51,099 nt of DNA, taken from contig SKMN01000008.1 of the NCBI GenBank assembly GCA_007121015.1, forward strand, positions 1-51,099, in the 5' to 3' direction. Below the pieces are notes generated by a model. That model was not told where the DNA came from. It searched no databases and was given only the letters and a program-made list of their open reading frames with translations. Made by a program: the position numbers and the translations under genes. Positions 1 to 51,099 of this stretch are shown piece after piece. Source of the DNA: Coriobacteriia bacterium (GTDB lineage: Bacteria > Actinomycetota > Coriobacteriia > Anaerosomatales > SLCP01). The stretch's first letter is position 1. Each line of letters begins with the position of its first letter.

Positions 1-2463
1 CGCCGGCGAGCGCGGTGCCGCCGAGGGCGTCGGGCCAGTTCATGCCGGTGGCGATGACGACGGTCTCGACGCTGCCGTCCTCAGGGTAGGCTTCCTGCGA
101 CGCGAGGATGGCGGTGTGGAAACGGTTGTCGCCGGCGACGTTGATGACGGGCGGCAACGACTCGGCAACGGTGAACGTCACCGAGTGCGGATCTTCTTCG
201 TTCCCAGCTTCATCGACACTCCAGAACTCCAGGGAGTACTCGCCTTCCACGGAGAACACGAGCGGGCCGCTGTATGTCAGGTCCGGTCCGCCGTCGATTC
301 GGTAGTACGTGGCTGCGACACCGGAGATCGCGTCGGTCGCGCTCAATACTATCGTCGCATTCCCGATGTACTCGTCCTTCGCGTTGGAGGTCGTCACGGG
401 AGGAGTCATGTCCACCTTGAACGACACTGTCTTCGAGTCCTCATAATCGTACGTGTCGATCGCCCAAGCATGAAGGACGTACGACCCCTCGGCATCGATG
501 ATCTGAGGAGCCCACACCTGACCGTTGAGCGTGATCGTGCTCGAATCTATGTGATCGCCGATGAACGTCACCGTGGGCGTTACCGGATCACGATACGCCG
601 CGCCTTCTTCGACCCCGCCGATGCTCACCTGCACGGGGCTGTACTCGACGAACTTCTGAACGCGATGGTTGTCACGATCGGCGACGTAGACGTGTCCCGA
701 AGCCGATACAGCGATGCCTACAGGCGTCTGCAGCTGACCCTCTTCGGGCCCACGCATGCCGAACGTAGAGTGGTACGCACCTGCAGGGCTGAACGACTGT
801 GTCCTATTCAGTTCGCGATCGGTCACGAACACTCGTGAACCGTCGGATGCGACCCCTACACCTGCGGGAGCGTAGAACTGGCCTTGGCCTTGTCCCTGCG
901 TGCCCCACGCCACCACGAACGTGCCGTCGCTCGAGAATCTCTGAACCCGCCTGTTGCCCGTGTCCGCGACGTAGATGTTGCCGGCCGCATCGGCGGCCAC
1001 CCCTGCGGGAGCGTTGAACTTACCCGTCGTGGAGCCGAGTCCTCCCCACCACTGCACGAACGTACCGTCGTTCTCGAATTTCTGGATGCGGTTGTTGAGT
1101 GTGTCGGCCACGTACACGTTCCCGGCACCATCGACCGCGACACCGGCCGGTTTCTTGAACCATCCGTCGCCGCTGCCCTCCTCGCCCCATTTGGTCAGGT
1201 ACCCGCCCTCGCGCGTGAACTTCTGGATACGGTTGTTGTCCCGGTCGGCAACGAACACGTTCCCATCGGGATCGACGGCCACCGCCACCGGGAAGCGGAA
1301 GCGTCCGTCCTCCGAACTCGGGTTGACGATGTCGGCAGGCCACACTCCGAGGAGATCCCCTGTGGGCGAGAACCGTTGGATCCGATGGTTGACGGTGTCC
1401 GCGACGTACACGTCACCGAGCGGCCCGACAGCCACGCCACTCGATTGGCGGAACCGCTTGTGGCTGGTTCCCCAACTCCCCAAGACCTCCCCGAGCGTGC
1501 CGCCAGGCGCGAACCACTGGACGCGGTCGTTCACGGTGTCGGCGACCCACACGTTGCCCTCGGCATCGCATGCGAGCCCCGTGGGTGTATGCAGCCCGCC
1601 GTCGACGTTGCCGCGGCCCCCCAGCGGGCCACGTACTCACCATCACGCGTGAACTTGTAGATGCGGTCCGCGGACAGGCTGGCCGAGTCGGAGACGTACA
1701 CGTGACCCATGCTGTCAGCCGCCACACCCGTGGGCTTCCCCCTGAACTTCGCCGGAGACGGGTCTGTGAGCGTGCCTCTCTCCCCCCACGCGTTGACGAA
1801 CTGTCCGCTCGAGTCGAACTCCTGGATACGATGATTTTCAGAATCGGCCACGAACACGGCTCCGCTGCTCTCGATGGCGATCCCCGTGGGCTTGTAGAAC
1901 TGACCCTCAGAAGAGCCGGGGGTCCCCCACTTGAGTGAGAACACGCCTTCGGCCGTGAACTTCTGGACTCGGTTGTTCCCGGTGTCGGCGACATACACGT
2001 TACCGAGGCCGTCGACCGCGATGCTTCTCGGATCCTTGAACTCACCGTCCCCTGAACCGGACATGTCGGGGCCGCCCGCCGACCCCCACCTGGCGACGAA
2101 TCCTCCTTGTGTCGTCAGCTTCTGGACACGGTGATTGCCGGTATCCACGACGTACACGTGACCGTCGTAGACCGCGACGTCGTTCGGCTTGTTGAACTGA
2201 CCGTCACCGGTGCCGAGCGAGCCCCATACTCCTACCAGCACGCGGTCCGGACCGTACTTGCGCACACAGTTATTGTCCGTGTCCGCGACATACGTGTTCC
2301 CCGCGGCATCGATGGCGAGTCCCGAGGGCTTACTGAGGTGCCAGGTCGGTGTAGGCCACCTGTCTATCACCCGATATGTAGAGGGCGTAGCCGCGTTGAG
2401 CGATACAGGAGCCAGCGCCATCGCCACCATGAGCAGTACGAGTACTATCTTGAATACCTTCAC
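1..2463 (-). CDS. Secreted NHL-repeat / CWB2 cell-surface protein, frameshifted and 3'-partial
   Basis: The product begins with a clear Sec signal peptide (MKVFKIVLVLLMVAMA...). Twelve NHL repeats follow, recognisable by versions of the core VADTGNNRVQKF. That number suits two six-bladed beta-propellers. Next comes an Ig-like or bacterial surface beta-sandwich region (about 600-190), then the start of a CWB2 cell-wall-binding repeat (GDNRFHTAI, later WPDALGGTALAG) at the window edge, so the C-terminus lies outside. The frame is broken once: the frame from the start codon degenerates after RWGA in repeat 5. Adding one base to the six-C run at 1617-1622 restores an open NHL frame with no stop down to base 1. 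The gene sits 52 bases after tadC and looks like the last gene of the Tad pilus operon, so a surface or adhesive role is plausible. Whether the frameshift is real or a sequencing error cannot be told here. Confidence 0.85.
1617..1622. other. Homopolymer frameshift site in the NHL/CWB2 gene
   Basis: On the coding (minus) strand this is a run of six G. Upstream, the start-codon frame gives good NHL repeats. Downstream, good repeats continue only if one base is added to the run. The stop of the broken frame is at about 1531. Consistent with an assembly or sequencing indel, or with slipped-strand variation in a surface protein. Confidence 0.75.
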
Positions 2464-2514
2464 GACTCTCCCCCTTGGAACACGATGTCGCGCAATCGAT
2501 CTCGGCGTCCACCG

Positions 2515-3447
2515 TCACTCGCCGATGATCCCGAACACTCGTCCGATCCCGAGGATCGCCGGCCCGGCGATCACTATCAGCGTGGCTGGCAGAATGCACA
2601 ACACCAGCGGGAACACAATCTTCACCGGTGCCTTCTGCGCCATCTCCTCCGCGAATTGGCGCCGCTTGATCCGCATGTCTCGCGACTGCGTTCTCAACAC
2701 CTTGCTGATGCTTACACCGAACACGTCCGCCTGAACCATCGACATGATGAAGGTGTTCAGTTCCGGAACCTGCGTCCGTTCTGCAAGATTGCGCATCGCC
2801 TCACGTCGAGCCAGTCCCGACTGGATCTCTTGCAGCATGTGCGCGAATTCCTCGGAGAGGGCTCCGGACCTGCTGCCGGTAATCCGTGCAACAGCGGCAT
2901 CGAAGCCCATTCCTGCCTCGACACTGATGGTCAGCATATCGAGCATGTCGGGCAACGTCCTGCGAATCTCGAGCTGGCGAGCGCTGATCCGAGTACGTAG
3001 CCAGATGTCCGGTAGATAGAAGCCGGCGACGGCGAAGATGATGGCAAGCAAGGCACTGCGGCCGACAGGCACAGACGCCGCTCCGCCGAACAGCACCATG
3101 AGAGCGGCCCCCGTGATGGCCGTTGCACTCTTCACTGCAAGAAAGCGCTCTGTATCCAGCCCGTGGGGACTGCCTGCCAAGACAAGCCGCTTGGCTGTCC
3201 TGGCCGTGTAGTCCGAAGGGCTGAAGAGTCGCGCGGCATCGGTGAACGAACGGGCGGTCGGACGCACGACCCTTTCTGCGAACGGCGCAAGGAGAGGCTC
3301 CCCTTCTCTCGCCTGGACTTCCTCGTACGCAGAAAGCTGGTCCAGTTGCCTCTTGACCTGACGCTCATCGGAGAAAAACAGGCTGAGTGCGGAGTAGGAC
3401 AAGGCCGCTACGCCTAAGCCGGAAAGCACCAGGATCGCCCAATCCAT
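2515..3447 (-). CDS. tadC: Flp pilus assembly inner-membrane platform protein TadC
   Basis: A 310-residue type II secretion F-family protein (GspF/TadC) that forms the inner-membrane platform of the Tad pilus with TadB. An N-terminal membrane segment (MDWAILVLSGLG) is followed by a cytoplasmic T2SSF domain with the conserved stretch RRTLPDMLDMLTISVEAGMG, and C-terminal membrane helices ending near GPAILGIGRVFGI. The start at 3447 is preferred over an in-frame ATG at 3513 because GGAGGTG lies just upstream and the longer form would overlap tadB. It follows tadB with essentially no gap, so the two are probably translationally coupled. Confidence 0.93.
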   Translation of the reverse strand: MDWAILVLSGLGVAALSYSALSLFFSDERQVKRQLDQLSAYEEVQAREGEPLLAPFAERVVRPTARSFTDAARLFSPSDYTARTAKRLVLAGSPHGLDTERFLAVKSATAITGAALMVLFGGAASVPVGRSALLAIIFAVAGFYLPDIWLRTRISARQLEIRRTLPDMLDMLTISVEAGMGFDAAVARITGSRSGALSEEFAHMLQEIQSGLARREAMRNLAERTQVPELNTFIMSMVQADVFGVSISKVLRTQSRDMRIKRRQFAEEMAQKAPVKIVFPLVLCILPATLIVIAGPAILGIGRVFGIIGE

Positions 3448-3448
3448 G

Positions 3449-5374
3449 TCACACCTCCACGTCAGCGACTCGGCGCAACCAGATGCCGCCGACGACGAGC
3501 AACAATGCGCCAAAGACGAGCAAGATGATGCCGAAGATGTGTGTCAGCATCGGTGCGAGGTAGGTCGGGTTGACGAGGAAGAGCACGGTAAGCATCACGA
3601 ACGGAAGAGCCACCAGCACGACTGCGGACAGCCGGCCTTCGGAGGTCAACGCGTGGATGTGACGCCTGAGTTCCGAACGCTCCCTCATCGTGCCGGCGAC
3701 AACGTCGAGGACCTCCGCCAAGTTCCCGCCGACCTCTCGCTGGATCGCGATCGCCGTCACGGTCCAGCGGAAATCATCGCTGTCGAGTCGATCAGCCATC
3801 CTCTCCAGGGCTTCTTCCACAGAAAGCCCGAGCCTCGATTGCGCTTGCACCCGACGGAACTCAGCGGCTGCGGGATCCGACATCTCCTGAACGACGAGGT
3901 CGATGGACTGCTGAACGCCCCACCCGGCACGGAGAGAACTCGCCATCATGGTGAGGATCTCCGGGAGCTGCTCCTCGAACGCCCGTTTCCTGCGGGCGAT
4001 CGTGGACTCCAACAGGAGAATCGGGAGGAGCACGGCGATCGCGGTCACCAATAAGGAGAGCACAAGACTGTTCGTCAGCACCTGAACGACGACCCCTACC
4101 GTCACCACGCCGACGATGTGCATGTACATGTACTCGACGGGCCTCAGGGGAAGGCCTGCCCGGTCGAGCTTCTCATGCACGAGGGGCGTGAACCCGCGAC
4201 GGCCGGCTACCGCCGACACCGCCTCCCGCAAGACTCCGGTGACTCCCGCGGCACGGGTCGTCGTCGTGTCCTCGACACCCCTCAACTGGTCGTAGAACTT
4301 GAGATCTTCAAGCCTCCCGGAACGCCGCCCGAACATGCCGAACAGCGCACCCGCCGCCATCGTCCCGGATGCGAACGCGAGAACGACCACCAGTGTCGCA
4401 AGCGCCCACGAGGTCGCCGGGGAAGCAGGCTCCGTCCCCGTCCCCGTCTCCTCCCCCTCCAGCTGGGCGACATACGGGTTGGAGATGGCGAACTCGACCG
4501 AGCTGCGACTTCCGTCGGCGACGGCGACCAGCCGCAGATCGAGGTCCTTGGTGTTGGGCTGCGCGCTCTCGAAGGTCACCCGGTATTGGGTGGTGAGCTC
4601 GCGAGCGATATCCTCGTAGAGACGCACCAGGTCCCCTGAGTCCGAGACCCCTACGAGCCTCCCACGAGACTGCGCCGCCATCGTCGCCAGGACATCCATA
4701 TCTGTCTCGGGGGTCTCCAGTCCGATCGCATACATCGAGGCCCCGCTCGCTCGCAGCTGAGCCACCGCCTGGTCCAGAGTGTTGACGCTCGCGTTATCTC
4801 CGCCGTCGCTCAGCAGCACGATGATGCGGTCCCGCTCTTCGCGTCCGAGGAGTACCTCGGCGCTCCTCACGACACCATCGTAGAGCGCGGTGCTTCCCGT
4901 CGCTTCCAAGCGACCGACCGCGTCTTGAAGAGCGGTGCGGTCACTCGTGAAGTCGGTGAGCACCCGGACCTCGGAATCGAACGAGATGACGGCGATCTCG
5001 TCTTGCGGTCCCATGGCCGCAACGAAAGCAGATGCCGCGCGCTTCGTATCGTCCATCGGAGTGCCCCACATGCTGCCACTCGTGTCCATGAGTAGCACCG
5101 CGTCGACGGGCGTCCTGATGGCAGCCATCGGCTCGACCGAGGTCACCTCGCGGGGCTCACCGTTCTCGAAGACGGAGAACTCGACGTCACCCTCCCCCGC
5201 CAAGAGCAGGGCGACAGGAAGCGTCACGGTGACCGCGATCGCCGGGTACGCCGACGAATCAGCTCCGTGCGCGACGAGGCCCGTATCGGTCTCCTGCGCC
5301 GACAGAACCGTCGGCATCGCCGCCAAGAGTGCGACCGTCAGCACGCAGAGCAGTGTTCGTCTCCACAGACGCAT
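3449..5374 (-). CDS. tadB: VWA domain-TadB fusion protein (Tad pilus platform)
   Basis: A 641-residue protein. It has a signal peptide (1-26) and a von Willebrand factor A domain (about 90-265). Its MIDAS residues are visible: DTSGS at 97-101, a Thr in the ATGSTALYD stretch near 162, and Asp190 in LLSDGGD. A linker and a membrane helix follow (about 323-347), then a TadB-type T2SSF region (about 400-590, with LPEILTMMASSLRAG) and C-terminal helices. TadB normally lacks the extracytoplasmic VWA part, so this fusion puts a metal-dependent adhesion or protein-binding fold outside the cell on the pilus motor platform. The start at 5374 has AGGAAG upstream and lies 4 bases after the cpaF stop. In-frame codons upstream overlap cpaF and encode no signal peptide. 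Confidence 0.9.
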   Translation of the reverse strand: MRLWRRTLLCVLTVALLAAMPTVLSAQETDTGLVAHGADSSAYPAIAVTVTLPVALLLAGEGDVEFSVFENGEPREVTSVEPMAAIRTPVDAVLLMDTSGSMWGTPMDDTKRAASAFVAAMGPQDEIAVISFDSEVRVLTDFTSDRTALQDAVGRLEATGSTALYDGVVRSAEVLLGREERDRIIVLLSDGGDNASVNTLDQAVAQLRASGASMYAIGLETPETDMDVLATMAAQSRGRLVGVSDSGDLVRLYEDIARELTTQYRVTFESAQPNTKDLDLRLVAVADGSRSSVEFAISNPYVAQLEGEETGTGTEPASPATSWALATLVVVLAFASGTMAAGALFGMFGRRSGRLEDLKFYDQLRGVEDTTTTRAAGVTGVLREAVSAVAGRRGFTPLVHEKLDRAGLPLRPVEYMYMHIVGVVTVGVVVQVLTNSLVLSLLVTAIAVLLPILLLESTIARRKRAFEEQLPEILTMMASSLRAGWGVQQSIDLVVQEMSDPAAAEFRRVQAQSRLGLSVEEALERMADRLDSDDFRWTVTAIAIQREVGGNLAEVLDVVAGTMRERSELRRHIHALTSEGRLSAVVLVALPFVMLTVLFLVNPTYLAPMLTHIFGIILLVFGALLLVVGGIWLRRVADVEV

Positions 5375-5378
5375 CTTC

Positions 5379-6740
5379 CTACCGCCTCGCCGGGGGCTCG
5401 TATGCGAACAGGTCTCCTGCCGTGTGGATGCCCACGTCTTCGAGACGCTGCGTGAACGCCGGACGTAGGCCTGTGGACTTGAGCCTGCCGGTGAACCGGC
5501 CGTCCTCATCGAGGCCCATCGAGAAGTCGTAGTAGAAGATGTCCTGCATGATGATGGTATCGCCCTCCATGCCTCCCACCTCGGCGATCTGGATCACCTT
5601 GCGCGAACCGTCGCGTAGACGGCTGAGGTGGACGATCAGATCGAGTGCCGAGGAGAGCTGTTCGCGGATCGCGCGGATGGGAAGGTCGAGCCCACCCATG
5701 AGCACCATGGTCTCGAGACGCGCCAGCGCATCGCGTGGCGAGTTCGAGTGGACAGTCGAGATCGAACCTTCGTGTCCGGTGTTCATCGCCTGCAACATGT
5801 CGAGGGCTTCCGCCCCACGGACTTCGCCGACGATGATGCGATCCGGCCGCATTCGGAGCGAATTGCGCACGAGGTCGCGTATGGTGACCTCGCCCTTGCC
5901 CTCGATGTTGGGCGGACGCGATTCGAGGCGCAAGACGTGTTCCTGGCTGAGACGCAGCTCCGCAGCGTCCTCGATGGTGATGATGCGTTCGTCGCCGGGG
6001 ACGAAACTCGAGACCACGTTGAGCAAGGTCGTCTTACCGGTACCGGTGCCCCCCGATATCAAGACGTTGAGCTTGCCCTTCACGCACACATCGAGGAACG
6101 CCGCGACATTCGATGTGATCGTGCCGAAGTTGACAAGGTCGTCGACGGTGAACGGGTCCTTGGAGAACTTCCTGATAGTGAGCATCGGTCCGTTGATCGC
6201 CAGCGGGTGGATGACCGCATTGACGCGCGAGCCGTCGGCAAGGCGCGCATCGACCATCGGTGAGCTCTCGTCGATCCGGCGTCCGACCTGACTCACGATC
6301 TTATCGATGATGCGAAGCAGATGCGCCTCGTCGATGAAGCGCCGCTCCGTCTCGTAGATCCGACCCTTGCGCTCGATGTAGATGGTGTCGGTGTTGTTCA
6401 CCATGATCTCGGTGATCTCCGGGTCCTCGAGCAACGTCTGGATGGGTCCGTATCCGAGCACGTTGTCGATGACATCGAGCACGATCTCCTTGCGATCGCT
6501 GGCCGAGAGCGGCGTCGTCTCCCTGTCGAGAAGGTCGTTGAGCTTGCGCTCGATCCGGATGCGCAGCATGGCATCGTCGGTGTCAGACGTGCCGATCTCG
6601 ACTCCCATCTCTTCGATGAGCAGGTAGTGCAGGTGGCGCTTGACGGCATCCTTGCTGGATGACACGGCGACGCGTGTCGAGGCGACGTCATCTACCGGTG
6701 TGCCCGGGTTCTGAGATCCAAGCCTGTCCTTAAGCGACAT
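5379..6740 (-). CDS. cpaF: Tad pilus assembly ATPase CpaF/TadA
   Basis: A secretion ATPase of the VirB11/GspE superfamily that powers Flp pilus assembly from the cytoplasmic face. About 453 residues. Walker A is GGTGTGKTT, the Asp box region reads ERIITIEDAAEL, Walker B is DRIIVGEVRG, and the His box is STVHSNSPRDAL. The N-terminal domain has the family stretch GYGPIQTLL...ITEIMVNN. Two ATGs lie close together (6746 and 6740). The second is better spaced from AAGGGGG and gives the familiar MSLKDRL start. It overlaps the cpaE stop by about 11 bases, which suggests translational coupling. Confidence 0.95.
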   Translation of the reverse strand: MSLKDRLGSQNPGTPVDDVASTRVAVSSSKDAVKRHLHYLLIEEMGVEIGTSDTDDAMLRIRIERKLNDLLDRETTPLSASDRKEIVLDVIDNVLGYGPIQTLLEDPEITEIMVNNTDTIYIERKGRIYETERRFIDEAHLLRIIDKIVSQVGRRIDESSPMVDARLADGSRVNAVIHPLAINGPMLTIRKFSKDPFTVDDLVNFGTITSNVAAFLDVCVKGKLNVLISGGTGTGKTTLLNVVSSFVPGDERIITIEDAAELRLSQEHVLRLESRPPNIEGKGEVTIRDLVRNSLRMRPDRIIVGEVRGAEALDMLQAMNTGHEGSISTVHSNSPRDALARLETMVLMGGLDLPIRAIREQLSSALDLIVHLSRLRDGSRKVIQIAEVGGMEGDTIIMQDIFYYDFSMGLDEDGRFTGRLKSTGLRPAFTQRLEDVGIHTAGDLFAYEPPARR

Positions 6741-7896
6741 CAGCATTCGCCCCCTTCGGCGGCGCCACCAAACGTGCCATCTCGAGCAGACTTCGGGCGA
6801 CAGCCGACTTCGGCGCATCTGTGACCACGGGTGTGCCCTTGTTCACCGAACGCGGCACGAGCCGGTCGCTCGGGATGCGAGCGACGATCTCGCTGTCAAC
6901 CGCGTGTTCGACCTCGGACAGCTCGAGCCAGACCTTGCTGTCCGCGCGGTTGAGCACGAGCTTCACCAGTTCGTCGTTGTAGCCAAGCTGCCTGAGTTTC
7001 TGCAGGGAGATCCGTGTGTTCTTGATGCTCGCGACATCCATCGTCGCGACCGCGAAGACCTCATCGCTCTTGTCGACGGCGGTCAGTACCGTCTCGTCGA
7101 ACGCGGCGGGAGTGTCGATCACGACGACATCGGCGAGTTCGCGAAGCAACGCGATGATGTGGCTCAGCCGTGAGGTCGTGATCGCCTCTGCCTCCTCAGG
7201 ACGTATCGGAGCCAGCAGTGTCCTGAGGCCGGACTTGTGCGTCGTCAGGTACCCCTTGAGCATCGCAGCATCGAGACGGTCGTAGACCTGGACCGCGTCG
7301 TAGATCGTACGCTCGGGCTTGAGTCCGAGCATGATGCCGATGTCCCCGAACTGCAGATCGAGATCGAGAAGTATCGCGTTCATTCCGAGCGGATCGGCGA
7401 GCGCTACGCCGAGGTTGCTTGCGATGACGGATTTACCGACACCGCCCTTCGTGCTGAACACGGTGACGACTTTGCCGCGCCCGTTCGCGCCCTCCACGCC
7501 AGCATGCTCTCCAGAAGCCGTGCGCCGCCTCATGACCTCGTTGTGCACATCGACCACGGCCGATGCGACCTCGCCGAACGTTCCGTCGGCTCCCACCACG
7601 TCGGCGAAACCGGCCCGCATAGCGCGGCGGAGAAGCTCGGTCGTCACCTTTGGCACGACCAAGACGAGCGCGGTGGCGTGCGATCGCACGGCCGGCATGT
7701 CAGCCGCTTCGAGCACCGCGTCGAGCGGCAAGGAGGGGCCGAACACGACCACGTGCGCATCTGGCGTGGCCACCTCGTCGGCGAGTTTACCGAGAGACGT
7801 CGATTGCCTCACCTCTACGCCAGGCTCTCTGCACAACAGGCCCTCCAGCTTAGAGGCGAACGAGGGCTCTCTGTCTACGATGATTATCGCTCCCAC
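6730..7896 (-). CDS. cpaE: Tad pilus localisation ATPase CpaE/TadZ (MinD-like)
   Basis: About 388 residues. An atypical receiver-like N-terminal domain (IIIVDREPSFASKLEGLL) is joined to a MinD/ParA-type ATPase with the deviant Walker A KGGVGKS (in VFSTKGGVGKSV) and the downstream DLDLQFGDIG. TadZ/CpaE proteins position the pilus machinery at the cell pole or membrane. The GTG at 7896 is taken as start because the upstream reading frame overlaps cpaB and has no family similarity. The gene starts right after the cpaB stop, inside the Tad operon. Confidence 0.92.
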   Translation of the reverse strand: MGAIIIVDREPSFASKLEGLLCREPGVEVRQSTSLGKLADEVATPDAHVVVFGPSLPLDAVLEAADMPAVRSHATALVLVVPKVTTELLRRAMRAGFADVVGADGTFGEVASAVVDVHNEVMRRRTASGEHAGVEGANGRGKVVTVFSTKGGVGKSVIASNLGVALADPLGMNAILLDLDLQFGDIGIMLGLKPERTIYDAVQVYDRLDAAMLKGYLTTHKSGLRTLLAPIRPEEAEAITTSRLSHIIALLRELADVVVIDTPAAFDETVLTAVDKSDEVFAVATMDVASIKNTRISLQKLRQLGYNDELVKLVLNRADSKVWLELSEVEHAVDSEIVARIPSDRLVPRSVNKGTPVVTDAPKSAVARSLLEMARLVAPPKGANADVA

Positions 7897-7904
7897 GACG
7901 TCAC

Positions 7905-8681
7905 CTACTCGCCTAGCACGGTTTGCAGGGTTTGGCCCGCAGTAGCCGCGATGTCGGTCTCGGTCGAGCCGAGCAACGCGAGCCACACGCTTCCCTTCTC
8001 CTCGGCGTAGACGAGCTTCTCGACGTCGGCGGGCGACAGTGCGAGGGTGATGGTGGTCGCGGTCGCAGCTTCACCGTCATCGTCGCCTTGCTGGCCTCCG
8101 ATCACCCCTCCGCCGGTGGCGACCGTCCTGTCGCCCGCGGCCGGCTCGGCACCCAGGGCAGTACCGACCGCCAGCACGCGGGCTCTCGGTAGGAGCACCT
8201 TGGTAACGGGCTCTTCATCGGGCCCAGGATCGAAAGTCGCCACCACGAGGACGTGGTCTCCAGGTCTGACGAGACCCGCGACACCCTTCACGGCGTCGTT
8301 CGATATAGCGATAGCCACGTAGTCATCCGGGATGCTATATGCGAGACCGGCCTGACTCGGGAACTTGAAGCGGGCCTGCGTGATCTGTTCTCCACGAGAC
8401 AGGTCCTCCGAGAGCACCTGTCCCTCGAGGTTGGCCACGGAGGACACCGCTCCGTCGGCGACATAGCGCCGCGGGATGCTCTGACGGACCATGAGCCCGG
8501 TTTCGATCATCTCTTCGGCCGTAGCGCCACGCTGCACGTCCTCCTGAGCGACGAGTACCTCGATAGGCTCGTCTTCGGCTGCGACGCCACGCTGTAGGCT
8601 GTCGAGGTAGCGCGCGGTCAGTCCGGCGGCGAGCAGACCCATGAGGATCGCCGCAACGAGGATGATCAGTCGAGAGCGCAT
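7905..8681 (-). CDS. cpaB: Flp pilus assembly protein CpaB (SAF domain)
   Basis: 258 residues: an N-terminal membrane anchor (RLIILVAAILMGLLAAGL), an SAF/antifreeze-like domain (IEVLVAQEDVQRGA, then SRGEQITQARF), and a RcpC/CpaB region (VAIAISNDAVKGVAGLVRPGDHV). CpaB proteins stabilise the pilus conduit in the envelope. In a monoderm it would act on the outer face of the membrane without a secretin, and no secretin gene is seen in this operon. Well-placed AAAGGAAG precedes the ATG. It lies 25 bases after tadG. Confidence 0.92.
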   Translation of the reverse strand: MRSRLIILVAAILMGLLAAGLTARYLDSLQRGVAAEDEPIEVLVAQEDVQRGATAEEMIETGLMVRQSIPRRYVADGAVSSVANLEGQVLSEDLSRGEQITQARFKFPSQAGLAYSIPDDYVAIAISNDAVKGVAGLVRPGDHVLVVATFDPGPDEEPVTKVLLPRARVLAVGTALGAEPAAGDRTVATGGGVIGGQQGDDDGEAATATTITLALSPADVEKLVYAEEKGSVWLALLGSTETDIAATAGQTLQTVLGE

Positions 8682-8705
8682 ACCCGCTTCCTTTCGGTCG
8701 GCTTA

Positions 8706-10241
8706 CTACTGCTCTGTCGCTGGCGTCACGAGCCGGTACGTTTCCAGGTACATCCCCGTCTCGGGTGGTTCGTCGGAGTAGAAATCGGACGGCATGACGT
8801 ACTCGACGAATCGACCGGACACATCGGCGTCCCCTACAGGGTCCTCGAGGTAGAAGGCGGCGAACGAGACCACGATCATCCGACTCTTACCTTGGATGGG
8901 TTCTATCTGCTCGAGGACAGGTACGTATACGAGGCGCGGCACGTCACGAGGCATCCCCATTGCCACCCACTCATCGAATGTCGGGCCTGTGAGCCGCGTT
9001 TGTAGCGCTTGGCTGGTGGGCCCGGCCATGTTACCCGTCTCGGTATCGAGTATGTCCCCGATGTAGATGACGCCATCGTAGCCGTCACGGAAGTGCGTGC
9101 GGTACCGATTGGCTCCCGGTGCGTCGAACACGACCGGACCGAAGTTGCCGACTTCGCCATCCGAGTCGAGCTTCATGTGGTACAAGACCCCGAACTCGTA
9201 GTCATGGAATCCCACCTGGACCTGCGTCGAGCCCGCTGCTCCGGGAGTGAAGAACCGATTGCCGAGCAAGAGCGACTTGAGCGGATGGGTGGAGCGCACC
9301 GAGTTCACCTTGGCGCCGGCGCCAAGGTCAGGCTGGCCTGTCGCCCGATCGCCGATCCAGATATCAAGATCATAGGTCCTGAAAAGCTCGGTCGTGGCCG
9401 GCGACGGCATCGAGACCGTGTAGCTGCCTGTCCCAGTCCGTGTCACCCCGCCGAGCTTCACGGTCGTCTCGCCTGTGCCCGTCACGCTGACCGTCACATT
9501 GCTTGGCTCAACGCCTTCTCCCGGATGGTTCACCACCACCGCCGGTGCCGCATCGACCGATTGGAACGGCAGCGCTGGATCGAGCGCGTGGACTATCGAG
9601 ACACTCGGGAACGTGACTGCGAAGTCCTGCTCGTTGTAGACGTCGAGGCTGACCCTCCGCGACGACCCTGCCGTCAGCGCCGGCACCGACAGGTTCCCGC
9701 TCCACGTGGTGGCGTCCGACTTCGTCAGCCATACACCGTTCGCCGGCGCGTCATTCAGATACGCGTAGACTTTCGTAGCCCGCAAGATCGGCAGCCCGAT
9801 CGGTATCAGCCCGCTCATGCCCGAGATGTACGCCACCCGGGCCTCCGCGGTCGCACGGATGTTCTGATCGCCCGCCGTGAAGATCCTGCCAAAGAACAAC
9901 GGTGCGTCCTTCTCGACGGTCACTCGGACGAAGTTCGGGCCGACTTCTGTCAGGGGCTCGTCGAAGAGCATCGAGAGGCCGTCGCCGGGGTTGTCATCGT
10001 TCAGCAGCGCGTACTCCTCGGCGACACCGAGTATCGCCGCTTCGCCCGAGCCATCGAGAAGCTCGCGGACCCCGGCGAGGGCAGCCGCGTCGGCAGAAGC
10101 CTGCAGCTGGCGTTTCACCGTATAGAGGTAGCCCATGTCGACCGCTAGCGCGGTCAGGCCGAGGAACACGATCATGAGCAGTGCGACCACTACCGCGACC
10201 GCGCCCCTATCGTTGCGTATCCAACGCCCCGTCGTATTCAT
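8706..10241 (-). CDS. tadG: TadG-like pilus-associated membrane protein
   Basis: A 511-residue protein. A short basic N-terminus is followed by one membrane helix (RGAVAVVVALLMIVFLGLTA) and the TadG signature region VDMGYLYTVKRQLQASADAAALAG. A long extracytoplasmic beta-rich domain (about 100-510) shows no motif I recognise. Unlike the pilins and TadE, the Gly/Ala junction lacks Glu at +5, so it is probably a membrane-anchored minor component rather than a processed pilin. The start at 10241 follows the tadE stop by 5 bases. An in-frame ATG at 10430 would overlap tadE extensively. Confidence 0.85.
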   Translation of the reverse strand: MNTTGRWIRNDRGAVAVVVALLMIVFLGLTALAVDMGYLYTVKRQLQASADAAALAGVRELLDGSGEAAILGVAEEYALLNDDNPGDGLSMLFDEPLTEVGPNFVRVTVEKDAPLFFGRIFTAGDQNIRATAEARVAYISGMSGLIPIGLPILRATKVYAYLNDAPANGVWLTKSDATTWSGNLSVPALTAGSSRRVSLDVYNEQDFAVTFPSVSIVHALDPALPFQSVDAAPAVVVNHPGEGVEPSNVTVSVTGTGETTVKLGGVTRTGTGSYTVSMPSPATTELFRTYDLDIWIGDRATGQPDLGAGAKVNSVRSTHPLKSLLLGNRFFTPGAAGSTQVQVGFHDYEFGVLYHMKLDSDGEVGNFGPVVFDAPGANRYRTHFRDGYDGVIYIGDILDTETGNMAGPTSQALQTRLTGPTFDEWVAMGMPRDVPRLVYVPVLEQIEPIQGKSRMIVVSFAAFYLEDPVGDADVSGRFVEYVMPSDFYSDEPPETGMYLETYRLVTPATEQ

Positions 10242-10246
10242 CGCCC

Positions 10247-10660
10247 TTACTCGATTCTCTGGACTGCTGCACTCCGCAGCGTGAATGTCGTAGCCCCGCC
10301 CACACCGAGGATGTCTTGCATCAGCGGTGCGAAGAGTGGGGTGTCGTACGTTACGGCAACCCTGACCGGGTTGCCGGGATTGTCCGATCCATCGGGATAG
10401 CTGACGGCCACAGTCCCATTGTCGTCCCAATCAAGCCCAGGCGCGGCCGCCTGTGCTTTGACGACAACCTCGCCTTCCGGGTTACCCAACGCAGCCCAGC
10501 GCACGCCCTCGCGCGCCGCATGTGTCACTTCGAGCCACTGGAAGAAGAGAAAACCGAATTGGACTATCCCCACCAGCAAGAGGACGAGGATGCCCGCCAC
10601 AAGCGCGAACTCGACCGCGCTCGCTCCATCGTCTCTTCTATGCCTCAGAGCTTCCGTCAT
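10247..10660 (-). CDS. tadE: TadE-like pseudopilin
   Basis: 137 residues with a short basic leader, a prepilin-like junction DDG/ASAVEF with Glu at +5, and one hydrophobic helix (ALVAGILVLLLVGIVQFGF). The typical TadE stretch WLEVTHAAREGVRWAA follows, then a C-terminal domain. TadE is a pseudopilin needed for Tad pilus biogenesis. It sits between the pilin genes and tadG, 5 bases upstream of tadG. Confidence 0.9.
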   Translation of the reverse strand: MTEALRHRRDDGASAVEFALVAGILVLLLVGIVQFGFLFFQWLEVTHAAREGVRWAALGNPEGEVVVKAQAAAPGLDWDDNGTVAVSYPDGSDNPGNPVRVAVTYDTPLFAPLMQDILGVGGATTFTLRSAAVQRIE

Positions 10661-10744
10661 CGTGGGGCCCTCACGTTCCGATGCCTCGATATTGCATTGA
10701 TACCCGTACGTCTCAGACGTGTTCTTCAGGCCGAGTCCGCGAAC

Positions 10745-10933
10745 TCATGGCCAAGTGGTCAGCAACAATTCGAACATCTCGTTGACGCGTCCACCCAGAA
10801 GCAGGACCGTTGCCGCTATGACTGCCGCGATCATCGAGGCCAGGATCGCGTATTCTGCCGCTGTCGCCCCCTCGTCTGACGCAAGCCAAACGCGCGGTTG
10901 CGAGAGCTCGCTACAAGCCTGCACGGTCACCAC
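10745..10933 (-). CDS. Flp/Fap-type pilin (second copy in transcript order)
   Basis: About 62 residues. The leader ends at Gly22 and mature sequence begins ATAAEYAIL, with the Glu+5/Tyr+6 pair typical of Flp pilins, followed by a hydrophobic helix (ASMIAAVIAATVLLL). Three GTG codons are possible starts. The one at 10933 is best spaced after AGGAG, and no ATG fits. It lies downstream of the other pilin and is separated from it by a strong hairpin. A prepilin peptidase (TadV type) must process it, but none is encoded in this window. Confidence 0.88.
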   Translation of the reverse strand: MVTVQACSELSQPRVWLASDEGATAAEYAILASMIAAVIAATVLLLGGRVNEMFELLLTTWP

Positions 10934-10987
10934 CCCCGTCTCCTGAGATCCAGCTCCACCTTCGATCACTTTGCGCCAGTATCGAAA

Positions 10988-11016
10988 GAGGGGCCCCCTG
11001 CGTGAGGGAGCCCCTC
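10988..11016 (-). terminator. GC-rich hairpin between the two pilin genes
   Basis: Inverted repeat with left arm 10988-10999 and right arm 11005-11016, about 11 pairs with one mismatch and a 5-base loop. On the minus strand it is followed by CTTTCG. It can act as a partial terminator or an RNA-stabilising stem 3' of the first pilin gene, which would give more of that pilin than of the downstream assembly genes. Confidence 0.55.
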
Positions 11017-11043
11017 GCACGAGGCGGCACGAACCGAACGCCC

Positions 11044-11220
11044 TTACGAGATCGCTGCACGAACCTCTTCGAACAGGGCATCGAGCCGTCCACCGAGCAA
11101 GAACACGGTGGCGACGATGAGCACGGCGATACCCGCGACCATGATGCCGTACTCGACGGCGGTCGCGCCCTCATCAGAAGCCATTGCGTTGCGAGTCTTC
11201 ACGTACAGTGCGGTCAACAT
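11044..11220 (-). CDS. Flp/Fap-type pilin (first gene of the pilus operon)
   Basis: 58 residues, with leader to Gly18, then mature start ATAVEYGIM with Glu+5 and Tyr+6, and one hydrophobic helix (VAGIAVLIVATVFLL). It is close to the second pilin (shared SDEGATA core and GGR after the helix). The start at 11220 has GGAGGTG 7 bases upstream. As first gene of the Tad operon it is probably the major pilin. The leader region 11241-11408 upstream should contain the operon promoter, but no convincing -35/-10 pair is visible there. Confidence 0.9.
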   Translation of the reverse strand: MLTALYVKTRNAMASDEGATAVEYGIMVAGIAVLIVATVFLLGGRLDALFEEVRAAIS

Positions 11221-11385
11221 CCTTGTACACCTCCTCGACATGGGAGTGGCGCTTTACCTCTCCCGCGTCCGCCCCCCTGTGATGAAGCGGACAGGAACCT
11301 GACGTACCTTGTACCTACCCCCGCCGGAGCAGCTTGCACAGCAGTTCAAGGTAGGAGATGGGGGGCCAGGAGTAGGATTTCTTCA

Positions 11386-11401
11386 TCATCCTGAAGGATG
11401 A
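11386..11401 (-). terminator. Short hairpin after the response regulator gene
   Basis: Perfect six-pair stem TCATCC/GGATGA with a four-base loop, just 3' of the response regulator stop on the minus strand and followed by an A-rich rather than T-rich stretch. A weak candidate for separating the regulator gene from the pilus operon. Confidence 0.35.
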
Positions 11402-11408
11402 GGGCGGC

Positions 11409-12095
11409 TTAATCGTGGTCGGCAGGTGCCTTATCCGCATCGAGTGACACGAGCCCGAGGCGAACCGCGGTAAGTACCGCTTGCGTACGGTCCGCCTGTC
11501 CCATCTTCCGCAGAATGTGGCTCACGTGGGTCTTCACCGTGGTCTCCCCGATCCACAGCGCACGGCCGATCTCTTTATTGCTGAGACCCTGAGCCATGAG
11601 TTGCAAGACCTCCATCTCGCGATCGGAGAGTGTCCCACGCAGCTCCTCGGCGAGCACTCCGGTGTGGCCGGGGTTACCGTGGTTGCCGGAGATCACCTTG
11701 CCGGCGATCGAGGAGTCGAGCACGACCTGGTCGTCGGCGACCGAGCGCACAGCCTGGGCGACGTGCGACGGCGGCGAGTCCTTGAGCAGATATCCGGACG
11801 CACCGGCGCTCAGGACGCCGAACAACCCGTCCTCGTCGTCGAAGCTCGTGAGCACGAGTACCCGGACGTCCGAACACCTCTCTTTGACAGCACGGCACAC
11901 CTCGACCCCTCCGGGTCCCGGCATGCGCATGTCCAGCAAGAGCACGTCTGGCGCAAGCTCGCACGCCTGCTCGATGACCTCTTCGCCCGTGGCCGCTTCG
12001 CCAACGACCGAGATGCCCACTTCGGCTTCGAGCAAGCTCCTGAGCGCATACCGGACGAGTTCGTGATCGTCGGCGATCATCACCCGCACATCCAT
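11409..12095 (-). CDS. NarL/FixJ-family response regulator
   Basis: About 228 residues. The N-terminal receiver has the acidic pair in IADDHELVR, phosphoacceptor Asp in LLLDMRMP (about residue 55), and the switch Lys in GYLLKDSP. The C-terminal LuxR-type helix-turn-helix is LSDREMEVLQLMAQGLSNKEIG...TTVKTHVSHIL. It regulates transcription once phosphorylated by the adjacent kinase, whose gene ends 8-14 bases upstream. Two ATGs are possible (12101, 12095). The second is better spaced from the GGGGGG stretch. It lies directly upstream of the pilus operon, so that operon is an obvious but unproven target. Confidence 0.92.
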   Translation of the reverse strand: MDVRVMIADDHELVRYALRSLLEAEVGISVVGEAATGEEVIEQACELAPDVLLLDMRMPGPGGVEVCRAVKERCSDVRVLVLTSFDDEDGLFGVLSAGASGYLLKDSPPSHVAQAVRSVADDQVVLDSSIAGKVISGNHGNPGHTGVLAEELRGTLSDREMEVLQLMAQGLSNKEIGRALWIGETTVKTHVSHILRKMGQADRTQAVLTAVRLGLVSLDADKAPADHD

Positions 12096-12108
12096 ATCCA
12101 TCCCCCCG

Positions 12109-13344
12109 TCAGAGTGGTATCTCGACGCGCACCTCCGTGCCCTGGCCGATAACGCTCTTCACTGAGAACGTTCCCCCTTCGGCCCTGACTCTGTGCCGGA
12201 TGCTATGCAACCCGAGCGAGCCGTTCTCCTCGGCGGCCGCCTGCGTCGAGTCGACATCGAACCCGTCACCGTTGTCTCCCACGTACAGGACCACCGCGCG
12301 CGACCGGTAGTCGAGACACACTTCGAACGACGATGCGTCCGCATGCCTCACCACGTTGCTCACGGCCTCCTTCGCGACCCGGTACAGGCATGCCTCGGTC
12401 GCGCCCGGCAGGTAGCGCGACTCCCCGCGGACGATGAGTGCCCCCCTCACCTCGCGTCCGGCAGTGGCCTCTGCGATCCACTGCTCGATAGAGGCTGGAA
12501 GCCCGTGTTCGGTCAGCTTGGCGGGACGCAGGTCGTAGATCACGCGGCGGAGCTCGGCCATGCTCGCGTTGAGTTCGTCTTGTAGGTCGCTCAGGCGCTG
12601 GTCGACGACCGCCGGCTCCCGGTAGATCGTCTTCCGGCACACCTCGAGACCGAGCGAGATCGAGAACAGCGACTGAGCGATACCGTCGTGCATCTCCCGG
12701 GCGATGCGGTCGCGCTCCGAGGCGAGCAGGACGTAGCGATGCTCCTCGGACAACCGTGCGTTCTCCACCGCCGCGGCGGCGAACGCCGAGACGATCCGGA
12801 CTGCTTCGACCTGCTGTTCCGAGAAGGGTGCATCGGCGTCGTTGATCGCGCAGAGCACGCCGATCGACCGGTCTTTGATCGTGAGTGCGGTGCACAAGAG
12901 CCACGCGTGACGTTCGGAATCCTCCTCGAGGTGTATCCGGCCATCACGCATGACGAGCGGCGCCACCTCCCGGACCCGCTCTATCCACCACGACTCGGCG
13001 TGAGTGTCCCTGCGCCCCCTCACGGTCAACGTGTCTGGATCGAGCGTCTCGGACTGCTCGGAGGTGAGCATGATGACGGCCTTGTCGGTGCCGGTCAGGA
13101 GTTTCGTGCGACTGACGACGGTATCGAGCACCTCTTCGACAGAGAGCGTCGAGGACACCGCCGAGGCGACGTCCTGGAGCGCCTCGAGAAGCTCGCCCGC
13201 CGATGCCCCCCGGTTGCGCCTCGGACGGACGCGTCCGATAAGCCCGCGGATCCCATCCACCAGCGACCTCGCCTGCGCGGATAAGGAACGCCGGTCGTCG
13301 CCGGTCATGCCCCGACTGCCGCTCACCCGCTCCCCTCTCACCAT
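12109..13344 (-). CDS. GAF-domain sensor histidine kinase (HisKA_3, NarX/DegS-like)
   Basis: Up to 411 residues and no membrane segment, so it is a cytoplasmic sensor. A GAF domain spans about 55-195. The HisKA_3 dimerisation region has phosphoacceptor His219 in AREMHDGIAQSLF, and a HATPase_c domain contains the N-box area VAKEAVSNVVRHA and the G box GDNGDGFD. No cofactor-binding cysteines stand out. Start alternatives are a GTG at 13326, which has AGGGGAG close upstream, and an ATG at 13308. The first ATG at 13344 lacks a clear ribosome-binding site. It partners with the response regulator just downstream and starts 40 bases after ftsH. Confidence 0.92.
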   Translation of the reverse strand: MVRGERVSGSRGMTGDDRRSLSAQARSLVDGIRGLIGRVRPRRNRGASAGELLEALQDVASAVSSTLSVEEVLDTVVSRTKLLTGTDKAVIMLTSEQSETLDPDTLTVRGRRDTHAESWWIERVREVAPLVMRDGRIHLEEDSERHAWLLCTALTIKDRSIGVLCAINDADAPFSEQQVEAVRIVSAFAAAAVENARLSEEHRYVLLASERDRIAREMHDGIAQSLFSISLGLEVCRKTIYREPAVVDQRLSDLQDELNASMAELRRVIYDLRPAKLTEHGLPASIEQWIAEATAGREVRGALIVRGESRYLPGATEACLYRVAKEAVSNVVRHADASSFEVCLDYRSRAVVLYVGDNGDGFDVDSTQAAAEENGSLGLHSIRHRVRAEGGTFSVKSVIGQGTEVRVEIPL

Positions 13345-13383
13345 CGCAATGCGGTTAGCGCAGATGTGATGTCGCGTGCCGGC

Positions 13384-15384
13384 TCACGCGCCGGTCACCG
13401 CCGGCGGCGCGCCGGGAGCCTCCGCCGAATCCTTGTCCTCGCGTGCGGCGACCTTGTCGTCGGCTTCCTCGTCTTCTGCTTGCTCGGCCGACTCCTCGTC
13501 CGCCTCGGCCGCCTCCTCAGCGGCTTTTTCCTCCTCGAGGAACTCGTCCCAGCGGTTCTCAAGGAGCGCGGCGAGTTCGTCCCTATCGACCGTCTCGCGC
13601 TCGATGAGGACGCGCGCCATGAGGTCGAGTTGCTCGCGCCGGTCGGTGAGGATGGTGTGTGAGGTCTCGAACGCCTCGTCGATGAGGCGGCGAACCTCCT
13701 TGTCGATCTCGTAGGCTACCTCGGGGCTGTAGTCGGCGTTCGCCGAGAGGTCCCGGCCGAGGAACACCTCGTGGTTCGCATCGCCGAACGTCTGCGGTCC
13801 GAGCTTCTCGGACATGCCGTATCGCGTGACCATCTGCTTGGCGAGCTTTGTGGCGCGCTCGATGTCGTTACTCGCGCCGGTGGTGATGTCGCCGCACGCG
13901 ACCTCCTCGGCCACGCGCCCGCCGAGGAACATCGCAAGGTTGTCGAGCATCTGCTTACGCGAGGTGAGAAAGCGGTCCTCCTGCGGCAGCGCGAGCGTGT
14001 AGCCGAGCGCCTGGCCGCGGGCGATGATGCTGATCTTGTGGATGGGGTCGGTGCTCGGGAGCACGTGGCCCACGAGCGCGTGCCCCGACTCGTGGTATGC
14101 GATGACCTTCTTCTCCTCGTCGGAGATGAGGCGGCTCTTGCGCTCAGGTCCCGAGATCACGCGCTCGATGGCCTCATCGAGCTCGTGCATGCTGACCTTC
14201 TTCTTACCGCGACGCGCCGAGAGCAGGGCGGCCTCGTTGACGAGGTTGGCGAGATCGGCGCCGGTGAAGCCGGGGGTGCGCCGCGCGAGGACCTCGAGGT
14301 CGATGTCGTCTTCCAGCGGCTTGCCGCGGACGTGGATCTTGAGGATGCCCTCGCGGCCCTTGCGGTCCGGACGGTCGACGACGATCTGGCGGTCGAAGCG
14401 ACCCGGGCGCAGCAGCGCCGGGTCGAGGATGTCGGGACGGTTGGTGGCCGCGATGAGGATGACGTTGTCCTTCATGTCGAAGCCGTCCATCTCGACGAGC
14501 AGCTGGTTCAAGGTCTGCTCGCGCTCGTCGTGCCCGCCGCCGACGCCAGCGCCTCGCTGGCGTCCGACCGCGTCGATCTCGTCCATGAAGATGATGCACG
14601 GGGATGCGGCCTTGGCCTGCTCGAACAGGTCGCGGACGCGGCTCGCGCCTACGCCGACGAACATCTCGACGAAGTCCGATCCCGAGATCGAGAAGAACGG
14701 CACCGCCGCCTCGCCGGCGACCGCACGGGCAAGCAACGTCTTACCGGTACCCGGAGGGCCGACGAGCAAGACGCCCTTGGGGATCTTCGCGCCAAGCGCC
14801 TGGAACTTGCCTGGGTTGGCGAGGAACTCCTTGATCTCGTGGAGTTCCTCGATCGCCTCGTCCGCGCCGGCGACTTCTTTGAAGGTGATCCTCGGCTGGT
14901 CGCGGGTCATACGCTTCGCCTTGGCCTTGCCGAACGACATGATCTTGGAGTTGCCGCCCTGCATCTGGGTGAAGAAGTAGAGCATGACGAGGATCAGGAT
15001 ACCGATGGGAAGCATCGAGGTGAGGACGGCGACCCATATCCCTGTGTTCTGGGGATCGATGGTGAGCTCCACCCGCTCGTCGGCGGGAACGGCCTCGTTG
15101 TACTCGACGATGCGACGCTCAAGCTCTTGGTCGCTCAGGAACGTGGTCACGTACGTCGCCGGCGCGTCCTCGACCTCCGGGTCCTCGCGGAACTCCCCGG
15201 AGATGGTGCGATCGCGCGCCATGACTTCGACGGTCGCGATGCGGCCCTCTTCGAGGGCGGCGTTGAACGCGCTCGCGCTGAGCTCCTCGGGGGCATCCGG
15301 CTGGGTGAACACGCCCGTCACGAAATAGACCGCGAAGGCCAGGAGCACCAGGTAGAGCAGTACGGTTCTCAAGTTCTTGTTCAA
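13384..15384 (-). CDS. ftsH: ATP-dependent zinc metalloprotease FtsH
   Basis: 666 residues, the usual size. Membrane helix 1 (about 8-24) and an external domain are followed by helix 2 (117-138). The AAA module carries Walker A GPPGTGKT (209-216), Walker B IIFMDEID and the arginine-finger region LLRPGRFDR. The M41 protease domain has zinc site HESGH at 431-435. The C-terminal 60 residues are Glu/Ala-rich. FtsH degrades membrane and short-lived cytosolic proteins. It is the third gene of a tilS-hpt-ftsH operon, a widely conserved order. Confidence 0.98.
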
Positions 15385-15411
15385 CAGGTCCAGTCTCCTC
15401 TGTGAATACGG

Positions 15412-15951
15412 TTAACCGCTGTATATCTCCGGCTTGAGCACGCCGATGTACGGCAGATTACGGTAACGCTCGGCGTAGTCGAGCCCATATCCCACGACGA
15501 ACTCGTCCGGCACGCTGAAGCCGACGTACCTGCATGAGATAGGTACCCGCTGCTTGTCCTCTTTGCTCAGCAACGTGACCACCTCGAGCGTGGCGGGCTT
15601 GCGCGACGCGAGGTTCTTGAGCAGGTACTTGAGGGTGAGTCCCGTGTCGAGGATGTCTTCCACCACGAGTACGTGCCGTCCTTCGATGAGCTCTTCGAGG
15701 TCCTTGATGATCCGGACGACCCCCGATGACTGCCTGGACGACCCGTACGACGACACGGCCATGAAGTCGATCTCAACGGGTGATGTGATCCGGCGCGCGA
15801 GGTCCGCGATGAAGAGAGAGGCCCCGCGAAGCACCGCGATGAGGAGCACGGACTCGTCACCGTAGTCGCGACTGATGTCCGCACCGATCTCGGTGATGCG
15901 GTCTTGGATCTGCTGCTCAGTCAGGACTATACGGTCGAGATCGGGGTGCAT
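15412..15951 (-). CDS. hpt: Hypoxanthine phosphoribosyltransferase
   Basis: 179 residues. It converts hypoxanthine or guanine plus PRPP to IMP or GMP. The PRPP loop VLVVEDILDTGLTL is intact, as are the N-terminal LLIAVLRGASLF and the C-terminal FVVGYGLDYAERYRNLPYIG. The start at 15951 has AGGAG 7 bases upstream. A longer form from 16014 would overlap tilS and adds nothing family-like. It could recycle hypoxanthine released by the futalosine route encoded elsewhere in the window. Confidence 0.96.
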   Translation of the reverse strand: MHPDLDRIVLTEQQIQDRITEIGADISRDYGDESVLLIAVLRGASLFIADLARRITSPVEIDFMAVSSYGSSRQSSGVVRIIKDLEELIEGRHVLVVEDILDTGLTLKYLLKNLASRKPATLEVVTLLSKEDKQRVPISCRYVGFSVPDEFVVGYGLDYAERYRNLPYIGVLKPEIYSG

Positions 15952-15970
15952 GCACCGCTCCTGTCGTGTA

Positions 15971-17401
15971 TCAGACACTGTCGTCATCCGCCTGCCCGGC
16001 CTCGCGCACGCCACGCCACGTGAGGCGCACGGCCCGGGTCGTATCTTCGTCGACCTTATGCTCGTCGCTCATCCGTACGCCGGCGAGCCAGACGATCGAC
16101 TCCCCGTCTCGCACCACCGGCACCGAGCCACGCATCCGAGCGGGGACCTTGGCGTCGACGAGCACGTCGGAGAGCTTCTTGGTGCCCTCCATGCCGAGCG
16201 GCCTCATCCGGTCGCCCGGACGAACACCCGACACCGTGAGCACCTCGGCTCCACCGACGTCCACGATAACCTCGCACGCGTCGGCTTCGACAACCTCGGG
16301 CGACGCCTCCGACGCGGTCAGTCTACCGTTCTCGCCCAGGTCGGCGCTTCCAGGTATAGGGAGCAAACAAGGTGCCACGCCCGGGAGACGCTCCCCCTGG
16401 CGTACTACCACCATTCTATCGTACTCGGCGAGCGCCCGGAGGTCGTAGGGAAGGTCGCGGGCGAACGATGCATCGTCGACGCCGTCCGTGATCGCTTCGA
16501 CGTGCGCAGAGTCGATGCGGGAAGCCTCCGGGTACGCCGAGACGATCGCCTCCCTCACGACCCGGCGCCGCATCGGCGCAGAGAGTGTGCGCACGAGCGC
16601 GCGGTCGAGCGCGACCTCGCCGGGGCGTGCGTCCTCGGCGGAGAAATCCCGCACGAACGCGCGTGCCATGTCGGCGAGGAGCGCGTCTTCCTCGGCCAGT
16701 ATCCTCATGGAGCGCGCGAGTGTGGTGCGGAACGCGGGCTCGATGCGCTCGAGCACCGGCAGCAGCTCGTGGCGGATGCGGGCGCGCGTGCGGGAGGTGT
16801 CGACGTTGGTCGCGTCCTCGCGCCACGTGCCGCCCTCGCCCGCCAGCCATTCGCGTACCGCCGTACGGTCGCAGTCGAGCAGCGGACGCACGATGCGGCC
16901 GCGCGCGTGACGGATCGAGCCGAGACCTCCGGCGCCGGCGCCGGAGAGAAGGCGCATGCAGAGCGTCTCGATGCGGTCGTCGAGCGTGTGAGCGACCATG
17001 ATGCGGGCATCCCCGGGGCGCGCTCCTGCAGCCGCCGCCCGCGCGTCGGCCTCCTCCTCGGCGAAGCGGTAGCGCACCTCGCGACCGGCATCTTCGAGGT
17101 TGAGACGCTCGGCTTCCGCGTGCGCGGCGACATCGAAGCGGACGGTGCGGCATGAGACGCCGAGGCGGGCGCACTCCGCCGAGACGAACTCCTCGTCCGC
17201 GTCCGCCTCGGCGCCACGAAGCAGGTGGTTGACGTGCAGCACGCTCGCGGACAGGTCCTCGCCGAGGTGGCCGCCTGCGAGCAGGTGCAGGAGCGCCATA
17301 GAGTCCGCGCCGCCCGAGACCATCGCGACGCATACGCTGCCTGCGGGAAGCAGCGCGTGCTCCCCGGCCGTGATGCGGGCGATGTCGGGCACGCCGTTCA
17401 T
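15971..17401 (-). CDS. tilS: tRNA(Ile)-lysidine synthase TilS
   Basis: 476 residues. It modifies C34 of the CAU-anticodon tRNA-Ile to lysidine, letting it read AUA. The N-terminal PP-loop ATPase motif is SGGADS (29-34), followed by LHVNHLLRG and the C-terminal TilS domain (VRPGDRMRPLGMEGTKKLSDVLVDAKVP). It is the promoter-proximal gene of tilS-hpt-ftsH. No strong ribosome-binding site precedes the ATG. Confidence 0.96.
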   Translation of the reverse strand: MNGVPDIARITAGEHALLPAGSVCVAMVSGGADSMALLHLLAGGHLGEDLSASVLHVNHLLRGAEADADEEFVSAECARLGVSCRTVRFDVAAHAEAERLNLEDAGREVRYRFAEEEADARAAAAGARPGDARIMVAHTLDDRIETLCMRLLSGAGAGGLGSIRHARGRIVRPLLDCDRTAVREWLAGEGGTWREDATNVDTSRTRARIRHELLPVLERIEPAFRTTLARSMRILAEEDALLADMARAFVRDFSAEDARPGEVALDRALVRTLSAPMRRRVVREAIVSAYPEASRIDSAHVEAITDGVDDASFARDLPYDLRALAEYDRMVVVRQGERLPGVAPCLLPIPGSADLGENGRLTASEASPEVVEADACEVIVDVGGAEVLTVSGVRPGDRMRPLGMEGTKKLSDVLVDAKVPARMRGSVPVVRDGESIVWLAGVRMSDEHKVDEDTTRAVRLTWRGVREAGQADDDSV

Positions 17402-17466
17402 GCACGTAGCATACCGTGTCGCGGTGACATCGGGGGAGGAACCTGGTCAGGGACCGGGCGCCGGCC

Positions 17467-18222
17467 CTACGTCTCGAGACCTCGCGGCGTCAGCAACCGC
17501 TCGGTGGCGGCGAGGACCGTGTCCGCCACGATGGCGAGCAGTGCCGCCGCGGTCGCGCCCTGGAGGACGTACGCGAAGTTCTGCACGTTGATGCCCCGGA
17601 TGATCGGGTCGCCGAGTCCGCCCGCGCCCACCGCCGCGGCGACGGTGGCCGTGCCGATATTGATCACGACCGAGGTGCGCACGCCGGCCATGATGACACG
17701 GGCTGCGAGCAGCACCTCGAGCGTGAGCAGGATCCGCGCCCTCCCCATCCCCATGCCGCGGGCCGCGTCGACGAGCGTGCGCGGCACTCCTTCGATCCCG
17801 GCGACGGTGTTGCTCACCACGGGGAACAGGCCGTAGAGGAAAAGTGCGACCACCGCAGGACCGAGCCCGAACCCGAGGATCGGCACCATGAGAGCGAGGA
17901 CCGCGATGGGCGGGAACGTCTGACCGAAGTCGACCGCGGTAGCGACGATCTCGCGGAAGTCGGCGCCCGACGGGCGGGTCACCCACACGCCGAGCGGGAT
18001 GCCTACCAGCATGGTGAGCCCGCTCGAGACGCCGACGATCGTGAGGTGTCGCACCACCAGCTCGGCGAGCGTGACGCTCGGGTATACCGGGTTGGCAGCG
18101 GCCGGGAAGACCGCCGAGAGCGCGTGCTCCCACAGCGGCTGTTGCGCGACGAGCAACGCGAAGGCCGCCGCCAGGACGAGTGCGCCGAGGGCGCTCGCGT
18201 ACCTGCGATGCGTAACGCTCAC
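17467..18222 (-). CDS. Osmolyte ABC transporter permease (YehW/OpuCD type)
   Basis: 251 residues with a BPD_transp_1 permease domain, five or six helices and the EAA-like loop VDAARGMGMGRARILLTLEVLLA. Family: glycine betaine/carnitine/choline importers. It overlaps the ATPase stop by 4 bases and is the last gene of the four-gene operon. Gene order (binding protein, long permease, ATPase, short permease) matches the OsmU/YehZYXW arrangement. Confidence 0.92.
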   Translation of the reverse strand: MSVTHRRYASALGALVLAAAFALLVAQQPLWEHALSAVFPAAANPVYPSVTLAELVVRHLTIVGVSSGLTMLVGIPLGVWVTRPSGADFREIVATAVDFGQTFPPIAVLALMVPILGFGLGPAVVALFLYGLFPVVSNTVAGIEGVPRTLVDAARGMGMGRARILLTLEVLLAARVIMAGVRTSVVINIGTATVAAAVGAGGLGDPIIRGINVQNFAYVLQGATAAALLAIVADTVLAATERLLTPRGLET

Positions 18223-19385
18223 GTCGTCGCCTCGCCCTCATCGGCCACGGGCGCTCCGAGGACCTCGCCCTCAGGCAGGTTCGACACGTGGACGTCACCG
18301 GCCGACATCGTCTGCTCGATCGCCGCGAGCGACACTTCGCCCAGGAGCCGCCCGTCGTCATCGACCACGGCAAGGTCGCGGAATCCGAGGCCGAGCATGC
18401 GCGAGAGCGCATCCTTCAGTGTGGTGTCGGGGGTCGCCGCCGCCTCCCGCCAGTCGACGCGAGTGCCTGCCTCCTCGGGCGGGGTGCCCGCTGCAAGCAC
18501 CCGGCAATCGACCCAACCTTCGAGGACGCCGTCATCGTCGACGATGTACATGAAGCGCGTGCCGGCGCACGCCGCCGCGTCGATTCCGCGTGTGCCGTCT
18601 GCGGTCGCTTCGACGTCGGCGCGCATCACATCGGCCACCCGCGTACGGCCGAGACGCTTGATCGCGCGGTCCGTGCCCACGAAGTCGTGGACGAACTTGC
18701 TCGCGGGGTGGTCGAGGATCACCTCGGGCGCGTCGTACTGCTCGAGACGGCCGGCACGCATGAGCGCGATCCGGTCGGCGAGCCTGATCGCCTCGTCGAC
18801 GTCGTGGGTGACGAAGACGACCGTCTTGCGCATCTCGCGCTGGATGCGCTCGAACGCCGCCTGGAGGCGCTCGCGGGTGAGCGGGTCGACGGCGCCGAAC
18901 GGCTCGTCCATGAGCAGGACGGGCGGGTCGGCCGCGAGCGCCCGCGCGACGCCCACGCGCTGCGCCTGGCCACCGGAGAGATGACGCGGGTACTTGTCGC
19001 CGTATTCGGCCGGGTCGAGCCCCACCACCGAGAGGAGGTCGCGGACCCTCGACGCTGTCCGCTCGCGTTTCCAGCCGAGCAGCCGTGGAACGGTCGCGAC
19101 GTTCTCGGCTACCGTGAGGTGCGGGAACAGGCCTACCGATTGGATGACGTAGCCGATGTGACGCCGCAGTTCCACTGGCGATGCCGACATGATGTCACGC
19201 CCGTCGATCTCGATGAGCCCGCTCGTGGGCTCGATGAGGCGGTTGATCATGCGCAGCGTCGTCGTCTTGCCGCACCCGCTCGGACCGATGAGCACGCACA
19301 CCTCACCGGTCGGCACCTCGAGGCTGATGCCGTCGACGGCGAGCGTCTCATCGTAGCGCTTGGTCACGTCGACGAGCCTGATCAC
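18219..19385 (-). CDS. Osmolyte ABC transporter ATPase with tandem CBS domains (OpuCA/YehX type)
   Basis: 388 residues. Walker A is GPSGCGKTT (about 34-42), the signature is LSGGQAQRVGVARAL, Walker B is VLLMDEPFGAVD, and the switch His is in FVTHDVDEA. The C-terminus holds two CBS domains (about 240-370). In OpuA-type importers these sense ionic strength or nucleotides and gate transport. It overlaps both flanking permease genes by 4 bases, so translation is coupled. Confidence 0.95.
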   Translation of the reverse strand: MIRLVDVTKRYDETLAVDGISLEVPTGEVCVLIGPSGCGKTTTLRMINRLIEPTSGLIEIDGRDIMSASPVELRRHIGYVIQSVGLFPHLTVAENVATVPRLLGWKRERTASRVRDLLSVVGLDPAEYGDKYPRHLSGGQAQRVGVARALAADPPVLLMDEPFGAVDPLTRERLQAAFERIQREMRKTVVFVTHDVDEAIRLADRIALMRAGRLEQYDAPEVILDHPASKFVHDFVGTDRAIKRLGRTRVADVMRADVEATADGTRGIDAAACAGTRFMYIVDDDGVLEGWVDCRVLAAGTPPEEAGTRVDWREAAATPDTTLKDALSRMLGLGFRDLAVVDDDGRLLGEVSLAAIEQTMSAGDVHVSNLPEGEVLGAPVADEGEATT

Positions 19386-20554
19386 GCTGCCGCCTCCTCA
19401 CGGATACCGGGCGACACGACGGCGCGCCCGAGGGCGCGCATGAGGGAATCGGCAGCCACAGCGAGGACCACCATCGGTACAGCGCCGAGCAGCGTGAGGT
19501 CGTCTGCCTGCTGCCCCCATCCCTGGAAGACGAGCACGCCGAGTCCGCCCGCGCCGATGAACGCCGTCACCGCCGCGATGCCGATCACGAGCACGGCCGC
19601 GGCGCGTATGCCCTCGAATACGAGCGGGAGCGCGAGGGGCACTTCCACGCCGAGGAAGAGCCGTCCGGCTCCCATACCCATCCCGCGACCCGCGTCGAGC
19701 GCTGCTGAATCGACCCCTGTAAGCCCGACGAAGGTGTTGCGCACGATGGGCAGCAGGGCATAGAGCGTCAGCGCGACTATCGCAGGCGTGGTGCCGATCC
19801 CCCGCAACCCGAGCGCGGCGAGTGGGGCTATGAGCAGGCCGAGCATCGCCATGCTCGGGATCGTCTGGATGATCGCCACGACGCCGATCCCGATGTCGCG
19901 CGCCACCCTGTTGCGCGAAGCGGCCACGCCGAGGGGGATGCCGATCAGCATCCCGAAGCCGATCCCCGATCCGGCGAGCACGAGATGTTGGCCGACGAGC
20001 GGCCAGAACCGGCGCGACTGCGCCACGTACTCTTTGGCGATGGAGAGCTCGCCGAGGCCGCCCCACACGCCGATAGCGAGCAGGCCCCCGAACGCTGACA
20101 CCACTGCGAGCCACCGCAGACCACGGCCCGTGTCCGCGCGCCACCCGGCGAACCAGACGACCGCTGCTCCGACGATCGCGAGCCACGCGCCCGCGCCGAT
20201 CGAGACGCGCGCAAAAGGTGGCTCCCCTTCCTGGAGGACCACAGCCGCCACACCGAGTGCCGCGGCGACCGTCACGATCAGCGCGACGGCGATCCCCACG
20301 AGCACCGGCCCCCGGTGAACCCGCGGAGCAACGACCGCTGCCGCGAGCGCTGCGACGGCGATGAGACACGCGAGCCAGCCCACGGGGCCCGCAACGCTGA
20401 TCGCTTCAGGCACTCCGCTCGCGATGCGGTTCGCGCGGAACTCGACGAACGGCAGGCCGACCAGTCCTGCGAACGCGAGCACAGCGCCGAACAGCGCCAC
20501 ACGGTCGACACGGTGCGCCAGCCGTCCAGTCGACGCTGTCTCCTCGGTACCTAT
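19382..20554 (-). CDS. Osmolyte ABC transporter permease with N-terminal membrane extension (YehY type)
   Basis: About 390 residues. The C-terminal 200 residues are a BPD_transp_1 permease domain with the loop LDAGRGMGMGAGRLFLGVEVPLAL. Before it come about five extra membrane helices, as in YehY. The start is uncertain. The binding-protein gene stops at 20574, after which AAGGAG is followed at a 6-base spacing by ATA (20554), not ATG. The next ordinary candidate is GTG at 20500, with no ribosome-binding site and placed right at the first helix. The ATG at 20674 would overlap the upstream gene by 100 bases. Confidence 0.85.
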   Translation of the reverse strand: MGTEETASTGRLAHRVDRVALFGAVLAFAGLVGLPFVEFRANRIASGVPEAISVAGPVGWLACLIAVAALAAAVVAPRVHRGPVLVGIAVALIVTVAAALGVAAVVLQEGEPPFARVSIGAGAWLAIVGAAVVWFAGWRADTGRGLRWLAVVSAFGGLLAIGVWGGLGELSIAKEYVAQSRRFWPLVGQHLVLAGSGIGFGMLIGIPLGVAASRNRVARDIGIGVVAIIQTIPSMAMLGLLIAPLAALGLRGIGTTPAIVALTLYALLPIVRNTFVGLTGVDSAALDAGRGMGMGAGRLFLGVEVPLALPLVFEGIRAAAVLVIGIAAVTAFIGAGGLGVLVFQGWGQQADDLTLLGAVPMVVLAVAADSLMRALGRAVVSPGIREEAAA

Positions 20555-20573
20555 CGTGTGCTCCTTGCCGTGT

Positions 20574-21545
20574 CTAGTCGACCAGCCCGACGTCGCGGAG
20601 CCACTCCTCGGCCACGACGCGCGCATCCTGTCCCTCGAGGGCGACCTTGGCGTTGAGCTCTTGGAGCGTCTCAAGGTCGAGCATGACGAACGCCGGGTCT
20701 AGGATGTCCGGGATCTGCGGGAATGCCTCGATGACCTCGGCACGGAAGGTCGGTGCCGGCTGGTAGATCGGCTGTACGCCCCGCGGGTCCTCCAGCACGT
20801 AGAGATCGAGTGCGGCGATGGTCCCGTCGGTGCCGTAGACCATGCCGGCATTCACGTCGTCGGTCCCCTCGGCGGCCGCCCGAGCCGTCACGGCAGTATC
20901 GCCCGTCGCAAGCGCGAGCCGCTGGTCCTCCGTCAGTTCGAACCCGTACGCGGCCTCGAACGCCGGCATCGCGTCGGGCCGATCGAAGAACTCCTGCGAG
21001 CCGGCGACCCTGATGTCGCCCCCGTCGTTCACGTACATGGCGAAGTCCTCGAGCGTGAAGATCGCGTTGTCCTCGGCGAACGATCGCGGCACCGCGATCG
21101 CCCAGGTGTTGTTCGCCGGCGCAGGTTCGAGCCACACGATGCCCTCGTTCTCGGAGTCGAGCACCGCAGCCGCCTCGTACGTGGCGCGGGCATCCTGCAA
21201 GATGACCGGGTCTATGTCCTCATCGGCGTAGAAGACGGTGAGCGCGTTGGCCGTGTACTCGGGGTACGCGTCGATCTCTCCGGTCAACAGCGCTCTCCGC
21301 GTCACATCGGTCGCCCCGGTGCGCGTGCGGTCGATCACTTCGAACCCTGCGTCTTCAAGCAAGACGACCATGATGTAGCCGAGGATGGGACCCTCGGTAT
21401 CGAACTTTGAGCCGATGGTGACCGTACCGGCAGGAGGCGGGCGGTCCACATCGTTGACGATCGGGGGTTCGACGGCGGCTTCGCACCCTGCCGCCAGCGT
21501 CATCGCAAGTACCAGGACGGTGATGGCGGCGAGAGTCCTTCGCAT
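20574..21545 (-). CDS. Osmolyte-binding lipoprotein (OpuAC family, YehZ/OpuCC type)
   Basis: 323 residues with a lipoprotein signal peptide and lipobox LAAGC (Cys21). The body is a type F solute-binding protein: TIGSKFDTEGPILGYIM near the N-terminus, then LTGEIDAYPEYTANAL, the usual glycine betaine/choline-binding family stretch, and a C-terminal ALEGQDARVVAEEWL. It captures quaternary amine osmolytes outside the membrane for the downstream permeases and ATPase. First gene of its operon. It is divergent from ugd across about 200 bases. Confidence 0.93.
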   Translation of the reverse strand: MRRTLAAITVLVLAMTLAAGCEAAVEPPIVNDVDRPPPAGTVTIGSKFDTEGPILGYIMVVLLEDAGFEVIDRTRTGATDVTRRALLTGEIDAYPEYTANALTVFYADEDIDPVILQDARATYEAAAVLDSENEGIVWLEPAPANNTWAIAVPRSFAEDNAIFTLEDFAMYVNDGGDIRVAGSQEFFDRPDAMPAFEAAYGFELTEDQRLALATGDTAVTARAAAEGTDDVNAGMVYGTDGTIAALDLYVLEDPRGVQPIYQPAPTFRAEVIEAFPQIPDILDPAFVMLDLETLQELNAKVALEGQDARVVAEEWLRDVGLVD

Positions 21546-21742
21546 TGCGTGTCCCCTTTCCCCGGGCGCCCGCTACGTGCGATCCGCCTCGAAGCCGTTT
21601 CCTCGTATCTATCCTGTTGCTGATATTATTAACGGCGGTCTCCCAACGGCGTCCGGTACGCCGAGGCAACCATACCGGGCACACTCCCTCGATCGGCAAC
21701 GCGCGCACCTCGACCGGCGCGCTCGTCACGAAAGGATATCGC
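21546..21742. promoter_or_regulatory. Divergent intergenic region between the osmolyte operon and ugd
   Basis: Contains one AT-rich patch (about 21604-21635, with GATATTATTAAC) in otherwise GC-rich DNA, where promoters for both directions would be expected. No clean -35/-10 pair or repeat is visible. AAAGGA just before 21743 is the ugd ribosome-binding site. Confidence 0.4.
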
Positions 21743-23044
21743 ATGGGCGAACGCATCACGGTGTTTGGAGCCGGCTACGTCGGGCTCGTGACCGGCGTGT
21801 GCCTCGCGAGTTCCGGACACGAAGTGACGGTGCTCGACGTGGACCGGGCCAAGCTCGATGTCCTGACCGAGGGACGCTGCCCGTTCTTCGAGCCAGGCCT
21901 CGAAGAGCTCATGGCCGAGGCGCGCGCGGCCGGCCGCCTCGCCTTCACCGAGCCGGACGCTGCCGGCCCCCTCGGTGACGTCGCCATCGTGGCCGTGGGG
22001 ACCCCCGCGACGACGACCGGCTCGGCCGACATGCGCTACGTGCGCGCCGTCATCGATCACATCGCCGAAGCCGCTCGACCCGGTATCGTCGCCGTCATGA
22101 AGAGCACCGTGCCACCCGGAACGGGGCGCACGCTCGCGGCGCGCCTTCAGCCCGCCGGTGTCGAATACGTCTCCAACCCTGAGTTCCTGCGCGAAGGAAG
22201 CGCCGTGGCCGACTGGTTCGCCACCGATCGCATCGTGCTCGGAGGCTCGGAGGCTGGCGTCGCGCGGATGCGGCGCCTGTACGAAGACATCGATGCTCCC
22301 ATACTCGCGTGCGACGTCACGAGCGCGGAGATGATCAAGTACGCGTCCAACGCGTTCCTCGCGACCAAGATCTCGTTCGTGAACGAGATCGCCGTGCTCT
22401 GCCACCTCGTCGGCGCCAGCGTCGACGAGGTGGCCCGGGGAATCGGGATGGACGCACGCATCGGTCCTGCGTTCCTGCGCCCGGGCATCGGGTACGGCGG
22501 CTCCTGCTTTCCCAAAGACACCCGCGCGCTCGACTTCCTCGCCAACCTGCACGGCTACGATTTCCACCTGCTGAGGGCCGTCATCGAGGTCAACGCGCGG
22601 CAACGCCTCCTGCCGGTACGCGCACTCAAAGAGCACTTCGGGTCACTGGAAGGCAAGCGTGTCGGGATCCTCGGCCTGACGTTCAAGCCCGACACCGACG
22701 ACACGCGCGAGGCCCCGGCCATCGAGATCGTGCAGCTGCTGGCGGCCGAGGGAGCGGAAGTGGTCGGTTACAACCCCATTCCGGTCACGCTGCCCGACGG
22801 CCCCGCTATCGCCGCCACCCTGGCCGAGGCGGTCGCCGACACCGACGCGGTGGTACTGGCGACCGAGTGGTCCGAGATCGTGAGTGCCGATTGGGCCGCG
22901 CTCGTCGGTACGATGCGTCCAGGCGCGGTCGTGTTCGACGGACGCAACGGACTCGACCCGCAGGTGATCCGTGCTGCCGGGGCGAAGTACATCGGCGTAG
23001 GACGGCCCGACGGCGTCGGGTGCAACAGCCCCGTCGCTGGCTGA
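21743..23044 (+). CDS. ugd: UDP-glucose 6-dehydrogenase
   Basis: 433 residues. It oxidises UDP-glucose to UDP-glucuronate with two NAD+. The Rossmann motif GAGYVG is at 9-14, and catalytic Cys255 lies in GGSCFPKDT. The UDP-binding C-terminal domain has GLTFKPDTDDTREAPA. The start at 21743 has AAAGGA upstream and gives the canonical N-terminus. The frame stays open upstream but with unrelated sequence. It supplies envelope polysaccharide precursors and has no obvious tie to the menaquinone genes that follow 22 bases later. Confidence 0.97.
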   Translation: MGERITVFGAGYVGLVTGVCLASSGHEVTVLDVDRAKLDVLTEGRCPFFEPGLEELMAEARAAGRLAFTEPDAAGPLGDVAIVAVGTPATTTGSADMRYVRAVIDHIAEAARPGIVAVMKSTVPPGTGRTLAARLQPAGVEYVSNPEFLREGSAVADWFATDRIVLGGSEAGVARMRRLYEDIDAPILACDVTSAEMIKYASNAFLATKISFVNEIAVLCHLVGASVDEVARGIGMDARIGPAFLRPGIGYGGSCFPKDTRALDFLANLHGYDFHLLRAVIEVNARQRLLPVRALKEHFGSLEGKRVGILGLTFKPDTDDTREAPAIEIVQLLAAEGAEVVGYNPIPVTLPDGPAIAATLAEAVADTDAVVLATEWSEIVSADWAALVGTMRPGAVVFDGRNGLDPQVIRAAGAKYIGVGRPDGVGCNSPVAG

Positions 23045-23066
23045 CGCTCCCCGAGGAGGCATGGAG

Positions 23067-24212
23067 ATGTCGTTCTCTCTCATCGATCCCGCACTCGAGC
23101 CGATCGCCACGAAGGTCCTCGCCGGCGAGCGCCTTTCGGCAAGCGATGGCGCGGTGCTCTACCGGAGTCGCGATCTCATCGGCATCGCCCAGATGGCCGA
23201 CCACGTACGGCGGCGCCTCAACGGCGATCGCGTGTACTTCATGGTCAACCGCCACATCAACCCGACGAACATCTGCGAGAACCGCTGCAAGTTCTGCGCG
23301 TTCTCGCGCTCGAAGGGACAGAAGGGCGCCTACGAGATGACGCTCGACGAGATCGTGACCGCCGCACGCGAGTGCGTGCCCGAAGGTGCGCACGAGGTCC
23401 ACATCGTGGGCGGCCTGCACCCCGAGTGGCCGTTCGAGTTCTACGTCGAGATGGTGGCCCGGTTGCGCGACGCACTTCCCGACCACGTCATCATCCAGGC
23501 GTTCACCGCGGTCGAGATCGAGTACTACGCGCAGATCAGCGGGCTTACGACCCTCGAGGTGCTACGTCGGCTCAAAGAGGCCGGGCTCGACGCGATGCCT
23601 GGTGGCGGCGCCGAGATCTTCTCGGAGCGCACACGCTTGGCGGCGTGGGAGAAGAAGACATCTGCCGACGATTGGCTCCGCATCCACGGAGAGGCGCACT
23701 CGCTCGACATCAAGACGAACTGTACGATGCTCTACGGACACATCGAGACGATCGAGGAACGGGTCGATCACCTCGTGCGCTTGCGCGAACAACAGGACGC
23801 GAGTGGCGGATTCCTCGCATTCATCCCGCTCGCGTTCCACCCAGCGAACACCGAGCTCGCCGATCTCCCGGGAACGACCGGCTACGACGATCTCAAGACG
23901 CTCGCGGTCGCGCGGCTCATGCTCGACAACATCCCGCACATCAAGGCGTTCTGGATCATGGTGGGCCTCAAGGTCGCGCAGCTCGCGACGGCGTTCGGGG
24001 TCGATGACATCGACGGCACGGTCGTCGAAGAACGCATCACGCACATGGCCGGTGCCACGACTCCGGAGGCGCTCAGCAAAGACGACCTCGTCTCACTCAT
24101 CTTTGAGACGGGTCACACACCGGTCGAGCGCGACACGCTCTACCGCGTCGTGCGCGTCTACGATGACGCCCCCAGCAGCGGCAGCTCCAAGACACCCGCC
24201 GAGGACGGGTAG
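23067..24212 (+). CDS. mqnE: Aminodeoxyfutalosine synthase MqnE (radical SAM)
   Basis: 381 residues. The enzyme joins the 3-[(1-carboxyvinyl)oxy]benzoate made by MqnA with SAM to give 6-amino-6-deoxyfutalosine in menaquinone biosynthesis. The radical SAM cluster motif CX3CX2C is CENRCKFC (Cys70, 74, 77). Other family features are AMPGGGAEIF, SLDIKTNCTMLYGH and the C-terminal TPVERDTLYRVV. ATG at 23067 is 7 bases after GAGGAGG, and the ATG at 23061 is too close to it. It is followed immediately by mqnA and mqnC, and all three lie within 3.1 kb. Confidence 0.95.
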   Translation: MSFSLIDPALEPIATKVLAGERLSASDGAVLYRSRDLIGIAQMADHVRRRLNGDRVYFMVNRHINPTNICENRCKFCAFSRSKGQKGAYEMTLDEIVTAARECVPEGAHEVHIVGGLHPEWPFEFYVEMVARLRDALPDHVIIQAFTAVEIEYYAQISGLTTLEVLRRLKEAGLDAMPGGGAEIFSERTRLAAWEKKTSADDWLRIHGEAHSLDIKTNCTMLYGHIETIEERVDHLVRLREQQDASGGFLAFIPLAFHPANTELADLPGTTGYDDLKTLAVARLMLDNIPHIKAFWIMVGLKVAQLATAFGVDDIDGTVVEERITHMAGATTPEALSKDDLVSLIFETGHTPVERDTLYRVVRVYDDAPSSGSSKTPAEDG

Positions 24213-24216
24213 TCAC

Positions 24217-25053
24217 GTGCGGCCTCGCCTCGGCCACATCCAGTTCCTGAACTGCCTCCCGCTCTACTACGGGCTTGTCAAGAACGACGTCCTCCTCGAC
24301 GTCGACCTCGTGAAGGCCGCGCCCCGCGATCTGGCCCGGATGCTCCTTGCTGACGAGCTCGATGTGGCCCCCATCCCCGCTATCGAGTATGCGCGGCACG
24401 CCGACGACCTCGTGCTTCTGCCCGACATCGCGATATCCAGCTTCGGCGAGGTCCAGTCGATCCTCCTCCTCTCGACCCGCGCCCCGGCACAACTCGACGG
24501 CGCCACCGTGGCCCTCGCGGACACGTCGCGCACCTCCCAGGTGCTGACGAAGATCCTGCTCGAACGTCACTGGAACGTACGCCCCCACTACGTCGAGATG
24601 CCGCCCGACCTGCCGGGCATGCTGCGCGAAGCCGACGCAGCGCTCCTCATCGGCGACGACGCGCTGCGTGCGTACTGGGAGCCCCCTCTCGACCTCATGC
24701 TCACCGACCTCGGAGCTGAGTGGACCGCCTGGACGGGCCTTCCCATGGTGTACGCCGTATGGGCGGCACGGCGCACTTTCGCTGCCGAGCGCCCCGGCGC
24801 GCTCGCCGACGTCGCCGATGCGCTCAACCGCTCCCTCCTCTACTGCCGTGCCCACCTCGACGACATCGCGGCGTACGCAGCAAAGTGGGAACCCTTCCCC
24901 GCCGAGCGCTTCCAGAGCTATTTCGACGCGCTCCAGTTCCGCTTCGAACCACAATACCGGGAGGGTCTGACACGCTACTTCGAGGAAGCTCACGCCATCG
25001 GCGAACTCGCGCGGGTACCCGAGCTCGCGATCTTCGGCGAGGAGACGAGCTGA
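24217..25053 (+). CDS. mqnA: Chorismate dehydratase MqnA
   Basis: 278 residues with a periplasmic-binding-protein fold, catalysing dehydration of chorismate to 3-[(1-carboxyvinyl)oxy]benzoate, the first futalosine-pathway step. Recognisable stretches are GHIQFLNCLPLYYGL at the N-terminus, DVAPIPAIEYA, and ALLIGDDALR followed by WTGLPMVYAVWAAR. The GTG at 24217 lies 4 bases after the mqnE stop and begins at the conserved start of the domain. mqnC begins 2 bases after its stop. Confidence 0.93.
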   Translation: MRPRLGHIQFLNCLPLYYGLVKNDVLLDVDLVKAAPRDLARMLLADELDVAPIPAIEYARHADDLVLLPDIAISSFGEVQSILLLSTRAPAQLDGATVALADTSRTSQVLTKILLERHWNVRPHYVEMPPDLPGMLREADAALLIGDDALRAYWEPPLDLMLTDLGAEWTAWTGLPMVYAVWAARRTFAAERPGALADVADALNRSLLYCRAHLDDIAAYAAKWEPFPAERFQSYFDALQFRFEPQYREGLTRYFEEAHAIGELARVPELAIFGEETS

Positions 25054-25055
25054 CG

Positions 25056-26159
25056 ATGAGCGCAGTCCTCCGCGACCTCGCACATGCGGTGGCCCGCGGC
25101 GAGCACCGCCTCGGCGAGGATGACGCCGTCGCGCTCCTCGAGCGTGCCGAGTTGCTCGACCTCGGCGCCGCCGCCTCGGCGATGCGGGAGCGCCTCCACC
25201 CGGACGTTCGCGTCACCTTCATCATCGACCGCAACGTCAACTACACGAACGTCTGCGTGAGCGGCTGCTCGTTCTGCGCGTTCTATCGCGACCCCGGGCA
25301 CTCGGACTCCTACGTGCTCGATACCGGCACGCTCGCCGAAAAGGTCGCCGAGACGATCGACCTCGGGGGCACCGCTATCCTCCTGCAAGGCGGGATGCAC
25401 CCCGACCTCACCATCGAGTGGTACGAGGAGATGCTGCGCTGCATCAAGGATGCGCACCCCGCCATCCACGTGCACGGGTTCGGGCCGCCCGAGATCGTGC
25501 ACGTCGCCGCGGTCAGCGGCATACCCACCGCCGAGGTGCTGCGCCGCCTTCGTGACGCCGGCCTCGACTCGCTGCCAGGCGGAGGTGCTGAGATCCTCGT
25601 CGACCGTGTCCGCGTGCACCTCTCCCCCAAGAAGGCGACCGCCGCCGAGTGGCTCGGGGTGATGCGCGAGGCTCACGAGCTCGACATCTCCACCACCGCG
25701 ACGATGATGTTCGGGAGCCACGAGGCCCTCTCCGAGCGTGTCGAGCACCTGGCGGCGATCCGCGACCTCCAGGACGAGGCGGTGCGACGCGGCCAGATCG
25801 GGTTCCGCGCGTTCATCCCGTGGTCGTTCCAGCCGGGCAACACCGCCTACGGCGAAGCGGCCGGCGCCCTGCCAGCGAGCGGTTGGGAGTATCTGCGCGT
25901 GCTTGCCGTCTCGCGCCTGTTCCTCGACTCGGTGCCCAACATCCAGGCGTCCTGGGTGACGCAAGGCGCCAAGATCGGGCAGGTCGCGCTCGCGTTCGGC
26001 GCCAACGACATGGGCTCGACGATGATCGAGGAGAACGTCGTCGCGGCGGCCGGCACGCGCTTCATGCTCGCACGAGAGGAACTCGTGCGGCTCATCGTCG
26101 ACGCGGGCTACACGCCAGTGCAGCGCGACACCCTATACCGGACCGTCCGCACCTACTGA
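25056..26159 (+). CDS. mqnC: Cyclic dehypoxanthinyl futalosine synthase MqnC (radical SAM)
   Basis: 367 residues. The enzyme cyclises dehypoxanthinyl futalosine. The radical SAM motif is CVSGCSFC (Cys67, 71, 74), with LQGGMHPDL, LPGGGAEIL and the C-terminal TPVQRDTLYRTV as in MqnC rather than MqnE. It starts 2 bases after the mqnA stop. It needs a nucleoside-cleavage enzyme upstream in the pathway, and the MTAP-fold gene at 29215 is the best local candidate. No MqnD is seen in the window. Confidence 0.95.
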   Translation: MSAVLRDLAHAVARGEHRLGEDDAVALLERAELLDLGAAASAMRERLHPDVRVTFIIDRNVNYTNVCVSGCSFCAFYRDPGHSDSYVLDTGTLAEKVAETIDLGGTAILLQGGMHPDLTIEWYEEMLRCIKDAHPAIHVHGFGPPEIVHVAAVSGIPTAEVLRRLRDAGLDSLPGGGAEILVDRVRVHLSPKKATAAEWLGVMREAHELDISTTATMMFGSHEALSERVEHLAAIRDLQDEAVRRGQIGFRAFIPWSFQPGNTAYGEAAGALPASGWEYLRVLAVSRLFLDSVPNIQASWVTQGAKIGQVALAFGANDMGSTMIEENVVAAAGTRFMLAREELVRLIVDAGYTPVQRDTLYRTVRTY

Positions 26160-26195
26160 CGGTCGCCGCTCCGGGAGATCCCAAACCGTTATGCT

Positions 26196-26237
26196 GTTCA
26201 CAAACTCTCAGAGTCCCCCTATACTCGCTTTGTGAAC
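26196..26237 (+). promoter_or_regulatory. Strong promoter flanked by a perfect 9-base everted repeat
   Basis: A -35 box TTCACA (26197-26202) and a -10 box TATACT (26220-26225) are separated by exactly 17 bases, each one mismatch from consensus. GTTCACAAA (26196-26204) and its reverse complement TTTGTGAAC (26229-26237) lie 24 bases apart, one on the -35 box and one at the predicted start point. This is a convincing regulated promoter for the DsrE2 operon. The half-sites resemble Rex and CRP/FNR half-sites, but their order is reversed relative to a standard palindromic operator. Confidence 0.75.
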
Positions 26238-26361
26238 CGATTCGCATACCGCACAGCAACCGGATATCGAGTTACCGTTTGCGCCCACCGAGGCAACGAT
26301 CCGCAGACCGGGTAAGCCGGAACGCGGAACCGACCCCTACCTGACCGAGGAGGCTCCCACC

Positions 26362-26862
26362 GTGAGTGAGATGAACGACATGGGCCAGGACGAACCCAAG
26401 AAAGTCGCCATAGCCGTCATGAGCGGCGACATGGACAAGCTCTTCGGCGCATTCATCATCGCTACCGGCGCTGCGGCGATGGGCATGCAGGTGACGATGT
26501 TCTTCACGTTCTGGGGGCTGCGTGCCATCAAGAAGAACGTGCGCACCGGCAAGACGCCCTTCGGCCGCATGCTCGGCGCGATGTATGGTGGAGATATCAC
26601 CAAGGCCAACCCGAGCAAGTTCAGCTTCGGCGGCATGGGGCGGTGGATGTTCGGAAAGATGATGGGCGCCCACAACATCACCAAGCTCGTCGAGTTGCGC
26701 GACCTCGCGATCGACCTCGGCGTAGAGCTCTACGGATGCCAGATGTCGATGGATGTCATGGAGATACCCCAGGGGGCCTTCGTCGAAGGCGTCAAGGAGC
26801 CGGTAGGTGTCGGGTTCTTCCTCATGAAAGCCCAGGAGGCCGACATCGAGCTGTTCATCTAG
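26362..26862 (+). CDS. DsrE/DsrF/DrsH-like sulfur-transfer protein (DsrE2 type)
   Basis: 166 residues of the DsrE2 family (KKVAIAVMSGDMDKLFGAF, hydrophobic ATGAAAMGMQVTMFFTFWGL, FGKMMGAHN). The conserved Cys is in LYGCQMSMDVM. Related proteins carry sulfane sulfur as Cys persulfide and often work with TusA and rhodaneses. GTG at 26362 is 8 bases from GAGGAGG, with an alternative ATG at 26371. First gene of a four-gene set (DsrE2, TusA, heme b membrane subunit, HdrD-like) that follows a dedicated promoter with a leader of about 130 bases. Confidence 0.9.
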   Translation: MSEMNDMGQDEPKKVAIAVMSGDMDKLFGAFIIATGAAAMGMQVTMFFTFWGLRAIKKNVRTGKTPFGRMLGAMYGGDITKANPSKFSFGGMGRWMFGKMMGAHNITKLVELRDLAIDLGVELYGCQMSMDVMEIPQGAFVEGVKEPVGVGFFLMKAQEADIELFI

Positions 26863-26935
26863 GAATCGCCGCTACGACTCGCCGACGTGTGTGGACCCGC
26901 CGCGCGCCTGGCGTGGCTGACGAAAGGAGAGGCTC

Positions 26936-27178
26936 GTGTCCGAGGACATCAAGGTCGACCTGGAGCTCGATCTCAAAGGGCTGCTCTGCCCGATGCCGAT
27001 GGTGAAGGTCAGCCAGAAGATCGGTGACGTGCCGGTCGGCGGCGTCATCCGGGCCGTTGCCACGGACCCTGGATCGATGGCAGACATCCCGGCGTGGGCG
27101 AAGAGCACCGGCAACGAGGTCCTCTCGGCCGGCAAAGAGGGTGACGAGTACGTGTTCCTGGTCAAGCGGGCCAAGTGA
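26936..27178 (+). CDS. tusA: TusA-family sulfur carrier protein
   Basis: 80 residues. The CPxP motif lies in GLLCPMPMVKV, where Cys receives and passes on sulfane sulfur. The rest has the two-layer alpha/beta TusA pattern (VIRAVATDPGSMADIPAWAK). A GTG start follows AAAGGAGA. It sits between DsrE2 and a heme b membrane subunit, which suggests it feeds persulfide sulfur into, or takes it from, the redox module, rather than serving tRNA thiolation. That role is inferred from context only. Confidence 0.92.
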   Translation: MSEDIKVDLELDLKGLLCPMPMVKVSQKIGDVPVGGVIRAVATDPGSMADIPAWAKSTGNEVLSAGKEGDEYVFLVKRAK

Positions 27179-27205
27179 CGCCGAGACCACGAAGAAGGGC
27201 TGACG

Positions 27206-27925
27206 ATGGAGACCTACCTGTACCTCACCTCCGTGGTGGGGGTATACATCGGCATCGGCGTGTTCGTCGTAGGGATGGCGTGGCGCATATACCAGTGGTC
27301 GACCACGCCCAAGTCGCCGGTCAGGCTCGGCCTCTTCCCCAAGCCCGCGACGTCGACCGGCCGAGGTCTCAAGATGCTCAAAGACACGTTCGTCGCGCCC
27401 CACTCGGCGCGCATCGAGCCGGTGATGTGGGGTTTCGCGTTCGCGTTCCACGTCGCAGCCCTGGCAGCGCTCATCGGTCACGGTCGCCTGGTCGTCGAGT
27501 ACACCCCGCTCGTCCGGCTGCTCGGGGGCGACGGCATGAGTACGTTCGCCGCGTGGTCGGGGGGCACCGCAGGCATCGTCATGACCGTCGCGGTTCTGTT
27601 CTGGATCGCGCGCCGCACCTACGGTCCGTTCAAGCAGCTCTCGGTGCCCGAAGACTACTTCCTGCTCTTCCTGCTCCTCGGCATCATCGTCATGGGTAAC
27701 CACATGCGATTCCTCGGCCACGTGCCCGTCGAGACGTACCGCGAGTGGTTCCAGAGTCTGTTGGTGTTCCGACCGGTCATGCCGGCCGAGATCGCGAACT
27801 CGAACGTCGGGTGGTCGCTCGGGACGCACATGCTCTTCGTGAACGTCTTCCTCGTCTACTTCCCGTTCAGCAAGCTCGTCCACACGATCGGCGCGTTCTC
27901 GGCGAACCTGGTGAGGAGTGAGTAA
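27206..27925 (+). CDS. NarI/DsrM-like heme b membrane subunit
   Basis: 239 residues with about five membrane helices and histidines in helix positions suited to one or two hemes b: His82 (FAFAFHVAAL), His92 (GHGR), His166 (GNHMRF), His208 (GTHML), His226 (LVHTIG). The family is respiratory nitrate reductase gamma and DsrM/TmcC/HmeC-type subunits that exchange electrons with menaquinone. Paired here with a DsrK/HdrD-like iron-sulfur protein whose start overlaps or touches its stop. No nitrate reductase or sulfite reductase genes are present. Confidence 0.88.
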   Translation: METYLYLTSVVGVYIGIGVFVVGMAWRIYQWSTTPKSPVRLGLFPKPATSTGRGLKMLKDTFVAPHSARIEPVMWGFAFAFHVAALAALIGHGRLVVEYTPLVRLLGGDGMSTFAAWSGGTAGIVMTVAVLFWIARRTYGPFKQLSVPEDYFLLFLLLGIIVMGNHMRFLGHVPVETYREWFQSLLVFRPVMPAEIANSNVGWSLGTHMLFVNVFLVYFPFSKLVHTIGAFSANLVRSE

Positions 27926-27926
27926 C

Positions 27927-29192
27927 GTGGAGCCACAGCAGGTCGACACCCTCACCGGCGTTCTCGACAAGAAGATGACCCGCCAGCTCAAGCAGTACCT
28001 CGACATCTGCGCGCGCTGCGCGATCTGCAAGGACGCCTGCCATCAGTACGTTGCCACCGGCGACCTCACGTACCTGCCGGCCCGCCGTGCCGAGCTCATC
28101 AGGCAGATCTATAAGAAGTACTTCACCAAGACCGGTGAGTTCGTGCCCGCGCTCTACGAGGCGCGCGACCCCGACGAGAGCCTGCTCGACGAGTTGTACG
28201 AGTCGACGTACGCGTGCACGGGGTGCCGTCGGTGCATGTACTACTGCCCCTTCTCGATCGACACGGCGTGGATCCTCTCGGTAGCCAAAGCGATCCTCAT
28301 CGCGGCGGACAGGGGCAACGAGATGCTCGGCCAGCTCGCCGACGCGGCGCTCATGAAGAGCGACAACTTCGACATGTTCAGGGACATCATCTTAGACGGC
28401 TTCAAGGACATCGAGGGCAAGGTCAAGGAGATGACCGGAGACCCGTCAGCCGAGATCCCGGTCGACAAGGAGGGTGCCGACGTCCTCTACGTCGCGCTCG
28501 CCGGCGCCCACTCGATCCTGCCTGCGGCGGCCATCTTCCACGAGGCGGGCACGAACTGGACGCTCTCGATGTTCGAATCGGCCAACTACGGGTACTTCTT
28601 CGGCGACGCGGAGAAGGCGCGGCGGATCGCCGACCGCTTCATGGACGAGGCGAAGCGCCTCGGCGTGAAAGAGGTCGTGATCACCGAGTGCGGGCACGCC
28701 TACCGCGTGGCTCAGTTCTTCCACGAAGCGTGGAGCGGCGAGAAGCACCCCTTCAAGGTCCGCCACATCCTCGAGGTCATCGACGAGTACATCCGCGATG
28801 GGCGGATCACCGTACGCCACGGTGCGATCACCGAGCCGGTCACCTACCACGACCCGTGCCAGGTCGGCCGCAACGGCGGCATCTTCGAGCAGCCGCGTGA
28901 CATCGTGCGAGCGATCGCCTCGGACTTCCGGGACATGACACCCAACCGGGAGGAACAGTGGTGCTGCGGCGGTGGCGGCGGGCTCGTCGCGATCGCCGAG
29001 ATGGAGGATTTCCGCCTCAAGAGCGGCGCGAAGAAGCTCGAGCAGGTCAAGGCGACGGGCGCTCGCATCATCGCGAGCCCGTGCGAGAACTGCCGCCTGC
29101 AGCTCGAAGGCCTCAACGACCAGCTCGACCTCGGCCTCACCGTCAAGCCCGTCATGGACCTCGTGGTGGACGCGATGGAGATCCGCAGGTAG
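27927..29192 (+). CDS. HdrD/DsrK-like iron-sulfur disulfide reductase subunit
   Basis: About 421 residues. Two 4Fe-4S clusters of CX2CX2CX3C type lie near the N-terminus (CARCAICKDAC and CTGCRRCMYYC). The C-terminus has one CCG domain, CX34CCX38CX2C, with Cys in DPCQVG, WCCGGGGG and PCENC. This is the heterodisulfide-reductase catalytic motif that binds a noncubane cluster. The first CCG half is degenerate. GTG at 27927 is spaced 8 bases from AGGAG, with an alternative GTG at 27918. It likely reduces or oxidises a disulfide, persulfide or trisulfide with electrons from the adjacent heme b subunit and menaquinone. Confidence 0.88.
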   Translation: MEPQQVDTLTGVLDKKMTRQLKQYLDICARCAICKDACHQYVATGDLTYLPARRAELIRQIYKKYFTKTGEFVPALYEARDPDESLLDELYESTYACTGCRRCMYYCPFSIDTAWILSVAKAILIAADRGNEMLGQLADAALMKSDNFDMFRDIILDGFKDIEGKVKEMTGDPSAEIPVDKEGADVLYVALAGAHSILPAAAIFHEAGTNWTLSMFESANYGYFFGDAEKARRIADRFMDEAKRLGVKEVVITECGHAYRVAQFFHEAWSGEKHPFKVRHILEVIDEYIRDGRITVRHGAITEPVTYHDPCQVGRNGGIFEQPRDIVRAIASDFRDMTPNREEQWCCGGGGGLVAIAEMEDFRLKSGAKKLEQVKATGARIIASPCENCRLQLEGLNDQLDLGLTVKPVMDLVVDAMEIRR

Positions 29193-29214
29193 CCTGTCGC
29201 CAAGGAGGTCGACC

Positions 29215-30057
29215 ATGGCTGATCAGCGGATCCCCGCCGCGGACTTTGGCATCTGCGGAGGTAGCGGCACGCTCTCGCTCGGCAGTGCCGCCGCGCTCAC
29301 CGATGAACGCGTCGTCGTTATCGCGGAAGATCTCGTCTACGACACGCCGTTCGGACGCTCGCCGGCGTTCACACACATCCGTGTCGACGGCCCACACGGG
29401 CCGCGCGACGCGCTCGCGGTCAAGATGCACGGCTGGAGGCGCGGCGTGAAGCGCGGCGACGCGAGTCTACAGGTCTTCTGGGTCTTCCACGAAGCGGGCG
29501 TGCGCAAGGTGCTCGCCGACGGCGGTGTGGGCTCCCTCAACCACCTGCTCGACCCGCGGGACGTGGTCGTGTCCAACGATTTCATAGATCTGACGATAAA
29601 GCAGGACATCTACGTCCGGGGCGACCACCTGCTCATCATGCGGCAGCCGATCTGCCCCTCGCTCGCCAACCACCTCTTCGCGGCGGCGAGCGAGTCGTTC
29701 GCGCGCGTGTTCCGCCGCGGCACGTACCTCGTCACCGACGGTCCGCGCTTCGAGACCGTCGCCGAGGTGGACTACATGCGCCGACTCGGCGGCGACATCA
29801 TCGGTCAGTCGCTCGCACCCGAGGTCGTCCTCGCCCGCGACATCGGCGCATGCTTCGCCGGCATCTACATCGTCGTCAACTACGCCGAGGGCGTGGTGCG
29901 CGAGTGGGAGCACGGCGAACTCAAGGCCGTGTTCTTCGAGGAGTCCGAGACGGTCGCACGCTGCGTAGTCGACGCCGTGAGCACCGCGGAGCTCAGCGCC
30001 GGCTGCGGCTGCATGGACCTGCGCAAGCCGAGCCTCCTCGACCTGCCGGAGGCCTGA
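29215..30057 (+). CDS. MTAP/PNP-family nucleoside phosphorylase, predicted futalosine-cleaving
   Basis: 280 residues of the purine nucleoside phosphorylase superfamily, MTAP branch. It shows GGSGTL near residue 15, GGVGSLN (about 102-108), GTYLVTDGPRFET (about 169-181) and IIGQSLAPEVVLARD. Adenine-specific MTAPs have two Asp in a TDYD-type stretch near the C-terminus. Here the same place reads VNYAE, giving Asn222 and Ala224, as expected for 6-oxopurine substrates. With the downstream amidohydrolase and the mqn genes, the likely substrate is futalosine, releasing hypoxanthine. Inosine or guanosine remain possible. ATG at 29215 follows AAGGAGG. Confidence 0.8.
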   Translation: MADQRIPAADFGICGGSGTLSLGSAAALTDERVVVIAEDLVYDTPFGRSPAFTHIRVDGPHGPRDALAVKMHGWRRGVKRGDASLQVFWVFHEAGVRKVLADGGVGSLNHLLDPRDVVVSNDFIDLTIKQDIYVRGDHLLIMRQPICPSLANHLFAAASESFARVFRRGTYLVTDGPRFETVAEVDYMRRLGGDIIGQSLAPEVVLARDIGACFAGIYIVVNYAEGVVREWEHGELKAVFFEESETVARCVVDAVSTAELSAGCGCMDLRKPSLLDLPEA

Positions 30058-30058
30058 T

Positions 30059-31351
30059 GTGATCGTCTCGGCGGCGTGGGTCCTGCCGATCTCCGGTCCA
30101 CCGATACGCGACGGCGCCGTCCGCGTGCGCGACGCGCGCATCGTAGAGGTGGCGCCCCGGGACGAGATCGTCGCGGCACATCCTTCCGAGGAGGTCGCCG
30201 ACCACCCCGGGTGCACGCTCCTGCCCGGTCTCGTGAACGCTCACACCCACCTCGCGCTCACCGTGCTCGGCGGCGTGGTGCCCCCGGCTCCCTTCCCCGA
30301 GTGGATCGGGCGCGTCGCGCGCGCGATCAGGGCGCTCACACCTGACGATCTCGCCGCCTCGGCAACGCTTGGAGCCCACCGTTGCATCGCGTCCGGTACG
30401 ACCACGGTGGGAGATATCGTCTACACGCCTGAGTCGGTGACCTTAGCCGAGGACGCCGGGCTCGCAGGCGCCTTCTTCTGGGAGGTCCTCGGCATCGATC
30501 CTGCAGCGATCGGAGAGAGACTGGAGCGCGCCGGCTACCCGGCTGCGCCCACACGCGATGACGACCACATCCGCTTCGGCCTCTCGCCCCACTCCCCCTA
30601 CACGTCCGGGCCCGGCCTCAGCTCGGCACTGCACGCGCTCGCACCCACGCACGGAGCGCTCTTCGCGGTACACCTCGCTGAATCGCCGGCCGAGATCGAG
30701 TTCGTGCGCGACGGCAGCGGCCCGCTCGCCGATGTGGCCTCGCGCACCGCGCCGGACTTCGAGCCCGCCGGGGTCTCTCCGATTCGCTACCTGCACGAGC
30801 TCGGCGCGCTCGATGACGCGATCGCGGTCCACTGCGCCGAGGCGACCGGCGACGACGTCCCGCTCCTCGCCGGGCACGCGCGCGGGGTCGTCGTGTGCCC
30901 GCGATCGAACGCATACCTGCACGTCGGGCCCGCGCCCGTGGAGGCGCTCGCCCGGGCGGGGGTCCGGCTCGCGCTCGGGACCGACAGTCTCGCAAGCAAC
31001 AGCGACCTCGACCTGTTCGCCGAGGCCAGAGCACTCGCCGGGATCGCGCCGGCTCTGTCCGCCGAGCGCATCGTGCGGACCATGACGCTGGAAGGCGCCA
31101 CGATGCTCGGGCTCGCCGGGGTCACTGGCTCGATCGAGTCCGGCGCACGTGCGGACATCGCGCTGTTCCGCACCCCTGCGAGCGACGACCCGTATCCGGC
31201 CCTACTGAAGACGGCCGGGCGCCACACGGTCCAGGGCGTCATGTCGGCGGGCGTGTGGCGTGTCCTCGACGGCCAGCCCACGTCGCCGAGCCACTACCTC
31301 GACGTCGCGGTACGAAAGGCCGCCGCCCGTGCGGCTGCCGCCGTCGCGTAG
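30059..31351 (+). CDS. Amidohydrolase, predicted aminodeoxyfutalosine deaminase
   Basis: 430 residues of the ATZ/TRZ-type amidohydrolase superfamily. Metal ligands are HTH (His62, His64), His205 with Glu208 in AVHLAES, His258 in AVHCAE, and Asp309 in LGTDSLASN. SPHSPYTS at about 176-183 is typical of nucleobase and nucleoside deaminases. Other family members deaminate aminodeoxyfutalosine, S-adenosylhomocysteine or 5'-methylthioadenosine. The mqnE/mqnC context and the adjacent 6-oxopurine-type phosphorylase favour aminodeoxyfutalosine. GTG at 30059 is spaced from GGAGG and lies one base after the previous stop. Confidence 0.82.
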   Translation: MIVSAAWVLPISGPPIRDGAVRVRDARIVEVAPRDEIVAAHPSEEVADHPGCTLLPGLVNAHTHLALTVLGGVVPPAPFPEWIGRVARAIRALTPDDLAASATLGAHRCIASGTTTVGDIVYTPESVTLAEDAGLAGAFFWEVLGIDPAAIGERLERAGYPAAPTRDDDHIRFGLSPHSPYTSGPGLSSALHALAPTHGALFAVHLAESPAEIEFVRDGSGPLADVASRTAPDFEPAGVSPIRYLHELGALDDAIAVHCAEATGDDVPLLAGHARGVVVCPRSNAYLHVGPAPVEALARAGVRLALGTDSLASNSDLDLFAEARALAGIAPALSAERIVRTMTLEGATMLGLAGVTGSIESGARADIALFRTPASDDPYPALLKTAGRHTVQGVMSAGVWRVLDGQPTSPSHYLDVAVRKAAARAAAAVA

Positions 31352-31376
31352 TCCGGGAGAGTCGCCGTGTTCGCGG

Positions 31377-31793
31377 TCAGATGTGGTACACGAACACCCC
31401 GGCGCCGTCGAGTTCGCGCTGGCGTGAAGCAAGGTCGGCGAGGGTCGTCCCGCCGAGTGACTCGGACAGGTCGCGGGCGGCCTGAACCCACATCTCGGAC
31501 ACCGCGGACCCGCTCACGCGCGGCACGTCGATCACATCCCCCTGCAGAGCGACGATGACGTCGCGGACGGAGACATCGTGCGCGGGCCTTCCGAGGGACG
31601 CGCCGCCACCGGGACCGCGCTGGCTCGATACGATGCCGTGCTTCGAAAGTACCGTCAGCTGTTGCTCGACGAAGCGCCGTGGCAAGCCGAGCCGGTCTGC
31701 GACGTCACCCGCCGCGACGCTCGTCCCTTGCGGCAACAGAGCGAGCGTGGTCAATGCACGAAGCGCGTAGTCGAGTCGCTGAGGGACCCGCAT
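31377..31793 (-). CDS. Rrf2-family transcriptional regulator
   Basis: 138 residues. The winged helix fits Rrf2/CymR/IscR proteins (LDYALRALTTLALL, VADRLGLPRRFVEQQLTVLSKHGIVSSQRGPGGGASLGRP). The three-Cys cluster loop of IscR and NsrR is absent, as in CymR, which controls cysteine metabolism by binding CysK. Its ATG overlaps the cysK TGA (ATGA), so the pair is coupled. The cysK-rrf2 order suggests feedback on cysteine synthesis. Confidence 0.93.
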   Translation of the reverse strand: MRVPQRLDYALRALTTLALLPQGTSVAAGDVADRLGLPRRFVEQQLTVLSKHGIVSSQRGPGGGASLGRPAHDVSVRDVIVALQGDVIDVPRVSGSAVSEMWVQAARDLSESLGGTTLADLASRQRELDGAGVFVYHI

Positions 31794-32752
31794 CAGGCCA
31801 AGTCCTCCCAGAGCTTCGTAGACAGGTAGCGCTCCCCGGTCGAGGGTGCGACGGTCACCACGAGCGCACCTTCCATCTCGGGACGAGCAGCGACCGCGAG
31901 TGCCGCCACCAGGTTCGCGCCGCTCGAGATGCCTCCGAACACGCCCTCGGCCGAAGCGAGCGCTCGCGCCATCTCGATCGCCTCGGGACCGGAGACCCCG
32001 ACGACCTCGTCGAGAACGCCGATGTCGAGGGTGTCGGGCACGAAGTTCGCACCGATCCCCTGGATCAAGTGGGGCGACGGCACGAGTTCGTCGCCCGCGA
32101 GCGTCTGCGCGATGAGGGGCGACTCGGCCGGCTCGACCGCGATGATGCGAACATCCGGGTAGCGTTCCTTCAGGTAGCGGCCGCCACCTGAGATGGTGCC
32201 GCCCGTGCCGACCCCCGCGACGAACGCCCCGAGTCTCTCGGAACCGAGCGCGCGCTCGATCTCCGGGCCGGTCGTCTCGTAGTGGGAGCGCGGGTTCGCC
32301 GGGTTGACGAACTGACCCGGCATGAACGCGCCGGCGCGCTCGGCCACGAGCTCTTCGGCAGCGGCGACCGCGCCGGCCATCCCGGACGCAGCAGGCGTCA
32401 GCACGACTTCCGCGCCGTAGGCGGCAAGCAGTCTCCTGCGCTCGACCGACATGCTTTCGGGCATCGTCAGTACGACATTGTAGCCACGCGCGGCACCTAT
32501 CATGGCTAGCGCGATGCCGGTGTTGCCGCTCGTGGGCTCGACGAGCACCGAGGAGCCCGGGCTGATGAGCCCGCGCTCCTCGGCGTCATCGATCATGCCC
32601 TTGGCGATCCTGTCCTTCACCGAGCCGCCGGGGTTGCGGGATTCGAGCTTGATCGCAACGTGGCCGGGTAGATGCACGTCGAGGCGCACGAGCCCGACGA
32701 GGGGCGTGTATCCGATGGTCTGGTCGACCGTTTGCTTCAGCGTGTGACTCAT
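31793..32752 (-). CDS. cysK: Cysteine synthase A (O-acetylserine sulfhydrylase)
   Basis: 319 residues, PLP-dependent beta-replacement enzyme. The PLP Lys lies in NPGGSVKDRI (about residue 46). The phosphate loop is TSGNTG, with GVGTGGTISG downstream. It makes cysteine from O-acetylserine and sulfide. Two ATGs adjoin, and 32752 is better spaced from GAGGAG. It runs divergently from the NfeD gene across a 240-base intergenic region and overlaps rrf2 at its stop. Confidence 0.95.
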   Translation of the reverse strand: MSHTLKQTVDQTIGYTPLVGLVRLDVHLPGHVAIKLESRNPGGSVKDRIAKGMIDDAEERGLISPGSSVLVEPTSGNTGIALAMIGAARGYNVVLTMPESMSVERRRLLAAYGAEVVLTPAASGMAGAVAAAEELVAERAGAFMPGQFVNPANPRSHYETTGPEIERALGSERLGAFVAGVGTGGTISGGGRYLKERYPDVRIIAVEPAESPLIAQTLAGDELVPSPHLIQGIGANFVPDTLDIGVLDEVVGVSGPEAIEMARALASAEGVFGGISSGANLVAALAVAARPEMEGALVVTVAPSTGERYLSTKLWEDLA

Positions 32753-32995
32753 CATGACTCCTCAGGTCGCGGGAACACTGTGATGATACCGCGGAACGGG
32801 GGCAATATTGCGCATTATTCGCATGCGTTTATGCTTATGATGGAGTTCGCCCGCCGTATGGCGCCAGAATGGTCCGGTCTTCCGTGCCTCCTGTCGCACG
32901 GAGTGTGGTTGCGGCGGTTCTCGTAGGTATATAGTCATGAGAGTCGTCCGCTGGGCCCGTCGATTCCTGCCGCCCGCTGAAAGTGAGGTTCGACC
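32753..32995. promoter_or_regulatory. Divergent control region between cysK and NfeD genes
   Basis: Holds a conspicuous AT-rich patch (about 32800-32840) with the palindrome GCATGC (32821-32826) inside repeated CGCAT units. This is a candidate promoter/operator for cysK and a place to look for Rrf2 binding. Toward the plus-strand gene, TATAGT (32930-32935) lies downstream of TTGCGG (32909-32914), but the 15-base spacing is short. Confidence 0.4.
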
Positions 32996-33451
32996 GTGGA
33001 GAACCCCTGGTTCTGGGTGTGGGTCATGCTCGCAGCCATCCTGCTCATCGCCGAGATCTTCACAGTCACGTTCTTCCTCCTGCCCTTCGCGATCGGAGCG
33101 GCGGCGGCGGCGGTCCTCGAGTACCTCGGAGTAAGCGTCGGGTGGCAATGGATCGCATTCATCGTCGTCTCGGCGAGCCTACTCGTCATCCTTCGCCGCT
33201 ACGGCGACCGCATCACCCACGAACCACCCGTACGCACGGGTGTCGACCGGCTCCTCGGCAAGAGAGGGGTCGTGATCGAGCAGGTCACTTCCCACACGTC
33301 CGAGGGCCGCGTGCGCATCGAGCGAGAGGAGTGGCGCGCGGACTCCGTTGACGGCAGCATGCTGCCGGTCGGCACGGCGGTCACGGTCGAACGGATCGAC
33401 GGGACGCACCTCGTGGTGCGCGCCGCCGAAGACGAGAGTCCGGCACAATGA
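32996..33451 (+). CDS. NfeD-like membrane protein
   Basis: 151 residues with three hydrophobic segments (about 5-65) and a C-terminal OB-fold domain of NfeD type (about 85-145, beginning [12 protein letters not shown]). The short form lacks the ClpP-like protease domain. NfeD and SPFH proteins are commonly encoded together and are thought to organise membrane microdomains. The SPFH gene follows 29 bases later. The start is a GTG. Confidence 0.9.
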
Positions 33452-33479
33452 CGGTGCCGGACACGATGGGAGGAGACCG

Positions 33480-34403
33480 ATGGAGAACCTGACCGCGGTA
33501 GCGCTCGGCCTCATCGTGGTGGTGGTGTTGTTCGTCTACGCCATCGCCGCCATCCGCATCGTGCGGCCCTACGAGAAGGGGATCGTCGAGCGGTTCGGCA
33601 AGTACCAGTCTACGTTCGACTCGGGACTCCACTTCATCCTCCCGTTCGTCGACCGCATCACCAAGATCGACATGCGTGAGAACGTGGTGGACGTCCCTCC
33701 GCAAGAGGTCATCACGAGCGACAACGTGCTCGTCACCGTGGATGCCGTCGTCTACTACGAAGCAACCGACCCGGTGAAACTCATCTACAACGTGGCCAAC
33801 TTCTACATGGCGGCAACGAAGCTCGCACAGACGAACCTGCGTAACGTCATCGGCGACATGCAACTCGATGAATCGCTTACAAGCCGCGAGAAGATCAATG
33901 CCGCACTGCGACAGATCCTCGACGACGCGACCGACAAGTGGGGCGTGCGGATCGTCCGCGTGGAACTCCAGCGGATCGAGCCCCCCATCGACGTGACCGA
34001 GGCGATGCACCGTCAGATGAAGGCCGAGCGAGAACGTCGCGCCGTCATCCTCGAGGCAGACGGCGACAAACAAGCCAAGATCGCACGGGCCGAGGGCTCG
34101 AAGCAAGCCGCGATCCTCGAGGCCGAGGGACGCGCGCGAGCCATCAAGGAAGTCGCCGAGGCCGAGAAGTTCGAGAAGCTCACGGTCGCCGAGGGCGAAG
34201 CGCTCGCCATCAAGTCGGTGTTCGGCGCCATCCACGAAGGTGACCCGACGAACGACCTGATCGCCATCCGCTACCTCGAAGCGCTCAAAGCGATCGCCGC
34301 AGGCGAAGCGAACAAGGTCTTCCTGCCGATGGAGGTCAGCGGCATCATGGGCAGCATCGGGGGCATCGCCGAACTGTTCAAGAAGGAGGATGGCACCGAG
34401 TAG
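33480..34403 (+). CDS. SPFH/stomatin-like membrane protein (slipin)
   Basis: 307 residues. An N-terminal membrane anchor (about 5-27) is followed by the SPFH domain (about 27-190, with [16 protein letters not shown] and [15 protein letters not shown]) and a Glu/Ala/Lys-rich coiled coil (about 185-245) ending in a small C-terminal segment. ATG at 33480 follows GGGAGGAG. It partners with the NfeD protein just upstream. Confidence 0.94.
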
Positions 34404-34442
34404 CAGGGCGGGAGGCGGCCTTGCGCCAGACGGTCCGCAGCT

Positions 34443-35096
34443 TCACACCGTGACGATCACGTACCCGTCGCGTACCGTGACCGGGTAGGTCTTCACGTCG
34501 GCGTCTGGGTGGTCGGTGGTCCCGTCGCGCACGTCGTAGCGCCATCCGTGCCACGGGCAGATGACGGTGTGTCCCTCGACGAACCCCTGCCCGAGCGGGC
34601 CGAACGCGTGGCGACAGACGTTCCCGAGTGCATAGAAGTCGTTTTCCACGCGCGCCAACGCGACCTCACGTCTGCCGATCCGAACCGTCCTCACCGTGCC
34701 ATCCGGGAACGATTCGACGCGCGCCACCGGAACATCGGCGGGCCCCTCGGGTACATCGATGACCCCATGCAGCTCGCTTCCGTCCTCGACATCGTGGAGG
34801 ACGAACAAGCCACACCAACATTTACGGAGCTTGGCGAACTGGTCGGCGTAGAACGGGATACACGGACAGACGACCTTGAGGTCCTCCTTGGGGTCACCCG
34901 TGCGCACCCTGCACGGGCAGTAGACATCGCCCGTTTGGTCGAGGATCTCCAACTCGCTCGAGAGCACCTCGTCGACGAATTCGGTGTCGTCGTTGAACAC
35001 GTAGCCGAGCTGAACGACGAACGGTGTCATGTACGCCTTGAGATCCTCTATCGTCGTGCCTTCGTGAAAACGCTGCCGGGGAGCCGGGGTGCTCAC
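34443..35096 (-). CDS. Ferredoxin-thioredoxin reductase catalytic domain fused to a Rieske domain
   Basis: 217 residues. Residues 1-105 match the FTR catalytic beta subunit, with cysteine pairs CPC (60-62), CPC (77-79) and CWC (93-95). These would hold a 4Fe-4S cluster next to a redox-active disulfide. Residues about 120-217 form a Rieske 2Fe-2S domain with Cys161 and His163 in CRHAFG and Cys180 and His183 in CPWHGW. The Rieske module could deliver electrons to the FTR site in place of ferredoxin. The GTG start overlaps the glutaredoxin stop (GTGA), so the two are co-translated. The likely partner substrate is that glutaredoxin. Confidence 0.88.
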   Translation of the reverse strand: MSTPAPRQRFHEGTTIEDLKAYMTPFVVQLGYVFNDDTEFVDEVLSSELEILDQTGDVYCPCRVRTGDPKEDLKVVCPCIPFYADQFAKLRKCWCGLFVLHDVEDGSELHGVIDVPEGPADVPVARVESFPDGTVRTVRIGRREVALARVENDFYALGNVCRHAFGPLGQGFVEGHTVICPWHGWRYDVRDGTTDHPDADVKTYPVTVRDGYVIVTV

Positions 35097-35338
35097 GGAA
35101 GCAACAGCTCCTTGATCCGCTTCTTATTGAACCCGACGATCACCTCGTCGTTCACTACCACCACAGGAAACGACGTGCCCCCTGAGAGACGTTTCACCTC
35201 GGCGACTGCCGACTCCTTCTCCTCGCCTTCAAGGCTGTCGACCTCGGTCAACTCGTATTCGACACCCGTCTCATCGAGGAATTTCTTCGTCATCCGACAG
35301 TAAGGGCACGTCGAGAGCGCGAACAGTGTGACACGCAT
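35093..35338 (-). CDS. Glutaredoxin-like protein
   Basis: 81 residues of thioredoxin fold with active site CPYC (STCPYCRMTKKFL) and the cis-Pro region GTSFPVVVVNDEVIVGF. ATG at 35338 follows AAGGAGG. An upstream in-frame ATG at 35401 adds unrelated sequence. It is encoded directly ahead of, and overlapping, the FTR-Rieske gene, so it is likely the thiol carrier reduced by that protein. Confidence 0.93.
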   Translation of the reverse strand: MRVTLFALSTCPYCRMTKKFLDETGVEYELTEVDSLEGEEKESAVAEVKRLSGGTSFPVVVVNDEVIVGFNKKRIKELLLP

Positions 35339-35470
35339 CCGTTCCTCCTTCTGGCATGCTTGGGACCAGGTCGTCCACGACCCTTGCGTTGTTTGTTCCA
35401 CAACCTGCCATCATCCCAACGACCGCCCTGCCGAACGGGTACAAGCCCAGTGTGACCTGAGGAGGCGATC

Positions 35471-36748
35471 GTGGGGACCGACGACACCGTTGCTGCGTGC
35501 ACGGAGCCGCTGACCCGCCGCCGCGTCGTCATCGCGGGCGGGGGATACGGCGGCACCACCACAGCCGTGCGGCTGGCGCGCTCGCTCAAACCCTCCGACG
35601 ACCTCGAGATCATGCTCATCGAGCCCGACCCATGCCAACAGGCGCTCTCCGAACTCGACCTCGTGGCCGTGGGTCCGTCCCGGCCGGAATTCTGCGAACT
35701 GTGGCACCCGACCGTCTTCCGGGACCTGCCGGTGACGGTATGCTACAACCGCCTCGAAGACGTTCACGCCGAGGAGCGTGCGATCACGGTAGGACACCGT
35801 GACGACGACGGCCAGCGCGTCGAGTACTGGCGGCTCGTGCTCGCCACCGGCGCCATCGCGTTCGTGCCGCCGGTACCCGGGCTGGCCGAGCACGCCATCA
35901 CGATGTGGTCGGTCGAGGACGCGCAGGAGCTCCAGCGCCGCGTGGAAGCCGCGTTCAAGCAGGCGGCGCGGTCGCCCCACGCATCGGAGCGTCAGCGCGC
36001 GCTCAGCTTCACCGTCATCGGTGGCGGCGCCACAGGAGTGGAGATCGTCGGTACGCTCGGACAGATGCTGCCCCACCGCGCGATCGATGCCGGGCTCGAT
36101 CCGGCCGACCTCAGGGTGCGCCTCGTCGAAGGACGGCCGGAGATCCTCTACGACCTGCGCCCGGGCCAGAGAGCGCGGGCCGCTGCACGACTGAAGCGCA
36201 TGGGAGTCGAACTCGTGTTGGGCTCGATGGTCGAACGTGTCGAGGACTCCGAGGTGGTCTTGGAATCCGGTGACCGGGTCGACGCAGCGGTGCTGGTGTT
36301 CTGCGGCGGCGCGAAGGCCGACCCCGACGCCGTGAAGTGGGGACTGGAGTTCGACAGCTCGGGCAGACTCCTCTGCGACGAGTGCCTACGCTCCCCCGCC
36401 CACCCGGACGTCTACGTGATCGGCGACCTCGCGGCGTTCCGCGACCCCGCGACGAACCGGACGTTACCGATGCTCGCGCAGTTCGCCATCGCCGAGGGAC
36501 ACCACGCCGCCGCCAACCTGCTGCGCGAGGCTCGTAGGGAACCGCCCGAGCCATTCCGCCCCCGGATGCGCGGGGAGTTCGTGAGCGTGGGGCCGCGCTG
36601 GGGCGTTGGCTGGATGTTCAACGTCGACCTCTCCGGTATCCCCGCGATCGTCATGAAGCGCATCACCTACGTGAAGTACTGGTACTCGGTAGGCGGTTTC
36701 CGCCTGGCGTGGAAACGCCTGCGAGAGATGCTCGCGATGGCCCGATGA
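35471..36748 (+). CDS. ndh: Type II NADH dehydrogenase (NDH-2) family
   Basis: 425 residues of the two-dinucleotide-binding-domain flavoprotein family. The FAD motif is GGGYGG near residue 24, and the NAD(P)H motif is GGGATG (about 178-183). The C-terminal FAD contact is VYVIGDLAAF. The C-terminus is amphipathic (YWYSVGGFRLAWKRL), fitting peripheral membrane binding. NDH-2 transfers electrons from NADH to menaquinone without pumping protons. GTG follows GAGGAGG. The next gene encodes a multiheme nitrite reductase-like protein, so a menaquinol-linked chain is plausible. Confidence 0.88.
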   Translation: MGTDDTVAACTEPLTRRRVVIAGGGYGGTTTAVRLARSLKPSDDLEIMLIEPDPCQQALSELDLVAVGPSRPEFCELWHPTVFRDLPVTVCYNRLEDVHAEERAITVGHRDDDGQRVEYWRLVLATGAIAFVPPVPGLAEHAITMWSVEDAQELQRRVEAAFKQAARSPHASERQRALSFTVIGGGATGVEIVGTLGQMLPHRAIDAGLDPADLRVRLVEGRPEILYDLRPGQRARAAARLKRMGVELVLGSMVERVEDSEVVLESGDRVDAAVLVFCGGAKADPDAVKWGLEFDSSGRLLCDECLRSPAHPDVYVIGDLAAFRDPATNRTLPMLAQFAIAEGHHAAANLLREARREPPEPFRPRMRGEFVSVGPRWGVGWMFNVDLSGIPAIVMKRITYVKYWYSVGGFRLAWKRLREMLAMAR

Positions 36749-36854
36749 GGGCGGACGCGACAGGTCGAGGCCGGACACCGTGGCTCGCCGCAGTTGCGCG
36801 GTCCGCCGATTCCAGGTAGTTCTTTCTATACACCGACAACAAGGGGGTCGAGCG

Positions 36855-38567
36855 ATGCCACGGATGCGGAATGTCCCTGCTTTCCTGCTGGTGCTCGGAG
36901 TCATGGTATTCGCCGCAGCCGGCTGTGCCGGCGTCACCTACGATAGCCCTGCCGTCGTCGCAGCACGAGCTGAGTGTGGCGAGTGTCATGCCGAGGCGAT
37001 CGAAGCAGTGGCCGCGGGGCCTCACGCCGACGCCGGCTGCGCGTCCTGTCATGCTGACGCGACCGCGCACGCGGCGGACCCCGAGAACGTGCGCGCGGTA
37101 ATCGAGTGGCGCGTCGACGGGTGCGCACAGTGCCACAGTGCCACTGCGGCGATGTTCCTCTACGACGACAACCTCAAGGTCGGCCCGTTCGGAGGCTCGC
37201 AGCGCGAGCCGGCGATACACAAGATCGACGAGTTCCCCGAGTATCACACCATCATCGCCGGGCACGGCTTCGTCAGGGACTACCGGGAAGAAGGGGCGCA
37301 CCTCTGGGCCCTCGAAGAGCACTACGACACCCTGCGCGCGAAGTACGAGACGTGCGTACAGTGCAAGTCCACGAAGGTCGCATGGGCGTGGCACACGGAC
37401 ACTCCACTCACCGTCCCAGCGGATACCCAGGTAACCCTCACGCATACCGCTACCGCAGACGAGCCGGCGCGGACGGTCGACATCCCTGCGGGCACCGTGG
37501 TCTCGCTCGCCACCGACTTCCAGAGCCATGAAGTGAGCGCGAGCGCAGTCTTCCCCGACGGGCGCACGTTCACCTCCCCGCCGTCGGAAGAGTACGATCC
37601 CGCCGAGCACCGGGACATGCTCTGGGCAGCGACGATCGCCACCACCGAGGAGACGATGCCCTACGGCATGGGCTGCAACCACTGCCACGACCCGCATAGC
37701 GGCTCCTTCCGTCTCATACGAGCGGCTATGCTCGAGGCGATCGACACCGGCGGTGTCCACGGCCAGGGCGGGGTTAACCCGTACGACCCCGAGACCGTCT
37801 ACGATGTGGCGGAGGCATCTCACAAAGACCTCGAAACGCTCCTGTGCGCGCAGTGCCACGTCGAGTACACGTGTGGCAGGAGTGGGGTCGACGGGGCCGT
37901 CCGCGACCACTACGGGTGGGCGAAAGCAGGTGACCTGCACGAGCACTACACGAGAGAGTTTGGTTACGCGCAGGACTGGACGCATGCGATCATCGGCGAG
38001 CCGCTCATCAAGAGCCAGCACCCCGAGGTCGAACTGAGCTGGAACAGCGTCCACTACGATGCCGGCGCCACCTGCGTGTCGTGCCACATGCCACGCGTGC
38101 GGACCGCATCCGGCGAGTGGGTGCGCAGCCATTGGATGACAAGTCCCTACAAGTACCACCACACCGACGCGTACACGGCGTTCGCTGAAGCCGTCGGACT
38201 GCAGCCGACCTTGCGGACCGGTCCGTGCGCAACGTGTCACACGGACCGCGTCGGAGAAGCGATCGACGGACAAGTCGCCGTCTACGAACGGCAGCAGACC
38301 GTGCAGGCCCTGCTCGCCCGATCGGTGAGCGTACTCGGCCAGGTCCGCCAGGCGGTGGATGCAGGAGCGGACGTCGACGAACGGCTGCACCGGGATGCCG
38401 TCGGACACCACCAGAGGGCGCACGTGCTCTGGGAGAACCTGATCGTCTCCGAGAACTCGATGGGCTTCCACAACTTCGCCGAGGTCTTCGATGCCATGGA
38501 CGATGCCGAAACACACGCGCGAGAGGCGATCCGCCTGGGACGCGAAGCCCTGCCGAGCGAGGAGTGA
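36855..38567 (+). CDS. Octaheme cytochrome c nitrite reductase-like lipoprotein
   Basis: 570 residues with a lipoprotein signal (AAAGC, Cys24) and eight heme c sites: CGECH 41, CASCH 62, CAQCH 90, CVQCK 167, CNHCH 274, CAQCH 331, CVSCH 407 and CATCH 458. The CxxCK site marks the catalytic heme of NrfA and octaheme nitrite reductases. VEYTC provides Tyr338-x-Cys340, the pair cross-linked in Thioalkalivibrio-type octaheme enzymes, and SQHPE supplies the catalytic His389. A Thr-rich insert (about 185-250) separates hemes 4 and 5. It probably reduces nitrite (or hydroxylamine or sulfite) to ammonia on the outer membrane face. ATG at 36855 follows AAGGGGG. Confidence 0.88.
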   Translation: MPRMRNVPAFLLVLGVMVFAAAGCAGVTYDSPAVVAARAECGECHAEAIEAVAAGPHADAGCASCHADATAHAADPENVRAVIEWRVDGCAQCHSATAAMFLYDDNLKVGPFGGSQREPAIHKIDEFPEYHTIIAGHGFVRDYREEGAHLWALEEHYDTLRAKYETCVQCKSTKVAWAWHTDTPLTVPADTQVTLTHTATADEPARTVDIPAGTVVSLATDFQSHEVSASAVFPDGRTFTSPPSEEYDPAEHRDMLWAATIATTEETMPYGMGCNHCHDPHSGSFRLIRAAMLEAIDTGGVHGQGGVNPYDPETVYDVAEASHKDLETLLCAQCHVEYTCGRSGVDGAVRDHYGWAKAGDLHEHYTREFGYAQDWTHAIIGEPLIKSQHPEVELSWNSVHYDAGATCVSCHMPRVRTASGEWVRSHWMTSPYKYHHTDAYTAFAEAVGLQPTLRTGPCATCHTDRVGEAIDGQVAVYERQQTVQALLARSVSVLGQVRQAVDAGADVDERLHRDAVGHHQRAHVLWENLIVSENSMGFHNFAEVFDAMDDAETHAREAIRLGREALPSEE

Positions 38568-38569
38568 GC

Positions 38570-39340
38570 GTGGCTGACATCCGAGTGACCGTGCTCGGCT
38601 CGGGTTCGGCCGGGAACTCGATAGCCGTGACCTCGGGAGGCCAGACGGTTCTGCTCGACTGCGGGTTCTCGGCGCGCGAGACCGTTCGCCGACTCGACTC
38701 GTGTGGCATCGCTGCCTCGGGCGTGGCCGCGATCCTGGTGAGTCACGAGCACTCCGATCACGTGCGTGGTGTACGCGTCCTCGCCAAGCGGCTCGAGGTG
38801 CCGGTCTACGCGTCAAAGGGAACGCGGCGCGCGGCGTCGCTCGACGTGCTCGTCGACGACGTGCGCGAGATAGGGCCGGGCGATCCCGTGAGTCTTGGCG
38901 GGATGGCGATCACCGCGTTCTCCACGTCCCACGACGCGGCCGACCCGCTCGGCTTCCGGTTCGACGCCACCGACGGATCATCGCTTGGCGTACTCACCGA
39001 CACCGGCGAACTCACGCCCGAGGCGCACGCCGTACTTACCGGCTGCTCGACACTCGGCATCGAGTGTAATCACGATGTCGGCATGGTAGAGGCGGGACCA
39101 TACCCGTGGTTCCTCAAGCGCCGCATCTTGTCGGCGCGAGGACACCTCTCGAACGGAGCGGCGGCAGATGCACTCGCTTCCCTGACCCACGACACGCTCA
39201 GGCGCGTCGTGGGTCTCCACCTCTCGCGCACCAACAATACCGCAGCCCTCGCGCTCGGGGCCCTCTCCGGCGCCCTCGACCGGCTCGACCACGCTGCGAA
39301 CGTGGGGACCGCGGCCCAGGAGACGGCATGCACGCTATGA
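38570..39340 (+). CDS. MBL-fold metallohydrolase (YycJ/WalJ-like)
   Basis: 256 residues of the metallo-beta-lactamase superfamily. The metal motif is HEHSDH (59-64), the N-terminal loop is LGSGSAGNS, and SHDAADP and LGVLTDTGEL carry downstream metal ligands. Such proteins are exonuclease or nuclease-like. No substrate can be named here. GTG at 38570 is preceded by GAGGAG and starts 2 bases after the octaheme gene stop, so the two are probably cotranscribed. Confidence 0.88.
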   Translation: MADIRVTVLGSGSAGNSIAVTSGGQTVLLDCGFSARETVRRLDSCGIAASGVAAILVSHEHSDHVRGVRVLAKRLEVPVYASKGTRRAASLDVLVDDVREIGPGDPVSLGGMAITAFSTSHDAADPLGFRFDATDGSSLGVLTDTGELTPEAHAVLTGCSTLGIECNHDVGMVEAGPYPWFLKRRILSARGHLSNGAAADALASLTHDTLRRVVGLHLSRTNNTAALALGALSGALDRLDHAANVGTAAQETACTL

Positions 39341-39578
39341 CGTGCGCGAATCCCTGGCACGCAAGTTGCGAAAGCCTGCGAGCATCATGGCCGACGGAGA
39401 ACACGACGAGACTACCGCGCTTCCTGCATTCGCGAACCGTGCGCCCAGTCGCGCACTCGGACATCACGATCGCAGGAAGGCGCTTCGCAGTGCCCGGACA
39501 CCTCTCGCATTCGCTCCCCGCTCTCCTGGAGCCGGGGTGCCATCCGTTCCCGCCGTGGATCCCGCCGAGTCGGATGAC
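39341..39578. other. Intergenic stretch without a recognised feature
   Basis: About 240 bases between the MBL and DUF1284 genes. Open reading frames crossing it on both strands read as non-coding sequence. No repeat, hairpin or promoter stands out. Confidence 0.5.
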
Positions 39579-39995
39579 ATGAGCACGCCGGGTCCCAGAC
39601 TCAGGGGTCACCACCTCATCTGCCTGCAGTTCGTCCATGGCGGTGGTCACACCGCGGAGTTCGCGCGCAACGTCTTGCGCACTATCGACCGCCTGACCGA
39701 GGAGGAGGGCACCGTCGTCACCGGACCGGACGATCTGTGTGAGAAGTGTCTGTGGCTCGTCGATGGGGCGTGCGTCAACGAAACGGAAGGCGAGGACATC
39801 GTCCGGATCCTCGATGCGCTCGCACTCCAGCTCCTCGGCCTGAACCCCGGTGACGCGTTCGATTACGGCACCACGAGCGCCTCGATGACGCGCCTCCTCG
39901 AGCAGTGGCGCGACCTTGCGTGCGCCGGGTGCCCGTCGGAAGACGCGTGCGCCCCGCTCATCGAGCTTACCTGCAGGTTCCAGCCGCACGAGTGA
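39579..39995 (+). CDS. DUF1284 protein, probable iron-sulfur protein
   Basis: 138 residues opening with the family signature LRGHHLICLQF. Cysteines fall at 15, 54, 57, 65 and in a C-terminal group (CAGCPSEDAC and LTC), suited to metal or Fe-S binding. Function is unknown. The start at 39579 begins the recognisable domain. The frame is open back to 39342, but those residues look non-coding. The gene overlaps the btuD-like gene tail-to-tail by 29 bases. Confidence 0.8.
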   Translation: MSTPGPRLRGHHLICLQFVHGGGHTAEFARNVLRTIDRLTEEEGTVVTGPDDLCEKCLWLVDGACVNETEGEDIVRILDALALQLLGLNPGDAFDYGTTSASMTRLLEQWRDLACAGCPSEDACAPLIELTCRFQPHE

Positions 39996-41238
39996 TCCCG
40001 GCGACGCACGCGAGAGCAGCCTCGGCGTCGCGCACGACAGTGGCGCCAGCCGAGATCGCATCCCTGACAGCCTGTGACGCGATGCCACCCGCGTAGTCTC
40101 GCTCGGGGCCGAACCCGCCCACCAGCACCAGGCTCTCGGCGGACGCGGCGTCGATGACGGCGCGCAGTGCCGGGAGGTTCGCCCGGCCCACCGGTATCTC
40201 GGCCACGACCACCACATCGGCGACCTCCGCCTCGGCCTGAAGACGTGCGGCGGCGGCATCATCCACTTCGGCGAACGCGGGCAGATCGATCAGCGGCAAC
40301 CCGAGGGCCTCCGCGACCGCGTGATCGATGTCGCCGCGGTTGAGCACGCCCGCGTGTACGTCGTATCCGGCAAGGTAGAGCGTGCGCAGCAGCGGAGCGG
40401 CGGCTCCGGAGCCTCCCAATACGAGCACGCGCCCGGGACAGACGCGGCCGACCGCCTCTTCTCGCAACACCGGTGTCACCGAGACCGAGCCGATGACCGG
40501 GTCGATCCCCACGACGGCGCGCACCCTGAACACCCGTGCGAGCATCGGGCCGGTCAACACCTCGTGCGGCGAGCCAACCGGGCCGAGCGTACCGCCGTCG
40601 ACCACCGCGATGCGGTCGCTGTAGCGCGCGGCGAGATCGAGGTCGTGGAAGACGGCGAGCACCGCCATGCCGCCGTCGGCGAGCTCGCGCACGAGGTCGA
40701 GGACTTGCAGGCGGTGGTTGAGGTCGAGGTGGGACGTCGCCTCGTCGAGCAGGAGCACGCTCGGCTGCTGGACGAGCACTTGGGCAAGCGCAAGGCGCTG
40801 GAGGTCACCGCCGGAGAGCGTGTCGACGCCCTCATCGGCCAGTCGCGCGGTGTCGGTTTGCGCCATGACCTCCTCGGCAAGCGCGACGTCGGCATCGGTC
40901 GGCTGCTGAAGCCGCGAAAGGTGCGGGTGGCGTCCCATGAGTACGAACTCGCGCGCACTGAACGAGAACGCAGCGCTTACCTGCTGCGGGACGACCCCTA
41001 CGAGGCGCGCGCGGTCGCGCGGACCGATGTCGGCGAGCGAGCGCGATTCGAGCTCGACGGCTCCCGCGGTGATGCGCGCCGAGCCGGTCACCGCTCTGAG
41101 CATCGTCGATTTGCCTGCCCCGTTCGGGCCGATGAGCCCCACCACCTCACCCGCGGCCACCGAGAGCGTGGCGTCGCGCACGACGTCGACGCCGGGGTAG
41201 CCGAGGGTCGCCGCTGCGTATGTGAGCTTCGCGCTCAC
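39967..41238 (-). CDS. btuD: BtuD-type ABC transporter ATPase with an extra C-terminal domain
   Basis: 423 residues. The first 255 form a normal corrinoid/iron-siderophore ATPase with Walker A GPNGAGKST (37-45), signature LSGGDLQRL (141-149), Walker B VLLLDEATSH and switch His198. From about 265 to the end there is a further domain beginning VLVLGGSGAAAPLLRTLYLAGYD. It has a Rossmann-like alternation of strands and helices and shows no motif I recognise. GTG at 41238 overlaps the permease stop by 4 bases. The riboswitch ahead of the operon points to a cobalamin or corrinoid substrate. Confidence 0.88.
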   Translation of the reverse strand: MSAKLTYAAATLGYPGVDVVRDATLSVAAGEVVGLIGPNGAGKSTMLRAVTGSARITAGAVELESRSLADIGPRDRARLVGVVPQQVSAAFSFSAREFVLMGRHPHLSRLQQPTDADVALAEEVMAQTDTARLADEGVDTLSGGDLQRLALAQVLVQQPSVLLLDEATSHLDLNHRLQVLDLVRELADGGMAVLAVFHDLDLAARYSDRIAVVDGGTLGPVGSPHEVLTGPMLARVFRVRAVVGIDPVIGSVSVTPVLREEAVGRVCPGRVLVLGGSGAAAPLLRTLYLAGYDVHAGVLNRGDIDHAVAEALGLPLIDLPAFAEVDDAAAARLQAEAEVADVVVVAEIPVGRANLPALRAVIDAASAESLVLVGGFGPERDYAGGIASQAVRDAISAGATVVRDAEAALACVAGITRAAGTCR

Positions 41239-42260
41239 CGGTGTCCGTTCCGTCGCACGAGCAGCCACACGAAGAACGGGCCGCCAACGAGCGCGGTCAC
41301 GATGCCCACCGGTAACTCGACCGGCGCGAGTACGGTGCGCGCGGCGAGGTCCGCAAGCACCATCACGACCGCCCCGCCGATGGCCGAGGCGGGCAGCAAC
41401 ACGCGGTGGTCGGGACCGAGCACGAGGCGCACCATGTGCGGCGTCATGAGCCCGACGAAGCCGATGAGCCCGGAGACGGAGACGGCGCCTGCCACGAGCA
41501 GCGAGCCTGCTGTGAGCAGCACCCGCTTGAAGCGCTCGACATCCACACCGAGTTCGGCGGCGCGCTCCTCTCCGAGCAGCAGGATGTTCATCTCGCGGGT
41601 CGCGAAGAGCGGCACGGCGAGGCCGAGGACTAGCATCGGCGCGACCATCCGCACGTACGGCCACGACGCGCCGGTGAGCCCGCCCATCATCCAGAAGACG
41701 ACCGATGTCATCGATTCGCGGAAGAACACCATGATGAACGAGGAGAGCGCGGCGAGCACGTAGGAGAGCGCGACACCGGCGAGCAGGAGCGAGGTGACGT
41801 CGAGCACCCCGCGCAGCGAGGCGAGGCGCACGACGACGATGATGGTGAGTATCGCGCCCACGAACGCCCCCGCTGGCACGAGACCGAAGCGGAGCGCCGT
41901 CGCGCCTGCCGTGAGCGTGAGTGCGATCACCGCCCCGAGACCGGCTCCCGCCGACATGCCGAGGATGTAGGGGTCGGCGAGCGGGTTGCGAAAGAGCGCC
42001 TGGTACAGCACGCCCGCCGAGGCAAGACACGAGCCCACGAGCGCTGCGAGCACCACCCTCGGTAGGCGGATGTCGACGATGACAGCATCCCCGGGCAGCT
42101 TAGGCGCACCGGTGAGCATGCGGCCGATGGCACCGAGGGAGTCCGCCGGCGTGACGCTCACGGCCCCGAACCCCACACCCGCCAGCATCGCGATCCCGAG
42201 CGCGACCGTGAGGACCGCGATCGCGGTGATGCGCCGACGGGTATGGGATCCGGGGCTCAC
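41235..42260 (-). CDS. btuC: BtuC/FecCD-type ABC transporter permease
   Basis: About 341 residues, ten predicted helices, with FecCD family stretches RLPRVVLAALVGSCLASAG, NPLADPYILGMSAGAGLGA and VSGLIGFVGLMTPHMVRLV. It forms the channel for corrinoid import with the ATPase downstream. GTG at 42260 precedes a hydrophilic N-terminus and the first helix. It starts 17 bases after the btuF stop. The frame stays open far upstream, but those residues overlap btuF and look like antisense coding noise. Confidence 0.92.
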   Translation of the reverse strand: MSPGSHTRRRITAIAVLTVALGIAMLAGVGFGAVSVTPADSLGAIGRMLTGAPKLPGDAVIVDIRLPRVVLAALVGSCLASAGVLYQALFRNPLADPYILGMSAGAGLGAVIALTLTAGATALRFGLVPAGAFVGAILTIIVVVRLASLRGVLDVTSLLLAGVALSYVLAALSSFIMVFFRESMTSVVFWMMGGLTGASWPYVRMVAPMLVLGLAVPLFATREMNILLLGEERAAELGVDVERFKRVLLTAGSLLVAGAVSVSGLIGFVGLMTPHMVRLVLGPDHRVLLPASAIGGAVVMVLADLAARTVLAPVELPVGIVTALVGGPFFVWLLVRRNGHR

Positions 42261-42277
42261 GCGTTTCCCCGGCGTAC

Positions 42278-43225
42278 CTAGAACGCCTCGGGATGGAGCG
42301 CTGCAGCAATGAGGCGCACGCCCTCTACGACGCGCGGACCCGGACGACTCACGAGGTTGTCGTCGAGCACGTGCACGCGACCAGTCTGGACGGCGGACAG
42401 TTCGCTGTAACCCGGACGCGAGGCGAGGTCTGCGGGGTCGGACATCGAGCCGAGGGTGGCGAGGTAGACCTCCGGATCGTCGACGACGAGCTGCTCGAGC
42501 GAGTAGGCGACCCAGCCCGGCTCTGTGACCACGTTGACGCCGCCGGCCACGGTGATGAGGTCGTCGAGCAGTGTGCCGGTGCCGGCGGTGAAGAGCGGGT
42601 CCTGCGCGATCTCGAGGAAGCACGTCACCGGATCGACATCGCCGATCGCATCGGTGACGGTCGCGAGGTCGCCACGCATCGCCGTAGTGAGCGCGAGTGC
42701 GGCCTCGGACGCGCCGGTCGCAGCACCCGCCATCTCGATGGAGACGAAGAGTCCGGCGAGATCGGCCGGGTCGACGGCGACCACCGTCGCACCGAGGTCC
42801 TCGAGCTGGCCGATGACGTCGGCCTGCACGCCGGTGGTGGCGAGCACGAGGTCGGGCTCGGCCGCGGCGACGGCCTCGAGGTTCGGGCCTGCGAAGTCGC
42901 CGATGACGTCGATGTCGGTGACCTCGGGCGGGTAGTCATCGAAGCTCGTCACGCCCACGAGCCGGTCGAGCAGGCCGAGGGCCGCGACGATCTCGGTGTT
43001 GGACGGTGCGAGCGATACGATGCGCATCGGCTCTGAGTCGATGGTGACCTCGCGGCCGGCGTCATCGGTCACGGTCACCGGGAAGGCCGCTGCGACGTCC
43101 TCCGCGGGCGCCTGCGGTGCGGGCTCCTCGGCAGCAGGTGGAGTAGACGCACAACCAGCGAGCGGCAGTGCGGCGAGCGAGAACGCGACCACGAGCGTCG
43201 CGGCGAATCGAACGGTGCGGTTCAT
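42278..43225 (-). CDS. btuF: BtuF-like substrate-binding lipoprotein
   Basis: 315 residues. The lipobox is LPLAGC (Cys25), followed by a Pro/Ala-rich linker and a type III periplasmic-binding fold (RIVSLAPSNTEIVAALGLLDRLVGVTSF, LEAVAAAEPDLVLATTGVQ). Homologues bind cobalamin, heme or siderophores. The riboswitch just upstream supports cobalamin. First protein gene of the btuFCD set. Confidence 0.92.
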   Translation of the reverse strand: MNRTVRFAATLVVAFSLAALPLAGCASTPPAAEEPAPQAPAEDVAAAFPVTVTDDAGREVTIDSEPMRIVSLAPSNTEIVAALGLLDRLVGVTSFDDYPPEVTDIDVIGDFAGPNLEAVAAAEPDLVLATTGVQADVIGQLEDLGATVVAVDPADLAGLFVSIEMAGAATGASEAALALTTAMRGDLATVTDAIGDVDPVTCFLEIAQDPLFTAGTGTLLDDLITVAGGVNVVTEPGWVAYSLEQLVVDDPEVYLATLGSMSDPADLASRPGYSELSAVQTGRVHVLDDNLVSRPGPRVVEGVRLIAAALHPEAF

Positions 43226-43344
43226 CGGTCCTCCGTATCATCATGCCGGCACAGCGCCCGGCCGGACATACCTTTCGCGGTCACTCCTGCGTTGACCGCC
43301 GTGTGTGTGGCCACCTCCTTCGACTCTCAAGACGCGGCCACACA

Positions 43345-43380
43345 CGAAAAGACCCGCCTCGGTCAGTGAGGGCGGGTCTT
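43345..43380 (-). terminator. Intrinsic terminator in the cobalamin leader
   Basis: Perfect 10-base inverted repeat AAGACCCGCC (43349-43358) / GGCGGGTCTT (43371-43380). On the minus strand it is followed by TTTTCG. It lies between the riboswitch aptamer and btuF, where ligand-induced termination would act. Confidence 0.85.
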
Positions 43381-43459
43381 CGAGTATCTGGCGGGTGCAG
43401 TGTGACGCCGGTCGCCCGGCGCCGCGCTCAAGCCTCGTACCTCGAAGGCCGCGTCGCGC

Positions 43460-43575
43460 GTCTCTCGGCAGGTCTCCTGACTTCGGGGGCGTGATGCCCC
43501 ACTTCACAGTGGCGGGTCCGTGCCGGGTTCTCACCGGCTTCCCTATTCTCCCGCTGATCGCGGGCACCGAGTGAC
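43460..43575 (-). promoter_or_regulatory. Cobalamin riboswitch aptamer
   Basis: Read on the minus strand, it shows the hallmark cobalamin elements in order: CGGTGCCC, AGGGAAGCCGGTGAGAACC, GGACCCGCCACTG and GTCAGGAGACCTGCC. The distal terminator at 43345-43380 completes a typical attenuator. High adenosylcobalamin would end transcription before btuF. A GTATAC-containing -10-like element lies just upstream, near 43580-43586. The rest of the 43226-43659 gap holds nothing else I recognise. Confidence 0.93.
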
Positions 43576-43659
43576 GCCTGTATACGGTTGTGGCACGCAT
43601 CGTAGCGCACGGATGGGCCCGCGGGAAGTGCACTCGAGCAACGAGAGCGCAGCGACAGG

Positions 43660-44235
43660 CTAGAACAAGCCGTTGAGCTCGGCGATGCCGTCTGCCACGT
43701 TCTCCAGGGTGAACTCCTCAAGACTCATGTGGAACCGCGGCAAGTATCCCACGCCGAGAAGACGCAGGGCCTCGACAAAGGTATTGAAGAGCCCCGTGTC
43801 GTGCTCGAACATGAGGTCGAGCACTTGTTGCGAGACGAACTCGTCGGCATCGACCTCGTTCACGACGATCCGCTCACCACCGGCGCGGACCGCCATCTCC
43901 TCGACAGCGTTACCATCGCCTACGAACTCGAGAGCGAAGACCCCCGATGCCGAGGTGCACTCGGTGCGAAACAAGCGCCCCTCGCGCTTCCAGCCTGCCG
44001 CCCGCTCCAAGATGGAAAGCTCCGCACCGGCCCGGAAGACCGGCAACGGGATCTCCGCAAGCGACTCCCGGACGTTCGCGAGATCGAGGAGTTCGCGCTC
44101 GGAGTGCCCGGCGCGCAGCACGCCGAGCGCGAGTTGCATCTCGGCGGTCGAGCGCGCGTTGACGACCGTGCGTGCCAGCTCGGCGTCGGAGGACGCGGTC
44201 AGCAGGTGTGCGATGTCCGTGCGTAGCGTGAGCAT
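43660..44235 (-). CDS. Protein of unknown function
   Basis: About 191 residues from ATG at 44235, acidic and soluble, with no signal peptide or membrane segment. I do not recognise the family. The body reads as a mixed alpha/beta protein (ERAAGWKREGRLFRTECTSASG, FVSQQVLDLMFEHDTGLFNTF). The start is unsure. No ribosome-binding site is near 44235, and an AGGAGAAGGAG stretch lies about 40 bases further upstream with no start codon at the right spacing. An ATG at 44328 extends the frame by 31 basic residues. It follows the membrane protein gene at 44350 and precedes the riboswitch. Confidence 0.65.
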   Translation of the reverse strand: MLTLRTDIAHLLTASSDAELARTVVNARSTAEMQLALGVLRAGHSERELLDLANVRESLAEIPLPVFRAGAELSILERAAGWKREGRLFRTECTSASGVFALEFVGDGNAVEEMAVRAGGERIVVNEVDADEFVSQQVLDLMFEHDTGLFNTFVEALRLLGVGYLPRFHMSLEEFTLENVADGIAELNGLF

Positions 44236-44349
44236 GTGCAGTCCCGGTCGACGGGGCGTGCGAAAGCTGAAGCTGAAGCTCCTTCTCCTACAGACATCGA
44301 CCAGCCGCACAGTGCGATTGACACACATCCGACGAGCGGTCAGAGGCCC

Positions 44350-45003
44350 TCAGGCCGCCTCGTCGCGCGGTACGGCTCCGCTCTCAGCCAACTCGTCTGA
44401 CACCCGCGCCGACAGCAACGCCGTCACGGCGAGCGCGAAGACTGCGATCGATGCGACGATACCGAAGAACGGACCCTTGATCTCCCACCCGGAGTTCATC
44501 ACCGGACTGTCGGGATGCACGACGTCGCGTGCAGCAAGGATGAGCCACCAGAGCGCTGTCGCCATGACGATGTCGGCGAGCGCCATGAGCCGCGGGCGCC
44601 CGACGAAGAAGTCGAGCGCGAGCACGACGCCGCACAAGAACAGGAGGACGAAGGTGACCTGGAGCCGCGGTTCGGCGAGGTTGACCGAACCCCACGACAG
44701 GTACGCGGAGAGCATGCCGAGGGCGGTGTTGACGATCCACGCCACCACGGCGAGGCGCCTGAATGCGGTGGACCACGCGTATATCCCGATGCGGCCGCTC
44801 ACGAGGAATGCAGCCGACACGAGTCCTGCAACGGTGAAGAGTCCCATGTTCACCCACGTGTATGCTCCGTGAAACACGACGAGCCGCACGAGGGTCCCGA
44901 GTTGCACCACCGGGGGCATCATGAACGTGGCGACGGCGGCAGCGATCGCTGAAACGAACGCTATCCCCAACAAGACTCGCTGCGCGCTAGGGCCGAACGT
45001 CAT
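44350..45003 (-). CDS. Multi-pass membrane protein of unknown function
   Basis: 217 residues with about six membrane helices. Short hydrophilic segments include VVFHGAYTWVNMG, SVNLAEPRLQ and VHPDSPVMNSGWEIKGPF. The His/Trp arrangement between helices is distantly reminiscent of CcmC/CcsA heme-handling proteins, but the tryptophan-rich heme motif of that family is not present, so I make no functional call. ATG at 45003 follows GAGGAGCGAGC. Confidence 0.75.
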   Translation of the reverse strand: MTFGPSAQRVLLGIAFVSAIAAAVATFMMPPVVQLGTLVRLVVFHGAYTWVNMGLFTVAGLVSAAFLVSGRIGIYAWSTAFRRLAVVAWIVNTALGMLSAYLSWGSVNLAEPRLQVTFVLLFLCGVVLALDFFVGRPRLMALADIVMATALWWLILAARDVVHPDSPVMNSGWEIKGPFFGIVASIAVFALAVTALLSARVSDELAESGAVPRDEAA

Positions 45004-45054
45004 GCTCGCTCCTCGAGGTTCGCCGCCATGGGTCACGGGCCGCCCCATTCTAGC

Positions 45055-45089
45055 AGGAGGCCCCGCATCTGAGATCTGCGGGGCCTCCT
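45055..45089 (-). terminator. Strong GC-rich hairpin between the secreted-protein and membrane-protein genes
   Basis: Near-perfect inverted repeat AGGAGGCCCCGCA ... TGCGGGGCCTCCT with a short loop, just 3' of the gene ending at 45118 on the minus strand. No T-run follows, so termination may be partial or the stem may stabilise the transcript end. Confidence 0.65.
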
Positions 45090-45117
45090 CACGCGAGCCG
45101 TCATACCGTATTCGGGA

Positions 45118-45831
45118 TCATCCCTCGTCGGAGGGTTCCGGTGTGCCGGTCTCCTCCTCGGACGGAGGCTCGGGCGTCGATGTCTCGTCCTCTGATGGCG
45201 GGAGCGGAGGCTCGGGCGTGGACGTCTCCTCGTCGGAGCCGGGGCCCTCAGGCGAATCGCCGTCGACCGGGTCCGAGTCGAGTTCGATGCCAAGCCACCC
45301 GAGGAACTTCCACATGACCTTGAGCAGTCCGGGAGGCACCTGCGACTGCGTACCATCGGCGACGCGTCCCTCGGCACGCTCTACGTTGGCCATGATCCGG
45401 GAGAGGGCGTTCGCTATCCCGTGACGCTTGCCCTCCTCGGAAGGCTCGTCGCCCTCCTCATCACCGTCACCGGGAACAGGTGTCTCGGTATCCTCGGCCG
45501 AGGCGGCGACTTCCGTCTCCGTGCTCGCTTGCGTGCGCTCCTGGGCTCGTTCGGCGGCACGTTCGCGCGCCTCAGCAGCCCTCTGCTGGCCGAGCTCCCT
45601 GCCTGTGAGAGGTTCGGGGTCTTGTGCGGGTGCGGGCTCTTCTACGTCTTGTGCTGCGGCGGGGCCTTCGACGGGAGCCGGCGCCTCGGCCGGTTGTGCC
45701 TTCTTCTGGAGACCGGGAGCAGAACCGGGTCCTACGCCGGGTGGCGGACCTCCCCTGGCGAACGCGGCGGCGGGCACGAGCACGGCCGCCAGCATAGCGG
45801 TCAGCGTGAGCAGAGCTACGAGCCTCTTCAT
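45118..45831 (-). CDS. Secreted acidic Pro/Glu/Thr-rich protein
   Basis: 237 residues with a Sec signal peptide (about 1-25) and then low-complexity sequence. An Ala/Pro/Glu-rich segment and a helical Arg/Glu/Ala segment (LGQQRAAEARERAAERAQERTQ) come first. A short ordered part (about 130-190: HGIANALSRIMANVERAEGRVADG, PPGLLKVMWKFLGWLGIELD) follows, and the tail repeats STPEPPxxSE-type units. No known domain and no LPxTG or membrane anchor. It is probably released or loosely wall-associated. Function unknown. Confidence 0.8.
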   Translation of the reverse strand: MKRLVALLTLTAMLAAVLVPAAAFARGGPPPGVGPGSAPGLQKKAQPAEAPAPVEGPAAAQDVEEPAPAQDPEPLTGRELGQQRAAEARERAAERAQERTQASTETEVAASAEDTETPVPGDGDEEGDEPSEEGKRHGIANALSRIMANVERAEGRVADGTQSQVPPGLLKVMWKFLGWLGIELDSDPVDGDSPEGPGSDEETSTPEPPLPPSEDETSTPEPPSEEETGTPEPSDEG

Positions 45832-45857
45832 GTACTACCACCCCTTGTCCGAAGAAC

Positions 45858-45886
45858 GGTGTACAACACCGTATACGAGTGTATAC
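45858..45886 (-). promoter_or_regulatory. Promoter/operator-like repeats upstream of the secreted-protein gene
   Basis: Two GTATAC palindromes (45871-45876 and 45881-45886) are spaced exactly 10 bases apart. Next to them, GGTGT-ACA-ACACC forms an inverted repeat (45858-45870). They lie 27-55 bases before the ATG at 45831, where a -10 region and operator would be. Confidence 0.4.
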
Positions 45887-45937
45887 CGAGGCCATCGGCG
45901 CACCTGTGGGAGAGCTTGAATCGGAGTGTGCGCCCGG

Positions 45938-47374
45938 TCACAGAACGCGCGAGAACAGCCGGACGAGCGAGTTGCGGAACCGCCGGAGAGGGCCGATCCG
46001 GGCCAGCATCTCAGGAGTGACCTCGGTACACGAGCGCATGTCGTACTCGAACACAGACTCGACCTGACGCGTGACCTCCTCGTCGTAGATGAACACCGTC
46101 ATCTCGTCGTGGAGCGCGAAAGAGCGCACGTCGATATTGGTCGTGCCCACAGCACAGAATGTCGAGTCGATGGCGAGTGCCTTGGCATGGAAGAAGCCTG
46201 CCATGTACTGGTAGACACGCACACCGGCGGCTAAGACCTTTGGGAAGTACGTGTACGCGGCCCAGAATGGGATCCGCTTATCGGGCACGCCGGTCATCAT
46301 GAGCCGGATGTCGATACCGGACAGACCCGCCGTGAGAAGCGCGTCGTTGAACGACTGGTCCGGCACGAAGTAGGGGGACTGGATCCGTACGGAGCGGTCC
46401 GCACTCGCCACGGCGTGCAGAAAGGTCTGCTTCACCGCCTCCCACTCGTCTCCCACGCTCGAGTGGACCACCTGGCACATCACCGCCGAGGACGGGTCGA
46501 CCAGTGGATGCACCGGGAAGTAGCGTTCCACGAACAAGCTCTCCGAGGTCCCCTCGTACCATCGGGTGGCGAACAGGCGCTGGAGCTCGGCGACGAACGG
46601 TCCGGCCACCCGCAGGTGGGTGTCGCGCCATGTCTCGAAGCGCTTCCCGCCGTCGATGTACTCCTGCCCCATGTTCATACCACCCGTGTAGCCGACATGC
46701 CCGTCGATGACGACGATCTTGTGGTGGTTCCGGTAGTTGATCTCGTTCATCTTCGTGAGGTCGGCCCTCACATGCGCGCCGGCGTTACGGAGCCGGTGCA
46801 GCTCGTCCTTCGAGTGGAAGAACGAGCCGACGAAATCGTAGACGATCCTCACCTCCACTCCCTCGGCGAGCTTCCCGAGCAGAAGCTTCGTGATGCGTGC
46901 GGTCAGCTCGTCGCGCTCCCAGATGAAGTACTGGAGATGGATGTGGTCTCGGGCCGCCTCGAGGTCCTCGATGAGGCGGGCGAACTTGTCGGCGCCTTCC
47001 GTGAACACCTCGAGGTCCTGAGCGGGCAGCGGAGGTGCTGCGCACTGGCGCTCGATCATCGTGATGATCTTCGCGGTATCGGTGCCGTCGTACCGCGCCC
47101 GCCGCCGCGCAGCCCACGACGCGTGCGCGCCATAGACGGCAGGCAGCACGTGGCGCGACTCAGCATCGATCGCCGCGCTCACGCGCGCCCTCCTTCGCCG
47201 CCACGGCCACACCCTGCCGAAAAAGAAGTACAGCGGAAGGCCGACGACCGGCAAGAAGAGCAAGATCAGAAGCCATGCGAGCGTAGTGGACGGGTCACGA
47301 TCCTCGTAGATGAGCAGCACCACGACAGCGATCACGTAGAGCGCGACGAGCCAGGTGGCGGCGGCAGCGACCAT
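45938..47374 (-). CDS. cls: Cardiolipin synthase-like phospholipase D protein
   Basis: 478 residues. Two N-terminal membrane helices (about 6-25 and 33-53) are followed by two PLD domains. The first HKD motif is His217-Lys219-Asp224 (NHHKIVVIDG), and the second is FHAKALAIDS near residue 400. Cardiolipin synthases condense two phosphatidylglycerols on the inner membrane. The length and two-helix start match ClsA/Cls of Gram-positive bacteria. It lies 13 bases after the sensor kinase gene and is probably cotranscribed with it. Confidence 0.93.
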   Translation of the reverse strand: MVAAAATWLVALYVIAVVVLLIYEDRDPSTTLAWLLILLFLPVVGLPLYFFFGRVWPWRRRRARVSAAIDAESRHVLPAVYGAHASWAARRRARYDGTDTAKIITMIERQCAAPPLPAQDLEVFTEGADKFARLIEDLEAARDHIHLQYFIWERDELTARITKLLLGKLAEGVEVRIVYDFVGSFFHSKDELHRLRNAGAHVRADLTKMNEINYRNHHKIVVIDGHVGYTGGMNMGQEYIDGGKRFETWRDTHLRVAGPFVAELQRLFATRWYEGTSESLFVERYFPVHPLVDPSSAVMCQVVHSSVGDEWEAVKQTFLHAVASADRSVRIQSPYFVPDQSFNDALLTAGLSGIDIRLMMTGVPDKRIPFWAAYTYFPKVLAAGVRVYQYMAGFFHAKALAIDSTFCAVGTTNIDVRSFALHDEMTVFIYDEEVTRQVESVFEYDMRSCTEVTPEMLARIGPLRRFRNSLVRLFSRVL

Positions 47375-47387
47375 CTGTCCTCGACGC

Positions 47388-50300
47388 CTACACGTCTACC
47401 GAGGACTCGGGCAGGAGTAGCGTGAACGTCGCGCCATCTCCGGGGATGCTTTCGACGGTGATCATCCCGCCGAGCGCGGCGGCGAGCCCCCGCGAGATCG
47501 CGAGCCCGAGCCCGGTACCCCCTAGCTCGGGATCGGGTACCCGCGTGCCCTGTACGAACTCTCCAAAGATCCGCTCCTGGTCCTCCTCGGCGATGCCCGG
47601 CCCGGTGTCGCGGACGCTGAAGCCGACCATCGCCTCGGTCGGGCGGTGGATGGTCAACGTGACGTGGCCTTCGTCGGTGAACTTGAGTGCGTTGCCGAGC
47701 AGGTTGATGAGGATCTGTCGGATCTTGCGAGCATCGGATACGAGCGCGATCGACTCGTCGGTGACATCGAGGCGGAGTTCGACCGCCTTGGCCTCGGCGG
47801 CGGCGCTCACGCTACCCACGATCTCCCGCGCCAACTCGGCCACGTCGATGGAGTCCATCACGATGTCGATCCGGCCGGCCTCGATCCGCGAGAGGTCGAG
47901 GATGTCATTGATGAGCGCGAGCAGGTGCCGACCCGCGTTGTCGATCATCTCGAGCTGTCGACGTTGTTCCTTGGTGAGCTTGCCCGCAAGGCCCTGGAGC
48001 ATGACACCGGAGAATCCGATGATCGAGTTGAGCGGCGTGCGCAATTCGTGGCTCATCGCGCGCAGGAACCGGGATTTCGCCTCGCCGGCCTCGATGAGCT
48101 GCTCGTTCATGTGGGTGAGCTCCTCGGTGGTGCACTGCAACTCTTCGTTGGTCGCCTGGAGTTCTTCGGTGCGCTCGTCGACCATGCGCTCGAGCGAGCG
48201 GTTGAGCTCCTCGAGTTTCTCCCGTGCCTCCTTGAGCGCGGTGATGTCCTCGTACGTCCCCATGACGCCGATGGTGCTCCCGTCGTTCGCGACGAGGGGG
48301 ACCTTGCTCGTGCGCAACCATATCGTCTCTCCCTGCGGCGTGGTCTGCGGCTCCTCGTAGCCAAGCCTCGCCTCGCCGCTCTCGATCACGGCCCGGTCAT
48401 CGCTGCGGTAGAGTTCCGCCTGCTCGATCCACGTCATGTCGAAGTCGTCCTTGCCGATGACATCGTCGGGCGACGCCCTCCCCGCGTCGGCTGCGAACGG
48501 CTGGTTACAGCCGAGGTAGACGAGGTCGCGGTTCTTCCAGAACACCCGCACCGGGATCGTGTCGAGCACGAGGCGGAGCATCTGCTTGGACTCGCGCAGC
48601 GCGTCCTCGGCCCGCTTTCGATCGGTCGTGTCGGCGAACACGGTGGCGAACTTCCCGGGAGCAGGCGAGTATGCGAGAACATCGAAATACCTGTTCAGTT
48701 CCCTGGCATACTCCTCGAACTCGAACGGCTCGCCCGTGAGCGCGACACGGCCGTACCGCTCGATCCACTGCGGCTCGGTGTCGGGCAGTACCTCGAGCAC
48801 CGTACGACCGAGGACATCCGCCGCTTCGAGTCCGGTCAGGCGCTCGAACGCCGGGTTCACCTGGATGAAGCGGTAGTCGCACGGAACGCCCGCGTCGTCG
48901 GTGATGATCTCGTGCACGGCGAGGCCGACGGTCAGGTTCGAGAACAGCTGCGCGTATCGTTCCTCGCTTTCCCGGAGCGCGTCCTCGGCGACCTTGCGCT
49001 CGGTGATGTCCTGGGCGAACCCACACACGTACTCCTCGCCACCGAACTCGATGACAGACGAGCGCATCTCCTTGTATATCCGGCGACCATCACGGGCGAC
49101 GTGCACGGTGTAGAACATCCGGGCACCACGACCTTTGAGTTCGTCGAAGTGCGTCGCGAACACCGGGCCGAACTTCGGGTCTATCGCGTTCATGTCGAGA
49201 CTGAGCAACTCGCCCACGGTGTAGCCGAGGCTTGCGGCCGCGGCTTCGTTCACGTACTCGAGCCGGCCCTCGCGGGACACGAGGTAGATCTCCTGGGTCG
49301 AGTTCTCGACCATGAACTTGAAGCGGAGTAGCCTCTCTTCTGCGCGGACACGGTCCGTGATATCGAGCATCGTGCCCGCGAACGTTGTCGGGTTGCCCTC
49401 TTCGTCACGCTCGAGGCGCACCGTCGCCGTGATCGTGCGCACCGGGCCGCGCTCCGGGCTCGTGCGGAACTCCCCGATCTCGGGCAGGACGCCCCGCTCG
49501 AGGTCTGCTGCCGTTTCTGCGATACGCTCGCGGTCATCAGGGTGGATCCGGTCGAGATACTGCTCGACCCCCGGATAACCGCACGCCGGATCGAACCCGA
49601 ACATCCTGCACATCTGCGGAGACCACCAGCCGCGACCACTCTCGATCTCGTACTCCCAGCTGCCGAGACCCCCATGTCGTTCGGCTTGCTCGAGCCGATC
49701 ACGCTGGAGTCTCAAGGCATGCTCCGCCGCTCGCTCCTCCGACTGGTCGCGGAAGACGAGTACGGTGCCGGTGATCTCGCCACCCGCGTCGCGGACCGGC
49801 GCGCCGCTATCGGCGATCGGGCGCTCCTCGCCGTCGCGCGCGATAAGGAGCGTGTGGTTCGCCAGGCCTACGATCATCCCGTCGCGCATTACCCGGCGTG
49901 CCGGGTTCTCGACGGGCTCGCGAGTGTACTCGTTGACTATCCGGAAGACCTCTTCGAGCCGACGGCCGGAAGCGTCGACCTCGGACCAGCCGGTCAGAGC
50001 TTCTGCAACCGGGTTCAGGAACGTCACGTAGCAGTGGGCGTCGGTAGCTATGACACCATCCCCGACACTCATGAGCGTCGCACCGTAGCGACTCTCGCTC
50101 TCGGCGCGTGAGCGTTCCGCTTCCAGCACCACCGCAAGTTGGTGCGCGTGGTCACGCTGCCACACGAGTGCGACGGCCCCTGCCGTACCGATGAAGATGC
50201 CGCCCGCAAGGATCGCGAGAAGAGCGCGCTCGATGTGCCACGCGGCGAACGCTTCCGCTTCGTCGACCTTGACGACCAGACGCCAGTCGGAGCCCGGGAT

Positions 50301-51095
50301 CGAGGTGAGCGCCGCTATCACCGGCTCACCGCGATAGTCCGTGCCGCGCACCACGCCTTCCTCGCCACGTACCGCGCGGACTGCGGGCACATCGGTCTCG
50401 GTCAGTGGAACCCGCAACGAGAGCGCGATGTCGTCGATGTGACGCAGCTCGTTCAAGAACAGCACGTCGTCTCCGTCGCGCGAGACGATCAGGCTCTCAC
50501 CGGAATCGCTCGGCAGAGGCCACGACTGTATCAGCGGGTAGAGGATGTCTTCTGCATCGACGTGGAACACCAGAGCAGCGATGACCTCACCGTCGTCGAC
50601 GAGCGGCGAGATCGCATCGATATGCGGGTACGGGTGGTCGACGGGCATGTGCAGCTCGGTGAGCACGGGCTCGCCGGTCCGCACGACCTCGAGTAGCGCA
50701 TCGAGCGCCTCCTCGTGGAGTTCGACATGGTAGTCGCCCGCGCCGAGAAGCACCCTACCCTCCGTGTCGACGAGGAGCGCTCCTCCGTACTCGTCGCGTG
50801 CCGCGAACGCTCCGAGACGTCCGCTGATGAGGTCCTCCTGCTCCGGCGGTGCGTCTACAAGCCACCGTCGCACGTGCTCGAGGAACGGCTGACTCGTAGG
50901 GAGGGTCATGGCGTCTTCGAGCCGCTCGGCTCTCCACCGGGCGATCTGGTCCCCCTTGAGCACCGCGATCGCGGTGAGCTCGTCTGCGACCCTTTGCTCG
51001 ACCTGGTCGCGCTGATCGACGTAGAAACGGTGACCCACTGCGAGCACCGCCACGAACAGTGCGAGCACGAGCAGCGTGAGCGCAGCCGAGATCAC
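47388..51095 (-). CDS. Membrane sensor histidine kinase with dCache and five PAS domains
   Basis: At least 1235 residues. An N-terminal membrane helix (about 2-24), an extracytoplasmic dCache-like sensor (about 25-285) and a second helix (about 290-312) come first. Five successive PAS domains follow (about 330-960), the third preceding YVCGFAQDITERK. A Glu-rich coiled coil leads to HisKA with SHELRTPLNSIIGFSG, then HATPase with NLLGNALKFT, DTGPGI and GGTGLGLA. No receiver domain and no response regulator gene are nearby. It starts at a GTG 4 bases from the window edge, so the true N-terminus may lie outside. Confidence 0.9.
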   Translation of the reverse strand: MISAALTLLVLALFVAVLAVGHRFYVDQRDQVEQRVADELTAIAVLKGDQIARWRAERLEDAMTLPTSQPFLEHVRRWLVDAPPEQEDLISGRLGAFAARDEYGGALLVDTEGRVLLGAGDYHVELHEEALDALLEVVRTGEPVLTELHMPVDHPYPHIDAISPLVDDGEVIAALVFHVDAEDILYPLIQSWPLPSDSGESLIVSRDGDDVLFLNELRHIDDIALSLRVPLTETDVPAVRAVRGEEGVVRGTDYRGEPVIAALTSIPGSDWRLVVKVDEAEAFAAWHIERALLAILAGGIFIGTAGAVALVWQRDHAHQLAVVLEAERSRAESESRYGATLMSVGDGVIATDAHCYVTFLNPVAEALTGWSEVDASGRRLEEVFRIVNEYTREPVENPARRVMRDGMIVGLANHTLLIARDGEERPIADSGAPVRDAGGEITGTVLVFRDQSEERAAEHALRLQRDRLEQAERHGGLGSWEYEIESGRGWWSPQMCRMFGFDPACGYPGVEQYLDRIHPDDRERIAETAADLERGVLPEIGEFRTSPERGPVRTITATVRLERDEEGNPTTFAGTMLDITDRVRAEERLLRFKFMVENSTQEIYLVSREGRLEYVNEAAAASLGYTVGELLSLDMNAIDPKFGPVFATHFDELKGRGARMFYTVHVARDGRRIYKEMRSSVIEFGGEEYVCGFAQDITERKVAEDALRESEERYAQLFSNLTVGLAVHEIITDDAGVPCDYRFIQVNPAFERLTGLEAADVLGRTVLEVLPDTEPQWIERYGRVALTGEPFEFEEYARELNRYFDVLAYSPAPGKFATVFADTTDRKRAEDALRESKQMLRLVLDTIPVRVFWKNRDLVYLGCNQPFAADAGRASPDDVIGKDDFDMTWIEQAELYRSDDRAVIESGEARLGYEEPQTTPQGETIWLRTSKVPLVANDGSTIGVMGTYEDITALKEAREKLEELNRSLERMVDERTEELQATNEELQCTTEELTHMNEQLIEAGEAKSRFLRAMSHELRTPLNSIIGFSGVMLQGLAGKLTKEQRRQLEMIDNAGRHLLALINDILDLSRIEAGRIDIVMDSIDVAELAREIVGSVSAAAEAKAVELRLDVTDESIALVSDARKIRQILINLLGNALKFTDEGHVTLTIHRPTEAMVGFSVRDTGPGIAEEDQERIFGEFVQGTRVPDPELGGTGLGLAISRGLAAALGGMITVESIPGDGATFTLLLPESSVDV

Positions 51096-51099
51096 GCGC

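Follow-up and report, generated by a model that had tools for sequence, protein, structure and literature searches.

How would electrons reach a disulfide reductase whose catalytic domain is joined to a Rieske domain, and which protein would such an enzyme serve? The question is raised by two overlapping genes in a contig of a Coriobacteriia bacterium of the order Anaerosomatales (SKMN01000008.1, positions 1 to 51,099; this whole stretch of 51,099 nucleotides is called the window below). One gene encodes a glutaredoxin, and the other encodes a protein in which the catalytic domain of ferredoxin-thioredoxin reductase (FTRc) is followed by a Rieske domain. We consider it likely that this fusion belongs with the disulfide reductases of the FTR and FDR (ferredoxin:disulfide reductase) type and contains its own one-electron relay, in which the Rieske domain takes the place of rubredoxin.

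Organization of the locus

The features of the locus are collected in Table 1. The coordinates, strand, lengths, and GTGA overlap of the two genes were read from the sequence exactly as a first-pass annotation of this DNA had given them, the overlap being one of 4 nt with the glutaredoxin gene ahead of the fusion gene. Since a strong ribosome-binding-like sequence precedes the glutaredoxin gene and none is obvious ahead of the GTG of the fusion, the two genes are likely to be translated in a coupled manner.

Table 1. Features of the fusion locus in the window
Feature	Coordinates	Strand	Description	Basis
FTRc-Rieske fusion gene	34443..35096	minus	217 aa, GTG start	41 full-length relatives aligned
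Glutaredoxin gene	35093..35338	minus	81 aa, active site CPYC	PF00462
Ribosome-binding-like AAGGAGG	35344..35350	minus	~6 bases ahead of glutaredoxin ATG	Direct sequence reading
FTRc catalytic domain	34776..35048	minus	Residues 17-107	Pfam PF02943
Interdomain linker	34734..34775	minus	Residues 108-121	dN/dS ~0.09
Rieske [2Fe-2S] domain	34446..34733	minus	Residues 122-217	Pfam PF00355, alignment, Foldseek

The fusion of the two domains in a single protein was borne out, as both Pfam domains are complete and all the motifs are present. The FTRc half matched PF02943 with E=1.6e-18 (67.2 bits; cut-off 22) and contains three CxC motifs (CPC 60-62, CPC 77-79, and CWC 93-95). Taking the ligand roles to be those assigned in known FTR structures, we predict that C60, C77, C79, and C93 bind a [4Fe-4S] cluster and that C62 and C95 form the redox disulfide. 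All six cysteines (60, 62, 77, 79, 93, 95) were kept in the 42 aligned fusions, one of which has an in-frame TGA at C62. The third motif is CHC in plant FTR and CYC in FDR, where the central His or Tyr presumably assists catalysis; this position is held by Trp94 in the fusion, and CWC was found in 42/42 fusions.

The Rieske half matched PF00355 with E=2.4e-18 over residues 122-205 (66.3 bits; cut-off 20.3). Its CRH (161-163) and CPWH (180-183) motifs supply the ligands C161, H163, C180, and H183, which were unchanged in all 42 aligned fusions. By Foldseek, this half shares the fold of the soluble dioxygenase ferredoxins (5bok, E=2.7e-8). C161 and C180 are the only cysteines in the domain, so that it lacks the additional pair of cysteines found in high-potential Rieske proteins, which points to the soluble low-potential Rieske type. 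The AlphaFold model of the fusion was good overall (pLDDT 87, pTM 0.75).

A gene for a FAD/NAD-type oxidoreductase (Pyr_redox_2; 35471-36748, plus strand) adjoins the glutaredoxin gene in divergent orientation. This flavoprotein is a neighbour in 14 of 42 fusion loci, and its similarity to ferredoxin-reductase models was weak, with all matches below cut-off. The gene at 36780-38567, also on the plus strand, codes for a multihaem cytochrome c that belongs to PF02335, the cytochrome c552 (NrfA-like) family, and has a CVQCK site. In 21 loci (e.g., L059:5330-5701), the gene immediately ahead of the glutaredoxin encodes a membrane protein of ~123 residues whose family was not recognised; it was not seen in the window.

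Conservation of the fusion in Anaerosomatales

A scan of species genomes yielded 41 more full-length fusions at 60-88% identity. For a view of the class, 199 genomes were drawn, 69 of them from Anaerosomatales, the order of the window. PF02943 was present in 57 of these 69 genomes, and in the rest of the class it was absent from this draw except for one sub-threshold match. With one locus examined per genome, the CWC-type FTRc gene was fused to a Rieske domain in 57/57 cases, including one Rieske domain with HGR in place of HGW that was accepted by eye. Therefore, a frameshift or assembly artefact as the origin of the fusion, with separate genes in the relatives, was ruled out.

Against the nearest relative, dN/dS was 0.06 for FTRc, 0.09 for the linker, and 0.07 for the Rieske domain, or ~0.08 for the whole reading frame with the linker included. 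Judging from these ratios, the fusion is under purifying selection along its length, linker included; together with the ligand residues kept in the 41 further homologues, they mark it as a conserved arrangement, not a chance one. No plasmid record covered 80% of the query fusion, and a scan of viral contigs was empty. Among what was sampled, the fusion appears to be confined to one bacterial order, with the scan beyond Actinomycetota being one for exact peptides, which would miss distant fusions.

Five Anaerosomatales genomes (loci L104, L105, L106, L108, L109, L111) also have a second, longer FTRc paralogue, which contains CHC, bears a C-terminal extension of its own, and has no glutaredoxin upstream.

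A probable glutaredoxin partner

The glutaredoxin of the window matched PF00462 with E=3e-16 (59.8 bits; cut-off 22.9) and was the sole match to this family found in the genome. A glutaredoxin gene lies directly upstream in 40 of the 40 fusion loci with enough contig, and among the 57 Anaerosomatales loci examined, all those whose contig reaches far enough upstream likewise have it there. It also precedes FTRc in all 29 non-fusion loci from other Actinomycetota classes (L140-L168). Because it stands upstream of the fusion wherever there is room and has no second PF00462 member beside it in the genome, the glutaredoxin is the probable partner, as the first-pass annotation had proposed. From this arrangement, it is probably the protein that the fusion recharges.

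The same annotation had described the pair as a self-contained thiol-reducing system. This is too strong, since the Rieske domain would still need an outside electron donor and no donor reductase was consistently linked in the loci compared, the flavoprotein occurring in the minority of loci given above. An NADPH thioredoxin reductase is also present in this genome, so the fusion system would not be the sole thiol reductant.

Relatives with rubredoxin or separate genes

In the glutaredoxin-FTRc pairs of other Actinomycetota classes, most FTRc proteins carry a C-terminal rubredoxin and not a Rieske domain. One such FTRc-rubredoxin relative aligns end to end with PDB entry 4tpu, which we take to be the FDR of Methanosarcina acetivorans. 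The Rieske domain thus occupies the C-terminal slot that is held by rubredoxin elsewhere, and the carriers have been exchanged between lineages. The geometry of the cluster-binding loops of Rieske proteins resembles that of rubredoxin loops (PMC2946596). The earlier proposal that the Rieske domain replaces ferredoxin fits well with this result, since sister lineages have rubredoxin at the equivalent position.

The same comparison bears on two other readings of the Rieske domain. The first, also raised in the first-pass annotation, makes it a redox or oxygen sensor whose cluster state gates FTRc instead of passing electrons. It would suit an order whose cultivated members are obligate anaerobes (PMC9686372), and the FTRV subunit of plant FTR is thought to protect the cluster and not to carry electrons (PMC9025218). 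We nevertheless regard a sensor as unlikely, because another one-electron carrier sits in the same slot of sister lineages, every Rieske ligand is kept, and nothing that points to sensing was seen, a regulatory domain being absent. According to the second reading, an ordinary low-potential ferredoxin docks on FTRc as the real donor, and the Rieske domain serves to stabilise the protein in the manner of plant FTRV. Plant FTR does work without a fused carrier, and anaerobes contain abundant reduced ferredoxin, but a purely structural role is quite improbable for a domain in which the cluster ligands are conserved beyond the fold alone and whose parallel module elsewhere is a rubredoxin.

In genome G486, which is from a different class of Actinomycetota, the components are encoded by four separate neighbouring genes in the order Rieske, glutaredoxin (CPWC), FTRc, Rieske (L135:1667-2909). 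Its FTRc has 40% identity to that of the window. In a tree whose alignment was short and whose branches were long, it groups as the sister (98/94) of the fusions, which form a single clade (94/91). This separate-gene form, known from one short contig of a genome that is 81% complete, suggests a route by which the fusion arose. Further variants were seen among the rubredoxin-bearing relatives. The rubredoxin segment is doubled, nearly word for word, in L157, L160, and L163, and likewise in the cysteine forms L151 and L162. In L136:1918-2373 and L178, a rubredoxin-like segment lies N-terminal to an FTRc domain with a CWC motif, and the glutaredoxin is absent upstream.

Probable selenocysteine codons at the predicted redox cysteines

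One relative fusion, L038:6001-6639 (= L107), has an in-frame TGA at the position of C62, and tRNA-Sec is present in the same genome. This gene is probably a selenocysteine form of the fusion, as read from an assembly of low coverage (about 1.6x). A SECIS hairpin was sought after the TGA in a stretch that was a rough guess, and this stretch folded no better than shuffles (z=-0.02). Five FTRc-rubredoxin relatives (L147, L157, L160, L163, L164) have TGA at the equivalent of C95, the position that closes the third motif (CYU). Selenocysteine has been reported at both redox-active cysteines of an FTR among the GOS selenoproteins (PMC2398784). Since TGA hits exactly the two redox-cysteine positions, the codons support C62-C95 as the working disulfide and C60, C77, C79, and C93 as the cluster ligands.

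Proposed electron path

On the basis of what is known of the FTR family, we propose the following path for the relay. An outside donor would reduce the C-terminal Rieske [2Fe-2S] cluster one electron at a time, and the Rieske cluster would pass the electrons to the [4Fe-4S] cluster of FTRc. Two electrons, delivered one after the other by the latter, would open the C62-C95 disulfide, and the resulting C62/C95 thiol pair would then reduce the disulfide in the CPYC site of the glutaredoxin translated together with the fusion. Reduced glutaredoxin would in turn serve cytosolic targets, possibly including class III ribonucleotide reductase. What the sequences show directly is the domain architecture and its conservation, the linkage to the glutaredoxin, and the swap of Rieske and rubredoxin between lineages. 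The direction of flow, like the cluster types and the identity of the disulfide, is predicted from the family, and the two ends of the path, donor and final targets, are guesses on our part. One match to class III ribonucleotide reductase (NrdD) was found in this genome, and NrdD is a possible glutaredoxin target by analogy with work on the FDR of M. barkeri. The genome also has one further Rieske-domain locus.

The potentials deserve attention here. Soluble Rieske ferredoxins are typically near -150 mV and less reducing than a ferredoxin. Such a potential is perhaps marginal for a glutaredoxin disulfide, which would count against the relay, as do Trp94 at the His/Tyr position and the lack of a consistently linked donor reductase. 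If the flow were reversed, FTRc would take electrons from thiols, and the Rieske domain would deliver them to some external acceptor, e.g., an oxygenase or a different Fe-S protein. In favour of this, soluble Rieske ferredoxins are mainly known as oxygenase donors and the Rieske potential may exceed that of the disulfide. Such a reversal is nevertheless very unlikely, given that characterised FTRc-family enzymes reduce disulfides, that the loci compared showed no conserved oxygenase neighbour, and that those members of the order that have been cultivated are obligately anaerobic (PMC9686372).

A bolder version of the relay model, which we put forward tentatively and with more doubt than belief, is that the fusion represents a class of disulfide reductase that has not been described before. 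Through its fused Rieske domain, FTR chemistry and the glutaredoxin would be powered by a higher-potential pool (e.g., NADH with a Rieske-ferredoxin reductase) and would need no low-potential ferredoxin. Docking ferredoxin, fused rubredoxin, separate Rieske genes, and fused Rieske together suggest that FTR-type disulfide reductases can exchange one electron-entry module for another, and they raise the question of what potential is really required for [4Fe-4S]-mediated disulfide reduction. The relay would also define a dedicated pathway of glutaredoxin reduction in widespread subsurface Actinomycetota.

Comparison with known systems

Selenocysteine-containing FtrB (NF041072; PMC2398784) belongs to the FTRc family and has selenocysteine at redox cysteines, like L038 and the FTRc-rubredoxin relatives. 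The window copy differs in having cysteines and no selenocysteine codons, and it scored 39.7 bits against this model (cut-off 160). The soluble Rieske ferredoxins of dioxygenase systems (5bok, 2qpz, 1fqt) are alike in fold and in lacking an extra cysteine pair, whereas the Rieske domain described here comes from an anaerobic order, is joined to a disulfide reductase, and had no oxygenase linked to it among the compared loci. The high-potential respiratory Rieske protein differs by the extra cysteine pair that the fusion lacks.

Plant and cyanobacterial FTR shares the catalytic family PF02943 and the six-cysteine pattern. However, the fusion has CWC where FTR has CHC, the catalytic His of which is missing, and it is linked to a glutaredoxin instead of a thioredoxin and bears a Rieske domain. 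A gene for FTRV, which is exclusive to oxygenic phototrophs (PMC9025218), is absent beside the fusion.

The FDR of M. acetivorans (4tpu) is similar in consisting of FTRc with a one-electron iron carrier at the C-terminus. FDR reportedly reduces a glutaredoxin-like methanoredoxin. The M. acetivorans enzyme has also been reported to reduce a Trx (PMC6262447). The FTRc domains are distant, with residues 26-108 of the fusion matching 4tpu at E=2.8e-9, and the fusion has a Rieske [2Fe-2S] domain and a CWC third motif in contrast to the rubredoxin and CYC of FDR. The FTRc-Rieske fusion was not found by sequence in the PDB, nor in the open-access literature that was searched. Within that literature, FTRc with a fused one-electron carrier was already known in the form of rubredoxin (4tpu), and the Rieske version is a new wiring of it.
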